Assembly: GCA_012519655.1 (NCBI GenBank) | Contig: JAAYPS010000020.1 | Location: 1-58,694 of the forward strand | DNA length: 58,694 nt | Origin: Clostridiaceae bacterium | GTDB taxonomy: Bacteria; Bacillota; Clostridia; DSM-8532 | Reading direction: 5' to 3' | Part shown: in pieces, positions 1-58,694 of the stretch | Numbering within the stretch: position 1 is the first letter of the stretch | Layout: the number at the start of each line of letters is the position of its first letter | Position numbers and translations under genes: made by a program | Notes under the pieces: model-generated | The model's input: the letters and a program-made list of their open reading frames with translations, nothing else | Databases searched by the model: none | What the model was told of the DNA's origin: nothing

Positions 1-115
1 AAAGCCTCTTTATGGCATTTTGTGATGTCTTTATCTTATCACGCGGTGCAATATGTTGTGGTTGTGCATGTAGCTTGCCATCACATTTTGCACAGCTAGT
101 TACGTAAATGATACA

Positions 116-3100
116 TCACAAAAGCCTTTTATGATAGCTTTGCAAGGATTTAACCTTGTCTTCTGTTGTATGGTCATGCTTATAGACCAAAATACCTTTT
201 ACGCTAGCAAGGGCCGCTGTCATAGTTGTTATATATGGAATATGGTACTTAATTGCGCTCTTTCTTATATAAGAATCATCATATTGGCTTTGTTTTCCTG
301 AAGGAGTATTAACAACAAGCTGAATTTCTCCATTCAGTATCAAGTCTACGATATTGGGTCTACCTTCATATATTTTCTTAACAAAACGGCTTTTTATGCC
401 ATTTTCTTTAAGGTAATTGTGTGTTCCCTCAGTTGCGATTATTTCGAAATCTAGCTCTGAAAACTTACTTGCAATTTCTATCAGGTATGGTTTGTCCTGC
501 TCTGCAATACTCATTAATACTGCCCCTTTAGTTGGTAATGGTGTCTGAGTTGCTTCTTGAGCTTTGAAATATGCAAGTCCAAATGAGTTTGCGATACCTA
601 AAACCTCACCAGTGGAACGCATTTCAGGGCCTAATAGCGGATCGACTTCATGAAACATATTAAAAGGAAAAACAGCTTCCTTAACACCGAAATGTGGTAT
701 CTCCCTTTGCTTTAAATTAACAACAGGGGATGGGTTTCCCTTTTCAACTGCAAGGATAATTTCGGTGGCAAGCCTTGCCATTGATACATTGCAAACCTTT
801 GATACTAATGGGACTGTTCTGGATGCACGTGGGTTTGCTTCAATAACATAAACACGATCTTTGTAAATTGCATACTGCATATTCATAAGGCCGACAACCT
901 TCAGCTCATTGGCAATTTTACGAGTATACTCAGATATTGTATCAATATGCTCTTGTTGGAGGCTAATGGGTGGGATTACACAAGCCGAGTCACCTGAGTG
1001 TATGCCAGCTAACTCAATATGCTCCATTACTGCAGGTACAAATGTATTTTTACCATCGGAAAGAGCATCAGATTCAGCTTCAATAGCATTTTCGAGAAAT
1101 TTATCTATAAGAAGTGGCATATCAGGAGTAACACCTACTGCTTCAGAGACGTATTTTTCAAGCATTTCTTGATCGTAGATAACTTCCATGCCGCGTCCAC
1201 CAAGAACATAGGAAGGTCTTATCATTAATGGATAGCCTATCTCTTTTGCACAAGCCAGTGCTTCTTCAATATTACTTGCCATGCCGGATTTTGGCATGGG
1301 TATGTCCAGTTTTTCCATCATATGTCGGAACTGGTCCCTATCCTCAGCCATGTCAATGGTCTCAGGAGTAGTACCAAGGATCTTAACACCAGCCTTTGAT
1401 AGCTCGGTCGCAATATTTAATGGAGTCTGTCCACCAAACTGAACAATTACTCCAATTGGGTTTTCTTGTTCGTAAATACTTAAAACGTCTTCTACTGTAA
1501 GGGGCTCAAAATAAAGCCTATCAGATGTATCATAGTCTGTTGAAACAGTCTCGGGATTGCAATTGACCATTATTGTTTCATATCCCATATCTTTCAAAGC
1601 GACCGTAGCGTGAACACAGCAATAATCGAACTCTATTCCCTGGCCTATACGGTTAGGCCCACCACCTAGGATCATGACCTTTTGTTTTTCAGAGATATTA
1701 TTGTTTATTGCGTTATTGTTATTTGATACATTATAAGTGGAAAAGTAATAGCATGCATCTTCTACGCCACTAACAGGAATGGATTGCCATGTTTGAACAA
1801 TATTTAACTGTTTTCTTTGACTTCTGATTTGTTCCTCGTTGACATTTAAAAGCTTAGCAAGATACTTATCTGAAAATCCATCTTTTTTAGCCTGTGCTAG
1901 TAATTCTTCGGGCAAAGAAGTAGTGCCTTTATATTTTAATATCTGCTCTTCAAGAACAACCAACTCTTTCATCTGCTGGATAAACCATGTGTTAATATGA
2001 GTGATTTGGCTCAGCTTTTCGATATCAGCGCCTTTACGTAGCGCCTCATACATAATAAACTGTCTCTCACTTGAGGGCTCCACTATTAATTCCAGCAAAT
2101 CGTTTAATTCATAGTCATTATAATCATTAGCAAACCCTAAACCAGATCTACCGATTTCAAGGGAGCGTATTGCCTTTTGGAATGCTTCCTTATAAGTTTT
2201 GCCAATACTCATAACTTCGCCAACGGCTTTCATTTGTGTTCCGAGCTTATCCTGTGAACCTTTAAATTTCTCAAAAGCCCAACGTGGAAACTTAACAACA
2301 ATATTTTCGTTTGACGGTGTATATTCAATGAGGCTACCGCCTTTATAATAAGGGATTTCATCAAGGGTCATTCCTACAGCAAGCAATGCAGAAATGAAAG
2401 CAATGGGAAAACCTGTGGCCTTTGATGCGAGTGCAGATGAGCGGGATGTGCGAGGGTTGATTTCTATAATAGCAATTCTGCCTGTTTGAGGGTTATGAGC
2501 TAATTGAACATTTGTGCCACCTATTACTTCTATTGCTTCGACTATCTTATATGCGTAGTCTTGTATACGTTGCTGCAGTTCGGAGCTTATTGTAAGCATT
2601 GGTGCCGAACAAAATGAATCGCCAGTATGCACGCCCATGGCATCGATGTTTTCAATAAAACATACAGTAATCATTTGTCCTTTTGAATCACGTACAACTT
2701 CAATCTCAAGCTCTTCCCATCCAAGTACAGATTCTTCTATTAAAATCTGTCCAACCATACTTGCTGTAATACCTCGATTTGCTACTATGCGCAGTTCCTC
2801 AATGTTATAAACAAGACCTCCACCGGTGCCACCCATGGTATAAGCAGGACGTATAACAACAGGGAATCCAAGCTCAAGTGCGATTTTCTCAGCTTCTTCA
2901 ACACTGTATGCTGGCATGCTGCGAGGAGTACCTATACCTAATTTGTCCATTGTTTCTTTGAACGCAATTCTGTCTTCGCCGCGCTCAATCGCATCTACCT
3001 TTACCCCTATAACTTCCACATCATATTTTTCAAGTACCCCAGCTTTAGATAGCTCTAAACAGAGATTTAATGCGGACTGTCCACCTAAATTCGGAAGAAG

Positions 3101-3355
3101 AGCATCGGGGCGTTCTTTTTCGATGATTTGAGTAAGCCGTTCGAGATTTAATGGTTCGATATATGTTGCATCAGCTATCTCTGGGTCTGTCATGATTGTG
3201 GCAGGATTTGAATTTACCAATACAATTTCATAACCAAGTCCTTTTAGTGCTTTGCAAGCTTGAGTACCTGAATAGTCAAATTCACAAGCTTGACCAATGA
3301 TAATGGGTCCTGAACCTACGATGAGTATTTTTCGGATATCAGTCCTTTTTGGCAT
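116..3355 (-). CDS. carB: Carbamoyl-phosphate synthase large subunit
   Basis: Makes carbamoyl phosphate from bicarbonate, ammonia (delivered by the small subunit CarA) and two ATP, for pyrimidine and arginine synthesis in the cytoplasm. At 1079 residues it has the normal family length. The N-terminal half opens with GSGPIIIGQACEFDYSG and holds the first ATP-grasp domain (about 130-335). The second half opens with GGGPNRIGQGIEFDYC and holds the second ATP-grasp (about 680-880). A methylglyoxal-synthase-like allosteric domain closes the protein (about 945-1075). The ATG follows AAGGAG at good spacing. An Asn-rich stretch (NNNNAINNN, about residue 547) sits in the linker between halves. No carA lies in the 400 bases upstream, so the partner must be encoded elsewhere. 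Confidence 0.97.
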   Translation of the reverse strand: MPKRTDIRKILIVGSGPIIIGQACEFDYSGTQACKALKGLGYEIVLVNSNPATIMTDPEIADATYIEPLNLERLTQIIEKERPDALLPNLGGQSALNLCLELSKAGVLEKYDVEVIGVKVDAIERGEDRIAFKETMDKLGIGTPRSMPAYSVEEAEKIALELGFPVVIRPAYTMGGTGGGLVYNIEELRIVANRGITASMVGQILIEESVLGWEELEIEVVRDSKGQMITVCFIENIDAMGVHTGDSFCSAPMLTISSELQQRIQDYAYKIVEAIEVIGGTNVQLAHNPQTGRIAIIEINPRTSRSSALASKATGFPIAFISALLAVGMTLDEIPYYKGGSLIEYTPSNENIVVKFPRWAFEKFKGSQDKLGTQMKAVGEVMSIGKTYKEAFQKAIRSLEIGRSGLGFANDYNDYELNDLLELIVEPSSERQFIMYEALRKGADIEKLSQITHINTWFIQQMKELVVLEEQILKYKGTTSLPEELLAQAKKDGFSDKYLAKLLNVNEEQIRSQRKQLNIVQTWQSIPVSGVEDACYYFSTYNVSNNNNAINNNISEKQKVMILGGGPNRIGQGIEFDYCCVHATVALKDMGYETIMVNCNPETVSTDYDTSDRLYFEPLTVEDVLSIYEQENPIGVIVQFGGQTPLNIATELSKAGVKILGTTPETIDMAEDRDQFRHMMEKLDIPMPKSGMASNIEEALACAKEIGYPLMIRPSYVLGGRGMEVIYDQEMLEKYVSEAVGVTPDMPLLIDKFLENAIEAESDALSDGKNTFVPAVMEHIELAGIHSGDSACVIPPISLQQEHIDTISEYTRKIANELKVVGLMNMQYAIYKDRVYVIEANPRASRTVPLVSKVCNVSMARLATEIILAVEKGNPSPVVNLKQREIPHFGVKEAVFPFNMFHEVDPLLGPEMRSTGEVLGIANSFGLAYFKAQEATQTPLPTKGAVLMSIAEQDKPYLIEIASKFSELDFEIIATEGTHNYLKENGIKSRFVKKIYEGRPNIVDLILNGEIQLVVNTPSGKQSQYDDSYIRKSAIKYHIPYITTMTAALASVKGILVYKHDHTTEDKVKSLQSYHKRLL

Positions 3356-3752
3356 ATGTTTAACTCCTTACAATGTAATATGCGGTTTTCTATTTTACCG
3401 CCAACAGTTATTATTTATAGAGTAGTGTAAAATAATAAATCTCAAGTGAGTTAATAAATTATCTTTTTGCACTTAGATGAAATCTATATCTCGCAAAAAA
3501 CTTTCTAATTTATTATCATATAATATAATTTAAATTGCTTCAATACAACTTTTGAAAATATTCCATTAAATAAAAGTTGCATGTTTTAGTGACGTCAATA
3601 TAATATAATTAAACATAGTCAGCCAAAGTCAGCCAAAATAGAGAAATAACTTGGCGGGATATAGGCTGCTTTATTTTGAATGCGGTATGTATGGGATATG
3701 TTCTGTGTGTGATCGATTTCCATCGATTAATTCTGATAGTGGGGGTATTTGA
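3356..3752. other. AT-rich intergenic region with no gene
   Basis: About 400 bases between carB (minus) and the response-regulator remnant (plus). I find no coding sequence. Two small repeats are visible: a direct repeat GTCAGCCAAA near 3618-3640 and two ATCGAT palindromes just before 3727. The carB promoter should lie here but I could not pick a convincing one. Confidence 0.5.
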
Positions 3753-3960
3753 ATGCTCAGATTGCTAATTGCAGAAGATGACAAGGAGACACGGGAGGGA
3801 TTGTGCGATTGTATTCAATGGCACGAGTATGGCATTGAACTGGTAAAAACAGTATCAAACGGTGTGGAGGCAATGGAATACCTAGAGAAGGAAAATGGGA
3901 ATATCGATATTCTTCTTACAGATATAAAAATGCCATTGATGGATGGGGTACAGCTCGTCC
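3753..3960 (+). pseudogene. Response regulator remnant (receiver domain, truncated)
   Basis: The reading frame starts after GGGGG at good spacing and begins like the receiver of an AraC/YesN-type response regulator. The acidic pair (AEDD) is near residue 9 and the phosphoacceptor Asp lies in LLTDIKMPLMDG near residue 54. Homology stops near residue 69 (VQLVQ), where a full receiver needs about 120 residues, and no DNA-binding domain follows. The frame runs on for a few unrelated codons and stops at 3998. From about 3960 another frame resumes as an oxidoreductase tail, so this is one half of a deletion chimera. It lacks the beta4-alpha5 half of the receiver and is unlikely to work. Confidence 0.75.
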
Positions 3961-3961
3961 A

Positions 3962-4405
3962 AAATCGTCCATCGGTATCAGGGAAACCCGACACCTGAAA
4001 GGTAGATATTGTCTTGAAAGAGAAGATTTACAAAGCGGCAGGGTTTTTGATGACTGGGTGGTAACGGGGGCATGGTATCCGTTTGATATACACAATATGA
4101 CTGGTCATGGACAGGATCCCAGTGAGCCAAAGGATAAAGTTAAGCACTACACTATTCCCTATAGGTGTTTCTTACCTGAGACCATAGATAATTTGCTTTT
4201 CACAGGGCGTTGTATTTCAGGCACTCATCTGGCTAGTAGTAGTTTCCGTATGATGCCAATATGCTTTGCTATGGGTCAGGCCACAGGAACTGCTGCATCC
4301 ATTTCAGTCAATAAAGGTCTTTCACCAGCTGACATCGATATCAAATTACTACAGCGTACTCTATTATCCCAGGGAGTTGAAGCACCCGACGTATCGGGTT
4401 GTTAA
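3962..4405 (+). pseudogene. FAD-dependent oxidoreductase remnant (C-terminal part)
   Basis: Reading the frame from 3962 gives a continuous stretch starting SSIGIRETR and LKGRYCLEREDL, then VVTGAWYPFDIHN and, further on, LLFTGRCISGTHLASSSFR. That is the C-terminal part of the FAD-dependent oxidoreductase family often found near carbohydrate genes (PF12831 type), with the late glycine-rich FAD contact (GRCISGTH) and a MGQATGTAAS segment. The N-terminal Rossmann part is missing, and the frame is out of register with the receiver fragment fused to it. An ATG at 4058 could open a 115-residue ORF, but it would lack the cofactor domain. A hairpin and terminator follow the stop. Confidence 0.75.
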
Positions 4406-4418
4406 TGCAAATTGATAT

Positions 4419-4448
4419 AATAACCTCATTTATGAGGTTATTATTTAT
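4419..4448 (+). terminator. Rho-independent terminator
   Basis: An 11-bp perfect inverted repeat (AATAACCTCAT / ATGAGGTTATT, 4419-4429 and 4432-4442) is followed by a T-rich stretch. It sits just after the oxidoreductase remnant, so it is probably the original end of that lost transcription unit. Confidence 0.8.
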
Positions 4449-4663
4449 TTTGCGGAACTTATACGATTTTTTCAATCTCAGAAAATGCACATAAGGAGAT
4501 TGCATGTTATAAAGACGTACAGAAGGAAAAATTTACAACCCGAAATATAGCCGCTAAATGTATGCTATTACAGTTATTGCATTTACTATTTAATCTTGCT
4601 TTGTTAAAATAAGAATTGTTCTATATAGATTAAAACGATAGTTGCAAAGAAGAGGCTTAGTAA

Positions 4664-6103
4664 ATGAAAAATTTTAAAAAAAGCATAACACTTATTTTAA
4701 CGGCAATGATCATTGTTACGTTCACAGCTTGTAACAAAGAGCAAACAAGAGGCGACTTTAGAGTTGACAACAATTCAACAGCGCTGCACAATAGCGGTAA
4801 GATTTCAGAATCGAAAAATAATCATACAGATAGTGAAAGCATGGCTCCAGAAAATGATCATACAGATAGTGAAAGTATAGCTCCTGAAGAAGAATTTATT
4901 AGTAAAGAGGGCAACGAAACAATACAAGAAGAAATTAGTGGGAAAAATCCAGTACCTGAACATAATAGTATTTCTAATGATAGTGTGGAGCAAAACCAGG
5001 ATATTGTTAGAATAACTCGCGAAGAAGCCGGACTTTCTACAATACCCTATCTAAATTTTGATAGTTTTGAAATGAACCCTAGAATATTATCTCTTCTTGA
5101 AAATTCAACTTTGTATACTCATGACGATTATCGTAACGGATTAATATATGATGATATTTTTCTTATTGTGAGCCAGCGTTTTGACGGATGCATAATAGAG
5201 GATATTGCAATAGGGGATGAGATATCAAAAGTATCGCAAATTCTTGGTGAACCAAGCTATATTACAGGTGGTACGGTAGTTTTTAAAACAAAGAACTATT
5301 ATCTTGGATTTTTAGGAGTTGAAAAGATCGAACAAGCTATTCTTTCTCCAGTTCCTAAGACTTACACTAAAGATATTCTTGAAAAACTGGTAGTTAACTT
5401 AAACCAACGGGAATTTGGCAGTATACCTGAATTGCTAATTGAAAATAGTGAAATATCCGAGTTCTTCGACTATGATGGTCATATTCATGGGGGAGGCTGG
5501 TATGCGCAATCCATGAACGGTATTTATATTGAGCAATTTGTCGATAACTCCATAACCATTTACAACAACTTTGAAGGTGATTTATATAGAACACAAGAAG
5601 ATATAAATAAATATGGCATAGTTTATCAAAATAACGACTGCATAATCGATAGAATGTTATCGGCGTTAAATGGGTATAGAAGGACAAATGAAGCATTTGA
5701 ACAGGAAGGTGTTGTGTCACCTAACGGAAAATACAGTAGTTTATATAGATGGAACTACAGTCAAAGCTATTATTTTATAATCAGGGCAATGGATTATAGT
5801 CACCCAGATGTATATATTAGTTTACCTGCTACAGGTGATTATTATTGGCTAAATGATAAATATATTCTGTATCAGGATTTTTTCAGTCAAGCACCTATTT
5901 TACTAAATGTAGAGACTGTTGAAACAATTAACATATTTGAAAATGTAGGAGTTTTTGAAGTGGATGATTATGGATTCTATTCATTTAAAATTAAAGGCTA
6001 TCAAGATGGAGAAATAGTAGTTTTTTACGAAGATGAGCAAAAAGAGTACATAATTAATTATTCTTTTGATCCCATGGGAGAGATCAAGTTAAATCATGAA
6101 TGA
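4664..6103 (+). CDS. Putative secreted lipoprotein of unknown function
   Basis: A 479-residue protein that I do not recognise. The N-terminus is a lipoprotein signal: Lys-rich start, hydrophobic stretch, then lipobox FTAC with the modified Cys near residue 23. The mature protein should be anchored on the outer face of the membrane. A polar, Ser/Glu/Asn-rich linker follows and contains a 12-residue tandem repeat (NHTDSESxAPE; 36-nt units at 4817-4852 and 4853-4888). The globular part begins near residue 120 and includes IAIGDEISKVSQILGEPSYI, the kind of segment seen in small outer-surface domains that follow a G-x2-x3-V-x2-LG-P pattern. The start follows AAGAGG. It stands alone between a terminator upstream and a strong hairpin downstream. 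Confidence 0.75.
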   Translation: MKNFKKSITLILTAMIIVTFTACNKEQTRGDFRVDNNSTALHNSGKISESKNNHTDSESMAPENDHTDSESIAPEEEFISKEGNETIQEEISGKNPVPEHNSISNDSVEQNQDIVRITREEAGLSTIPYLNFDSFEMNPRILSLLENSTLYTHDDYRNGLIYDDIFLIVSQRFDGCIIEDIAIGDEISKVSQILGEPSYITGGTVVFKTKNYYLGFLGVEKIEQAILSPVPKTYTKDILEKLVVNLNQREFGSIPELLIENSEISEFFDYDGHIHGGGWYAQSMNGIYIEQFVDNSITIYNNFEGDLYRTQEDINKYGIVYQNNDCIIDRMLSALNGYRRTNEAFEQEGVVSPNGKYSSLYRWNYSQSYYFIIRAMDYSHPDVYISLPATGDYYWLNDKYILYQDFFSQAPILLNVETVETINIFENVGVFEVDDYGFYSFKIKGYQDGEIVVFYEDEQKEYIINYSFDPMGEIKLNHE

Positions 6104-6152
6104 TAGATCGAGCATAGAAAAATGCCCCATTAAAATGAGATTTAATGACAGA

Positions 6153-6198
6153 AATCCGAATGCAAGGATAGGTTATAAAATATCCCTGCATTCGGATT
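6153..6198. terminator. Long inverted repeat, probable bidirectional terminator
   Basis: Arms at 6153-6170 and 6181-6198 pair over 18 bases with one mismatch, around a 10-base loop. It lies between two converging genes (the lipoprotein and the DUF4956 gene), where one hairpin could serve both. Neither side has a clean T-run, so termination is inferred from position and stem strength. Confidence 0.65.
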
Positions 6199-6254
6199 AA
6201 CTGATTATGCGATATACAATTTGAAATCCATCCATATTTATGAAGATGGGGAAA

Positions 6255-6938
6255 TTAGAATTCCCCATCATAACTGACAAGCGTTGCACTTTTTACTCCA
6301 TCAATACTAGATAGCTCGGAAACAAACCAAGTGTTTTCATCTTTTAACCTTATTTCATATGTTGCCTCAGTAATACCATCAGTAATTGTTTTTGTTTTTA
6401 ATTTCTTGTGAGCTATATCATTAACCACTTCTGTAACAGAACTCTGACTTTCACTGTTATAATTTATAACTAAGAGGTAAAAGCTTGCATTACTTCCACG
6501 GATATAACTAAACGCGATAATAACCACAGCGATCATCAATGAGGCTGTTATTGAAAGCGAGTAGAAGCCCGCACCTGTAGTAATTCCAACAGCAATTGCC
6601 CAGAATAAATATGCTAAGTCCATTGGTTCTTTAATGGCGGTTCGAAATCGTACAATACTTAGTGCGCCAACCATACCAAGAGATAATGTTAAGTTCGAGG
6701 TTATTGGCATTATAATAAAGGCAGTAATCATTGTTATACAAACCAAAGAAAAATTGAAGGTTCGGTTATATACAACCCCCTGAAAGGTTATTTTATATAC
6801 AAAATAAATTAGCAGGCCTACTGCCAAAGATAGCAACATTACAATTATTATTCTATTTGGATTAAGTGATAAATTCCCCATTTCCTCAATAAATTTTTTC
6901 TTGATTATGTCACTAAAGTTTATAGTATTATTATTCAT
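6255..6938 (-). CDS. DUF4956 family membrane protein
   Basis: A 227-residue membrane protein. A short polar N-terminus is followed by four or so hydrophobic segments (about 31-50, 63-88, 110-127, 128-145), then a soluble C-terminal domain of about 80 residues. The segment GMVGALSIVRFRTAIKEP between membrane helices is the hallmark of DUF4956. The ATG has GAGGTG seven bases upstream and lies 11 bases after the polyphosphate polymerase-like gene, so it is the last gene of a three-gene operon with the VTC and CotH proteins. Family function is not established. The repeated pairing with VTC-domain proteins suggests a channel or partner for the polyphosphate or phosphoryl-transfer product; that is inference. 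Confidence 0.85.
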   Translation of the reverse strand: MNNNTINFSDIIKKKFIEEMGNLSLNPNRIIIVMLLSLAVGLLIYFVYKITFQGVVYNRTFNFSLVCITMITAFIIMPITSNLTLSLGMVGALSIVRFRTAIKEPMDLAYLFWAIAVGITTGAGFYSLSITASLMIAVVIIAFSYIRGSNASFYLLVINYNSESQSSVTEVVNDIAHKKLKTKTITDGITEATYEIRLKDENTWFVSELSSIDGVKSATLVSYDGEF

Positions 6939-6949
6939 CTTCTTTCACC

Positions 6950-7651
6950 TCAAAAAGATCTTTCTGTAAATTTTCTACATAATAAATATTTTGAAATAGA
7001 CATCCTTTCACTGTTAAGTTCTGTGAGTATATTTGAAAAAACAGTAGGAAGGAATCTATTAAATTTCACTTCCATAATCATGAATTTTGGGTCCATGACA
7101 TTTAGTAAAGGAGCATTTGCATCCCATAAATCATAAGCGTAAAGCCCCGAGCGAAGTTCCATATCAAAGGTTATGCGCACATTTTCAATAGGGTATATGT
7201 ATGTTTCTCTTACATAATCAACCAGAACACTGGGTTTTAGTAAAAGAGTTTTCATTTGAATATATACATCTGATAAAAGAGCGCTGTTATAGTTCATCAA
7301 TGAGTCGATGTTCCCGGTAAGTAGATTATTGCATAAATCTTCCGAAATGAGTTCGGACTCCTTTTGTGTGTATTGTCCTTCCTTACCTTTTCTTTCGAGC
7401 TTTATTACCGAGTTACTATGGTTGTAAATACGTATTCTATATTTTTTTCTTTTACCTACCCCATTTAGCTTCTCATAATAGCCACTATTATGTATATCAT
7501 CAAAATACAAGCTTCTTACATGGTATCGGCTATTAGAATCTCCATGAGGATCCTTGTTCATAAATTGTATGAACCTATTTCTAAGTCTCAAATACTCGCT
7601 GCGATTTATTAAGAACTTATATTCATGTCTGTATTTTTTTATTGTTGTCAA
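6950..7651 (-). CDS. VTC-domain polyphosphate polymerase-like protein
   Basis: A 233-residue cytosolic protein with a VTC domain, the tunnel-fold catalytic domain that makes polyphosphate from ATP in yeast Vtc4. Visible family features are RHEYKFLI at the start, the basic strands KKYRIRIYN and IKLERKGK that would line the tunnel, and IMEVKF near the C-terminus with the expected metal-binding Glu. A GTG at 7660 would give three more residues, but the SD (GAGG) abuts it. The TTG at 7651 has GAGG eight bases upstream and is preferred. The SD overlaps the stop of cotH, which suggests translational coupling. Polyphosphate synthesis is likely but not proven from sequence. Confidence 0.85.
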   Translation of the reverse strand: MTTIKKYRHEYKFLINRSEYLRLRNRFIQFMNKDPHGDSNSRYHVRSLYFDDIHNSGYYEKLNGVGKRKKYRIRIYNHSNSVIKLERKGKEGQYTQKESELISEDLCNNLLTGNIDSLMNYNSALLSDVYIQMKTLLLKPSVLVDYVRETYIYPIENVRITFDMELRSGLYAYDLWDANAPLLNVMDPKFMIMEVKFNRFLPTVFSNILTELNSERMSISKYLLCRKFTERSF

Positions 7652-7661
7652 ATCAAACACC

Positions 7662-10601
7662 TCAGACTAGGTTAAAACCATAGCTTCTCATTTCTTCATC
7701 TGTTAAGTTAAAGTATTGTTTTATATACATGTTAACATAATGCGGTCTTGCTGTAATAAAATCTTTAAGTTTTTGAACGCATGATTTCCACAAACTATAT
7801 GAGCCTGTCCATCTATTATAGTTTCTCTTGATTTCTGGTTCAATACCTTCTGCTAATTCATCAATCATTGAGAGCACTCGTTGTGTTTCAAATGTATTGT
7901 TCATATGGTAAGCAAATCGAGTTAAAAATTGGTTTCGAAAATTATCATTCTGCAAAAGCCCCATTTGTACTGTTGTGGAGAACCAGTTGCCGGCACCCGT
8001 ACCAATAGGGTTAAAAACATGACTTACGGTGTCATGGTCAACTCTCCTGAATGCCATATCAAAATCAAACAAAATCCATCGCCATTTCGAACTTACTGAT
8101 CTCTCCCTCCAGAATTTAATATTTCCGTTATCAGTGTTCGCTGCATATATAACAGCAATTTGGTAATCGATGAAATTGTCCACATCTATTAATGTTTTTA
8201 AATACTCGTAGTTTTCATCAATACTTAAATCATGGCTTTTTATATATTCAAGAACCGATTCAAAGTGTGAGTAATCGCCTTGATGTACACGATTATTACC
8301 TTCTATTATATCCAGATTGTCGGGGTTTGTTAAACAATTGTTAAATGCAAGAAAATGTTTGTCAGTTGATTCTCTAAGAGTATACAGCCCCCAGTACTCA
8401 CCATTTAAGTACATGACTGCAGGGCGATAAGCCTGGTAATCGATTTTGGTATCTTTCATTAATTGACTTATGAGTATATCACGTATTTTTGTGTTGCCAT
8501 TGTCCTGGCCAGAGTTTCTAAGAACAATGGATTGATATTTGCTCAAGTTTTTTTCAGGAAAGACAGGATAATTTATATATTCATTTCCATACTTTTTTCT
8601 TGCTTCTATAGCAAAGGATTTTTGTTCTGCTGCGCGGGTATATTCACCGTGGATTGAAAGTCCGGCATCGATGCTAAACGCCAAGCTTCCATCTACCTCA
8701 TAAAATTCAATATGGGCGGGCTTTTCCCACTCCTGCCAGAAATTCGCACCCTTGTATGGGTACTCTTCTTCGGCATGCTTGCCCATAACGTATATTCCGG
8801 TATCTTCATCCCAAAGGTTTTCAGGATTAGTTGTGACTGATATTGTTACAATGTCATTGTTGGGCTCGACAAAATATGTATTTGTAATAACCTTACTTGG
8901 CAGACAACCTTCTTTATATGCACGGGCGTTTATTACAGTTGTTGAATTGATTTGTATTGGTTGAGAATACTTCAAAGAATCAGGTCCTGGAATAGAGCCG
9001 TCTGTGGTATAGTAAACTATAGTTTTATCATCATTAGAATTTAAACACAATGAAAGGCCCGAAGGATAAAATCCTCCTGAATCTGAAAAAACAGGGCTAT
9101 CACAGTATGCTACATAGGCGTTTTCCTTGTCATTGGGTAAGTTAGGTGTTGGATTTGAAAAGTAAAAAGACTCGATAGCATTGTCCAAATAGCCATAGGA
9201 TACACCCTCGGACAGTTCCGGAATATACAATCTTTGTATTATATTTCCTTCAGGGGTAGAAAAAAATAGTGCATCACCTTTCGCACTAAGACCAAAATCG
9301 GTATACAAGAATTTTTCACCTGTAAAACCAGTGTAATCTTTTGAAAGAAATACTATTGCTGTTTCACCTGGTTGAACTGTATATGGGGGAAAAGTCCACT
9401 TATTGAAACAATTACCATCATCTGAAAGCATATATCCTTCAAGGTTTTGTACGCTTTCACTTGTATTTTTTATTTCAATCCAGTCATGATAATCTCCATT
9501 TTCATCGGCTAATGTGGTCTCATTTCTGGTCATAACCTCGTAGATCACAAAAGGACTGTCATTTTTTTGCATTCCAACAAACAATTCATAGCCTTCTGTT
9601 GTATTTGGAAAGCCGGGGGTGGGGTGCTTTGATTCTACCCATGCACCAGACGTCTGCCTTGCATAGGAACAGTCACTGGAAAGACTACAAATACAGGCAC
9701 AGTCAGCAACCTTCCCTAAGTAATTTGTTAAAAGAATTGTATCTTTTTCTCTATTAATTTTAAAATTAGTATGTAAATTATTGATTGGATTGCTGATGTT
9801 TTTACCTGAACAGAATACAATTTGATATTCCCCTGGTTTTAATATTATATCGGGGAATCGCCACTGTAATGGATCAGCTTCATCGTCTGACAAAAAATAA
9901 TCTGATAATAATATGTTTTCCTCACTACAATTATATATCTCAATCCAGTCAGGGTAATCGGCAAACTCATCCTGTATAAAGGAGATATTTTCAGCCATGA
10001 CCTCACTTATGTACAAGTTAGGACTTTCCATTATTTTGCTTGCACCAAAAGCGGCAACTCCATCATCGGAATTTTGAAATCCTGGTGTGGGCAGCTGAAA
10101 TTGAACCCATGTATTGGGAGAGTCAAAACTTCGACCATATGAGAGATCAGTTCCTATTTCTGGAATAACAATCTCCTCAATTATATTTCCGTGTGGATCG
10201 GTAAAAACAAGACTTTCGCCCTTCGAGCTTAACCTGAAATTTGTATGTATCTGATCACTATTAACTATATCTTTGCCCGATGCAAACACAACAAGGAACT
10301 CTCCGGGTTGTATTTCACAATGAGGAAAAATCCATTTTACCGGTTCGTTAGGATCATCCGAGAGTCCGTAGCCTTCAAGATTTATGACTGTATCACTTTC
10401 ATTTATCATTTCAATCCAGTCAGGGGAGTCACCTTGGAAATCGAATAAAGTTGACTTGTTAGAGGTCATAATTTCATTAATTGAAACCATGGTATGGGTT
10501 GAATAAACCGGGATAGCATCTCGTGTTTGAATATATTGGACGGTAAACGTAATTATCAACGATAGTAATATGATTAGTAATAAAGTATTTTTCTCGGTCA
10601 T
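7662..10601 (-). CDS. CotH kinase family protein with three lamin-tail domains
   Basis: A 979-residue surface protein. The order is an uncleaved N-terminal membrane anchor (LLLIILLSLIITFTV), three lamin-tail (LTD) repeats (about 40-160, 194-320, 349-475, each with a DWIEI/DWIEM-type strand and a PGE turn), a chitobiase C-terminal-like domain (about 502-582, YYTTDGSIPG), and a CotH protein kinase domain (about 584-930). The CotH acidic motif is present as FDFDMAF near residue 845. CotH enzymes are atypical secreted kinases, known for phosphorylating spore-coat proteins in Bacillus; this one looks wall- or surface-exposed. I moved the start from a TTG at 10616 to the ATG at 10601, which has GCAGGA seven bases upstream. 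First gene of the CotH-VTC-DUF4956 operon. Confidence 0.88.
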   Translation of the reverse strand: MTEKNTLLLIILLSLIITFTVQYIQTRDAIPVYSTHTMVSINEIMTSNKSTLFDFQGDSPDWIEMINESDTVINLEGYGLSDDPNEPVKWIFPHCEIQPGEFLVVFASGKDIVNSDQIHTNFRLSSKGESLVFTDPHGNIIEEIVIPEIGTDLSYGRSFDSPNTWVQFQLPTPGFQNSDDGVAAFGASKIMESPNLYISEVMAENISFIQDEFADYPDWIEIYNCSEENILLSDYFLSDDEADPLQWRFPDIILKPGEYQIVFCSGKNISNPINNLHTNFKINREKDTILLTNYLGKVADCACICSLSSDCSYARQTSGAWVESKHPTPGFPNTTEGYELFVGMQKNDSPFVIYEVMTRNETTLADENGDYHDWIEIKNTSESVQNLEGYMLSDDGNCFNKWTFPPYTVQPGETAIVFLSKDYTGFTGEKFLYTDFGLSAKGDALFFSTPEGNIIQRLYIPELSEGVSYGYLDNAIESFYFSNPTPNLPNDKENAYVAYCDSPVFSDSGGFYPSGLSLCLNSNDDKTIVYYTTDGSIPGPDSLKYSQPIQINSTTVINARAYKEGCLPSKVITNTYFVEPNNDIVTISVTTNPENLWDEDTGIYVMGKHAEEEYPYKGANFWQEWEKPAHIEFYEVDGSLAFSIDAGLSIHGEYTRAAEQKSFAIEARKKYGNEYINYPVFPEKNLSKYQSIVLRNSGQDNGNTKIRDILISQLMKDTKIDYQAYRPAVMYLNGEYWGLYTLRESTDKHFLAFNNCLTNPDNLDIIEGNNRVHQGDYSHFESVLEYIKSHDLSIDENYEYLKTLIDVDNFIDYQIAVIYAANTDNGNIKFWRERSVSSKWRWILFDFDMAFRRVDHDTVSHVFNPIGTGAGNWFSTTVQMGLLQNDNFRNQFLTRFAYHMNNTFETQRVLSMIDELAEGIEPEIKRNYNRWTGSYSLWKSCVQKLKDFITARPHYVNMYIKQYFNLTDEEMRSYGFNLV

Positions 10602-10735
10602 ATCAAAATCCTGCAACTTCCTACTATTTCATAATTATAATAACATACCAAAGTTGGCATCACAAATGTATTTTTCAATGTATTCATATGATACTACCCT
10701 CTATAGATGGACTATGAATGATGACCGCAGAAGCC

Positions 10736-11290
10736 TTAGTCAGAAAACATTTCAACTATGTCTATCATTTCATCATATTGGTAAGATAATATTTCTATGA
10801 ATTCTACCACTCTTTTATCTTTTAAAACTGGTGGAAATGTCTTGTAGAGTCTATCGACAAATTCTATTTCTACTGAGTACTTGTCAGGTTCTAAAGCGAT
10901 AGGGCAAAGATTTAAGCTTCTTGGGTCAATTCTAAATTCTACTCTTCCGTGTTCATTAATGTAGGGGACTAAGGGGAAAATTCTACATGACAGAGGACGT
11001 TCTTGTCTAGGGCAAGTGCCATCGCATACTAAAAGCTTTATACAATAGCCATCCGACAGTTTAATGTTCGAATCCTTAATGTAGCACCAACTTTTATCAA
11101 TATATAAGAATTCTTCTCCGGGGAAAAGTAACATTCCATCGTCGTCCGAGCCCGAACAGCATTTTTCATTGCATAATTCTCCACAGTCAATATTTAGAGG
11201 TGTTGTATTACCCAACCGTTTAAATGCTCTTTTATAAAGCCGTATATATTTTTTTTTATGCTGATTTGTAATTAACTCATTTATGTTCAT
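10736..11290 (-). CDS. YkgJ-like cysteine-cluster protein
   Basis: A 184-residue cytosolic protein with a cysteine pattern typical of the YkgJ/zinc-iron-chelating family: CGELCNEKCC near residue 36, then VCDGTCPRQERPLSCRIFP near 89-107. The Arg-Pro-x2-Cys-Arg-x-Phe-Pro element is a family signature. Members probably bind a metal or an Fe-S cluster; some annotated relatives are flagellin lysine methylases, but the extra domain for that is not seen here. It lies between the dehydrogenase upstream and cotH downstream on the same strand, with gaps of 86 and 134 bases, so co-transcription is possible. Function unknown. Confidence 0.75.
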   Translation of the reverse strand: MNINELITNQHKKKYIRLYKRAFKRLGNTTPLNIDCGELCNEKCCSGSDDDGMLLFPGEEFLYIDKSWCYIKDSNIKLSDGYCIKLLVCDGTCPRQERPLSCRIFPLVPYINEHGRVEFRIDPRSLNLCPIALEPDKYSVEIEFVDRLYKTFPPVLKDKRVVEFIEILSYQYDEMIDIVEMFSD

Positions 11291-11376
11291 ATGATTCCAT
11301 TCTGTTTGATTTATTAAAAACTTTTAGTCACATTATTTGCTAATACACTCTTGCTTAGAGTTTATTATCAAATATA

Positions 11377-12210
11377 TTATGTGCGTTTTTTATTGCCGCC
11401 ATAGTAGGAATAAATAACTTTTTCAAATAACCTACCGGGTAATATTCTCTTTACATAAACAGATAATTTTTGTTCAAATTGTCCGGCTTTATATCTAAGC
11501 CTTGGTTTCTTACTTTCCACTATTTTTCCTATTAACTTGGCCAAGTTTTCTGGTTCGTCTCCATGGGACTCATCATACTCTATTTTTTCGGTTACTATCT
11601 TAAATAGATCTCTGTAAGGTGAGTCTTCGGAAGTTGCAGCTTTTGCATGGGGTCTATATTTTTGGGAACCAGATTTATGATCTGTGGGCTCAACAATGAC
11701 AACATTTATACCAAAATCTTTGGTCTCCAGGCTTAAGGCCTCTGAAAACCCTTCAATGGCAAATTTTGAAGCACTATATGCGCATTGGAACGGGATAGCC
11801 AGTAAACCCATAATGGAACTGAAATTAATTATAAGGCCGGATTTTCTATTTCTCATGTAAGGCAGTACAGCCTTGCACATCCTGACAGTTCCGATTAGAT
11901 TTATGTTCATAATCTGTTCAAATTCTTGGATGGAAATGTCTTCAACAGCTCCCAAAACAAGCATCGCAGCACAATTAATAAGCACGTCGATTTTTCCTTC
12001 AGTGCTAATAATGTTTTGAACTACATGGTTTATGGAGTTTTCATCTGTGACGTCGAGGTACACATTTTTAAGACAATTTGGGTCGGGCTCACTAAATGAT
12101 CTTGCTGCAGCATATACTATATGTCCTAAACTCCTAAGATGGTTAGAAACGGCAAGACCTAGACCTGATGAAGCTCCAGTAACAAGGATAACTTTTTTAA
12201 TCTGTTCCAT
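11377..12210 (-). CDS. Short-chain dehydrogenase/reductase (SDR)
   Basis: A 277-residue NAD(P)-dependent oxidoreductase of the classical SDR family. The cofactor motif TGASSGLG is at residues 11-18, the NAA-like strand motif reads INCAAM, the catalytic Ser lies in INFSSIMG, and the catalytic pair is YSASK. The C-terminus is longer than the minimal 250 residues and basic (YYGGNKKRT). The substrate cannot be told from sequence. A weak GGGGG lies 13 bases before the ATG, so the start is likely rather than certain. It is transcribed divergently from rpoB across a 468-base spacer. Confidence 0.85.
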   Translation of the reverse strand: MEQIKKVILVTGASSGLGLAVSNHLRSLGHIVYAAARSFSEPDPNCLKNVYLDVTDENSINHVVQNIISTEGKIDVLINCAAMLVLGAVEDISIQEFEQIMNINLIGTVRMCKAVLPYMRNRKSGLIINFSSIMGLLAIPFQCAYSASKFAIEGFSEALSLETKDFGINVVIVEPTDHKSGSQKYRPHAKAATSEDSPYRDLFKIVTEKIEYDESHGDEPENLAKLIGKIVESKKPRLRYKAGQFEQKLSVYVKRILPGRLFEKVIYSYYGGNKKRT

Positions 12211-12271
12211 AGAGATTTTCTAGCCCCCTTTTTTTCTGCCAATACAGCAAATAAAAGTTTCCGGATAAACG

Positions 12272-12300
12272 TTGACAGTAAAAAATAGATATGATATAAT
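12272..12300 (+). promoter_or_regulatory. Consensus sigma-A promoter for rpoBC
   Basis: TTGACA at 12272-12277, a 17-base spacer and TATAAT at 12295-12300: a perfect match to the housekeeping promoter. It predicts a leader of about 370 bases before rpoB. A 12-bp palindrome (CATAATATTATG, 12313-12324) lies right at the expected start of the transcript and could be an operator or leader hairpin. Confidence 0.85.
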
Positions 12301-12480
12301 AACAAACTGCATCATAATATTATGCTGTAAGTGGCTACATTGGGAAATGAACGAATTTTATTATAGCATATTATTTTATAGGGCACAATATATTAAGGAA
12401 AATTTTGCATTTAAAATGACAGATTGGGAGAATGATAGCGTTTGATCTACTATGTTGTAATTTTATAACTGCATGATTTG

Positions 12481-12528
12481 GATTAGGTTCATGAATTTGG
12501 TAGTGCGCGATTTTCCTAATCTTTTTTT
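12481..12528 (+). terminator. Terminator-like hairpin in the rpoB leader (possible attenuator)
   Basis: GATTAGG (12481-12487) pairs with CCTAATC (12515-12521), which is followed at once by seven T residues (12522-12528). This is a terminator layout lying 150 bases before the rpoB start and about 180 bases after the promoter. The 27-base loop is long and the stem only 7 bp, so it may be weak or conditional. If real, it would set how many transcripts reach rpoBC. Confidence 0.55.
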
Positions 12529-12678
12529 GCTGTTTAAGGGTTTGAGTCTATTATTATCAATAATAAAAAGTACATATATAAAGCGATTGCTTATTTACGT
12601 TATTTTCTTCAGATACTTGCTGATTTATACAGAAATTATCTAAGAACAAGTATACAAAAAGCTATGAGGTGATATTGG

Positions 12679-15600
12679 ATGGTACATCCTGTGCAATTGG
12701 GTAGAACAACCCGAATGAGCTATTCTAGAATTAATGAAGTTCTTGAAATGCCAAATCTGATTGAAATTCAGAAAAATTCTTACGAATGGTTTTTAGAAGA
12801 AGGTTTAAAAGAAGTTTTGAAAGATGTTTCTCCTATAAATGATTATACGGGGAATCTTGTCATGGAGTTCATTGGGTACTCTTTGGATATGGATAACATT
12901 AAATATTCTGTTGAGGAATGCAAGGAACGTGACACTACTTACTCTGCACCACTAAAGGTTAAAGTTCGCCTTATAAATAAGGAGACCGGTGAAGTAAAAG
13001 AACAGGAAATATTCATGGGTGATTTCCCACTTATGACAAAAACAGGAACCTTCGTAATTAATGGAGCCGAGCGTGTTATTGTTAGCCAATTAGTTCGCTC
13101 TCCTGGTATTTACTATTCTGTTGATCGAGATAAAACTGGTAAGAAACTATATTCAAATACAGTTATTCCAAATAGGGGTACTTGGCTTGAATATGAAACA
13201 GATTCAAATAATATAGCCTATGTTAGGATTGATCGTACAAGGAAACTGCCAATAACAGTTTTACTTAGGTCATTGGGCTATGGTACAGATGCACAGCTCA
13301 TGCAGCATTTTGGTGAAAATGAAATGCTATTGGCAACAATCCAGAAGGATAATACAAAAAGTGAAGAAGAAGGCCTGCTTGAAGTATATAAGCGTCTTCG
13401 TCCGGGTGAACCACCGACAGTCGAAAGTGCAAGTAATCTTATAACTAACTTGTTTTTCGAGCCCAGAAGATATGATTTATCGAAGGTTGGCCGCTATAAG
13501 TTTAACAAAAAGCTTGCTCTTGCAACGAGAATACGTGGGCATGTTGCAGCTGAGGATTTGGTTGATGGCCAGACAGGAGAGATACTTGTTGAAAAAGGCA
13601 ACACAATATCTCACGATATTGCATTACAAATCCAAAATTCAGGTGTTAATGTTGTTAATTTAGATGTTAATGGGAAAACAGTTAGGGTTATCGGAAATAA
13701 TACTGTTGATATTCAACCATACATTGATTTTGAAGCTTCTTCTGTGGGTATCACAGAAAAAGTTAGGTATGATGTCCTTCAGCAAATACTTAATGAGTAC
13801 AGCGATGATGAAGACATTAAGAGCGCGATTGACAGCAATAGGGATCTACTAATACCTAAAACAATAACTATAGAGGATATTGTATCGTCAGTTAACTATA
13901 TATTTGGTCTTGATGATGGAATTGGCACACTTGATGATATAGACCACCTGGGGAACAGAAGATTGCGTTCTGTAGGTGAGCTTCTTCAAAACCAGTTTCG
14001 TATTGGGCTTTCCAGAATGGAAAGAGTTGTTCGTGAAAGAATGACAATTCAAGATATTGACATTGTTACACCACAGCAACTTATTAATATACGCCCAGTA
14101 ACAGCTGCTATTAAAGAATTTTTTGGTAGTTCACAGCTTTCACAGTTTATGGATCAAACAAATCCATTAGCTGAATTAACTCATAAGCGTCGTTCAAGTG
14201 CTCTCGGGCCTGGTGGATTATCCCGTGAACGTGCAGGGTTTGAAGTTCGTGACGTCCACCACTCTCACTATGGTAGAATGTGCCCAATAGAAACACCAGA
14301 AGGACCGAACATAGGTCTTATTGGATCTCTTAGCACATATGCCCATATTAACGAATATGGGTTCATCGAAGCACCATATAGAAAAGTGGATAAGAGTGCA
14401 GGTAAGGTAACCGATGAAGTATATTACATGACGGCTGACGAAGAGGACGGTTATATTATTGCTGAAGCAAATGAGCCTCTTGACGAGGAAGGACGTTTCA
14501 TCAGTAAACGAATAGGATGCCGCTTCCGCGATGAAATAATAGAAGTTAATCCAGAAAATGCTGATTATATGGATGTATCTCCTAAACAACTTGTTTCTGT
14601 GGCTACAGCAATGATTCCATTTTTAGAAAACGATGACGCAAACCGTGCATTGATGGGATCAAACATGCAACGTCAGGCAGTACCACTTGTACGTACAGAA
14701 GCTCCAATTGTTGCAACGGGTATCGAGTACAAAGCAGCAAAAGATTCAGGTGTTGTAGTAGTAGCCGAGCGTAGTGGTGTTGTTGAAAAAGTAACTGCAA
14801 ATGAAATTGTAATCCGTGTTGATAATGGCGAAAAAGATGTATATAAATTATTAAAATATAAAAGGTCGAACCAAGGAACCTGCATTAATCAAAGACCTCT
14901 TGTTAAAAGAGGGGAGATAGTTAATGAAGGAGACATAATTGTTGACGGTCCTTCCACTTCCCAGGGTGAGATTGCTCTTGGTAAAAATGTATTAGTGGGC
15001 TTCATGACATGGGAAGGATACAACTATGAGGATGCTGTACTGATAAGTGAAGAGTTGGTTCGTGATGATGTTTATACCTCAATTCATATAGAGGAGTACG
15101 AATCTGATTCCCGTGATACTAAATTAGGACCTGAAGAAATAACCAGGGATATTCCCAATGTTAGTGAAGATTCTCTAAAGGATCTTGACGAGCGTGGAAT
15201 TATTAGAATTGGTGCAGAAGTACGTGCAGGAGACGTATTGGTAGGAAAAGTAACTCCAAAGGGTGAAACCGAACTTACTGCTGAAGAAAGACTACTTCGC
15301 GCAATATTTGGTGAAAAAGCAAGAGAGGTTCGTGATACATCCTTGAGGATTCCCCACGGTGAATCGGGTATTGTTGTTGATGTTAAAGTGTTCTCCCGTG
15401 AGAATGGGGACGAGTTGCCTCCAGGAGTAAACCAGCTTGTTCGTGTATATGTTGCACAGAAAAGAAAAATATCAGCAGGGGACAAAATGGCAGGTAGACA
15501 TGGAAATAAGGGTGTTATTTCACGTATACTTCCCGTTGAAGATATGCCTTATTTACCTGATGGAACTCCTTTACAGGTTGTTCTTAACCCCCTTGGTGTT

Positions 15601-16410
15601 CCTTCACGTATGAACATCGGACAGGTATTAGAGGTGCACTTAGGCTATGCTGCAAAAGCTTTGGGCTGGGAGATAGCCACTCCTGTATTTGATGGTGCGA
15701 GCGAGATAGAGGTTATTGAAACGTTGAAGAAAGCAGGTCTGCCTGAAGACGGCAAGACAATACTATATGATGGTCGTACAGGTGAGCCTTTTGACAACCG
15801 GGTAACCGTTGGATATATGTATTATCTGAAACTAGCCCACCTTGTTGACGATAAGATCCATGCGCGTTCAACAGGCCCTTATTCTCTTGTTACTCAACAG
15901 CCGCTGGGTGGTAAAGCTCAATTTGGTGGCCAGCGCTTCGGAGAAATGGAAGTTTGGGCATTGGAGGCTTATGGTGCAGCACATACATTGCAGGAGATTT
16001 TGACGGTTAAATCCGACGACGTAGTTGGACGTGTAAAGACTTATGAAGCAATTGTAAAAGGTGAAAACATTCCAGAACCTGGTATTCCAGAATCATTTAA
16101 GGTTTTGATTAAGGAATTACAGAGCCTTTCGTTGGATGTTAAAGTCTATACCGAAGAACAGAATGAGTTGGCAATTGAGGAATCTGACGACGATGATGAT
16201 ATAGAAGAACTGGACGTAAATATTGAAGGTAATGAGGACGATGGCCCTCAAGAAGCTGATTATGAAGACAATGTTGAATTTTTGGATGATGAATTTATCG
16301 TTGAAGATAATATAGATAGTCTAGAAAATGCTCAAGAATTGGATGTAGATGCGGTTGATAGGCTATTTGCGACTGATGATGATTTGCTAGATGACGATGA
16401 TGACATATAA
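12679..16410 (+). CDS. rpoB: RNA polymerase beta subunit
   Basis: Catalytic beta subunit of RNA polymerase, 1243 residues. The rifampicin pocket is readable at about residues 480-512: [20 protein letters not shown], then [14 protein letters not shown]. The usual susceptibility residues (E. coli Q513, D516, H526, R529, S531) are present, while the residue before S531 is Ser rather than the more common Leu/Ile. [13 protein letters not shown] near 935 is the conserved active-site contact. From about 1168 to the end the protein carries a roughly 75-residue tail made mostly of Asp and Glu, ending LLDDDDDI. The ATG has GAGGTG seven bases upstream. It heads a two-gene operon with rpoC, under its own promoter and leader. 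Confidence 0.98.
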
Positions 16411-16425
16411 GGAGGGTGACGTAGC

Positions 16426-19400
16426 GTGCAAGAATTAAAAGAATTTGAAGCAATACGAATTGGTTTAGCTTCTCCCGAAAAGATACGTGAATGGTCACAC
16501 GGCGAAGTGAAAAAGCCCGAAACAATAAACTACAGAACACTTAAGCCTGAAAGGGATGGTTTGTTCTGTGAAAGAATTTTTGGTCCTACGAAGGATTGGG
16601 AGTGCCACTGCGGTAAATATAAGCGTATACGTTATAAAGGTATTGTATGTGATCGATGCGGTGTTGAAGTTACACGGTCAAAAGTGCGCCGTGAGAGGAT
16701 GGGTCATATTGAGTTAGCAGTGCCTGTATCTCATATTTGGTATTTTAAAGGTATTCCAAGCCGGATGGGATTATTACTTGATATGTCACCGAGGACTTTG
16801 GAAAAAATATTGTATTTTGCCTCTTATGTTGTTATTGATCCGGGACAAACGCCCTTATCAAAGAAACAAGTTCTAAATGAGAGGGAATATAGGGATAGTG
16901 TAGAAAAGTTCGGAAGTAACTTTAGAGCTGGTATGGGAGCCGAGGCAGTTCATGAATTGCTTGTTGACATTGATATAGATGCCCTTGCAAAAGAGCTTAG
17001 AGCCGAATTAGAAGAAAGCACGGGCCAAAAGAAGATCAGAGCAATAAAAAGGCTTGAAGTAGTAGAGGCGTTTCGCTCATCGGGTAATAAGCCAGAATGG
17101 ATGATACTGGATGTTATACCGGTAATACCTCCTGAATTGCGACCCATGGTGCAGTTGGATGGTGGGCGTTTTGCAACATCTGACTTAAATGATTTATATC
17201 GTAGAGTAATTAATAGAAACAACAGACTTAAAAGATTACTTGATTTAGGTGCTCCTGAAATTATAGTTCGAAATGAGAAAAGAATGCTTCAGGAATCTGT
17301 TGATGCTCTTATAGATAACGGGCGCCGTGGTAGACCTGTGACAGGACCTGGTAATAGACCTTTAAAATCACTTTCGGATATGCTCAAAGGTAAGCAGGGA
17401 CGATTCCGTCAAAACCTTTTAGGAAAGCGTGTTGACTATTCTGGACGTTCAGTTATAGTTGTTGGTCCTGAATTGAAAATATGGCAATGCGGTTTACCAA
17501 AAGAAATGGCGTTAGAGTTGTTTAAGCCGTTTGTAATGAAAAAGCTGGTTGAAGGAGGACTGGCACATAATATAAAGAGCGCAAAAAGAATGGTTGAACG
17601 TGTTAGACCTGAAGTATGGGACGTTTTAGAAGAGGTTATAAAAGGTCATCCCGTACTCTTAAATAGAGCACCAACGCTTCACCGTCTTGGCATACAAGCA
17701 TTTGAGCCAGTTCTTGTTGAAGGACGTGCGCTTAAATTGCATCCATTGGTATGTACAGCTTATAATGCTGACTTTGATGGTGATCAGATGGCAGTACACG
17801 TGCCACTTTCTGCAGCAGCACAATCTGAAGCAAGGTTCTTAATGTTATCTGCAAATAACCTTTTGAAACCTCAGGATGGTAAACCCGTTACAGTACCAAC
17901 GCAGGATATGGTTCTTGGTTGCTACTACTTGACTGTTGATAAGGATAATGATTTAGGAGAGGGTAGAGTTTTCTCCAACTCCGATGAAGCTATTATGGCA
18001 TATGATAATGGTTATATATCCTTACATGCAAAGATCAAGGTTAGAATGAAACAAGTCATTGATGGTGTTGAAAAATCTAAAATAATTGAAACAACTGCAG
18101 GTAAATTAATTTTTAATGAAGCAATACCTCAGAATCTTGGTTTTGTTGATAGAAATGATCCTGATACAGCGTTAGACCTTGAAGTTAATTTCCTTGTTAG
18201 TAAGAAAGAATTAGGTGAAATAATAGAGCGTTGTATAAATGTCAACGGAGCTAATGTAGCTGCTGTTGTATTGGATAAAATAAAAACACTTGGATTTAAA
18301 TATTCAACAAAGGGTGCTGTTACTATAGGTATTTCGGATATGATTATTCCAGAAGTTAAGCAGAAATATCTTGATGAAACAGACAAAAAGGTTGAAATGA
18401 TAACAAAGCAATATCGTCGAGGTCTAATTACTAACGACGAGAGGAAAAATGCAGTTATCACAGCGTGGAGCAAAACAACTGAGGATGTAAAAAATGCATT
18501 AATTGAAAGTATGGATAAGTTTAATCCTGTATATATGATGTCCAAATCAGGAGCGCGTGGTAATATTAATCAGATAAGACAGCTTGCTGGAATGCGCGGA
18601 CTTATGTCTAATACTTCTGGTGAAACCATAGAAATGCCAATCCGTTCGAACTTCCGTGAAGGACTTAATGTTTTGGAGTACTTTATATCTACTCACGGAG
18701 CGCGTAAAGGTTTGGCGGATACCGCTCTTAGAACTGCGGACTCAGGGTATCTGACTCGTCGTCTTGTTGACGTGAGCCAGGATGTTATCGTTCGTGAAGA
18801 TGATTGTGGAACGGACGATGGAATTGTTGTTTCTGACATTACTACAAGTGGCGAAAAGATAGAAGGACTTGAAGAACGTCTTACAGGTAGATATGCAGCT
18901 GAAGATATCATTAACCCACAAACAGGCGAAGTTATTGCAAAACATAATCAGTTACTTGATTCTAATTTAGCTAATAAGATTGTAGCTGCAGGCTTGAAAA
19001 AAGTTAAGATACGCTCAGTATTAACATGTGATTCAAGAAGCGGAGTTTGTTCAAAATGTTATGGAATAAGTCTTGCAACTGGTGGAGAATGTAATGTCGG
19101 TGAAGCTGTAGGAATTATTGCAGCTCAATCAATAGGTGAGCCTGGAACCCAGTTGACCATGCGTACATTCCATACTGGTGGTGTTGCAGGGGACGATATT
19201 ACTCAGGGTCTTCCTCGTGTTGAAGAGCTGTTTGAAGCAAGAAAGCCAAAAGGACTGGCTATTATTTCAGATATTGCTGGTACTGTAACAATGAAGGAGA
19301 CTAAAAAGAAACGTGAAGTAGTGGTTTCTAACGAGTCGGGTGAAGCACATACCTACCTCATTCCGTACGGATCAAGACTGAAGGTCTCTGACGGAGAAGT

Positions 19401-19965
19401 AGTAGAAGCAGGAGATGAATTGACAGAAGGTTCTGTTAATCCTCATGATATCCTGAAGATTAAGGGTATTTATGCAGTACAGTCCTACTTATTGCATGAA
19501 GTGCAGAAGGTTTACAGGCTGCAGGGTGTTGACATTAACGACAAGCACGTAGAAGTTATTGTCAGACAGATGATGAAGAGAGTTAAGGTTGAAGAAGCTG
19601 GTGATACAGAACTTCTGCCTGGTAGCCTTGTGGATATGTTTACTTTCAATGATGCAAATGAGAGGGCAATAGAAGCTGGGCTTCGTCCGGCAGAGGGCAG
19701 CAGAACACTACTGGGTATAACAAAAGCATCATTGGCTACAGATTCATTCCTTTCAGCTGCATCTTTCCAAGAAACCACAAGAGTTTTGACAGAGGCTGCA
19801 ATAAAGGGAAGAATAGATCCATTGTTAGGGCTCAAGGAAAATGTAATATTAGGTAAGCTAATTCCTGCAGGAACTGGAATGAACATTTATCGTGATTTAG
19901 ATGTTGAAGTAGGTACACCTCAAATAGAAGGTGAAGAGGAAGAAATAAAGCTTGAAATATTATAA
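16426..19965 (+). CDS. rpoC: RNA polymerase beta' subunit
   Basis: Beta' subunit of RNA polymerase, 1179 residues. The N-terminal zinc site is [13 protein letters not shown] followed by CDRCG (about 60-78). The catalytic magnesium loop is [12 protein letters not shown] (about 448-459). The second zinc site, [13 protein letters not shown], lies near 866. The trigger-loop region with [11 protein letters not shown] is intact. The start is GTG, with GGAGGGTG seven bases upstream, 15 bases after rpoB. In many Firmicutes rpoC is followed by rpsL-rpsG-fusA-tuf; here a terminator and unrelated genes follow, so the operon has been split from the str genes. Confidence 0.98.
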
Positions 19966-20039
19966 ATAGTTTGAATATGTCCTGATTCGATGGATATAGT
20001 TTTACGAAATGTAAAATAGAATATTTATATCTAAACTTA

Positions 20040-20066
20040 AAAGCGGCGGTTAATCCCGTCGCTTTG
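20040..20066 (+). terminator. Terminator after rpoC
   Basis: AAAGCGGCGG and CCGTCGCTTT form a 10-bp stem (one G-U pair) around TTAATC, followed by a short T-containing stretch. It lies 75 bases after the rpoC stop and is the natural end of the rpoBC transcript. Confidence 0.7.
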
Positions 20067-20134
20067 TTGATTCTGAGAGGCATGTTGCCATGTGGCTCGT
20101 TTGAAAGAAAACAGATCAATGAATTATTAAGTAT

Positions 20135-20440
20135 TTATGCAGAGCATTTATCTCTCTTTTGAAATTTAGAGCAGGTTTTTCTCGTGCTACCATCACAGTA
20201 GCGAACAGAGAACAAACTACAAACACCAAAGTATTCGATATTTGTATTTGATGAAAAAGAAAAATACACACAATCGGAGCAACGGTATCCAAGATGTCTT
20301 TGCAAAGATTCTATCTCAAAGGACATATAACTTGAACAACAAAAATTTGGTAGGACTATGCCCTTTTCACGGCATAAAATTTCGTTTCTAATACCTACCG
20401 GAATTCCTCTTATGCAATTTTTGCAACACCTTTCATTCAA
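20135..20440 (-). CDS. Small cysteine-rich protein of unknown function
   Basis: A 101-residue protein with 12 cysteines, several in close pairs: CCKNC near the start, FCCSS near 34, CSDC near 54, then single Cys to the end. The spacing suggests one or two small metal-binding knuckles, or disulfides if exported, but there is no signal peptide. I do not recognise the family. The start is TTG at 20440 with GGAGGG eight bases upstream. That ribosome binding site lies within bases of the first REP-like repeat (20455 on), so the repeats sit in its promoter region. It converges with rpoC. Confidence 0.6.
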   Translation of the reverse strand: MNERCCKNCIRGIPVGIRNEILCREKGIVLPNFCCSSYMSFEIESLQRHLGYRCSDCVYFSFSSNTNIEYFGVCSLFSVRYCDGSTRKTCSKFQKRDKCSA

Positions 20441-20454
20441 ACTACTTTCCCTCC

Positions 20455-20580
20455 AACACAGGGGACACAGGGGGACGGTTCTTTTGTGCTATTTGACACA
20501 GGGGGACGGTTCTTTTGTGCTATTTTCCCTGTATCATTAAGAACACAGAGGGACGGTTCTTTTGTGTTATTCTCCCTGTA
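20455..20580. repeat. REP-like repeat array, left cluster (three copies)
   Basis: Three near-identical copies of a 26-27-base element with core GGGACGGTTCTTTTGTG: 20464-20489, 20495-20520 and 20542-20568, with a partial at 20455-20463. Each full copy is bounded by a short inverted repeat of the ACACA/TGTGT type. Copies two and three also share the following TCCCTGTAT-ATTA tail, making units of about 47 bases. Two spelling variants occur, CAGGGGGACGG and CAGAGGGACGG. The same element appears in the opposite orientation at 22793-23209. Such elements resemble REP sequences spread by REP-associated tyrosine transposases; no such gene is in this window. Confidence 0.85.
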
Positions 20581-20805
20581 TTATTACAATATATTTAGAA
20601 AAATATGATAGATTAATTATAGCATAGGAACTTGTTACTAAACAAAAGTTGGGAAATAGGAATAATTGAAAAACAAGTTGTGTCTTTATCACATCCATAG
20701 ATTTGGGGGGATAGATTATTATACACATTTGATGTAATATTAATATGAAGTGAACAAGCTCAGCTCCTTTTTAAATAAGAGAAAGCTGAAAACTGGGGGG
20801 ATTTT

Positions 20806-21843
20806 ATGAAGAAATACATAACTTACAGGGATGCTGTCACAGGATATGAGATACGACAATATACGCAGGGACCCGAGAGGAATACCAAGCTTTACTTTAC
20901 CACTGAGAATTTCACGGTAGATGATCGATTTTTTTTCTGCAATAGGCAAATACCAGAAAAAAATGAAGTATATCAGGGGAAAGGTGAACTTTATAAGGTT
21001 GAGGTTGAAACCGGCGAAATGAAGATGGTGGCGGGAAGCGATTACAGAGGCTTTGCCATGGACAGATTTGAAAATTATGGTGTAATGACAAAAGGAAATA
21101 TCGTATGTAGATATGAATGTGATACAGATCAAATAACAGAAATAGGCGCTCTACCCGAAGGTGGTAACATTACAGGTCATCTGACCATTAGTCGCAGTGG
21201 TTTGATTGTCTGTGGCTATAAACAAAGAAATTGCATTTATGCGTTGGTAATCATGGACCAGAAAACAGGGAAAAGCGAAGTTGTCTACCAAAGCGATTAC
21301 AATCTTGGTCATACTCAGGTTTGTCCTACCGATGACAATTTCATTTTCTTTGTTCATGAAACCGGCGGAGATGCTTTACAGCGGATGTGGCTATTTGACA
21401 GAAAAGCTTCCGTGGCACGCCCGTATTATGTGGAAATGGAAAATGAATGGATTACTCATGAGGTTTGGACTGCTGATGGAGAAAATATTGTTTTTATGAA
21501 ACTGCCCTGTTTTATGATGATGGGGACGAAGGACGGTCACAGCTTCCGCGTAGTGGCAAAAGAAGATCAGCTTCTTCACCCAGGTGTATCCCACGATTCC
21601 AAATGGTTTTGTGCAGATCGTATAGGCTATCTTGGTGTTGAGAGTCCTAATCTGGTCTACCTTTTTAATGGTGAAACGGGTAACCCTCTTGTATTAGCAA
21701 GTACGGATACTCCTGGAACTGGGGCAGATCATCTACATCCATCCTTTAACCGCAAAGGAGACATGATTTTATTTAATCGCCCATTTGATAATGGAACCAC
21801 ACAAGTATGTCTAATTGATCTGAATCAGGTGGAACGGCCGTGA
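20806..21843 (+). CDS. Oligogalacturonate lyase-like propeller protein (PL22-like)
   Basis: A 345-residue cytosolic protein without signal peptide, made of repeated beta-propeller blades. It resembles the PL22 oligogalacturonide lyases, which cleave unsaturated pectin oligomers inside the cell. Visible matches are LGHTQVCP, VHETGG with QRMWLFD, ITHEVWTADG, and the late DHLHPSFN with a His-x-His-Pro pair where PL22 enzymes bind their metal. The Gln three residues before that pair in studied enzymes is not obvious here, so substrate and activity are uncertain. It is somewhat shorter than characterised members. The ATG follows GGGGGG at good spacing. No other pectin genes are nearby. It lies between the two REP-like arrays. 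Confidence 0.7.
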   Translation: MKKYITYRDAVTGYEIRQYTQGPERNTKLYFTTENFTVDDRFFFCNRQIPEKNEVYQGKGELYKVEVETGEMKMVAGSDYRGFAMDRFENYGVMTKGNIVCRYECDTDQITEIGALPEGGNITGHLTISRSGLIVCGYKQRNCIYALVIMDQKTGKSEVVYQSDYNLGHTQVCPTDDNFIFFVHETGGDALQRMWLFDRKASVARPYYVEMENEWITHEVWTADGENIVFMKLPCFMMMGTKDGHSFRVVAKEDQLLHPGVSHDSKWFCADRIGYLGVESPNLVYLFNGETGNPLVLASTDTPGTGADHLHPSFNRKGDMILFNRPFDNGTTQVCLIDLNQVERP

Positions 21844-22044
21844 CCAGTTGAAGGAGTGTTCGAGTAATGAATTCTAATATTTGCTTCAATTGAAACGCCA
21901 TTCGGTAAAGTATAATTATATGTGTATAAATAAAGTTATGTGGTATTAAGGGCTATGTCTGTAAGGTTGCGCGACGACTATAGTTTTTTTTAGTACTGTA
22001 AAATGGTTATAATAACTACATTCAAGTAACGAGTTGAGGTTTAT

Positions 22045-22773
22045 ATGAAAAAAGGACTAAATGGCTTTGAACTAAAAATTATCGCAATTTCTTTGATGTT
22101 TGTTGATCATGTGGGCGCGATATTGTTTCCAACAGTTATGATTTTTAGAGTAGTGGGGCGCCTTGCTTTTCCTATTTTCGCATTTTTTATATCAGAAGGT
22201 TTTTTCCATACCCGCTCGATTAAGAAGTATTTGATTAGATTAGGCATATGCGCAATAGCATTCCAGATACCTGATTGGTTTTCAAGAATTTATTCTATAG
22301 TTACCGATACGCCGGGTTTTGGAGTCAGTTATTCGCTTAACATATTTTCAACTCTATTTCTTGGCTTATGTGCAATCGTTTTATTTGATATGTTGAAAAC
22401 AAAAAGTGTATGGCTGGCTTTCCTGTCTACACTGGTAATTGCAGCGATGGCTGAGGTCATAAATGCTGATTATGGAGCATATGGGGTGTTTTACATTTTT
22501 CTTTTTTACCTTACAAAGGGAAATATCCACAATATGATACTAGGTGGAATCCTTTTACACGGATTTTATGGTTTGTATGAAATGAGCACTTCATTTATCA
22601 GTACAGGAACTGCGATATTTACCCATTCAATTCAAATTTACTCACTTGGTGCTCTGCCCATAATAGCTTTATATAATAATGAAAGAGGGCGAAAGGCGAA
22701 ATATTTTTTCTACATATTTTATCCAGCGCATTTGATTATACTTTATGCCATTGATTGGATCTTAAGGGGATAA
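22045..22773 (+). CDS. TraX family membrane protein
   Basis: A 242-residue protein with about seven hydrophobic segments, matching the TraX family named after the F-plasmid pilin N-acetylase. Family features are GLNGFELKIIAISLMFVDH at the start (with the early Asp-His), GRLAFPIFAFFISEGFFHT, and FYPAHLIILYAIDW at the C-terminus. In chromosomal Firmicutes genomes these proteins occur without conjugation genes and are probably membrane acyltransferases of unknown substrate; none of the usual transfer genes is here. The ATG has GAGG seven bases upstream. The 3' end runs directly into a REP-like array, and its last codons are copied again downstream. Confidence 0.85.
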   Translation: MKKGLNGFELKIIAISLMFVDHVGAILFPTVMIFRVVGRLAFPIFAFFISEGFFHTRSIKKYLIRLGICAIAFQIPDWFSRIYSIVTDTPGFGVSYSLNIFSTLFLGLCAIVLFDMLKTKSVWLAFLSTLVIAAMAEVINADYGAYGVFYIFLFYLTKGNIHNMILGGILLHGFYGLYEMSTSFISTGTAIFTHSIQIYSLGALPIIALYNNERGRKAKYFFYIFYPAHLIILYAIDWILRG

Positions 22774-22792
22774 GGTGGTTAGTGGTGTGCAG

Positions 22793-23209
22793 AACACAAA
22801 AGAACCGTCCCTCTGTGTTCCTCTGTGTTGGGAAAAGTGCACAAAAGAACCGTCCCCCTGTGTTGTCCCCTTATGTTGTCTTGTGCAGTCGCCCTTGTGC
22901 AAGATTCAATACCATTATATAATAACGATAGAGAACATATGGTTATGGTGAAGTGCTTTTTCTCTATGTTTTATCCAGTACATTTGGTTGTGTTTAATGC
23001 CATTGATTGGATCTTAAGGGGGTAAGGTGGTTAGTGGTGTGCAGAACACAAAAGAACCGTCCCTCTGTGTTGGGAGAACTGCACAAAAGAACCGTCCCCC
23101 TGTGTTCATATTAAGGGCATAAGGTGGATACCGGTGCAAAGAACACAAAAGAACCGTCCCTCTGTGTTACCTCTGTGTTATCTGTGTTCAAGAACCGTCC
23201 CCCTGTGTT
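22793..23209. repeat. REP-like repeat array, right cluster, in three traX-tail units
   Basis: Six copies, opposite in orientation to the left cluster, with core CACAAAAGAACCGTCCC: 22793-22819, 22839-22864, 23045-23071, 23081-23106, 23142-23168 and 23188-23209 (the last is 5'-truncated). They alternate strictly between the CCCTCTG and CCCCCTG spelling, so they come as three pairs. The first two pairs are each preceded by the traX tail and TAAGGTGGTTAGTGGTGTG, and the third by a shorter degenerate version. The unit (tail plus pair) has been copied, with period 252 bases and then 97. The last copy lies about 10 bases before the SD of the next gene. Confidence 0.88.
22911..23025 (+). pseudogene. 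Partial second copy of the traX 3' end
   Basis: The frame encodes LYNNDRE and later FYPVHLVVFNAIDWILRG, which matches the end of the neighbouring TraX (LYNNERG and FYPAHLIILYAIDWILRG). Only about 38 codons of homology exist, and the upstream part of the ORF is translated repeat sequence. The last 60-70 bases, including the stop and the following spacer and repeat, are almost identical to those after traX, while the codons further 5' have diverged strongly. It is a gene fragment carried within the repeat unit, from a local duplication or from a lost paralogue. Confidence 0.75.
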
Positions 23210-23228
23210 CCTTTGTTGAGGTGACTGT

Positions 23229-25187
23229 ATGAAGCCAAGTTCAGAGATATATAAGTCAGCAAGAAGAAGAGCGCTGCGAGAGTATTCAAGTTATATTTCA
23301 CAAGGTCGGAATGGCTATTTACCATTTTTGGATGGTGTACTCAAAAATATAGAAATAGCTACTGAGGTTGACTTGGGAATAATTGAGCTGCCTGTAAAGA
23401 AGGTAAAGGGAACTTATACGCATATGCGAAGCACATCTTTTTCCCGGAATTATTTACCTCTTATTGACGAAGAAAGTGAGTTCGCAAGTAAATGGATAGC
23501 TGTTTACGAAGCCCAGATTAATGAAGGGCTCAGAGACCCAATAAAAGCTTATGAATACTTAAACTGGTTTTATGTAGTCGAGGGAAATAAGCGTATCAGT
23601 GTACTTAAATATTTGGATGTAGACAGTTATAATGCCCATGTAACCCGGATGATCCCCAAATATGATGAGGAAAATAAAGATATACGCTTATATTATGCAT
23701 TCTTAAAGTTCTATAAAAAGACAGGATTAAATGAAATATGGTTCTCGGATGAACGCAGTTTCGAAGCTATGTGGAAGCTTATCCGTAATTATGAGCCTCC
23801 AGATATTATGTTAAAGGGCAATGATAGGTTTAAGTTTTTCCGAAGTGCTGTGTACAGAGTTTTTCGGAAAGTTTACCATGAACTTGGTGGACAAAGATTA
23901 CCCATTACTACAGGTGATGCGTTTTTAGATTATCTTAGGGTAAATGGGGTACCTGAACAACTTTTCGAAGATGACTTAAAACCTTCTTTGCAAAGGTTTA
24001 TTCTTGAGCTTGATTATTACAAACCAAAATCAAATATATTAATAGAAACTAAGCCAGTTCTCAAAGATGAAAGAAGTTTATTTAACCGTTTGACAACAAT
24101 TATGCGCCATGATGATAAAATAAAGGTTGGATTTGCCCTTGCAAAGGATATAAAGACATCGAGCTGGTCATATGCACATGAATTAGGAAGAATGCATCTT
24201 GAGACCGCCCTTAAGGATAATGTTGAGACTGTAAAAATTGAACAGGTGCCAGAGTCAATAGATGCATACGAGAGGCTATCCTCTCTTGTTGAGCAGGGTT
24301 GTGAAGTTATCTTTTCTACAAGTCCTGAAATGATCAATGCCACTTTGAAGTTGGCCTTGAATCACCCCGATATAGTATTTCTGAATTGTTCAAACATGTA
24401 TTCATTTAAACATGTAAGAACCTATTTTGGAAGAATTCATGAGCCTCGCTTTTTGTCTGGAGTGATTGCAGGTGCTCTTACAAAGTCGGGGAGAGTTGGA
24501 TATATAGCAACATGCCCAACAGCTGAAGTGATAAGTGGTGCCAATGCATTTGGTATAGGAGTAAAGATGGTGAATCCTAACGCCGAAGTTTCAATTGATT
24601 GGACATGTGATTGGGATAATGAAGAAAGCACACATAGTGCTGGTATAAGGCTAGCGAGAAAGGGTGCGGATATTTTGTCTCATCACAACACTCTTGCAAA
24701 TCGAAAATTTTCAAAAGAATACGGTGTATACACAATAGACTATGACGAAAAAACCGACACATACACACCCGGAAGCTACCTTTGTGTGCCCGTATGGAAC
24801 TGGGGAATATTTTACGAGAAGATAGTACGCGGTATTATGGAAGGTGGCATACGTTCCGCTGAAGGAACGAGCAAGGGTAAGATTTGGAACTATTGGTGGG
24901 GGATGGATTCGGGAATTTTAGATTTTTTCTATTCAAAGAAGCTTATACCTCTCGAAACACAAAAACTGATTGATTTATTAAAAGATACAATTATTGAAGG
25001 TAAGTTTAATGTATTTCTAGGTCCCTTATATGATCAGAAAAAGACACTACGTATCCCTAACAATAAATTTGCAACAAGAGAAGAGATTTTCAGTATGGAC
25101 TACCTCTTAGATTTTATTGAAGGCGTGATTCCAGATAATCATAATCATGGTCAGTTTTCTGATTTGTCCACTGGGAAAATGAGCTAA
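23229..25187 (+). CDS. ParB-like plus BMP-family (Med-like) fusion protein
   Basis: A 652-residue protein with no signal peptide or lipobox, so apparently cytosolic. Residues 1-200 include WFYVVEGNKRISVLKYLDV, where EGNKR resembles the ParB/Sulfiredoxin-like GxxR nucleotide motif. From about residue 299 (KVGFALAKD) to about 560 it matches BMP/PnrA-like periplasmic binding proteins, which normally bind nucleosides outside the cell: VIFSTSPEMI, RFLSGVIAGALTKSGRVGYI, GIRLARKGADIL. Cytosolic use of this fold suggests ligand sensing rather than transport, possibly of a nucleoside; that is inference. No transporter genes adjoin. The ATG has GAGGTG five to six bases upstream, right after the REP-like array. 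Confidence 0.7.
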   Translation: MKPSSEIYKSARRRALREYSSYISQGRNGYLPFLDGVLKNIEIATEVDLGIIELPVKKVKGTYTHMRSTSFSRNYLPLIDEESEFASKWIAVYEAQINEGLRDPIKAYEYLNWFYVVEGNKRISVLKYLDVDSYNAHVTRMIPKYDEENKDIRLYYAFLKFYKKTGLNEIWFSDERSFEAMWKLIRNYEPPDIMLKGNDRFKFFRSAVYRVFRKVYHELGGQRLPITTGDAFLDYLRVNGVPEQLFEDDLKPSLQRFILELDYYKPKSNILIETKPVLKDERSLFNRLTTIMRHDDKIKVGFALAKDIKTSSWSYAHELGRMHLETALKDNVETVKIEQVPESIDAYERLSSLVEQGCEVIFSTSPEMINATLKLALNHPDIVFLNCSNMYSFKHVRTYFGRIHEPRFLSGVIAGALTKSGRVGYIATCPTAEVISGANAFGIGVKMVNPNAEVSIDWTCDWDNEESTHSAGIRLARKGADILSHHNTLANRKFSKEYGVYTIDYDEKTDTYTPGSYLCVPVWNWGIFYEKIVRGIMEGGIRSAEGTSKGKIWNYWWGMDSGILDFFYSKKLIPLETQKLIDLLKDTIIEGKFNVFLGPLYDQKKTLRIPNNKFATREEIFSMDYLLDFIEGVIPDNHNHGQFSDLSTGKMS

Positions 25188-25348
25188 ACATAAACAAGGT
25201 AATACTGTACTCGTAGCTAATTCAGCGATAGACTTTCTATAAAGCTAAATGGGCTAAACACCAACAATATAGTACTCTAAGCAAGGAATTGGTAAAGACA
25301 TGCCATAGGTATTGTTGCTAAACATCAACAATATAGTACTCGTAGCCA
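25183..25348. repeat. Three degenerate direct repeats around a gene end
   Basis: Copies at 25183-25218, 25253-25282 and 25317-25348 share GCTAAACA, then CAACAATATAGTACT, then CGTAGC. Each copy starts with GCTA and ends near TAGC, giving a small inverted end. The spacing is about 64-70 bases. The first copy overlaps the stop codon of the BMP fusion gene, and the third overlaps the 3' end of the metallophosphoesterase gene, so the repeat lies in a convergent junction. Confidence 0.7.
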
Positions 25349-25905
25349 TTAATTATTGTTGTATTTTTGTATTGGTTTATTCTATTTACACGTGCATAAT
25401 TTAGGTGCATGTGTCCATGGAACATGAACTTTGGATTATAGTCGTCCATAAGTGTAAGAAAGCTTTTAAAACCTGTATGACAAAGACCTGTTCCATCTCC
25501 TATTGAAAATGCTGGGGCATGAGTTACTAGAATATCGAATCCGTCATTTTTCCTTAGTTGGCTCCTTAATTTACGTATTCTTTTTTCCATTTCTTTCTCG
25601 GTATATTGATGGGGACGACCGCTGTATTTCATTGAGCCACCCAAGCCTAAAAATCTATATCCTTTATAGGTTACAATTTGGTCCTCAATCGAATCACATC
25701 CCTCGGGAGGATGGTTGGTATAGATTGTATCGTGATTACCGTGCACATAAAATAACGGTACATTCACCATTGTAACCAGAAATGATAGATATCTTGGTTG
25801 CATATCACCACACGAGATAATTAAATCAACATCTTTGAAGCGTTGTGGGTCAAAATGATCCCAAATATGATCGTTTTCTTTATCAGATACTAACAAAATT
25901 TTCAC
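25318..25905 (-). CDS. Calcineurin-like metallophosphoesterase
   Basis: A 195-residue enzyme of the calcineurin-like phosphoesterase fold with two metal ions in the active site. Readable motifs are VSDKEND (the first Asp with Lys-Glu where many families have x-His), SCGDMQP, VHGNHDT, THAP and FHGHMH. These cover all five expected blocks. The substrate is unknown; the family includes small-molecule phosphodiesterases. I moved the start from a TTG to the GTG at 25905, which has GGAGG five bases upstream, giving MKILLVSD. It is the last gene of a likely three-gene operon after the acyltransferase and the DUF6320 gene (gaps of 33-34 bases). Confidence 0.88.
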   Translation of the reverse strand: MKILLVSDKENDHIWDHFDPQRFKDVDLIISCGDMQPRYLSFLVTMVNVPLFYVHGNHDTIYTNHPPEGCDSIEDQIVTYKGYRFLGLGGSMKYSGRPHQYTEKEMEKRIRKLRSQLRKNDGFDILVTHAPAFSIGDGTGLCHTGFKSFLTLMDDYNPKFMFHGHMHLNYARVNRINQYKNTTIINGYEYYIVDV

Positions 25906-25938
25906 AAGGACCTCCAAGTTTAAGTTTTCTAAGTCAAT

Positions 25939-26817
25939 CTATATATGGAACTTTTTCTGTAGGTATATTCGAAATTCATCATTTTTTTGGACAAAGAACA
26001 GGAAAATACCAATAGGAAGGCAAACACCTGCCACTATCAATGACCAAAACAATGAAAATCCATTATCAAAAACAAATCTATTTATAATAAACTCTGTGCC
26101 TATACAAAAAACGCTTATATTACAGAATAAAAGTCCAATAAAAGAAGGACCACTAAAGAATTTAAAGTAGGAAAGAATAATAGTAATTAAGCTAACGACA
26201 AAAATAAGTGTTAATATTGGCAGTGCCAGATGGAAGAACCAACTCTTTGCTGTTGCTTGCTCAAGTAAATACAAGTATAATCCAGTGCTAATGTAAGCTA
26301 CAATAAGCATAAAAATAGGTCGGTTCTTTCTGAATAGAAAACCAAGTAAAAAATAAACCCAAATTAATAAAAGAGAAGCTACCGGATAAATGGACCAGGA
26401 TAAAAACCCCCCGGAATAAAGATTTAAAGATATTAGAAAAAAGACTACAGAGTAAATATCAATCGTCAGTACTTTAAGTAAACTATAGCGTTTTATAAGA
26501 GCAGGGTATGCAATTAGTATCCAAAAAAGTATTAGGGATGACACAGGATAAAAAGACCAACTGATTGTGTGATTTCTGCGTACATCAATCATAAGACACA
26601 CAATGAGCGGTATTACTATAATAAATGTCATTAAATACACAAATGTCTTACTTGGTACAAGATTTACTTGTTTGGTCCGTTTCCTTTGTTTTCTTTCAGG
26701 ATAGGTACTGTGTGTATCTTCATCTAATTCCTCAGGTAGGTAAACGGGTGTTGTACACAGCGGACAGGAGGTTAACTGTTTGTCAAGTTCAACACCGCAC
26801 TTTACACAATATGCCAT
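25939..26817 (-). CDS. Zinc-ribbon membrane protein, DUF6320-like
   Basis: A 292-residue protein. It starts with a zinc ribbon (YCVKCGVELDKQLTSCPLC), then a polar linker rich in Glu/Lys/Arg, then about eight hydrophobic segments grouped in repeated two-helix units with SWSIYP / SWSFYP motifs. This fits the DUF6320 family. The likely start is the ATG at 26817, with GGGAG eight bases upstream; an earlier ATG overlaps that SD. In Clostridia this family is often next to an alcohol-acetyltransferase-like gene, as here, so the two may act together at the membrane. No activity is known to me. Confidence 0.72.
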   Translation of the reverse strand: MAYCVKCGVELDKQLTSCPLCTTPVYLPEELDEDTHSTYPERKQRKRTKQVNLVPSKTFVYLMTFIIVIPLIVCLMIDVRRNHTISWSFYPVSSLILFWILIAYPALIKRYSLLKVLTIDIYSVVFFLISLNLYSGGFLSWSIYPVASLLLIWVYFLLGFLFRKNRPIFMLIVAYISTGLYLYLLEQATAKSWFFHLALPILTLIFVVSLITIILSYFKFFSGPSFIGLLFCNISVFCIGTEFIINRFVFDNGFSLFWSLIVAGVCLPIGIFLFFVQKNDEFRIYLQKKFHI

Positions 26818-26851
26818 TAAAACATCTCCCATTAATTATATTATTTAAAAA

Positions 26852-28144
26852 TTATACATTGCTTTCTATATTAACATGTATACCCATTTTTATAAGTTTT
26901 GTAAAGAAAATTCTTTCAAGTTCAGCGTCTTCAATCACTCTGCCAAATGTTATATACAGCTTATCTTTAAAACTCGTCACCGAACACCCCGTTTTATTAA
27001 CAGGACCTGGTCCCGGGACGAACTCAATGCGTTCAACAAATTTTGCTACTTCTTCAGGCATCTCAACACGTCCAAGATTTGAAATTGTACCCGAAAAGAG
27101 GTTTTCTCCTAATCTCTTATATAGAACTGGGAAAAACATTCTCTTTATGAAGAGGGGCACAATCCGCACAAACGGGTTCTTCTGCCCACCTACATTTCGA
27201 CTTAGCTGCCTGCTAATGGATTTTTCATTTATTTCAGTCATCATACTATAATGAACAATTCTTAGTATTTCGTCAAATGAATATTCACCGAGACGCGGGT
27301 CTATCTTGGGAATTACAAATAAAGAAAAATTGCGCATGGTTTTCGAAGGATATATATTCCTCATATTAACAGGCACAGAAATGGAAATTGGTCTTTTGCG
27401 TTTAATTTTCTTTACACGTTCATTTTGGATGGTCTGCATAGCATCCATATATATTGCAGTAAGAAGTACAGTAAGCGAAACATTTAGTTCTCTTGATTTT
27501 GACAATACTTCATCCAGAGGTACAATACCTGTGATTACATAATAAAGCCCCTTTTTTAAAAGCTTAGATTTTAAATGAAAAGCGGGCTCACCTGTTTCAG
27601 GTAGTGGTAGCGAAGGTTTGTAAAACCTGTTGTAAGAGTCCTCAAATTCTTCTTTGTCGGGTTTTTCATCTATGGTTAGTATTCCAGTTGAATCTGAAAG
27701 TTTTTTACCTGCATCTTTCAAATACTGATACACCAGTGCTTTAAGGAAAGTAACTGCTCCAGTTCCGTCGGTCAATGCATGGCAAAATTCCACAGCTATA
27801 CGACAGTTATAGTAACAGACCCTGAAAAGAAAGTTGCGGTTTAAAATTGGTGAAAGGCGCCCGCAAGGATATTGGACATCCTTTTGTATGCGCGGCGTCT
27901 TGGGATTATGCTCAAGATAGTACCAGAATAATCCTTTGTTCAATTTCACCCTATAATAGGGAAAGCGCTCAATAATTTTAATTAATGCTGATTGTAAAAT
28001 TGACGGCTCAACAGGTTCTGTTAACGTTGCAGATAAACGAAACATAGTTGTGATCCTGTCGGATTGAATCGAAGGGTATAATATTGCGGCATTATCTAAC
28101 CTATACCAAATTCTATCTTTGTTTTTTTGCTCATTACTTGCCAT
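26852..28144 (-). CDS. Alcohol acetyltransferase / condensation-like acyltransferase
   Basis: A 430-residue CoA-dependent acyltransferase-fold protein. The catalytic motif HxxxDG reads HALTDG near residue 131 (EFCHALTDGTG), as in alcohol acetyltransferases, wax-ester-like enzymes and condensation domains. A later conserved block includes ISVPVNMRN and a C-terminal SNLGRVEMP. The N-terminus has no signal. The acyl donor and acceptor cannot be read from sequence. The ATG has AAGGGGA five bases upstream. It heads an apparent operon with the DUF6320 and metallophosphoesterase genes, downstream of a tandem-repeat region. Confidence 0.75.
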   Translation of the reverse strand: MASNEQKNKDRIWYRLDNAAILYPSIQSDRITTMFRLSATLTEPVEPSILQSALIKIIERFPYYRVKLNKGLFWYYLEHNPKTPRIQKDVQYPCGRLSPILNRNFLFRVCYYNCRIAVEFCHALTDGTGAVTFLKALVYQYLKDAGKKLSDSTGILTIDEKPDKEEFEDSYNRFYKPSLPLPETGEPAFHLKSKLLKKGLYYVITGIVPLDEVLSKSRELNVSLTVLLTAIYMDAMQTIQNERVKKIKRKRPISISVPVNMRNIYPSKTMRNFSLFVIPKIDPRLGEYSFDEILRIVHYSMMTEINEKSISRQLSRNVGGQKNPFVRIVPLFIKRMFFPVLYKRLGENLFSGTISNLGRVEMPEEVAKFVERIEFVPGPGPVNKTGCSVTSFKDKLYITFGRVIEDAELERIFFTKLIKMGIHVNIESNV

Positions 28145-28275
28145 ATAAATCCCCTTGCCCTTTTGGATGCATGTTTCCCATTTTGCAATTACAATATAAC
28201 ATATACCTTATATGCCTGCAAACCATCGTGTATAATTTTTTGATCTGAAGCAATAAGGGGATCCATATGGTCTAA

Positions 28276-28430
28276 AACCATACATGTAGGACTATATATT
28301 TAAAATGTCCAGCAGCGAAGCTATAGTCGTTACTGGTCTAATAACTATACATGTAGGGCTATATATTTATAATGTCAAACAGCGAAGCTGTTGTCGTTAC
28401 TGGTATAGTAACTATTCATGTAAGGTTGTA
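28276..28430. repeat. 67-bp tandem repeat, about 2.3 copies
   Basis: Copies start at 28276, 28343 and 28410, an exact 67-base period. Shared blocks are CATGTAGG, CTATATATTT, AATGTC, CAGCGAAGCT and GTCGTTACTGGT. The third copy is only its first 20 or so bases. In the second copy the ends form an inverted repeat (ACTATAC at 28344-28350, GTATAGT at 28403-28409), and ACAGC-GAA-GCTGT forms a small inner hairpin. A further hairpin (TATGGT/ACCATA) sits at 28266-28281. It lies between the acyltransferase start and the ABC exporter end, in a 420-base stretch without a gene. Confidence 0.85.
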
Positions 28431-28564
28431 TATGCCTCCAACCTCCGAGGTTGATTAACTAAGGATGAAGAATAGGGTTTAGTTTTTACAGCTTATTACT
28501 GTAAGTAATTTGTGGATGAATTCTAAGCTGAAAAGCCTTGTACTTTGCTCTTTGTACTTTGCTC

Positions 28565-30361
28565 TTATCCTGCCTCCTTGTCATCATTAAACATTTTATA
28601 TTGACCCATAAATAGAGAGTAATAATCTCCTTTTAGCGCCATCAACTCATCATGGTTGCCAGCTTCAGTTATCCTACCATGGGATATGTAAAAGATACGG
28701 TCAGCATTCTTGATGGTTGAAAGCCTGTGGGCAATTATTATGGAAGTACGCCCCTTAAGAAGTCTTTCTAATGCAATTTGAAGGGCTTTTTCTGTATTTG
28801 TATCAATTGATGAAGTAGCCTCATCTAAGATTAGTACCTGTGGATCAGCTAAAAGAGTTCTGGCAAAGGAAATAAGCTGACGTTGTCCCACTGATAGCCT
28901 TGAACCTCTTTCATTCACCTCTGTTTGATATCCATTTTCCATTTCTATAATAAAATCATGGGCCATAACTTCTTTTGCAGCTTGAATAATTTCTTCATCC
29001 GTCGCATCGGGTTTGCCATATCTTATATTATCCATGACAGTTCCAGAGAAGATGAATGTGTCCTGCATCATTACACCTATTTGATTTCTTAGTGAATCAA
29101 GAGTTACTTGTGCAAGATCATGCCCATCAATAAGGATTCTACCTCCCTGTATATCATAAAAACGGGTGAGTAGATTAATTATTGTAGTCTTGCCTGAGCC
29201 TGTAGCGCCTACAAGAGCAATTGTTTCTCCAGGGTCTACTTTAAAACTCATATTATTTATAACGGTAACATCCTTCTCATAACCAAATAATACATTGTCA
29301 AATTCCACTTCACCTTTGATGGGAGGAAGCTCATAGCTATCTATGGCATTCTTTATTGTAACTGGTTCATCAAGAGTCTCAAAAATACGCTCCAAGTATG
29401 CGGCTGCTACAATTATTTGATTGTAAAAATTGCCAAGATTATTAATAGGAGCCCAAAAACTGGTTATATATGCTGTGAATGCAACAAAATCTCCAGCAGC
29501 TAAACTGGCATTAGTAATCCATGAAACACCGGCTATATACATCAATGATATTGTAAGCACAGATATATTTTCGGTTATTGGCCATAACAATATATTAGAT
29601 CTTACAGCTAAAATATGAGAAGTGCGGACATCATCACTGGTTCTCTCGTAGATTCTTTCATTTACTTCTTCTCTGACAAAAGACTGCGTTACCTTTATAC
29701 CAGTAAGCGATTCATGAAGATAAGCATTCATATTTGATTGTTTCTGGCTAACCTTTTGCCAACGAGTTCTTTGTATGTTTTTTATGATATATATAACAAT
29801 TATTAGCAATGGAACACCTGCAAGACTTACAAGAGTTAGTCTTATGTTGATTGATACCATAAAGCAGACAATTAAAAGCAGGCTGAACAGCTCGGTTATC
29901 ATGTTGATTATACCGTTTTGTAGCAAGTCATTTAGTGAATTAACGTAATTTACCACGCGTATAATTATTTTGCCATGTGGTCTACTATCATAATAGGTAA
30001 AGGATAGCTTTTGCAAATGGATAAATAAATCCCGTCTTAAGTCGGCTATAACATTTTGTGCAAGTCTTGCCATAACTCTAATTCTGTATTTCAGGCATAT
30101 CATGCTTATTACAATGGAAATGAGATATACAAAAGCCACTATAACTAATTTAAGTATTTCTCCCGCAGGGATAAGCACATTTATTGCATACCTTAATAGA
30201 TATGGACCCATCAATATTGCGATGTTTGTGAGTATTACCATCAAAAGTGTTTTGATAATATCTTTTTTATGAGGCCTTACATAAGTCCATAGCCTTTTTA
30301 AGTGTTCTATATTAAATTCTGTTTCAAGGGATTCGTCTACATCATATTTATTTCGAGCCAT
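28565..30361 (-). CDS. ABC exporter, half-transporter with the canonical catalytic site
   Basis: A 598-residue fused permease and ATPase of the ABC exporter type (LmrD/BmrD/TM288-like). Six membrane helices lie in the first 320 residues. The nucleotide-binding domain has Walker A GATGSGKTT, signature LSVGQRQLISFAR (Val instead of the usual Gly) and Walker B VLILDEATSSID with the catalytic Glu. The start has GGAGGTC before an ATG that overlaps the upstream stop as TAATG, so the two half-transporters are translationally coupled. The altered signature here and the altered Walker B in the partner fit a heterodimer with one inactive ATP site. Substrate unknown; drug or lipid export is typical. Confidence 0.9.
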   Translation of the reverse strand: MARNKYDVDESLETEFNIEHLKRLWTYVRPHKKDIIKTLLMVILTNIAILMGPYLLRYAINVLIPAGEILKLVIVAFVYLISIVISMICLKYRIRVMARLAQNVIADLRRDLFIHLQKLSFTYYDSRPHGKIIIRVVNYVNSLNDLLQNGIINMITELFSLLLIVCFMVSINIRLTLVSLAGVPLLIIVIYIIKNIQRTRWQKVSQKQSNMNAYLHESLTGIKVTQSFVREEVNERIYERTSDDVRTSHILAVRSNILLWPITENISVLTISLMYIAGVSWITNASLAAGDFVAFTAYITSFWAPINNLGNFYNQIIVAAAYLERIFETLDEPVTIKNAIDSYELPPIKGEVEFDNVLFGYEKDVTVINNMSFKVDPGETIALVGATGSGKTTIINLLTRFYDIQGGRILIDGHDLAQVTLDSLRNQIGVMMQDTFIFSGTVMDNIRYGKPDATDEEIIQAAKEVMAHDFIIEMENGYQTEVNERGSRLSVGQRQLISFARTLLADPQVLILDEATSSIDTNTEKALQIALERLLKGRTSIIIAHRLSTIKNADRIFYISHGRITEAGNHDELMALKGDYYSLFMGQYKMFNDDKEAG

Positions 30362-32112
30362 TAAATGACCTCCTTTGTATCACTACTTTGATTGAAATCT
30401 CCCATTTGGTTCATATACACATCGTAGTATAGTCCTTTTTTCTTTAAAAGGTCATTGTGTGTACCCCTTTCCACAATCCTTCCTCTATCCATAACAAATA
30501 TTTGATCGGCTTTCATTACCGATGAAATCCTGTGTGTAATTAATAAAGTAGTTCTTTTTCGGTTTAGCTTTTGAAGAGCTTTTTGAATCTTGAATTCAGT
30601 TTCTATATCAAGACTTGAAGTTGTGTCATCCAGTATAAGAATATCCGGATCCTTTAATAGTGTACGGGCAAGAGCAATCCTCTGCCTCTGTCCACCTGAA
30701 AGGCCTACCCCGCGCTCGCCAATGATGGTATCATAACCTTCCGGAAACTCTTGTATAAATTCATCGGCTTCAGCTATTTGAGCTACCTTAACAATATCAT
30801 CAAAACTGGCGTCTGGAACGCCATATGATATATTACCTTTAATAGTGTCAGTAAAAAGGAAAATATCTTGCATGGCAATGGAGACTTTATCCCTTAGGGT
30901 TTTTAAATCAATATTTTTTATATTTATTCGATCTATAAGTATTAGACCTTCATCGGTCTCATAAAACCTGAGTATTAAATTCATAATAGTGCTTTTTCCA
31001 GAACCTGTGGCTCCTATAAACGCTGCGGTTTGACCGGGCTCTATTACGAAGTTTAGGTTGTCAAGAACAACATTTTGTCTATATGCGAAACTCACATCTT
31101 TGAATTCAACCTTACCCTTTATATCTAAATCGTTTAGCCTAATACCGACATTCTTAATTTTTGGCTCGGCATACATTAGTTCCTGAATCTTGCTGCTACT
31201 TGCATTAAAACGCTGAAAATCACTTGTAAGCCATCCTATCATTCGCATTGGCATGTTAAATCTATGTGCAAGGCCCTGGAAAATTACTAGCTCGCCCACT
31301 GTAATACTGGCTTTTGATACAAAGTATCCTCCTACGAGCAAAATAACAAAAAATACTAGGTTGACCATAAAATCTAAAGGGGGTAAGTATTTTTCCCACA
31401 TCTTAGAAATGTTTAAGTTTTTTTCTTTGAAAGCTTCATTTTCTTTATCAAATTTATGTATTTCAAAATCCTCATTCGCAAAGGCTTTTACTACTCTATG
31501 TCCGCTTACATTTTCCTGAACAGCTGTGTTGAGCCTTGAGAATTGGTGTCTGGATTCTTGTAATGTAGGCAGAATTACTTTTGCAAACTTTCCAGTGATT
31601 AGACAAGTTACTGGAGATAGTGCGAAAATACAGAGTGCGAACACAACATTAATTTCCAGCATCATCCATATAGCAAATATTAGTGTTACAATGCCCTTTA
31701 ATAACTGTGGAATTACATGTGCTAATAAATGTCTGACAGCGTCCATATCACCAGTCATTCGTGCCATAATATCGCCAGTCCTGTTTTTATCAAAGAAAGG
31801 GAAATCTTGCTTATTAAGTCTTTCATATGTATTTGTTCTTATGTCATGAATCACATTTTGTGAGGCCTTTTCCTGAAGATAGCTGTGCATATATGAAAGT
31901 GAGGTTCTAAATAGTGTTGCAGCTATTAATGAGAGCAAAAGAGGCTTTAGCAAATCAGTATTTTCTGCCATAATTACATCATCAACAAGCCGCCCCAGAA
32001 TTTGTGGAACGTAAAGACTTAAAACCGAAAAAATGGCTAACAGCAGAAGTCCAGCTCCGTATAGCCACTTGTATTTCTTTAAATAGCCCCAAAGCCATTT
32101 AATGTTTGACAT
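30361..32112 (-). CDS. ABC exporter, half-transporter with the degenerate site
   Basis: A 583-residue fused permease and ATPase, partner of the gene that follows it. Six membrane helices are followed by an ATPase domain with Walker A GATGSGKST, a canonical signature LSGGQRQRIALAR and Walker B ILILDDTTSSLD. The second Asp replaces the catalytic Glu. In known heterodimeric exporters that change marks the subunit contributing the non-hydrolysing site. The best start is the ATG at 32112 with GGGGG eight bases upstream; an ATG 16 codons earlier has no SD. A divergent AraC-type regulator gene starts 336 bases away and may control it. Confidence 0.9.
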   Translation of the reverse strand: MSNIKWLWGYLKKYKWLYGAGLLLLAIFSVLSLYVPQILGRLVDDVIMAENTDLLKPLLLSLIAATLFRTSLSYMHSYLQEKASQNVIHDIRTNTYERLNKQDFPFFDKNRTGDIMARMTGDMDAVRHLLAHVIPQLLKGIVTLIFAIWMMLEINVVFALCIFALSPVTCLITGKFAKVILPTLQESRHQFSRLNTAVQENVSGHRVVKAFANEDFEIHKFDKENEAFKEKNLNISKMWEKYLPPLDFMVNLVFFVILLVGGYFVSKASITVGELVIFQGLAHRFNMPMRMIGWLTSDFQRFNASSSKIQELMYAEPKIKNVGIRLNDLDIKGKVEFKDVSFAYRQNVVLDNLNFVIEPGQTAAFIGATGSGKSTIMNLILRFYETDEGLILIDRINIKNIDLKTLRDKVSIAMQDIFLFTDTIKGNISYGVPDASFDDIVKVAQIAEADEFIQEFPEGYDTIIGERGVGLSGGQRQRIALARTLLKDPDILILDDTTSSLDIETEFKIQKALQKLNRKRTTLLITHRISSVMKADQIFVMDRGRIVERGTHNDLLKKKGLYYDVYMNQMGDFNQSSDTKEVI

Positions 32113-32306
32113 GTATAAATACCCCCAAAAAAATTTGTTGCAGTTTTTCCACCGCAACATCTGAGCAATTATTTCATATTATTATTTTATAATCAGAATT
32201 ATAATATGATTTAGCAGAAAGATAAATGTAGGATCTTATCCGTTTGATGGAGTATATTAGTTTTTTTAGGAATGTGTTTTAGGAAAAAAGCAAATAATCA
32301 TATAAC

Positions 32307-32380
32307 CTTGTTTCAACCAACAAGATGAAAAATAGTATGACATGAGTTTTTAACCAAAGGGATAAGAAGTGTGATATAAT
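32307..32380 (+). promoter_or_regulatory. Extended -10 promoter of the AraC-type gene with nearby inverted repeat
   Basis: TGATATAAT (32372-32380) is an extended -10 (TG-n-TATAAT) without a good -35. An inverted repeat CTTGTT-TCAACC-AACAAG (32307-32324) lies about 50 bases upstream, between the divergent exporter and regulator genes, and could be a regulator-binding site. Confidence 0.5.
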
Positions 32381-32447
32381 TGAAATACATAATTTCTAAG
32401 CACATAATGTTTTAAAATTTCTACGCATAAGATTACAAGGTGAGTAA

Positions 32448-33317
32448 ATGAAATCCGAGATTATTAACCCCCATTATTTCAACCCAAGAGTATTATTTAT
32501 TATGCGCAGATTCTTTAGTTCAGTAGATGAAGCGCAGAGCCACTCTCACGATTTTCTATCTCTAATTTACATAATGAGCGGAGAAGGCAAGTATGAAATA
32601 GCTGGAGAAATATATGATGTTTGCGAAGGAATGTTTTTTATTTGCAATCCAAATGTGACACATCATAGAATACTATCAGGAAGTCAGCGTATAGAAGAAT
32701 TTCATGTGGGTATTTCAAATTTGCATTTAAAAGGTTTGCCAGAGAATCATTTAACACCAAAGGGTGAGAATCCACTGTTCTCATTTAAGCATTACGGTGT
32801 TCAATTTTCTAATAGCATAGGTGAGATTATTGTTGAGCAACAGAAAAATGATGAGGGCAGTGTACTAATGTTGAAATGCATCGTAATGAAGTTATTGGTA
32901 TATATTATAAAGGAACGCTATGTACCAGACTGTAAGCATGAGAAAAACGTATTTATGCTTGAGCAATACGAGAAAACTGCCATGATAAACAATATAAGGG
33001 CTTTTATAACTGAAAACTACATGAAGCCAATTTCATTAGCCAAGATTTCCGAGAATACTTATTTAAGCCCTGTATATGTATCGAAGGTTTTTAAAGATGC
33101 AACGGGTGAATCACCAATAAATTACCTAATCCGTGTGAGGCTTTTTAAAGCTTGCGAGTTATTGAATGAAACTAGTTACTCAATCAAAGAAATAGCAAGC
33201 TTTGTAGGCTACGAAGATGCTTATTATTTCAGCAGACTCTTTAAGAAATACTTTGGTATGCCACCAATGTCCTATAGAAAAGCAAAAGAAAAACCAAAGT
33301 TTAGAATTCCATCTTAA
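32448..33317 (+). CDS. AraC-family transcriptional regulator
   Basis: A 289-residue regulator. The N-terminal half is a cupin sensor domain (SHSHDFLSLIYIMSGEGKY, with the His pair of the fold). The C-terminal 100 residues form the two helix-turn-helix motifs of the AraC family: ISLAKISENTYLSPVYVSKV and later IKEIASFVGYEDAYYFSRLF, ending with the typical FKKYFGMPPMSYR. Such proteins respond to a small molecule, usually a sugar. It is transcribed divergently from the two-gene ABC exporter, which is the obvious candidate target, although AraC regulators with exporters are less common than with importers. The ATG has AAGGTGAG close upstream. Confidence 0.88.
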   Translation: MKSEIINPHYFNPRVLFIMRRFFSSVDEAQSHSHDFLSLIYIMSGEGKYEIAGEIYDVCEGMFFICNPNVTHHRILSGSQRIEEFHVGISNLHLKGLPENHLTPKGENPLFSFKHYGVQFSNSIGEIIVEQQKNDEGSVLMLKCIVMKLLVYIIKERYVPDCKHEKNVFMLEQYEKTAMINNIRAFITENYMKPISLAKISENTYLSPVYVSKVFKDATGESPINYLIRVRLFKACELLNETSYSIKEIASFVGYEDAYYFSRLFKKYFGMPPMSYRKAKEKPKFRIPS

Positions 33318-33494
33318 ATAAAGGGGAATGAGGTTTTTGCTTGGACACGGTTGTAAATACCACTATTTTTATATTATAATTTATTAAACGTAATTTAATA
33401 GAAATGTCCGTTACTGAATGAAAACAGCTAACTGGAAAAGTTTTAAAGAATGCCTGATTTAGGCTCAAAAAGCAAATATAAAGGAGAGTTGTTT

Positions 33495-33848
33495 ATGGCA
33501 AGAAGAGGAGGCTTCCCCGGTGGTGGCATGGGTGGAGGCAATATGAACAATATTATGAAACAAGCAATGAAAATGCAGAAGGATATGGAAAAAGCACAAG
33601 AAGAGCTTGCTGATAAAACCGTTGAAGCTGCAAGCGGAGGCGGTGCTGTGAAAGTAATTGCTACATGTGGAAAGGAAATAAGACAAATTGAAATATCACA
33701 GGATGTTGTTGATCCTGACGATGTTGAAATGCTACAGGACCTTGTTCTAGCAGCTGTAAATGAAGCGCTTCGTAAAGCAGATGAAGAGACTCAAGCTACA
33801 ATGAGTAAATATACTGGCGGGCTAGGAAATATGCCCGGGCTATTTTAA
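33495..33848 (+). CDS. Nucleoid-associated protein YbaB/EbfC
   Basis: A 117-residue small DNA-binding protein of the YbaB/EbfC family, found as dimers on the nucleoid. A Gly-rich N-terminus ([15 protein letters not shown]) is followed by the long helix with [18 protein letters not shown], a short beta sheet with [11 protein letters not shown], and a C-terminal helix. The ATG at 33495 has GGAGAG seven bases upstream; an in-frame ATG at 33450 has no SD and adds residues unlike the family. It lies just before recR, the usual order, but dnaX, which normally comes before it, is missing here. Confidence 0.93.
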
Positions 33849-33859
33849 TGGGGTAATTT

Positions 33860-34459
33860 ATGAGTATGTATGCAGCGCCGGTGGCTAAGCTTATAGATGA
33901 GTTTGAGAAGCTTCCGGGAATTGGACATAAAACAGCACAGCGTTTGGCTTTTCATGTATTGAATATGCCTTTAAACAAGGCAATGAATTTTGCAAACACA
34001 ATTGTTGAAGCAAAGAAAACTATACATTATTGTGATATTTGTGGGGACTTGACAGACACTGACCCATGTAGAGTATGTAGCGCTCAAAATAGGGATGGTT
34101 CGGTCATTTGTGTAGTTGAAAGCCCAAGAGATGTAATCGCAATGGAACGGATACGTGAATATAAAGGTTTATATCATGTTCTTCATGGCGTTATTTCTCC
34201 TCTTGATGGTACAGGACCCGATGATATAAATATGAAATCACTAATTAAACGCGTGGGTGAGGGCAATATAAAGGAAGTTATTCTTGCAACAAACCCAAAT
34301 GTTGAAGGTGAAGCCACAGCAATGTATATTTCAAAGCTCATAAAGCCCATGGGTATTAAAACAACGCGTATAGCGCATGGACTGCCGGTTGGAGGAGATT
34401 TGGAATACGCCGATGAAGTAACATTGGCAAAATCACTTGAGGGAAGAAGAGAGATTTGA
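33860..34459 (+). CDS. recR: Recombination mediator protein RecR
   Basis: A 199-residue protein of the RecFOR pathway, which loads RecA on gapped DNA. It has the N-terminal helix-hairpin-helix ([16 protein letters not shown]), the four-Cys zinc finger ([16 protein letters not shown], about 56-71), and the Toprim domain ([15 protein letters not shown], later [17 protein letters not shown]). Length and motifs are standard. It starts 11 bases after ybaB and is co-transcribed with it. A hairpin with a T-rich tail follows after about 140 bases. Confidence 0.96.
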
Positions 34460-34603
34460 AATTGCCATATTCTCATCCTTTAATACTCCTTAAAACTTTC
34501 CTATTCCTTGACGAGCTTTATTACCATAGAGAAACAGGAATATAGGCGATTGAAGGATTTGTTTTCTCAAGTGTTTAAAATGGAGTAAATATAATAGTTG
34601 TAG

Positions 34604-34656
34604 AAAACCATAGGGAAAAGATAAAAGGTATATCTCGGAACTATGGTTTTTTATTT
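34604..34656 (+). terminator. Terminator after recR
   Basis: AAAACCATAG (34604-34613) and CTATGGTTTT (34641-34650) form a 10-bp stem around a 27-base loop, followed by TTATTT. It lies between recR and the promoter of the metal-regulator operon. Confidence 0.65.
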
Positions 34657-34676
34657 GGATTTGTACTTTTGCACTA

Positions 34677-34736
34677 TTGACAGATGATAGAGATAATAAT
34701 AAAATAATATATGAATACATGAGCGCATATTCATAT
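34677..34736 (+). promoter_or_regulatory. arsR-type promoter with overlapping operator
   Basis: TTGACA (34677-34682), a 17-base spacer and TAAAAT (34700-34705) form a near-consensus promoter. Just downstream, at the expected start site, lies the inverted repeat ATATGAATA-N10-TATTCATAT (34709-34717 and 34728-34736). That is the layout of operators bound by ArsR/SmtB metal sensors, so the sensor would block transcription of itself and the pump until metal binds. Confidence 0.8.
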
Positions 34737-34755
34737 AAAGCTCTGAGGTGAGGGA

Positions 34756-35121
34756 ATGAAAATGGAATTAGGACCAATAGAAAAATGTATCAGTGATGTT
34801 ATACATGAAGATGTTGTAAACAAAGTTAAAGAAAAAATGCATGATGAACAGATCTTTTATGAATTGGCTGAATTGTTTAAAGTCTTTGGTGATTCCACAA
34901 GAATAAAAATACTATGGGCATTGGATGAAGCAGAAATGTGTGTCTGTGACATTGCTTCATTACTAAGCATGTCCCAATCTGCAATCTCTCATCAATTGAG
35001 GGTTTTGCGACAAGCCAATTTAGTGAAGAACAGAAAAGAAGGAAAAGTGGTATATTACTCGCTGAGCGATGAGCATGTAAAACTGATATTTAATCAGGGG
35101 TTAGCTCATGTAAATGAATAA
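34756..35121 (+). CDS. Metal-sensing ArsR/SmtB-family repressor
   Basis: A 121-residue winged-helix repressor. The central part has the family signature DSTRIKILWALDEAEMCVCD and the recognition helix MSQSAISHQLRVLRQANLV. The Cys pair CVCD in the alpha3 region resembles CadC-type sensors of Cd/Pb/Zn. The C-terminal helix SDEHVKLIFNQGLAHVNE carries the Asp-x-His ... His-x-x-Glu set of an alpha5 site seen in zinc/cobalt sensors, so both site types may be present. The ATG follows TGAGGTGAGGGA. It is the first gene of an operon with a P1B-type ATPase, the classic sensor-pump pair, and its operator is visible upstream. Confidence 0.9.
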   Translation: MKMELGPIEKCISDVIHEDVVNKVKEKMHDEQIFYELAELFKVFGDSTRIKILWALDEAEMCVCDIASLLSMSQSAISHQLRVLRQANLVKNRKEGKVVYYSLSDEHVKLIFNQGLAHVNE

Positions 35122-35140
35122 CGAAATACGGAGTGAATAT

Positions 35141-36985
35141 ATGAAAAAACGTTTTTGGCGAATAATGGTTGCTGCAGTATTTTTTACTGTAGCCAAAGTA
35201 AATAATTTAAACATTGAATGGTTAAATACTGTTCTTTACTTAATTAGTTATACAATTGCAGGTGGAGATATTATTGTCCAGGCATTTAAAAATATTGCCA
35301 GAGGCAAAGTTTTTGATGAAAACTTTTTAATGACTATTGCTACAGTTGGTGCAATATTAATAAGTGAATATGCAGAAGGTATTGCAGTAATGCTCTTTTT
35401 CCAGGTTGGTGAGCTTTTTCAAGACTATGGAGTTAATAAATCAAGAAAATCCATTGCCAATCTAATGAACATAAGACCTGAGTTTGCCACTGTTAAAAGG
35501 GGAGAAGAGCTTATAACAATGGACCCGGATGAAGTTAAGGTTGGAGACATTATTGTAATTAAAGCAGGAGAAAGAGTACCTCTTGATGCCATTGTTATTG
35601 AAGGGAACTCCATGGTTGATACTTCTGCCCTAACTGGTGAATCCATCCCGCGGACAGTAGAGGCAGGAAATGAGATTTTAAGTGGTTGTATTAATGTTAA
35701 CGGGGTTATTACAGCTGAAGTTACTAAGGAATATGAAGAATCCACAGTAAGTAAAATTCTTGATTTAGTGGAGAATGCCAGTAGCAGAAAATCACATTCA
35801 GAAAGATTTATTACCAGGTTTGCTAAATACTACACCCCGGTCGTTGTAACTCTCGCAGCTTTATTAGCTATTGTTCCTCCACTTGTTATTAGTGGAGAAA
35901 CCTATAGTGATTGGATATATAGAGCATTATCGTTTCTTGTGGTTTCTTGTCCATGCGCACTTGTTTTATCCGTACCGTTAACCTTCTTCAATGGGATAGG
36001 TGGGGCGTCCAAAAAAGGAATTTTGGTAAAAGGGAGCAACTATTTAGAAGCTCTTGCTAAAACTGAGGTTATTGTTTTTGATAAGACAGGAACATTGACA
36101 AAGGGTGTTTTTAATGTACAAGAAATTAACTCTGATGGTATTTCACAAGAGGAGTTATTAGAGTTGACAGCTTATGCAGAAAGTTACTCCAATCATCCTA
36201 TTTCTAAGTCGATACTTAGAGCCTATGGAAAGGAAATTGATCATAATAAGGTTATTGATGTGGAAGAAATATCAGGACATGGTGTTAGTGCAACAGTGGG
36301 CGGTAAAGAGATTTTAGCTGGTAATGCAAAGCTTATGAAAAAAATGAATATTACTTTTACTGATGTGGAATCAATTGGTACAGTTGTTCATGTTGCAGTG
36401 GACGAAAAATATGTTGGATATATTCTAATTGCAGATGAAATTAAGGATGATTCAGCACAAGCCATTAAAGAAATTAAAGCAACTAATGTAAAGCAAACAG
36501 TAATGCTAACTGGTGATAGAAAAAATGTTGCTGAAGATGTAGCATCCCAACTAAACCTTGATAAGGTTTATGCTCAGTTATTGCCAGTAGATAAGGTTGA
36601 AAAGGTTGAGGAATTACTATTACAAAAGTCTGAAAAAGGAAAGTTAGCTTTTGTGGGTGATGGTATTAATGATGCCCCGGTTTTGGCCCGTGCAGATATT
36701 GGTATAGCAATGGGTGGACTAGGCTCAGATGCCGCAATTGAGGCAGCCGATATAGTCCTTATGACTGATGAACCTTCCAAGATTGTAACAGCTATGAAAG
36801 TTGCTAAGAAGACTTTAAGGATCTCAAACGAAAATATAGTATTTGCTATAGGCATAAAAGTAGCTGTGCTCATTCTAAGTGCTATAGGTGTGACTACTAT
36901 GTGGGCAGCAATATTTGCAGATGTAGGAGTGACTATTTTAGCAGTACTAAATTCTTTCAGAGCGCTTAATGTTAAGAGTGTATAG
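35141..36985 (+). CDS. Heavy-metal P1B-type ATPase (Cd/Zn/Pb efflux)
   Basis: A 614-residue membrane pump. Features are the membrane metal-site motif SCPCALVLSVP (CPC), phosphorylation motif DKTGTLTKG, the TGES actuator loop (ALTGES), the HP-type motif (NHPISKSI), and the hinge GDGINDAPVLARADIG. CPC followed by LSVPLTFFNGIGGASKKGILVKG is typical of the CadA/ZntA class rather than copper pumps. No N-terminal metal-binding (CxxC) domain is present, so it is a short version. An ATG at 35114 would overlap the repressor gene; the one at 35141 has GGAG seven bases upstream and is preferred. It exports metal from the cytoplasm under ArsR control. Confidence 0.93.
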   Translation: MKKRFWRIMVAAVFFTVAKVNNLNIEWLNTVLYLISYTIAGGDIIVQAFKNIARGKVFDENFLMTIATVGAILISEYAEGIAVMLFFQVGELFQDYGVNKSRKSIANLMNIRPEFATVKRGEELITMDPDEVKVGDIIVIKAGERVPLDAIVIEGNSMVDTSALTGESIPRTVEAGNEILSGCINVNGVITAEVTKEYEESTVSKILDLVENASSRKSHSERFITRFAKYYTPVVVTLAALLAIVPPLVISGETYSDWIYRALSFLVVSCPCALVLSVPLTFFNGIGGASKKGILVKGSNYLEALAKTEVIVFDKTGTLTKGVFNVQEINSDGISQEELLELTAYAESYSNHPISKSILRAYGKEIDHNKVIDVEEISGHGVSATVGGKEILAGNAKLMKKMNITFTDVESIGTVVHVAVDEKYVGYILIADEIKDDSAQAIKEIKATNVKQTVMLTGDRKNVAEDVASQLNLDKVYAQLLPVDKVEKVEELLLQKSEKGKLAFVGDGINDAPVLARADIGIAMGGLGSDAAIEAADIVLMTDEPSKIVTAMKVAKKTLRISNENIVFAIGIKVAVLILSAIGVTTMWAAIFADVGVTILAVLNSFRALNVKSV

Positions 36986-37006
36986 CAATTGTTTCTCATA
37001 GAATTT

Positions 37007-37091
37007 ACTCAAGTTTATCAGTTCTCTTTTTATAACTGTATAAATATTATCATATGTTCTCCTTGAATCCACTTAAGCTTATCAGTTCCTT
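37007..37091. repeat. Two degenerate direct repeats after the ATPase gene
   Basis: ACTCAAGTTTATCAGTTC (from 37007) recurs as ACTTAAGCTTATCAGTTC (from about 37071), spaced 64-65 bases. It lies in the 426-base gap before galU. Meaning unknown. Confidence 0.5.
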
Positions 37092-37186
37092 TAGAAATCT
37101 CTGATCTATATAGACTGCGATGAATGAAGACCCAATTAATAAGCCACTTAGATGCAAGGCGTAGATTATCGATGAAATTTGTTTTG

Positions 37187-37215
37187 TTGATAATTACATA
37201 AAATTAACATACAAT
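37187..37215 (+). promoter_or_regulatory. Probable galU promoter
   Basis: TTGATA (37187-37192), a 17-base spacer and TACAAT (37210-37215): each box differs from consensus at one position. It predicts a 5' leader of about 190 bases. The leader holds an imperfect stem GTTAC/GTAAC with ACTT/AAGT inside (37260-37304) and a CCATC-GATGG hairpin (about 37327-37340) that has no T-run. Confidence 0.65.
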
Positions 37216-37411
37216 ATATTTAGTTAAAGCTATTATATTAATGATTAGCATATTGCGATGTTACATATTTTGTAGCAACTTATCTTTTTGAGAACAAGTG
37301 TAACGAAACAAAACGAGAAGTTCCCCATCTTTTAGGATGGTGGAGTACGTCACATAATAAGATTGAATTTACAACATAATAATATGAGAAATAATACTGG
37401 AGGTAATTAAT

Positions 37412-38278
37412 ATGAAGGTACATAAGGCCATCATACCTGCGGCAGGACTTGGAACAAGGTTTTTACCTGCAACAAAGGCACAGCCAAAAGAGATGCTACC
37501 CATTGTAGATAAGCCTACAATACAATTTATTGTCGAGGAAGCAGTTGCATCAGGCATAGAAGATATCATAATTGTTACAGGTAGAAACAAACGCGCAATA
37601 GAGGATCATTTTGATAAATCATATGAGTTAGAGGAAGTGCTGGAAAAGACCAATAAAGAAGAGTTACTTGCTTTGGTTAGAGATATTTCAAATCTGGTAA
37701 ATATCCATTATATTCGCCAGAAGGAACCAAAGGGCTTGGGGCATGCAATATATTGTGCTAAGGCTTTCATAGGCAACGAGCCATTCGCTGTGTTGCTAGG
37801 TGATGATATTGTAAAATCAGATGTTCCATGCCTAAAACAGCTTATTGATATTTATGACAAATACAGGACAACTGTTCTTGGAGTACAAAGAGTACCTCAA
37901 GAGGATGTATCAAAATACGGAATTGTAGCGGGACGACAAGTGGATGACAGAGTTTTTAAAGTAACCGATATGATAGAAAAGCCCGAGATAGATGAAGCAC
38001 CATCCAATATAGCTATTTTAGGGAGATATATAATATCACCTTCAATATTCTCATACCTGGAAAATGTATCACCCGGCAAAAATGGAGAAATCCAGCTTAC
38101 CGATGCTCTAAAAGACATGATGCATCATGAAACTATGTATGCCTATGATTTCATAGGCAGAAGATATGATGTGGGGAATAAAATGGGCTTTTTGCAGGCG
38201 ACAGTTGAGTTCGCTCTTGATAGGGATGACTTAAGGGATGAATTTAGTTCTTGGTTAAAGCAAATTGTTAAGGATTAA
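37412..38278 (+). CDS. galU: UTP-glucose-1-phosphate uridylyltransferase
   Basis: A 288-residue enzyme (GalU/GtaB) that makes UDP-glucose from UTP and glucose-1-phosphate, for cell-wall polymers, glycolipids and sugar interconversion. The nucleotide-binding N-terminus AAGLGTRFLPATKAQPKEML is intact, as are VDKPTIQFIVEEAV, the GDDIV metal motif near residue 131 and the IEKP motif near 189. Length is normal. The ATG follows TGGAGG at good spacing. It is a single gene between the metal-pump operon and the ATP synthase operon. Confidence 0.96.
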   Translation: MKVHKAIIPAAGLGTRFLPATKAQPKEMLPIVDKPTIQFIVEEAVASGIEDIIIVTGRNKRAIEDHFDKSYELEEVLEKTNKEELLALVRDISNLVNIHYIRQKEPKGLGHAIYCAKAFIGNEPFAVLLGDDIVKSDVPCLKQLIDIYDKYRTTVLGVQRVPQEDVSKYGIVAGRQVDDRVFKVTDMIEKPEIDEAPSNIAILGRYIISPSIFSYLENVSPGKNGEIQLTDALKDMMHHETMYAYDFIGRRYDVGNKMGFLQATVEFALDRDDLRDEFSSWLKQIVKD

Positions 38279-38310
38279 TCCATGAACATCAAAAACACAC
38301 CATTAACAGA

Positions 38311-38339
38311 TTGCGTGATAAAAATTATTATGTTAATAT
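38311..38339 (+). promoter_or_regulatory. Possible promoter of the ATP synthase operon
   Basis: TTGCGT (38311-38316), a 17-base spacer and TAATAT (38334-38339). The -35 matches at only three positions. It is the best candidate in the 142-base gap between galU and the first atp gene. Confidence 0.4.
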
Positions 38340-38420
38340 ACAGTTTATATTACAGATTTAATATACAAAAGGTTTCTTGAACAATATATATTTGAAGTAA
38401 TATAGCGAAGAGGATGCATT

Positions 38421-38648
38421 TTGAGTAAGCAGAATGATGACAACAAAAAATTCAGAGAGAATAAAACTCTGCGTGCTTTGGCACAATTTTCGCAGATAGG
38501 ATTTACTTTAGCAGCGTCTATATTTGTTGGTGTATTATTAGGCAAGTTATTAGATGACTTGTTGGGTACTACACCATGGTTACTTTTCATATTTTCTTTA
38601 CTGGGTGTGGGCGCTGCATTAAAATCAGTATTCAATATATCAAGATGA
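38421..38648 (+). CDS. atpZ: AtpZ/AtpI-family small membrane protein
   Basis: A 75-residue protein with two membrane helices (about 27-42 and 52-68), a polar Asn/Lys/Asp-rich start, and the family GVLLGKLLDDLLGTTPWLLF segment. Members of this family (PF09527) sit at the front of atp operons and are thought to help with Mg2+/Ca2+ handling or Fo assembly. The start is TTG, preceded by AGAGGA six bases upstream. It is the first gene of the ten-gene ATP synthase operon. Confidence 0.85.
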   Translation: MSKQNDDNKKFRENKTLRALAQFSQIGFTLAASIFVGVLLGKLLDDLLGTTPWLLFIFSLLGVGAALKSVFNISR

Positions 38649-38687
38649 CGATCGGATAATAAAAGATAATTAAGGAAGAGAGAATGT

Positions 38688-39080
38688 ATGAAGTTATCTG
38701 ACTTAGCCAAGCGAATGATTATTTCAATATTAGTTATATCGGTGGTATGCCTTATAGGTTCAATAATTTACCACCGCTCTTTTGCCTTTCTTCCCTTTTT
38801 GTTTGGCACAATTATTGGCGTCGCAGTTAGCATATTTAAAGTTTTTCTACTAGAGAATGCAGTGGACAAAGCTCTAACAATGGATAAAAATGCTGCAGTA
38901 AAATATATCACGGCTCAGTATTTTCTCAGGATGCTGGTTTCTGGCGTTGCGTTGGTAATAGGCGCACTTGTACCAAAAATTAGTTTATGGGGTGTAGCAG
39001 CTGGTGTATTAGCGTTTCCGCTTGCTACTTATCGTGAAAAGTATATATCAAAGAGAAATGGAAAGAGCGAAGCGAGTTGA
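38688..39080 (+). CDS. atpI: ATP synthase protein I
   Basis: A 130-residue membrane protein with four hydrophobic segments, matching the AtpI (Fo protein I) family. That family assists assembly of the c-ring but is not part of the finished enzyme. Features are the basic start KLSDLAKRMI and the late FLRMLVSGVALVIGALVPKI segment. It lies 39 bases after atpZ and 25 bases before atpB, in the usual order. Start ATG, with AAGGAAGAGAG upstream. Confidence 0.85.
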   Translation: MKLSDLAKRMIISILVISVVCLIGSIIYHRSFAFLPFLFGTIIGVAVSIFKVFLLENAVDKALTMDKNAAVKYITAQYFLRMLVSGVALVIGALVPKISLWGVAAGVLAFPLATYREKYISKRNGKSEAS

Positions 39081-39105
39081 CTTACAACAAAGAAGGTGAT
39101 TAGAC

Positions 39106-39783
39106 TTGTTAGACATAAAGAATTATTGGGTTATTGAAATCGCGGGAGTAGAAGTTTGGATAACTGAATCAATTTTTAATACTTGGATTATTATGGCGAT
39201 TTTGATTACCATAGCAATCATTGCACGAATAAAGCTAAGAAACTTTAAGGAAATCCCCACAGGTTTTCAAAATCTAATAGAAGCAGGTGTGGAGCTTTTC
39301 GATGACATCGTCACAGGCGCCATGGGTAACAAACTCTCTTATGTGGCCCCGTGGTTTTTTATGGTGTTTGTGTTTGTTTTCTCATCAAGTTTATTTAGTG
39401 CTTTTGGTCTCAGGGCACCAACAGCAGATTTTGCAACTACATTTGCTCTGTCTATGGTTACTTTTCTGATGATGATTTTCATGGGTCTAAGGCACCGGAA
39501 AGGAAAATTCCTAAAGAGTTTGTTTGAACCAAACTTTGTCTTTTTCCCAATAAACTTGATTGGTGAGCTGGCAAAGCCAGTATCATTAAGCTTTAGGCTT
39601 TTCGGTAATGTCCTGTCAGGTACTATTATTTTGACACTTTGGTATGCACTTACCCCCAGGATATTTCAAATAGGTATTCCTGCAGCGTTTCACGCGTTCT
39701 TTGATGCGGTAATAGGATTTTTACAAACGTATATTTTTGTTATCATAAGTCTTATGTATATTAAGGAAGCAGCAGATGGGTAA
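39106..39783 (+). CDS. atpB: ATP synthase subunit a
   Basis: A 225-residue membrane protein forming the ion half-channels next to the c-ring. The essential Arg lies in LSFRLFGNVLSG, with the next conserved stretch TIILTLWYAL. The last helix includes FDAVIGFLQTYIFVIISLMYI with the conserved Gln-Thr-Tyr-Ile-Phe. About five membrane helices are visible. The start is TTG with GAAGGTG eight bases upstream. Length is a little short but within the range of clostridial subunits. Confidence 0.95.
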   Translation: MLDIKNYWVIEIAGVEVWITESIFNTWIIMAILITIAIIARIKLRNFKEIPTGFQNLIEAGVELFDDIVTGAMGNKLSYVAPWFFMVFVFVFSSSLFSAFGLRAPTADFATTFALSMVTFLMMIFMGLRHRKGKFLKSLFEPNFVFFPINLIGELAKPVSLSFRLFGNVLSGTIILTLWYALTPRIFQIGIPAAFHAFFDAVIGFLQTYIFVIISLMYIKEAADG

Positions 39784-39873
39784 TAATTAGAATAACAACC
39801 ATCAAGCATAGAACTAAAAACCATAATGAAAATATTAGAAATAAATAATAATGAGTTGACTGGAGGATTTTTT

Positions 39874-40149
39874 ATGGAACAAGGTTTAGCAACAATTATT
39901 AGTGCAGCACAAATTGGAGCTGCGATTGCACTTTTTAACGGAGCATTTACAACGTTTGGACAGGCTAAAATTGTAGCTCAAGCTATAGAATCTATGGCTA
40001 GGCAGCCTGAAGCAACAGATGATATACGGAGCACAATGTTTATTGGTATAGCTCTGGCAGAGACATCGGGTATTTATGGTCTCTTGGTTGCTATTATTAT
40101 GCTTTTTGCTAATCCACTTGTAAGTATTTACATTAATTTTGTAAGCTAG
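39874..40149 (+). CDS. atpE: ATP synthase subunit c
   Basis: A 91-residue hairpin protein that forms the rotor ring. The loop motif ARQPEA is standard. The ion-binding carboxylate is the Glu in ALAETSGIYG. A Gln sits nine residues before the Glu of ESMARQPEA, the position of Q32 in the Na+-dependent Ilyobacter enzyme. The hydroxyl residues after the carboxylate (Thr-Ser) and the Tyr five residues later also match the Na+ pattern. This suggests Na+ use, though several H+ enzymes share part of it. The true start is the ATG at 39874 with TGGAGG seven to eight bases upstream; an in-frame ATG at 39826 lacks one. Confidence 0.94.
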   Translation: MEQGLATIISAAQIGAAIALFNGAFTTFGQAKIVAQAIESMARQPEATDDIRSTMFIGIALAETSGIYGLLVAIIMLFANPLVSIYINFVS

Positions 40150-40227
40150 TTATTCTATATAGCTGTGTGAAGCGAATGATAATAATTGCTTCAGCTGTTA
40201 AGAAACGTGGAAAGGAGGTCATATGAA

Positions 40228-40769
40228 TTGAATAATGTGATTGTTTTGCTAACTCAATCTGTACCTGAAGGACGCGTATTTGCGTTAGATCAGCAAACTT
40301 TAATAAGCACTGGTATTCAAGTGCTCAATGGGATCATATTAGCAGTAGCACTTGGATTTATCCTTTATAAGCCTGTCAAGAAGTTTATGCAAGAGCGTAC
40401 AGATAGGATTCAAAGCAAAATCCATGACTCAGATTCAACTATGGCCAAGGCAAAGGAGCTAATAGCTGAGTATGAATATAAAATAAAGAATATAGATAAA
40501 GAATATGAAAAGGTGCTTCAAGAGGCTCGTATTAATGCTTCCAATGAGAGAAAGATTATTATACAAGAAGCTAATGAAGAGGCTGAAAGAATTAAGAAGC
40601 GTGCCGAAAGTATTATTGAAGCAGAACGGGAGCGTATCAAATTACAGACACGTCCCTATGTTATAGAACTTGCAACTCTTATAGCAGAGAATTATATTTC
40701 TCAAAATATTGATAAAGAAGAACAAGAAAAGCTTTTTAGTGATGCATTAGCCGAGTTGGAGGAAAGACA

Positions 40770-40782
<13 letters not shown>
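40228..40782 (+). CDS. atpF: ATP synthase subunit b
   Basis: A 184-residue stalk protein: one membrane helix near the N-terminus (about 31-47), then a long charged helix rich in Lys/Glu/Ala that dimerises and reaches up to the delta subunit. It has the expected family features without an obvious extension. The start is best placed at the TTG at 40228, with AAAGGAGG upstream. Between them lies ATGAATTGA, a two-codon reading frame whose TGA overlaps this TTG. An in-frame TTG at 40186 exists but has no SD. The last codons overlap the atpH start. Confidence 0.9.
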
Positions 40783-43056
<2,274 letters not shown>

Positions 43057-43068
43057 GGAGGCATTAAT

Positions 43069-45328
<2,260 letters not shown>

Positions 45329-45329
45329 T

Positions 45330-45797
45330 ATGTCTGAACAAGAGATTAAAACAAATGATAAAAAAATAAATCTAAATATAACTACCCCCCGTGGACTAAA
45401 GTTTGAAGAAAAGGCAGACATGGTTATCATGCGTTGTGTTGATGGAAAGTTAGGGGTACTCCCTGGTCATGAACCCATTAAAACCGCGCTGGGAGATGGA
45501 ACTTTGCAAATTATTAATGATGGTATTGAGAGAAAGCTTGCTGTATTCGGCGGTATAGTCGAGATAAAAGATAATACAGTCAATATATTTAGTACAATTG
45601 CTCAGCGTTTAGAGGAGATAGACTTAGAACGTGCTAAAGCAGATCTTGAAAGAGCAAAAGCAGCTATACAAGAGGATATCGACAAAATGCAGTTTGAAAA
45701 TTTACGTGCACTCATGTATCGTTCATTAATTCGTTTAGAAGTAGGTATGCATATGGAAGATGTTGACTATTTCGATGAAGGGGAAAATGGTGAATAA
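45330..45797 (+). CDS. atpC: ATP synthase subunit epsilon
   Basis: A 155-residue rotor subunit: beta-sandwich N-terminal domain (LNITTPRGLKFEEKADMVIM, then DGKLGVLPGHEPIKTAL) and a C-terminal helical hairpin rich in Ala/Glu/Lys/Arg, ending with a longer tail than the usual 135 residues (MHMEDVDYFDEGENGE). The extra length is partly an N-terminal extension of about 15 polar residues. The ATG at 45330 has AGGGTGG five bases upstream; a GTG nine bases earlier is less well placed. Last gene of the operon, followed by a strong terminator. Confidence 0.93.
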   Translation: MSEQEIKTNDKKINLNITTPRGLKFEEKADMVIMRCVDGKLGVLPGHEPIKTALGDGTLQIINDGIERKLAVFGGIVEIKDNTVNIFSTIAQRLEEIDLERAKADLERAKAAIQEDIDKMQFENLRALMYRSLIRLEVGMHMEDVDYFDEGENGE

Positions 45798-45864
45798 CTG
45801 TAAGGTAACCATAATTAATAAAACATGTCTATACAGCCAATGAAAGATAATTGTGAGCAATTGT

Positions 45865-45997
45865 AAGAAAACCATAAGAAATCAATCTTTTACCTACTAT
45901 AGAAAACCACAAGTAGTTAGTCTTAGTAATAAAGACAATAAGAAAACCGCAAGAAATTAGCATTAAGTACACAGACTATGGAAAACCGCAAGAAAAT
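45865..45997. repeat. Four short degenerate repeats after atpC
   Basis: GAAAACC(A/G)CAAGAAAT-like units at about 45867, 45902, 45942 and 45981, spaced 35-40 bases apart, between the atp operon and its terminator. Very A-rich. No coding or hairpin function is visible. Confidence 0.55.
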
Positions 45998-46018
45998 CTA
46001 CTTAATATGACATTTACA

Positions 46019-46051
46019 AAAAGGAAGCAAAGACAATGTCTGCTTCCTTTT
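46019..46051. terminator. Strong bidirectional terminator between atpC and mecA
   Basis: AAAAGGAAGC (46019-46028) pairs with GCTTCCTTTT (46042-46051), with a further inner AGAC/GTCT pair around AAT. Poly-A on the left and poly-T on the right suit termination from both the atp operon and the converging mecA gene. Confidence 0.9.
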
Positions 46052-46056
46052 AATTA

Positions 46057-46683
46057 CTAAATCATATCCGCCAAAACATCTATCGCACTATCCCCTATTA
46101 TCAGAGAACCATACTCGTTCAGGTACCCTTCAAAGAACAGGACATTTAAAACTCTATCACCATATTCCGACAATATGCTTTCAATTTTTGCAGGGTTGCG
46201 CTCCACATCATCCATGCGTTTGAGCACTAGATAATAAGAACCTTCGCATTGATATACAGAACTATCGCCAATGTATAAGTGTTTGAGGCGGTCACATAAA
46301 GCGCAGACGTCATCGAAGCTATCCATATTATATATCATCACTGTAGAACATATGCTGTTGGTCTTCTTTTTAATCTTTAGGTCGTTGCGTCTGTATCGGT
46401 TCTTAATGAACTTTTGAATAGATTCAAAATCGCCGTCGTCCTCAACCTTTGTAATTGTGATAACAAACCCTTGTTCAACGTCGGTTACTGCCTCAATACA
46501 TAATTGAGATTCATGAGTTTCAAACCCTAGTTCTAATTCAGCCTGTTCCATCAAATCCCAAAATAACTCCTGGGTTTCAGGACAGTTGTAATTAAAGGAG
46601 GATAGGTCGATGTCCCGCTCTTCAAGGTCATCAAATGTGACGAAGATGCGTATTTTGTTATCGTTGATTTTTTCAATTCTCAT
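46057..46683 (-). CDS. mecA: ClpC adaptor protein MecA (negative regulator of genetic competence family)
   Basis: A 208-residue adaptor. The N-terminal domain starts MRIEKINDNKIRIFVTFDDL and continues ERDIDLSSFNY, the substrate-binding MecA signature. The C-terminal domain (about 110-208), which binds ClpC, is more variable. In Bacillus, MecA delivers ComK and other proteins to ClpCP. I moved the start inward to the ATG at 46683, which has AGAGGA seven bases upstream; the longer ORF adds 31 residues with no support. It lies alone, converging on the atp operon. Confidence 0.88.
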   Translation of the reverse strand: MRIEKINDNKIRIFVTFDDLEERDIDLSSFNYNCPETQELFWDLMEQAELELGFETHESQLCIEAVTDVEQGFVITITKVEDDGDFESIQKFIKNRYRRNDLKIKKKTNSICSTVMIYNMDSFDDVCALCDRLKHLYIGDSSVYQCEGSYYLVLKRMDDVERNPAKIESILSEYGDRVLNVLFFEGYLNEYGSLIIGDSAIDVLADMI

Positions 46684-47037
46684 ATAAGTTTCCTCTGTAT
46701 TAAATATTTGGACATCAATGAATACTTTATCCTTAATACTATTATACTGTGAATTCATAATATTGAGAAGTACCAATTTATGAATATTTGATAAAGCATT
46801 AAGGATTCAAGTAATTCACACTTAATATATATATCATATTTCCCCATAAAACGAATGGTTAATCAAAAAGTTGGAACAATATATTGTAGCCCTTCAAGCT
46901 TGCGGCGTGTATCCACCATATAGCTCACCCATAAAGCTATGTGTATATTAGTCTTGAAAATAAAAAATATTCCATACATATTAAATTTGGTGTATAATAA
47001 TGAGAAATAATATTTTGTGGATCTTTAGTAGGTTTTT
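46684..47037. other. Intergenic region between mecA and maf
   Basis: About 350 AT-rich bases between two divergent genes. TATAAT at 46993-46998, 40 bases before maf, is a possible -10 box, without a recognisable -35. I see no gene, repeat or riboswitch here. Confidence 0.5.
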
Positions 47038-47634
47038 ATGAAACAATTGATATTGGCTTCACAATCTCCTAGACGTAAGATGTTACTTAATCAGATAGGA
47101 GTTAAATTTGAGACTTTTCCTTCTAACATCGAAGAAAAAGTGCCGGATAATACCGAACCTGAGAATTATGTTCGTTTACTTTCACAAAGAAAGGCGACTA
47201 GTGTAAAAGAACAGCTTTGTCAAAACGGGCGTGATTCCTTTGTTGTTCTTGCAGCAGATACTATAGTAGTTTTTGAACAAATGATTCTTGAAAAACCTAT
47301 AGATGAAAATGATGCTTTTAATATGCTGGAGATGCTCTCTGATAAATGGCATGAAGTAATTACAGGTGTTACAGTTATAGACAGTATATCGGGGCAAGAG
47401 CTTACTCATGTTGAAAGAACAAGAGTAAAAATCGGAAGGCTTACTTCGAAGACTATAAGAAATTACATAAAAACCCAAGAACCTCTCGATAAAGCAGGCG
47501 CTTATGGAATTCAGGGAATAGGGGCTTTGTTGGTTGAGAAAATTGAAGGCTGTTATTATAATGTGGTAGGACTTCCTTTATATAGTGTGTCCACCGTATT
47601 ACAGCAATTCGGAATAAAGACTATTTTAGAATAG
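47038..47634 (+). CDS. maf: Maf-like nucleotide pyrophosphatase
   Basis: A 198-residue enzyme of the Maf/YhdE family, which hydrolyses dTTP, UTP and related or modified nucleotides and is linked to septum control. The family opening [18 protein letters not shown] is clear, with the catalytic Asp in [18 protein letters not shown] and [30 protein letters not shown] near the end. Length is standard. Its position at the head of the mre-min block is typical of Clostridia, although radC, often found next, is absent. The SD is weak (TAGG). Confidence 0.95.
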
Positions 47635-47695
47635 GCAAAATAATATAGCTTTAAAGGGACAAAAAATTCACAATACTCAGGAAGGGAAGAAGACG

Positions 47696-48712
47696 ATGTT
47701 TACGAAAGATATGGGGATAGATTTAGGTACTGCCAACACCTTAGTACATTTGAAGGGGAAAGGTATTGTTATACGAGAGCCTTCAGTGGTGGCAATTAAC
47801 AACAACACAGGTCAAGTATTATCTGTAGGTATTGAAGCAAAAAATATGATAGGACGAACCCCTGGCAACATAACTGCAATCAGACCGATGAAAGACGGTG
47901 TAATTGCAGACTTTCAGGTAACCCAGGGTATGCTGAGATATTTCATACGTAAAACAGTAGGGAATAACATGCTTTTAAAAACAAGGGTAGTAGTTTGTGT
48001 TCCCTCGGGAGTAACAGAAGTAGAAAAAAGAGCAGTTATTGATGCTACACTTCAAGCAGGTGCAAAAGAGGCATATATGATTGAAGAACCTATGGCAGCG
48101 GCAATAGGTGCAAATCTTCCTGTGGAGGAACCTACAGGGAGCATGGTTGTCGACATAGGCGGTGGTACCAGTGAAGTGGCGGTTATATCACTAGGTGGAA
48201 TTGTAGTAAGCAGATCGCTAAGAATTGCTGGAGATGAATTGGATGATGCTATTGTCCATTATGTAAAAAAGGAATATAATTTAATGATAGGGGAGCGAAC
48301 TGCTGAGGATATAAAAATAAAAGTGGGCTCAGCTTACCAGTTAGAAGAGGAAACTAGTCACACAATTTCTGGACGCGATTTGGTAACGGGACTTCCTAAG
48401 GACCTTGTTATAACTTCAGAGGAGATAAGGTTAGCTTTAGAAGAACCCATAAATTCAATTGTTGATTCGATAAAATTCACTTTAGAGAAAACCCCGCCAG
48501 AGCTTGCATCAGACGTAATGGAAAAAGGAATAATGCTTACTGGTGGTGGAGCTCTACTGAAGGGTTTGGATCAATTAATCCATAAAGAGACTGGTATACA
48601 TGTAAATATTGCAGAATGTCCACTTGATTGTGTGGTACTTGGAACTGGTAGGGTTTTAGACGAGATAGAAACTTTGAAAAATGTATTAGTTACCTCGAAT
48701 AAAGGCAGATAA
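47696..48712 (+). CDS. mreB: Rod shape-determining protein MreB
   Basis: A 338-residue bacterial actin that guides peptidoglycan synthesis along the cylinder. Actin-fold motifs are [18 protein letters not shown] (phosphate 1), [20 protein letters not shown] (phosphate 2) and the adenosine motif [16 protein letters not shown]. Length is normal. The ATG follows GGAAGGGAAGA. It starts the mreBCD group and is followed by an 85-base gap before mreC. Confidence 0.97.
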
Positions 48713-48797
48713 TCAACTGCCTTACCAAAAAGAATCGCAATTAGGCGCATTATACGCTAAACTCATTGGAATATAAAAATGTGGAAGGGGTCTACCT

Positions 48798-49640
48798 TTG
48801 AGGAGGGTTTTTGGAAACAAAATTGTAATCATATCTTTGGTTATTGTCCTATTATTAGTTCTAGTAACAGTTACTGCTGGCGAAAACAGTAAGCTGAGTG
48901 TTGTTAGAAACATTATTACTGTTCCATTGAGCCCACTACAAAAAGGTATTGCTGCAATAGGTGACAAGATTAAGGATACTGTAAACTTTTTTCGTGACTC
49001 CCGTACAGCAATCGCGGAAAATGAGGAGTTAAGAGAGCAAGTCCGGCAGATGGAAAGTGAACTGGACAAGGTGTATAGACTTCAGAAAGAAAACGAGAAT
49101 TTGAAAAAATTACTCTCTTTCAAAGAACAATTCACACAGGAAACCGTCGGGTGTAACATTATTTCAAAAGATTCGGGAATTCTGTTCGAAATATTTACCA
49201 TAGACAGGGGAAGTAAGGATGGGATTAGTGTTAACGATCCTGTTTTAAATGCAGATGGTCTTGTTGGTCGTGTTTCGCGTGTGGATTTATTATCCTCAAA
49301 AGTAGTATCAATCATTGACACAGAAAGTTCAGTATCTGCACGCCTATCTAAATCGAGGGATTTGGTAATACTAAGAGGGGATGCCGAGCTTAGAACCGAA
49401 GGCTTATGTCGGTTAGACTATGTACCACCCGATGTGGAGATATCAGTTGGCGATAAAGTTGAAACATCTGGTATGAGCAGTCTTTATCCTAAAGGTGTCA
49501 TAATAGGTGAAATTGTACAAGTAATAAAAAATGAGGGACAGTTTGATTATCATGCAATAATAAAGCCAGCTGTAGACTTTAAAAGGCTGGAGGAAGTTGT
49601 TGTAATAAAGGTGGGCTCTGAAAAAGGGGATGAAAAATGA
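48798..49640 (+). CDS. mreC: Rod shape-determining protein MreC
   Basis: A 280-residue envelope protein. The layout is an N-terminal membrane helix (about 9-27), a coiled coil (about 65-100, ENEELREQVRQMESELDKV), and an extracellular beta domain with the family motifs SKDSGILFEIFTIDRGSKDG, DGLVGRVSRV and GDKVETSG. It links MreB filaments to the wall synthases. The start is TTG with GGAAGGGG seven bases upstream. It overlaps mreD by four bases (ATGA). Confidence 0.94.
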   Translation: MRRVFGNKIVIISLVIVLLLVLVTVTAGENSKLSVVRNIITVPLSPLQKGIAAIGDKIKDTVNFFRDSRTAIAENEELREQVRQMESELDKVYRLQKENENLKKLLSFKEQFTQETVGCNIISKDSGILFEIFTIDRGSKDGISVNDPVLNADGLVGRVSRVDLLSSKVVSIIDTESSVSARLSKSRDLVILRGDAELRTEGLCRLDYVPPDVEISVGDKVETSGMSSLYPKGVIIGEIVQVIKNEGQFDYHAIIKPAVDFKRLEEVVVIKVGSEKGDEK

Positions 49641-50152
49641 GTAAAAAAATCCTGACAATAACTGCTGTAATTTTTGGTACGAGCCTTTTGCAGAGTACTG
49701 TTATGGATTATTTTGTAATATTTAAAGCAAAACCCAATTTGCTTGTAATTGTAGCAATATCTGCCGCACTTCTTAGGACGGATTTGAATGCAGCTTTTAT
49801 TGGGCTTGCATGTGGTTTGACAATGGATGTTCTTATAGGAAAGGCATTGGGATGGTATGGAATAATTCTATTTCTAGTTTGTTTCTTTATAGGTATGATA
49901 AATTCAAAGCTTTATAAGGATAACCCGTTAATCCCAGTTTTCTTTGTATTTACATCATCAATTGTAGTGGAAACACTATATTATATGGTATATTATTTTC
50001 TAAAAGGGTATGATGAGTTTTTATTTGCTTTTACAAACTTGATTGTGCCCGAGAGCATATATAATGCATTACTTGCTTTTCCGATATATAAATTTGTGTT
50101 TTATCTATGTAAAAAAGTTGATAAGTTTCATTATACACATAGCAGACTTTAA
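49637..50152 (+). CDS. mreD: Rod shape-determining protein MreD
   Basis: A 171-residue membrane protein with about five hydrophobic segments and few charged residues, in the mreC-mreD-PBP2 position. The family segment KPNLLVIVAISAALLR, with FIGLACGLTMDVLIGKALGWY after it, is clear. It partners MreC in the elongasome. The ATG overlaps the mreC stop (ATGA), so the two are coupled. Confidence 0.9.
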   Translation: MSKKILTITAVIFGTSLLQSTVMDYFVIFKAKPNLLVIVAISAALLRTDLNAAFIGLACGLTMDVLIGKALGWYGIILFLVCFFIGMINSKLYKDNPLIPVFFVFTSSIVVETLYYMVYYFLKGYDEFLFAFTNLIVPESIYNALLAFPIYKFVFYLCKKVDKFHYTHSRL

Positions 50153-50233
50153 ATGTAGTACAGTTTAATGATTGTTACGCTACAGCAAACTTTATTTAGG
50201 CGACATCGTATAAGTATTTAGAAGGAGAAAGAA

Positions 50234-52309
50234 ATGCCCGAGGATTATCGTTTGAGTGAAAAAGATAAAGAAGATAAAAAAAATAATGACATAAAAAGAA
50301 GATATATTATATATTTATTGGTTATTGCAATATGTTGCGCTATTTTCCTACGCCATCTTGTTAACCTCCAGATAGTAAATGGGCAGGAATACTTGAATAC
50401 ATCAACAAAAAGGATTGTAACAAATGGTGTCATATATGCTAATCGTGGTAATATTTATGACAGAAATGGGATCCCTATTGCTGGTAATCGAATGGGATAC
50501 TGTATAGATTTTGTTGATACTGAAATGCCAAATGATGAAAAGAACAAAATGATCCACAACTTAATCGAACTTTTTGATTCAAATGGAGATATATACAAGT
50601 CAACCTTAAGGACTATTTTCAATATTAGTAATTATTCTTTTAACGTTAATAAAGAAGGGTTCATAAGACAAATTAGTCTAAGTGATAAAGATAGGGATAT
50701 GCTAATGGAAGCTGATCCCAAGGATGTTTTTAAGTATATGAGGGAGCACACTTTTAATGTGGATTCAAAATATACTGATAATGAAGCATTTCGTATTATG
50801 GAGTTGCGCTATGAAATGCTAATAAAACCTGCTACAATCAGTAATCCTTTGTTAATTGCTGAGGATGTTTCAATTGAAACGATTACAGTATTAGAAGAAA
50901 GGAATAGTGAATTTTCTGGATTTAGCACCTTTTCAAAACCTTTTAGAGAATACTATGATGCTGGCTCAGTAGCACATGTGTTGGGGTATATGGGCAATAT
51001 AGGTGGATATTATCAGGACTGGTCTGAAAAATATCCAGAGCTTGGTTATAAGCCCACCGATTTAGTAGGTGTATCGGGTCTTGAATTTTCTCAGGAACAA
51101 GTATTAAGAGGAGTGAATGGAAAGACACGAAAAGAGGTGGATACAGAAGGCAGGCTTGCTTCATACGAAGTAGAAGTGGCTCCAAAACCAGGACAAGACA
51201 TTTATTTAACCATTGACTTGAATTTACAAAAAGCCGCGATAGACTCTCTTGAAAGAAATATTGAAATAATTAAACAAATAGATCATAAAGATAATTATCA
51301 TGACGCAAATGCGGGTGCAGTAGTAGCTATGGACGTAAAAACCGGGGAGATATTAGCCATGGCAAGTTATCCGACATTTGACCCCACCGTTTTCCTAAAA
51401 GGTGACTATGAGCAGATTAATTATCTAAATAACCATCCAGATAATATTACTTTGAACAGAGCATGTAATGGTGCATATGCTCCTGGATCAACCTACAAGC
51501 CCCTTATTGCCATTGCTGCGTTGGAGACCGGCACAATTACACCTAATACTAAAGTTAACTGTCCCTACAAAAAAGAAATAGGTGGAATCATATGGACTAA
51601 TCCAGCAGGTAACCAATTGGCGGTAACTCTTGAAACAGCTTTAGCCAGGTCCAATAACATGTTCTTTTTTATCACTGGCTTTGAAACTGGGATTGACAAT
51701 ATAGTCAAATGGGCAAAGAACTTTGGATTTGGAAGTAAAACTGGAATTGAGATTGCAGAGGACATTGGGTCACTTGCTTCAAGAGAATTTAAATTGAAAT
51801 ACTTAGGTGAGGGATGGGTTCCTGCAGATACTTGTAATGCCTCTATAGGACAGTTATACAATGCATTCACACCTATTCAGCTTGTAAATTTTGTCTCAAG
51901 CATAGGAAATGGAGGGAAATTGTACACTCCGCATCTAATAAGAAAGAAAGTGGACTCAACGGGCGAAGTCTATAATACTGAAATTCATTATAGGGATACT
52001 ACGGCTAAAGAATCAACTATTAAGGCTGTTCAAAAGGGAATGGTGGCGGTTGCAAACTCAGAAGACGGAACTGCAGTTGAAATATTTAAGGATTTTCCTT
52101 TCGATGTTGCAGCTAAAACAGGAACAGCTGAAACAGGGCATGGGGATACTCAATCATCAAATGCATTGTTTGTATGCTATGCTCCAGCAGATGATCCAGA
52201 AGTTGCAGTCGCTGTTGTTGTTGAAAAGGGTGTAAGAGGTGCTTTTACAGCGCCTGTTGCAAGAGATGTCTTGATGACGTACTTTAATATAAAAGATCAA
52301 GCAAATTAA
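50234..52309 (+). CDS. mrdA: Penicillin-binding protein 2 (elongation transpeptidase)
   Basis: A 691-residue class B penicillin-binding protein that crosslinks new peptidoglycan during elongation. It has a short cytosolic start, one membrane helix (about 25-42), a pedestal domain (NRGNIYDRNGIPIAGN) and a transpeptidase domain. Catalytic motifs are SxxK in APGSTYKPL, SxN in RSNNMFF, and KTG in AAKTGTAETG. RGVNGKTRKEVDTEGR is the typical dimer/linker block. Length is normal. The ATG has AAGGAGAAAG upstream. It ends the mreBCD block. Confidence 0.95.
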   Translation: MPEDYRLSEKDKEDKKNNDIKRRYIIYLLVIAICCAIFLRHLVNLQIVNGQEYLNTSTKRIVTNGVIYANRGNIYDRNGIPIAGNRMGYCIDFVDTEMPNDEKNKMIHNLIELFDSNGDIYKSTLRTIFNISNYSFNVNKEGFIRQISLSDKDRDMLMEADPKDVFKYMREHTFNVDSKYTDNEAFRIMELRYEMLIKPATISNPLLIAEDVSIETITVLEERNSEFSGFSTFSKPFREYYDAGSVAHVLGYMGNIGGYYQDWSEKYPELGYKPTDLVGVSGLEFSQEQVLRGVNGKTRKEVDTEGRLASYEVEVAPKPGQDIYLTIDLNLQKAAIDSLERNIEIIKQIDHKDNYHDANAGAVVAMDVKTGEILAMASYPTFDPTVFLKGDYEQINYLNNHPDNITLNRACNGAYAPGSTYKPLIAIAALETGTITPNTKVNCPYKKEIGGIIWTNPAGNQLAVTLETALARSNNMFFFITGFETGIDNIVKWAKNFGFGSKTGIEIAEDIGSLASREFKLKYLGEGWVPADTCNASIGQLYNAFTPIQLVNFVSSIGNGGKLYTPHLIRKKVDSTGEVYNTEIHYRDTTAKESTIKAVQKGMVAVANSEDGTAVEIFKDFPFDVAAKTGTAETGHGDTQSSNALFVCYAPADDPEVAVAVVVEKGVRGAFTAPVARDVLMTYFNIKDQAN

Positions 52310-52412
52310 TTTATAAATTTAGCCTTTTAGAATAAACGGTTAAATGGGAATATAACTAGTTTGGATAATTCTTTTTAATGACAAAATATCACTTAGAAAA
52401 AGAGGTTAAGGC

Positions 52413-53078
52413 ATGAAGGATGAAACAAATAAAATTACTTTTAAAGGTACAGCAGAAGGTCTGGTGATTATTATACCAGAACAGATGGACACTGATCTTG
52501 TGATAAAGCAGATAGGGAATAAGGTTAAGGCTGCTGAAAAGTTCTTTCGTGGAGCAAAACTAAAAGTATTATACCGTGGCAAAGAACTAACTGAGCAAGA
52601 AGAAGAAAAGCTCAAGGACGTAATGGTGAAAAACAGCGGTGTTATAATTGAAAGTATCAATTATGAATTATATGAACCTCCCATAGTTGAAGAAAAACAT
52701 ACTCAAGCATCCGGAATACCCTTCCGCCACATCTTTTTCAAGGGTTTGGATGAAGGTCCATGTAAATTTGTTAGGGGAACAATTCGAAGCGGAACCCGTG
52801 TCTTATATGAGGGAAATGTAGTTATTATAGGTGATGCCAATCCAGGAAGTGAGATAGTTGCATCTGGAAATGTTATAGTTATGGGTGCATTACGCGGAAT
52901 GGTTCATGCAGGCGCAGATGGAAACAGACAGGCAATTGTTGTAGCATTGAAATTATCCCCAACACAGTTACGTATTGGTGATATTATTACAAGATGTCCG
53001 GATATTCCTGAAGAAATACAGAGTCGTCCCGAGATGGCAACGGTAAAAGACGGCGTAATATATGTTGAGCCATTGTAG
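52413..53078 (+). CDS. minC: Septum site-determining protein MinC
   Basis: A 221-residue inhibitor of FtsZ assembly. The N-terminal domain (ITFKGTAEGLVIIIPEQ) is more variable. The C-terminal domain is the beta-helix that binds MinD and FtsZ: GTIRSGTRVLYEGNVVIIGD, ASGNVIVMGALRGMVHAGA and IGDIITRCPDIPEEIQSRPE. Length is typical. It lies 103 bases after the PBP2 gene. A 288-base gap with its own promoter separates it from minD. Confidence 0.93.
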   Translation: MKDETNKITFKGTAEGLVIIIPEQMDTDLVIKQIGNKVKAAEKFFRGAKLKVLYRGKELTEQEEEKLKDVMVKNSGVIIESINYELYEPPIVEEKHTQASGIPFRHIFFKGLDEGPCKFVRGTIRSGTRVLYEGNVVIIGDANPGSEIVASGNVIVMGALRGMVHAGADGNRQAIVVALKLSPTQLRIGDIITRCPDIPEEIQSRPEMATVKDGVIYVEPL

Positions 53079-53251
53079 TATTCGGAACTAAAAAACTCGA
53101 TAAGTTTAGCAAAAATAACAAACAACAAAACAATAAATTAGTAAATTTCCCTTTATCTTCAAATTCAAATGCAAGAGATATGAATGGGGAAAACCTATAT
53201 ATACCAATGTTAAGCCCCCATATGAAATTGTTTGTTCGGTACTCTACTTTG

Positions 53252-53280
53252 TTGACATTCATACGGAAAACCGATATAGT
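53252..53280 (+). promoter_or_regulatory. Consensus promoter upstream of minD
   Basis: TTGACA (53252-53257), a 17-base spacer and TATAGT (53275-53280), close to the sigma-A consensus. It lies 86 bases before the minD start in a 288-base gap, so minD-minE can be transcribed independently of mreB-minC. Confidence 0.75.
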
Positions 53281-53366
53281 TAAAGTTAGTTATTATTGAT
53301 ATTATCGCTAAAATATTAATTATGTAAATATACAATAAGACGAATTTGCTTGACGGGGGAATTGAT

Positions 53367-54167
53367 ATGGGAGAGGTTATCGTAATTACTTCGGGTAAAG
53401 GCGGTGTAGGGAAAACCACAACCACCGCAAATCTTGGTACAGGGTTATGTCTGTTAGGAAAAAAAGTAGCACTGCTGGATACTGATATTGGTCTTAGAAA
53501 TCTTGATGTTGTAATGGGTTTAGAGAACAGAATAGTATATGACCTTGTTGATGTTGTTGAAGGAGTTTGCAGAATTAAGCAAGCTTTAATTAAAGACAAA
53601 CGATATGATGGATTATATCTATTACCCGCAGCTCAAACAAGAGATAAAAATTCAGTAACCCCAAATCAAATGCTTAAGCTATGTGATGATTTACGAGAAG
53701 AATTTGATTACATAATAGTTGATTGCCCTGCAGGTATTGAACAGGGTTTCAAAAATGCTATTGCAGGTGCAGACAGGGCAATAGTTATAACAACACCTGA
53801 AGTTTCAGCTGTTAGGGATGCTGACAGAATCATAGGGCTTTTGGAGGCTAATGAAATAAGGAAACCTTTGTTGTTAATCAATAGAGTTAGACCTGTTATG
53901 GTTAAGAAAGGTGATATGATGTCTATCGAGGATATAATTGATATTCTTGCGATAGACTTAATTGGTGTTGTTCCAGACGATGAGAATATTATTATATCAA
54001 CAAACCGTGGAGAACCCGCCGTTACCGAAGATAAGTCATTAGCAGGTCAAGCCTACAGGAATGTTGCTAAAAGAATTATGGGAGAAGAAGTTCCTCTTAT
54101 AGATCTATCCGGTCAAGATGGTTTTCTTGCAAAGGTTAAGAAATTATTTGGATTCAGATCTGCATAG
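53367..54167 (+). CDS. minD: Septum site-determining ATPase MinD
   Basis: A 266-residue ATPase that recruits MinC to the membrane. The deviant Walker A is GKGGVGKTTTTANLGTGL, followed by LLDTDIGLRNLDVVMGLENR, VVDCPAG-type Walker B (YIIVDCPAGIE), and the C-terminal amphipathic membrane anchor FLAKVKKLFGF. Length is normal. The ATG at 53367 has GGGGGA six bases upstream; an in-frame TTG 21 bases earlier has no support. minE follows after 11 bases. Confidence 0.96.
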   Translation: MGEVIVITSGKGGVGKTTTTANLGTGLCLLGKKVALLDTDIGLRNLDVVMGLENRIVYDLVDVVEGVCRIKQALIKDKRYDGLYLLPAAQTRDKNSVTPNQMLKLCDDLREEFDYIIVDCPAGIEQGFKNAIAGADRAIVITTPEVSAVRDADRIIGLLEANEIRKPLLLINRVRPVMVKKGDMMSIEDIIDILAIDLIGVVPDDENIIISTNRGEPAVTEDKSLAGQAYRNVAKRIMGEEVPLIDLSGQDGFLAKVKKLFGFRSA

Positions 54168-54178
54168 GAGGTGTTGTT

Positions 54179-54460
54179 TTGTTTGATTTATTCAGTAGGT
54201 TAACCAGAAGGCGAACATCAAAGGATGTGGCCAAGGAAAGACTAAAATTAGTTCTTATTCATGATAGAGCAAACGTCTCACCGCAGTTTTTGGAAATGGT
54301 AAAAGGTGAGATAATTAAGGTAATACAGCATTATATGGAAATTGATGAAGATGCGCTGGATATTCAGATTACAAAAACCGAAAGTGAAGATGGTGAAGGT
54401 ATAGTTCCAGCTCTTGTAGCAAGTATACCTATTAGGGGAGTTAAAAACTCAGGGAAATAA
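54179..54460 (+). CDS. minE: Cell division topological specificity factor MinE
   Basis: A 93-residue protein that stimulates the MinD ATPase and drives Min oscillation. The N-terminal segment MFDLFSRLTRRRTSKDVAKE followed by RLKLVLIHDRANVSP is the MinD-binding and membrane-targeting region, and the C-terminal topological domain ends IPIRGVKN. The start is TTG with AGGAGG seven bases upstream. Presence of MinE, not only DivIVA, is typical of many Clostridia. Confidence 0.95.
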   Translation: MFDLFSRLTRRRTSKDVAKERLKLVLIHDRANVSPQFLEMVKGEIIKVIQHYMEIDEDALDIQITKTESEDGEGIVPALVASIPIRGVKNSGK

Positions 54461-54493
54461 AACGAGATGAACTTTGATTGCTGGAGGCAATAA

Positions 54494-54889
54494 ATGAATA
54501 TTGCATTTATAGCACATGACAATAAAAAAGAGTTAATGGAGGCTTTTTGTATAGCCTATAAGTTTATATTGGAAGATCACACTTTACATGCCACAGCAGG
54601 AACGGGTGCCATGATATCTGACACAACTGGCCTTAGCGTTAATTGTCTTGAGTATGGACATATTGGAGAAGAGCAGATGGCCGCAAGAGTTGCATATAAT
54701 GAAATGGATCTTGTGATATTTTTTATGGATCCCAATAGAGATGAGGATGGATTAGTAGGTTTTAACACTATCCGGGCTAATTGTGATACCAATAATGTTC
54801 CTTTTGCGACAAACCTTGCTACGGCCGAGATTTTAATTAATGGCTTATACCGTGGAGATTTTGCATGGCGTGAGCTTGTCCATCCCTAA
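54494..54889 (+). CDS. Methylglyoxal synthase-like protein with altered active site
   Basis: A 131-residue protein with the methylglyoxal synthase fold. Kept features are the start IAHDNKKELM (E. coli H19 and D20), TGAMI after the phosphate loop, IFFMDP (D91), and the tail VPFATNLATAEILI and DFAWRELV. The catalytic Asp of the GGDQQ loop (D71) is replaced: the segment reads YGHIGEEQMAAR. In the gap-free alignment the His and Asp equivalent to E. coli H98 and D101 are Gly (DPNRDEDGLVGFNTI). The G of the GTTG phosphate motif is Ala. Normal enzymes make methylglyoxal from dihydroxyacetone phosphate; this one may bind but not convert it. It is downstream of minE with an SD (GGAGGC). Confidence 0.8.
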   Translation: MNIAFIAHDNKKELMEAFCIAYKFILEDHTLHATAGTGAMISDTTGLSVNCLEYGHIGEEQMAARVAYNEMDLVIFFMDPNRDEDGLVGFNTIRANCDTNNVPFATNLATAEILINGLYRGDFAWRELVHP

Positions 54890-54967
54890 AACAGAGTATA
54901 GTAAAAAATATTATTTATTCAATGTTTATATAAATATTCCAGGCATTTTGCAGTGTTTGGGTTTTGG

Positions 54968-55020
54968 TTAGCTGTACTATTGTGGCTAAATACGAAAGTA
55001 TGCCACCAGTGTACAGCTAA
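54968..55020. other. Structured hairpin with GAAA tetraloop between converging genes
   Basis: Outer stem TTAGCTGTAC/GTACAGCTAA (10 bp), a 4x4 internal loop, stem GTGGC/GCCAC (5 bp), a 3-base bulge, stem ATAC/GTAT and loop GAAA. It is 53 bases long with perfect pairing in all three stems. No T-run follows on either strand. It could be a terminator pairing or a stabilising RNA element at the 3' end of the mgsA-like or the facing gene. Confidence 0.65.
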
Positions 55021-55033
55021 TATTGTATAATCT

Positions 55034-56428
55034 TTATTCATAAGTATCATCTGTTTGACAGGTTTCTAATATATCATTTATATGCTCAATTGGAGTTTTT
55101 TCATCCAGCTCTTCAATTTGATTTTTTATTTGAATATTTGTTTGATTATCTATCGGATCATCTATCCATCCATTCGTCTGATTATTTGCGTGATTATCAA
55201 ATTGGTTGTTTTCTTGGGCATTTATATGCTCGTAATTTATTACATCATGTAATTGCTCATAAAAGTCATTCAAGTGTTCAAGTCTTCTTTCGAAAATTTT
55301 TTGGGTTGCCCAGAGTTTTGTTAATTCTTTTTCCATAATATCTGTTAGATTCTGCAATTTCAAAACCTTACTCTTCAAGTTACTGTAGTCAGAGTTCTCT
55401 TCTTTACTTGATTTTTTTGTCTCCTGTATAGTATTGACTGTTTCATCATTTAAAAATGCAAGATTATAACCACGGGTAAAATTGCCAGGAATTTGCTGTG
55501 AGTAAATTTTCTCCTCTTGAGAATAATTGCTTGTATATGAGAAACATATGGCATTGCTTATAGTGGCGTATAATGCTTCATTAGACCAAGTTAAACCTTC
55601 ATTATTTGAATAAATGAAATATATACTTTCCCTATCCATACGATAAAAATATATAACACCACCGATATAGAGCAAACCAATGTGACCTGCAGGCGATTTG
55701 CTGGTATATAGAGTATTTATCTGTTTTGCTTGTAGCAAATTCATAAATATAACTTCGTAGGAACCATTTTTTGATACTTCAAAGGCAATATAGATTTTAT
55801 TAGCATTGGTTAATACATAAGACAAGGAACTGATGTTTCCCTCGCAGGAATGGATTATGCTTGGAGCATTAAATATGCTAAAATCATCTTTTATAATTCT
55901 GTGATTTATTTGCATTTTGTTATGGTTTGAATTTATATAAACTAAATGACATTTACCGGAAACATCTAAAAAGGGAATATAGCTTGGATCGTGTACATAA
56001 TCAATAGCTAAAGGTTTTGAGAGTATACCATTTTGGATGGATTGCATTGATAAAATATGCTGATTTTGATGCTTAACTATGTAAAAAAACAATACCGTAT
56101 CACCAGAAAGTAGCAAAGAGACATGCTTAGGATAAGAAGTTGCTTCTTTACTGGCTAGAATAGGATGAACTTCAATTTGACCATGCATACCATGACCATA
56201 CATTATACTCCCTTTGTTTGTTTGAAAAACAAAATGAAAAACATCATTTTTATCCAAAGCTACTGCAAAATCATTTATTGCAGACTTGTCCAGTACATAT
56301 CCTCTTGACCATATTCTACTATCGCTAAGCATCCGTATGCATAAACCACGTCCTTGTTCAAAGTAAACATGATATGACACACCAAAACTATTTTTAATAA
56401 TATATTGTTTTTGATCGGGGTTGTACAT
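55034..56428 (-). CDS. Propeller protein with coiled coil and Asn-rich tail, unknown function
   Basis: A 464-residue protein that I do not recognise. Residues 1-310 look like a beta-propeller of sialidase/BNR type with several repeated strands and one near Asp-box, SNNEGLTWS, in which Asn replaces the Asp. Residues about 340-400 form a Leu/Glu/Lys coiled coil (KSKVLKLQNLTDIMEKEL). The rest is an Asn/Gln/Asp-rich low-complexity tail (NNQTNGWIDDPIDNQTN). No signal peptide is visible, so location is unclear. The ATG at 56428 has GGAGG nine bases upstream; the longer TTG start is less likely. It faces the mgsA-like gene across a hairpin. Confidence 0.6.
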   Translation of the reverse strand: MYNPDQKQYIIKNSFGVSYHVYFEQGRGLCIRMLSDSRIWSRGYVLDKSAINDFAVALDKNDVFHFVFQTNKGSIMYGHGMHGQIEVHPILASKEATSYPKHVSLLLSGDTVLFFYIVKHQNQHILSMQSIQNGILSKPLAIDYVHDPSYIPFLDVSGKCHLVYINSNHNKMQINHRIIKDDFSIFNAPSIIHSCEGNISSLSYVLTNANKIYIAFEVSKNGSYEVIFMNLLQAKQINTLYTSKSPAGHIGLLYIGGVIYFYRMDRESIYFIYSNNEGLTWSNEALYATISNAICFSYTSNYSQEEKIYSQQIPGNFTRGYNLAFLNDETVNTIQETKKSSKEENSDYSNLKSKVLKLQNLTDIMEKELTKLWATQKIFERRLEHLNDFYEQLHDVINYEHINAQENNQFDNHANNQTNGWIDDPIDNQTNIQIKNQIEELDEKTPIEHINDILETCQTDDTYE

Positions 56429-56588
56429 TTTATTTTTCCTCCATCCGTCCAAATAATATAAATCTATGAACTAAGGAGAAAAAATATGTGTTGTATTTAT
56501 GTAAAAACTTAAGTCTTCTATTCACCAAATAATACTTATAACATATTATGACATTGAGATGCTTTTGAATATGGGGGGAATCTATTAT

Positions 56589-57530
56589 ATGAGAAGAGAA
56601 CAGGTTGTTGCAGGTTTGATAGACGGGGAAGATATCTGCAGACTACGAGAAGCTGTTTGTGTGCAAGTTGAAAAGGTATACGATCATTGTAGGGAAAAGG
56701 ATTGTGTAGAAGATGCAGTTGTTGATTTTATTGAGGATGTACAAAACTTAATTGACAGATCGATAAAGGTAAGGGCTACTGATGCAAAAGTTGTAAAAGT
56801 ATATACTGATTTGGAGGATGTACCTTTTAAGAGAGGATTCTTTACAGTTAATATACGCTATAAAATTAAAGTTCGGGTAGAATTCACATATCGTGACCAG
56901 TTTGGTAATTGCGTAACCGATTCAAAGATTGGATTTGTATGGTTTAGTAAGACAATCATTCTTTTTGGTTCTGAAGGTCAAGTAAAGATTTTCAGCTCTG
57001 TTGATCCTGCAAATCAATATGGTCTTGAAGATGATGGCTGTGGTGCAGCAGTACAGCAGGATAATCAACCCAATGTTAAGGTTGAGGTTGCCGAACCTTT
57101 GGTATTAAATACTCAAATTAAACGTATACGCCATGGTAAAATAGGCCCTATAGGAGCAGGCTTCGATGAAGAAGAAGACTGTGGTTGCGATAATGCTGTT
57201 GGAGGTTCAAGAATATTCCCAACAAGGCGTGTAGTTGTTACTATAGGATTGTTCTCGATCATCAAGTTGACGCGTTTAGTACAGCTATTAATTCCAGCGT
57301 TTAATTTCTGCTATCCCACCCGTGAATGTATTGCAGCAACAGATGAGAACCCATGTGATTTATTTGATACTATCGAATTCCCATTTGATCAATTCTTCCC
57401 ACCTCAAATCTTTGACTTTCCAGTTGAAGGGGAGGAAGAAGAAGGTAAACGCAAAAAGAAGAGGGATGTGGCCGGTATCAGAGATGAGAGGGATGAAATC
57501 GAAGCTCGCGATGACAGACGTAGAAAGTAA
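56589..57530 (+). CDS. Conserved-looking protein with charged C-terminus, unknown function
   Basis: A 313-residue protein without recognised domain. The N-terminus has CRLREAVCVQVEKVYDHCRE and KDCVEDAVV, a Cys- and Asp-rich segment seen in clostridial proteins of unknown role. Residues about 60-150 form beta strands (FTVNIRYKIKVRVEFTYRD). A second Cys cluster (EEDCGCDNAVGG) precedes a hydrophobic stretch (VVVTIGLFSIIKLTRL), and the C-terminal 40 residues are almost all Glu/Lys/Arg/Asp (EGEEEEGKRKKKRD). A spore-coat or envelope role is possible but not shown. The ATG at 56589 has GGGGGG upstream. A terminator follows. Confidence 0.6.
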   Translation: MRREQVVAGLIDGEDICRLREAVCVQVEKVYDHCREKDCVEDAVVDFIEDVQNLIDRSIKVRATDAKVVKVYTDLEDVPFKRGFFTVNIRYKIKVRVEFTYRDQFGNCVTDSKIGFVWFSKTIILFGSEGQVKIFSSVDPANQYGLEDDGCGAAVQQDNQPNVKVEVAEPLVLNTQIKRIRHGKIGPIGAGFDEEEDCGCDNAVGGSRIFPTRRVVVTIGLFSIIKLTRLVQLLIPAFNFCYPTRECIAATDENPCDLFDTIEFPFDQFFPPQIFDFPVEGEEEEGKRKKKRDVAGIRDERDEIEARDDRRRK

Positions 57531-57550
57531 ACCCTTAACAAATATTTCGG

Positions 57551-57580
57551 GGGAGGATGATTCCTCCCTCTTATTTTTTA
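57551..57580 (+). terminator. Rho-independent terminator
   Basis: GGGAGGA (57551-57557) pairs with TCCTCCC (57562-57568) around TGAT, followed by CTTATTTTTTATT. It ends the unknown gene just upstream. Confidence 0.88.
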
Positions 57581-57682
57581 TTAGCACAAAAAAGTTATCC
57601 GTCTGATATATTCCTTTTCTAATATTAAGACTGAAAAGCATTATGAATATTGTAGGAACATTATTAATATTCAGCATTCGTA

Positions 57683-57711
57683 TTGTTTATTGTATATCTA
57701 TTTGTTATAAT
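57683..57711 (+). promoter_or_regulatory. Probable promoter of the V/A-type ATPase operon
   Basis: TTGTTT (57683-57688), a 17-base spacer and a perfect TATAAT (57706-57711). It predicts a leader of about 135 bases that contains the inverted repeat described next. Confidence 0.6.
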
Positions 57712-57760
57712 ACTCTAGAATGTTGTTTTAACGATTATTGCAGATTACATTTCTATATGC

Positions 57761-57790
57761 TAATTAAGGTTGTGCGATGGACCTTAATTA
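57761..57790 (+). promoter_or_regulatory. Perfect 10-bp inverted repeat in the V/A-ATPase leader
   Basis: TAATTAAGGT (57761-57770) and ACCTTAATTA (57781-57790) are exact inverted copies with a 10-base spacer. The repeat lies about 50 bases after the predicted start of transcription and 65 bases before the first gene. No T-run follows, so an operator or RNA hairpin is likelier than a terminator. Confidence 0.6.
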
Positions 57791-57854
57791 TAGTTAAGTG
57801 TAAAGTATTAAAACATTGCTTCCATATTTATAAATACTAAATCGAGGTGGTTTA

Positions 57855-58166
57855 ATGGCAGTTGCATTATTAAAGGATATTAAATCTATTGAGCAAATTG
57901 CAGAACAGAAGGAATTAGAAGCGCAACAAGAAGCGCGTGAGATCATTGCTGCTGCAAGAAATAACGCCTCTGCTTTATTAGAAGAGAAGGATAAAAGTGC
58001 TGAATTAGAAGCTAAAGAGGTTGTTATCACCTATGAGAAAAAAGCATTAAAAGATATAGCGCAAATTCAACAGGATATTCAGGCACAATGCCAGGATATA
58101 CGCGATAATGCGGCTACAAAACTTGAAAAGGTGACAGATTTCATAGTTGGAAGGATTGTGAAATAA
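57855..58166 (+). CDS. V/A-type ATPase stalk subunit (H / NtpF-like)
   Basis: A 103-residue, highly charged, almost entirely helical protein, rich in Glu, Ala, Lys and Gln with no membrane segment. It fits the small peripheral-stalk subunit (called H, or NtpF/AhaH) that pairs with subunit E in V/A-type ATPases. The segment EARE-x-IAAARNNASALLEE resembles stalk coiled coils. The ATG has GAGGTGG seven bases upstream. Identification rests on composition, size and the subunit I gene that follows directly. Confidence 0.8.
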   Translation: MAVALLKDIKSIEQIAEQKELEAQQEAREIIAAARNNASALLEEKDKSAELEAKEVVITYEKKALKDIAQIQQDIQAQCQDIRDNAATKLEKVTDFIVGRIVK

Positions 58167-58167
58167 A

Positions 58168-58694
58168 GTGATCGTTAAAATGAACAAAATAACTCTACTT
58201 GGAATGGAATACCAACGAGAAGAGTTAACAAAGACACTGATGGATTTGGGAATTGTTGATATTAGCGAAGTGAATATGGACGATTACGAAGATGTTGCTG
58301 AGAATCCAGAAGTTAGCGATTCGTTATCACGCATTGCAAGCGAACTTATACATATTAGCTCATCTTTAGATATTATTAATAAATATTCCCCTGCGAAAAA
58401 ACCTTTATTTAAAAGTCGTCGTGATGTTTTGGTTTCTGATTTTTATTCTATTTTAAACAACAAAGAGGGAATATGGGATGCAGTTGAGAGATTGCATCAA
58501 TATGAAGAGTACCTTATTAAGCTAAAATCCGAGGAAAACAAGCTGTCTAATTTAAAGCAGTGGCTTCATCCGTGGGGTGATCTCCAGATCCCATTGGAAG
58601 CTGAGGGTACTGAAAAGACGGTGTTTCAATACGGTACCATACCTTCAACTACAAAATTAGATCTAGTTAAATCAGAACTTATTGAAAAAGTGCC
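58168..58694 (+). CDS. ntpI: V/A-type ATPase subunit I (NtpI-like), partial
   Basis: The first 175 residues of the large membrane subunit of a V/A-type ATPase (about 650 residues when complete), cut by the window end. It starts MIVKMNKITLLGMEYQREEL, the family opening, and continues with the helical cytosolic arm (LHQYEEYLIKLKSEENKLSN, then WLHPWGDLQIP). The start is GTG at 58168, one base after the previous stop; an ATG at 58180 is an alternative. Complete V/A-type operons continue with K, E, C, F, A, B and D, which would lie to the right of this window. Confidence 0.9.
   Translation, partial: MIVKMNKITLLGMEYQREELTKTLMDLGIVDISEVNMDDYEDVAENPEVSDSLSRIASELIHISSSLDIINKYSPAKKPLFKSRRDVLVSDFYSILNNKEGIWDAVERLHQYEEYLIKLKSEENKLSNLKQWLHPWGDLQIPLEAEGTEKTVFQYGTIPSTTKLDLVKSELIEKV

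Follow-up and report, generated by a model that had tools for sequence, protein, structure and literature searches.

Introduction

The closest described systems are the TIRtrons, whose transposases (TIRYT; Di Nocera 2013, PMC3733652) correspond to TnpA-Y1 subclass 2.1 and to group 1 of the REP-associated tyrosine transposases (RAYTs) (Quentin 2018, PMC6006769). These are HuH/Tyr transposases of about 240–250 aa with a helix-turn-helix-like C-terminal tail, encoded between inverted repeats with a GGGG-W-S motif (published consensus GGGGWSAS, PMC3733652), and the genome copies of the repeats occur as dimers and clusters. According to Quentin et al., genes of subclass 2.1 have no REP-like sequences nearby (PMC6006769). 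For GTAG REPs, REPtrons and BIMEs, Nunvar et al. (2010, PMC2817692) describe many short palindromes with one RAYT between inverted copies, arranged as tandem modules and head-to-head pairs. They propose that replication is primed from 3' ends made by RAYT cleavage beside REPs and that BIMEs arise by a rolling circle. REPINs are inverted repeat pairs that act as small mobile units (Bertels and Rainey 2011, PMC3116915), and CGTC repeats have an unpaired terminal CGTC and flank no transposase gene. Head-to-tail dimers are absent or rare in the GTAG and CGTC families (PMC3733652). How RAYTs spread REPs was called unsolved in a 2021 study of TnpA-REP (PMC8266576).

Here we describe a repeat block in a 58,694-nt stretch of DNA from a Clostridiaceae bacterium (contig JAAYPS010000020.1 of assembly GCA_012519655.1; this whole stretch is called the window below), together with the genome-wide family to which it belongs. 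A previous sequence-only reading had called the repeats REP-like, and had proposed a genome search for the core, a search for a REP-associated tyrosine transposase and a comparison of the locus in related strains.

Results

A block of paired repeats lies 3' of traX

The block (22793–23209) is located between two + strand genes. Upstream is an intact traX-family gene (22045..22773, 242 aa; Pfam TraX PF05857, E=1.2e-33), from which the copied tail derives, and downstream is a Bmp-family gene (PF02608; 23229..25187); the block falls between the stop codon of the former and the ribosome site of the latter. Against the F-type pilin acetylase model, the traX-family protein scored 22 bits, far under the 149-bit cut-off. 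Within this block, six copies of a 27-bp repeat, AACACAAAAGAACCGTCCC(T/C)CTGTGTT, form three pairs, each with a T form followed by a C form, which agrees with the sequence-only reading; all six GAACCGTCCC cores were located on the + strand (22802, 22847, 23054, 23089, 23151 and 23192), with CCCTCTG and CCCCCTG alternating three times. A 17-mer searched with up to 3 mismatches gave 8 matches in the window, against 0.09 expected by chance per window. Given this count and the change-point test on the traX tail described below, chance similarity was rejected as the source of the block.

All elements of the block are on the + strand. Copy 1 (T form, AACACAAAAGAACCGTCCCTCTGTGTT, 22793..22819) is followed by a 10-bp echo, CCTCTGTGTT, at 22820–22829, and copy 2 (C form, 22838..22864) by degenerate outer-arm echoes at about 22865–22900. 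Next comes B2 (22909..23025), a decayed copy of the traX 3' end with 39 codons including its own stop, which was recognized by tblastn (61% over 36 aa) and by codon comparison, followed by copy 3 (T form, 23045..23071) and copy 4 (C form, 23080..23106). B3 (23108..23141), a short remnant derived from the traX end and its spacer and about 34 bp long, begins 1 nt past the outer edge of copy 4, and together with copy 5 (T form, 23142..23168) makes a 61-nt block with 87% identity to the traX end, spacer and repeat. Copy 5 is followed by the echoes ACCTCTGTGTT and ATCTGTGTT, and copy 6 (C form, 23183..23209) has a degenerate or lost inner arm. Two of the three pairs therefore follow a copy of the traX 3' end, as had been claimed, the second following B2 and the third the shorter remnant B3. 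A second cluster in the window (20455..20568, − strand) contains three direct repeat copies with an outer echo, AACACAGGGG, and the spacer of one of its pairs reproduces the inner host flank at 16/20 bases.

Three congeners have the ortholog of the Bmp-family gene immediately after traX, with neither repeats nor a tail copy in between; the simplest reading is therefore that this lineage gained the block. The traX tail was rejected as a constituent of the repeat because it is absent from every other examined copy.

The repeats form a genome-wide family with one transposase gene

The core AAGAACCGTCCC has 130 matches in the 2.63-Mb genome (a fragmented assembly of 198 contigs), and the reversed-pattern control had 0; the unit is thus not confined to the window, and the refuting outcome named by the sequence-only reading, a unit absent elsewhere in the genome with similarity due to chance, does not hold. 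Among the fetched copies, the spellings were CCCTCT (76), CCCCTT (26), CCCCCT (21) and CCCTTT (2). On the GGGGAC strand, the variable positions, as read from the sequence, are purines opposite T residues in the partner arm. All spellings thus retain A-T or G-T pairing, and do so on this strand only; such a pattern, judged from the letters, fits the strand-specific recognition of TnpA-REP (PMC8266576). The C/T alternation at traX is no special signal; it follows from the duplication of one T-C pair, with pairing kept. Single repeats fold weakly as DNA (z about -1.2 to -2.6), and the evidence for the hairpin is therefore the covariation seen among relatives, not energy. A literature search with the core sequence returned nothing relevant. 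Among neighbouring copies less than 400 bp apart, 42 pairs are direct, 23 head-to-head (four of them spaced 32 bp) and 0 tail-to-tail; the corresponding numbers for neighbours less than 300 bp apart in relatives are 41, 22 and 1.

The genome has one Y1 transposase gene (L010:2720-3478, − strand, 252 aa), flanked by two inverted, outward-facing repeat copies at L010:2702(-) and 3533(+). The encoded protein possesses the HuH motif NHIH and the tyrosine motif YIHQNP, both conserved in 7 aligned relatives, and matches PF01797 (47–49 bits) and the TnpA-REP structure 4er8 (E=5e-4). Its score against the NCBIfam model NF047646 (REP-associated tyrosine transposase) was 72.4 bits, below the cut-off of 80, so this model alone would not admit the gene. 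The C-terminal tail is conserved (RQIxRxTGxS) and helix-turn-helix-like in appearance, and no HTH family matched it in the profile search. The flanking motif in this genome, GGGGACGG, is one position off GGGGWSAS, and several relatives match exactly (GGGGACAG). Judged by motif and by length (252 aa, TIRYTs being about 238 aa long and extended at the C-terminus by a helix-turn-helix), the protein very probably belongs with RAYT group 1, TnpA-Y1 subclass 2.1 or TIRYT. An IS200/IS605 insertion sequence was also considered and rejected, as these occur in several near-identical copies with a Y---Q motif, whereas a single gene with a Y---NP motif is present here.

Most related RAYT genes are flanked by hairpins with covarying arms

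We fetched 80 related RAYT genes, nearly all from Bacillota, of which 77 had enough flank for a motif test. GGGAC[AG]G was present within 150 bp upstream in 61/77 and inverted downstream in 58/77, with both in 49; wrong-orientation controls gave 2 upstream and 13 downstream. The arms vary by species (AAACCA/TGGTT, GGGACAA/TTGTCCC, GAGACTCA/TGAGTC), and own arms are complementary over 5.1 nt versus 3.97 nt for swapped arms (maximum of 1000 shuffles, 4.29). This covariation is evidence that the folded strand is the recognised form. Genomes with a full-length RAYT relative have a median of 7 cores versus 1 in those without (p=0.0015), a comparison made conservative by the arm-specific search pattern. 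Against the RAYT model counts one relative, estimated to be 99% complete (G015), that has 26 core copies and no RAYT match; the enzyme may have been lost there, or a different enzyme may be acting.

Close RAYT relatives were also found in MAGs labelled Desulfaltia, Acetothermia and Atribacteria (L118, L125, L173, L188), reflecting either cross-phylum transfer or mis-binned contigs. Another locus, L197 (G023:C10:165-264), carries a small head-to-tail array in which a 22-bp unit (arms AAACCAT...) is present five times.

Given that the GGGAC[AG]G hairpin flanks most of the 77 related RAYT genes with covarying arms, repeat and enzyme together make up a RAYT-linked REP/TIR family, a kind already known, and this identity is almost certain. 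The earlier label "REP-like" thus holds in the broad sense (130 cores, and one cognate RAYT between inverted copies, with intergenic position judged from the window clusters), but the type is GGGGAC/TIR and not GTAG: the consensus AACACARRGGGACGGTTCTTTTGTGTT has no GT[AG]G tetranucleotide at the hairpin foot. Nor are these CGTC repeats, as CCGTCCC lies inside the repeat and a RAYT gene is found between two of the copies. The family shares with the TIRYT systems the transposase type, the position of the gene between inverted repeats, and the dimers and clusters. It differs from them in its motif (GGGGACGG or GGGGACAG, the published consensus being GGGGWSAS), in the predominance of head-to-tail doublets, in the outer echoes and host-flank copying described below, and in having, across Bacillota, a hairpin with covarying arms where no REP-like sequences had been reported. 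With the GTAG REPs and BIMEs of Nunvar et al. it has in common the many short palindromes, the single RAYT between inverted copies, the tandem modules and the head-to-head pairs, but its arms are AT-rich and its pairs mostly direct (42/65), none being tail-to-tail. The 23 head-to-head pairs resemble REPINs, from which the family is set apart by its group-1 transposase and its surplus of direct doublets.

Tandem copies are fixed at the outer edge and vary at the inner end

Tandem copies share a common outer edge (...TGTGTT) and differ at the inner end. For 65 tandem copies in this genome, the interquartile range of the outer edge was -9 to -8 from GGGAC (about 1 base), whereas the positions of the inner end ran from -2 to +36, and relatives agree with this. 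The products fall into 7–19 bp echoes, 31-bp doublets, units of 34–50 bp with host flank, and the units of about 97 and 252 bp at traX. An outer echo (an extra TGTGTT within 25 bp) accompanies 44/71 copies versus 3/54 for an inner-arm echo (p=1e-11), and a mirrored test gave 40 outer versus 4 inner of 107 here and 40 versus 4 of 197 in relatives. Echoes also occur in relatives with other arms, in 70/260 copies versus 2.6 expected using swapped arms. Furthermore, the spelling of the echo was that of the adjacent parent in 35/37 informative cases.

Copying of host sequence was assessed in the 20 irregular direct pairs of this genome, whose spacing is other than 31 bp. The spacer matched the inner-side host flank of the first copy with a score of 4.6 (null 1.09), but outer-flank copying was not above chance in these 20 pairs (1.35 versus 1.18). 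The inner-flank score was at least 6 in 7/20 pairs, the traX block not being among the seven, with 16/18 bases copied in L043 and 14/15 in L036, and inner-flank copying was also seen in relatives (L168, L172, L178, L181, L209). The earlier suggestion that the repeat unit has carried host sequence is therefore supported, and the behaviour is general. Taken as patterns in sequence, the edges, echoes and flanks indicate that the repeats very probably multiply locally by polarised, one-sided copying.

The traX tail copies differ along their length

The genuine traX 3' end with its repeat, to 22819 (B1), was compared base by base with the corresponding segment of B2 (22909–23071). The first 27 codons contain 22 differences and the last 10 codons contain 2, whereas the following 45 nt have none; the best change point, 22745, was equalled in 0/5000 shuffles (p below 0.0002), which bears out the description of a tail, stop codon and spacer that are nearly identical below codons that differ. 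The last 75 bp of B1 and B2, before and within the repeat, are nearly identical. Such a mosaic, in which a decayed tail is joined to a near-identical repeat-proximal 75 nt, needs a second, later process, either exchange or a repair patch. The repeat-centred recombination or gene conversion that the sequence-only reading had proposed is supported only for this extra similarity near the repeat, and leaves the polarity of copying unexplained.

Among the changed codons of the B2 tail, 14/17 are nonsynonymous and 3 synonymous, and conserved residues are lost, so B2 is unlikely to be a functional alternative allele. Diversity-generating mutagenesis of B2 seems unlikely, as by eye the changes show no adenine bias. 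Since congener TraX proteins are merely 60–64% identical, polarising the B1/B2 changes with the congeners gave no clear direction. With its units of about 252 and 97 bp and the same outer edge, the traX block reads as the long end of the copying series.

Discussion

The best overall explanation, to which we give a probability of about 0.5, is that the repeats are the REP/TIR of one group-1 RAYT and that they are copied in tandem, on one side, by nick-primed synthesis. HuH enzymes hold a tyrosine-bound 5' end and leave a free 3' end able to prime synthesis or reseal (PMC8266576). In the proposed reaction, the HuH/Tyr enzyme would bind the folded GGGGAC strand and nick it at the outer edge, on the 5' side of the outer arm (AACACA). 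The free 3' end would then prime displacement synthesis inward across the hairpin over a variable length, and the tyrosine-held 5' end would be rejoined with the new 3' end. The resulting tandem copy would be fixed at its outer edge and variable at its inner end. The length of the run would set the product: a short run would leave an echo, one through the hairpin a 31-bp doublet, and a longer one would include neighbouring host sequence, in this block the traX tail. B1 and B2 would afterwards have been homogenised over the repeat-proximal 75 nt by exchange or patch repair. The available text of the Nunvar et al. (2010) priming model (PMC2817692) does not contain a variable-length copying footprint from a fixed edge.

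The sequences show the family, its link to the RAYT, the covarying arms, the polarity with its fixed outer edge, the local templating seen in the spellings, and congeners that lack the insertion. Nicking, priming, religation and the part played by the enzyme are inferred from these, and copying primed by a RAYT nick is held only tentatively, at slightly worse than even odds; a shade more tentative is the general statement that group-1 RAYTs spread hairpins by an abortive rolling-circle-like reaction that also duplicates neighbouring gene ends. Several points count against the nick model. E. coli TnpA-REP cleaves at CT on both sides of the REP (PMC8266576), and the searched literature yielded no cleavage data for a group-1 RAYT. 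Copy junctions often have 0–6 extra bases, which simple nick-priming does not give, and the exact 31-bp doublets may be mobile units themselves rather than arise in situ. The second process needed for the last 75 nt of B1 and B2 and the fragmented state of the assembly also weigh against the model.

Slipped-strand replication or unequal crossing-over at the repeats could have duplicated flank and repeat with no transposase at all. Hairpins and direct repeats are known substrates for slippage, TGTT-like microhomology is present by eye at some junctions (L042, L043, L046), and the B1/B2 similarity gradient is consistent with exchange near the repeat; yet this explanation predicts neither an outer edge that stays constant while the inner end varies, nor the near-absence of inner echoes, nor a polarity shared by relatives whose arms are unrelated, so that we regard it as unlikely for the family, and allow that RAYT-free slippage may account for individual events. 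The fixed outer edge is what one-ended transposition would yield, if a RAYT moved a single-stranded repeat with variable flank into the outer edge of an existing repeat as a preferred target, and relatives of the IS200/IS605 group do insert beside a defined short target. Distant donors, however, would mix spellings, and the parent-matched echoes (35/37) and the local origin of the copied flank make such insertion somewhat less likely again than slippage. That 22793–23209 is a misjoined repeat in a short-read assembly is very improbable: many contigs of this genome do terminate in these repeats, and a repeat-bounded element of about 127 bp stands at six contig ends, but B1, B2 and B3 are separated by many substitutions and so are not collapsed duplicates, and many further contigs and genomes have the same architecture.

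Judged by the literature searched, the group-1 hairpin with covarying arms, the surplus of direct doublets and the footprint of one-sided copying that carries host sequence are new. Group-1 RAYTs, reported without REP-like neighbours, have hairpin repeats with coevolving arms in Bacillota. The footprint of a constant outer edge and a variable end, seen here and in relatives with unrelated arms, points to a specific, testable reaction in which the bond to be cut is named, and it supplies many natural product molecules against which that reaction can be checked. One-sided copying is a clue to how such repeats multiply, and if the nick-primed reading is true, a domesticated transposase would be a source of tandem duplications of host DNA.

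A separate feature of this genome is the element of about 127 bp, which is identical at the ends of six contigs (G000 C32, C38, C75, C95, C134 and C195; L037, L040, L048, L055, L066 and L082) and probably broke the assembly there. It consists of two repeats, with their inner sides facing, around an interior of about 70 bp, and looks like a miniature element bounded by family repeats; a diverged relative is present in C110.
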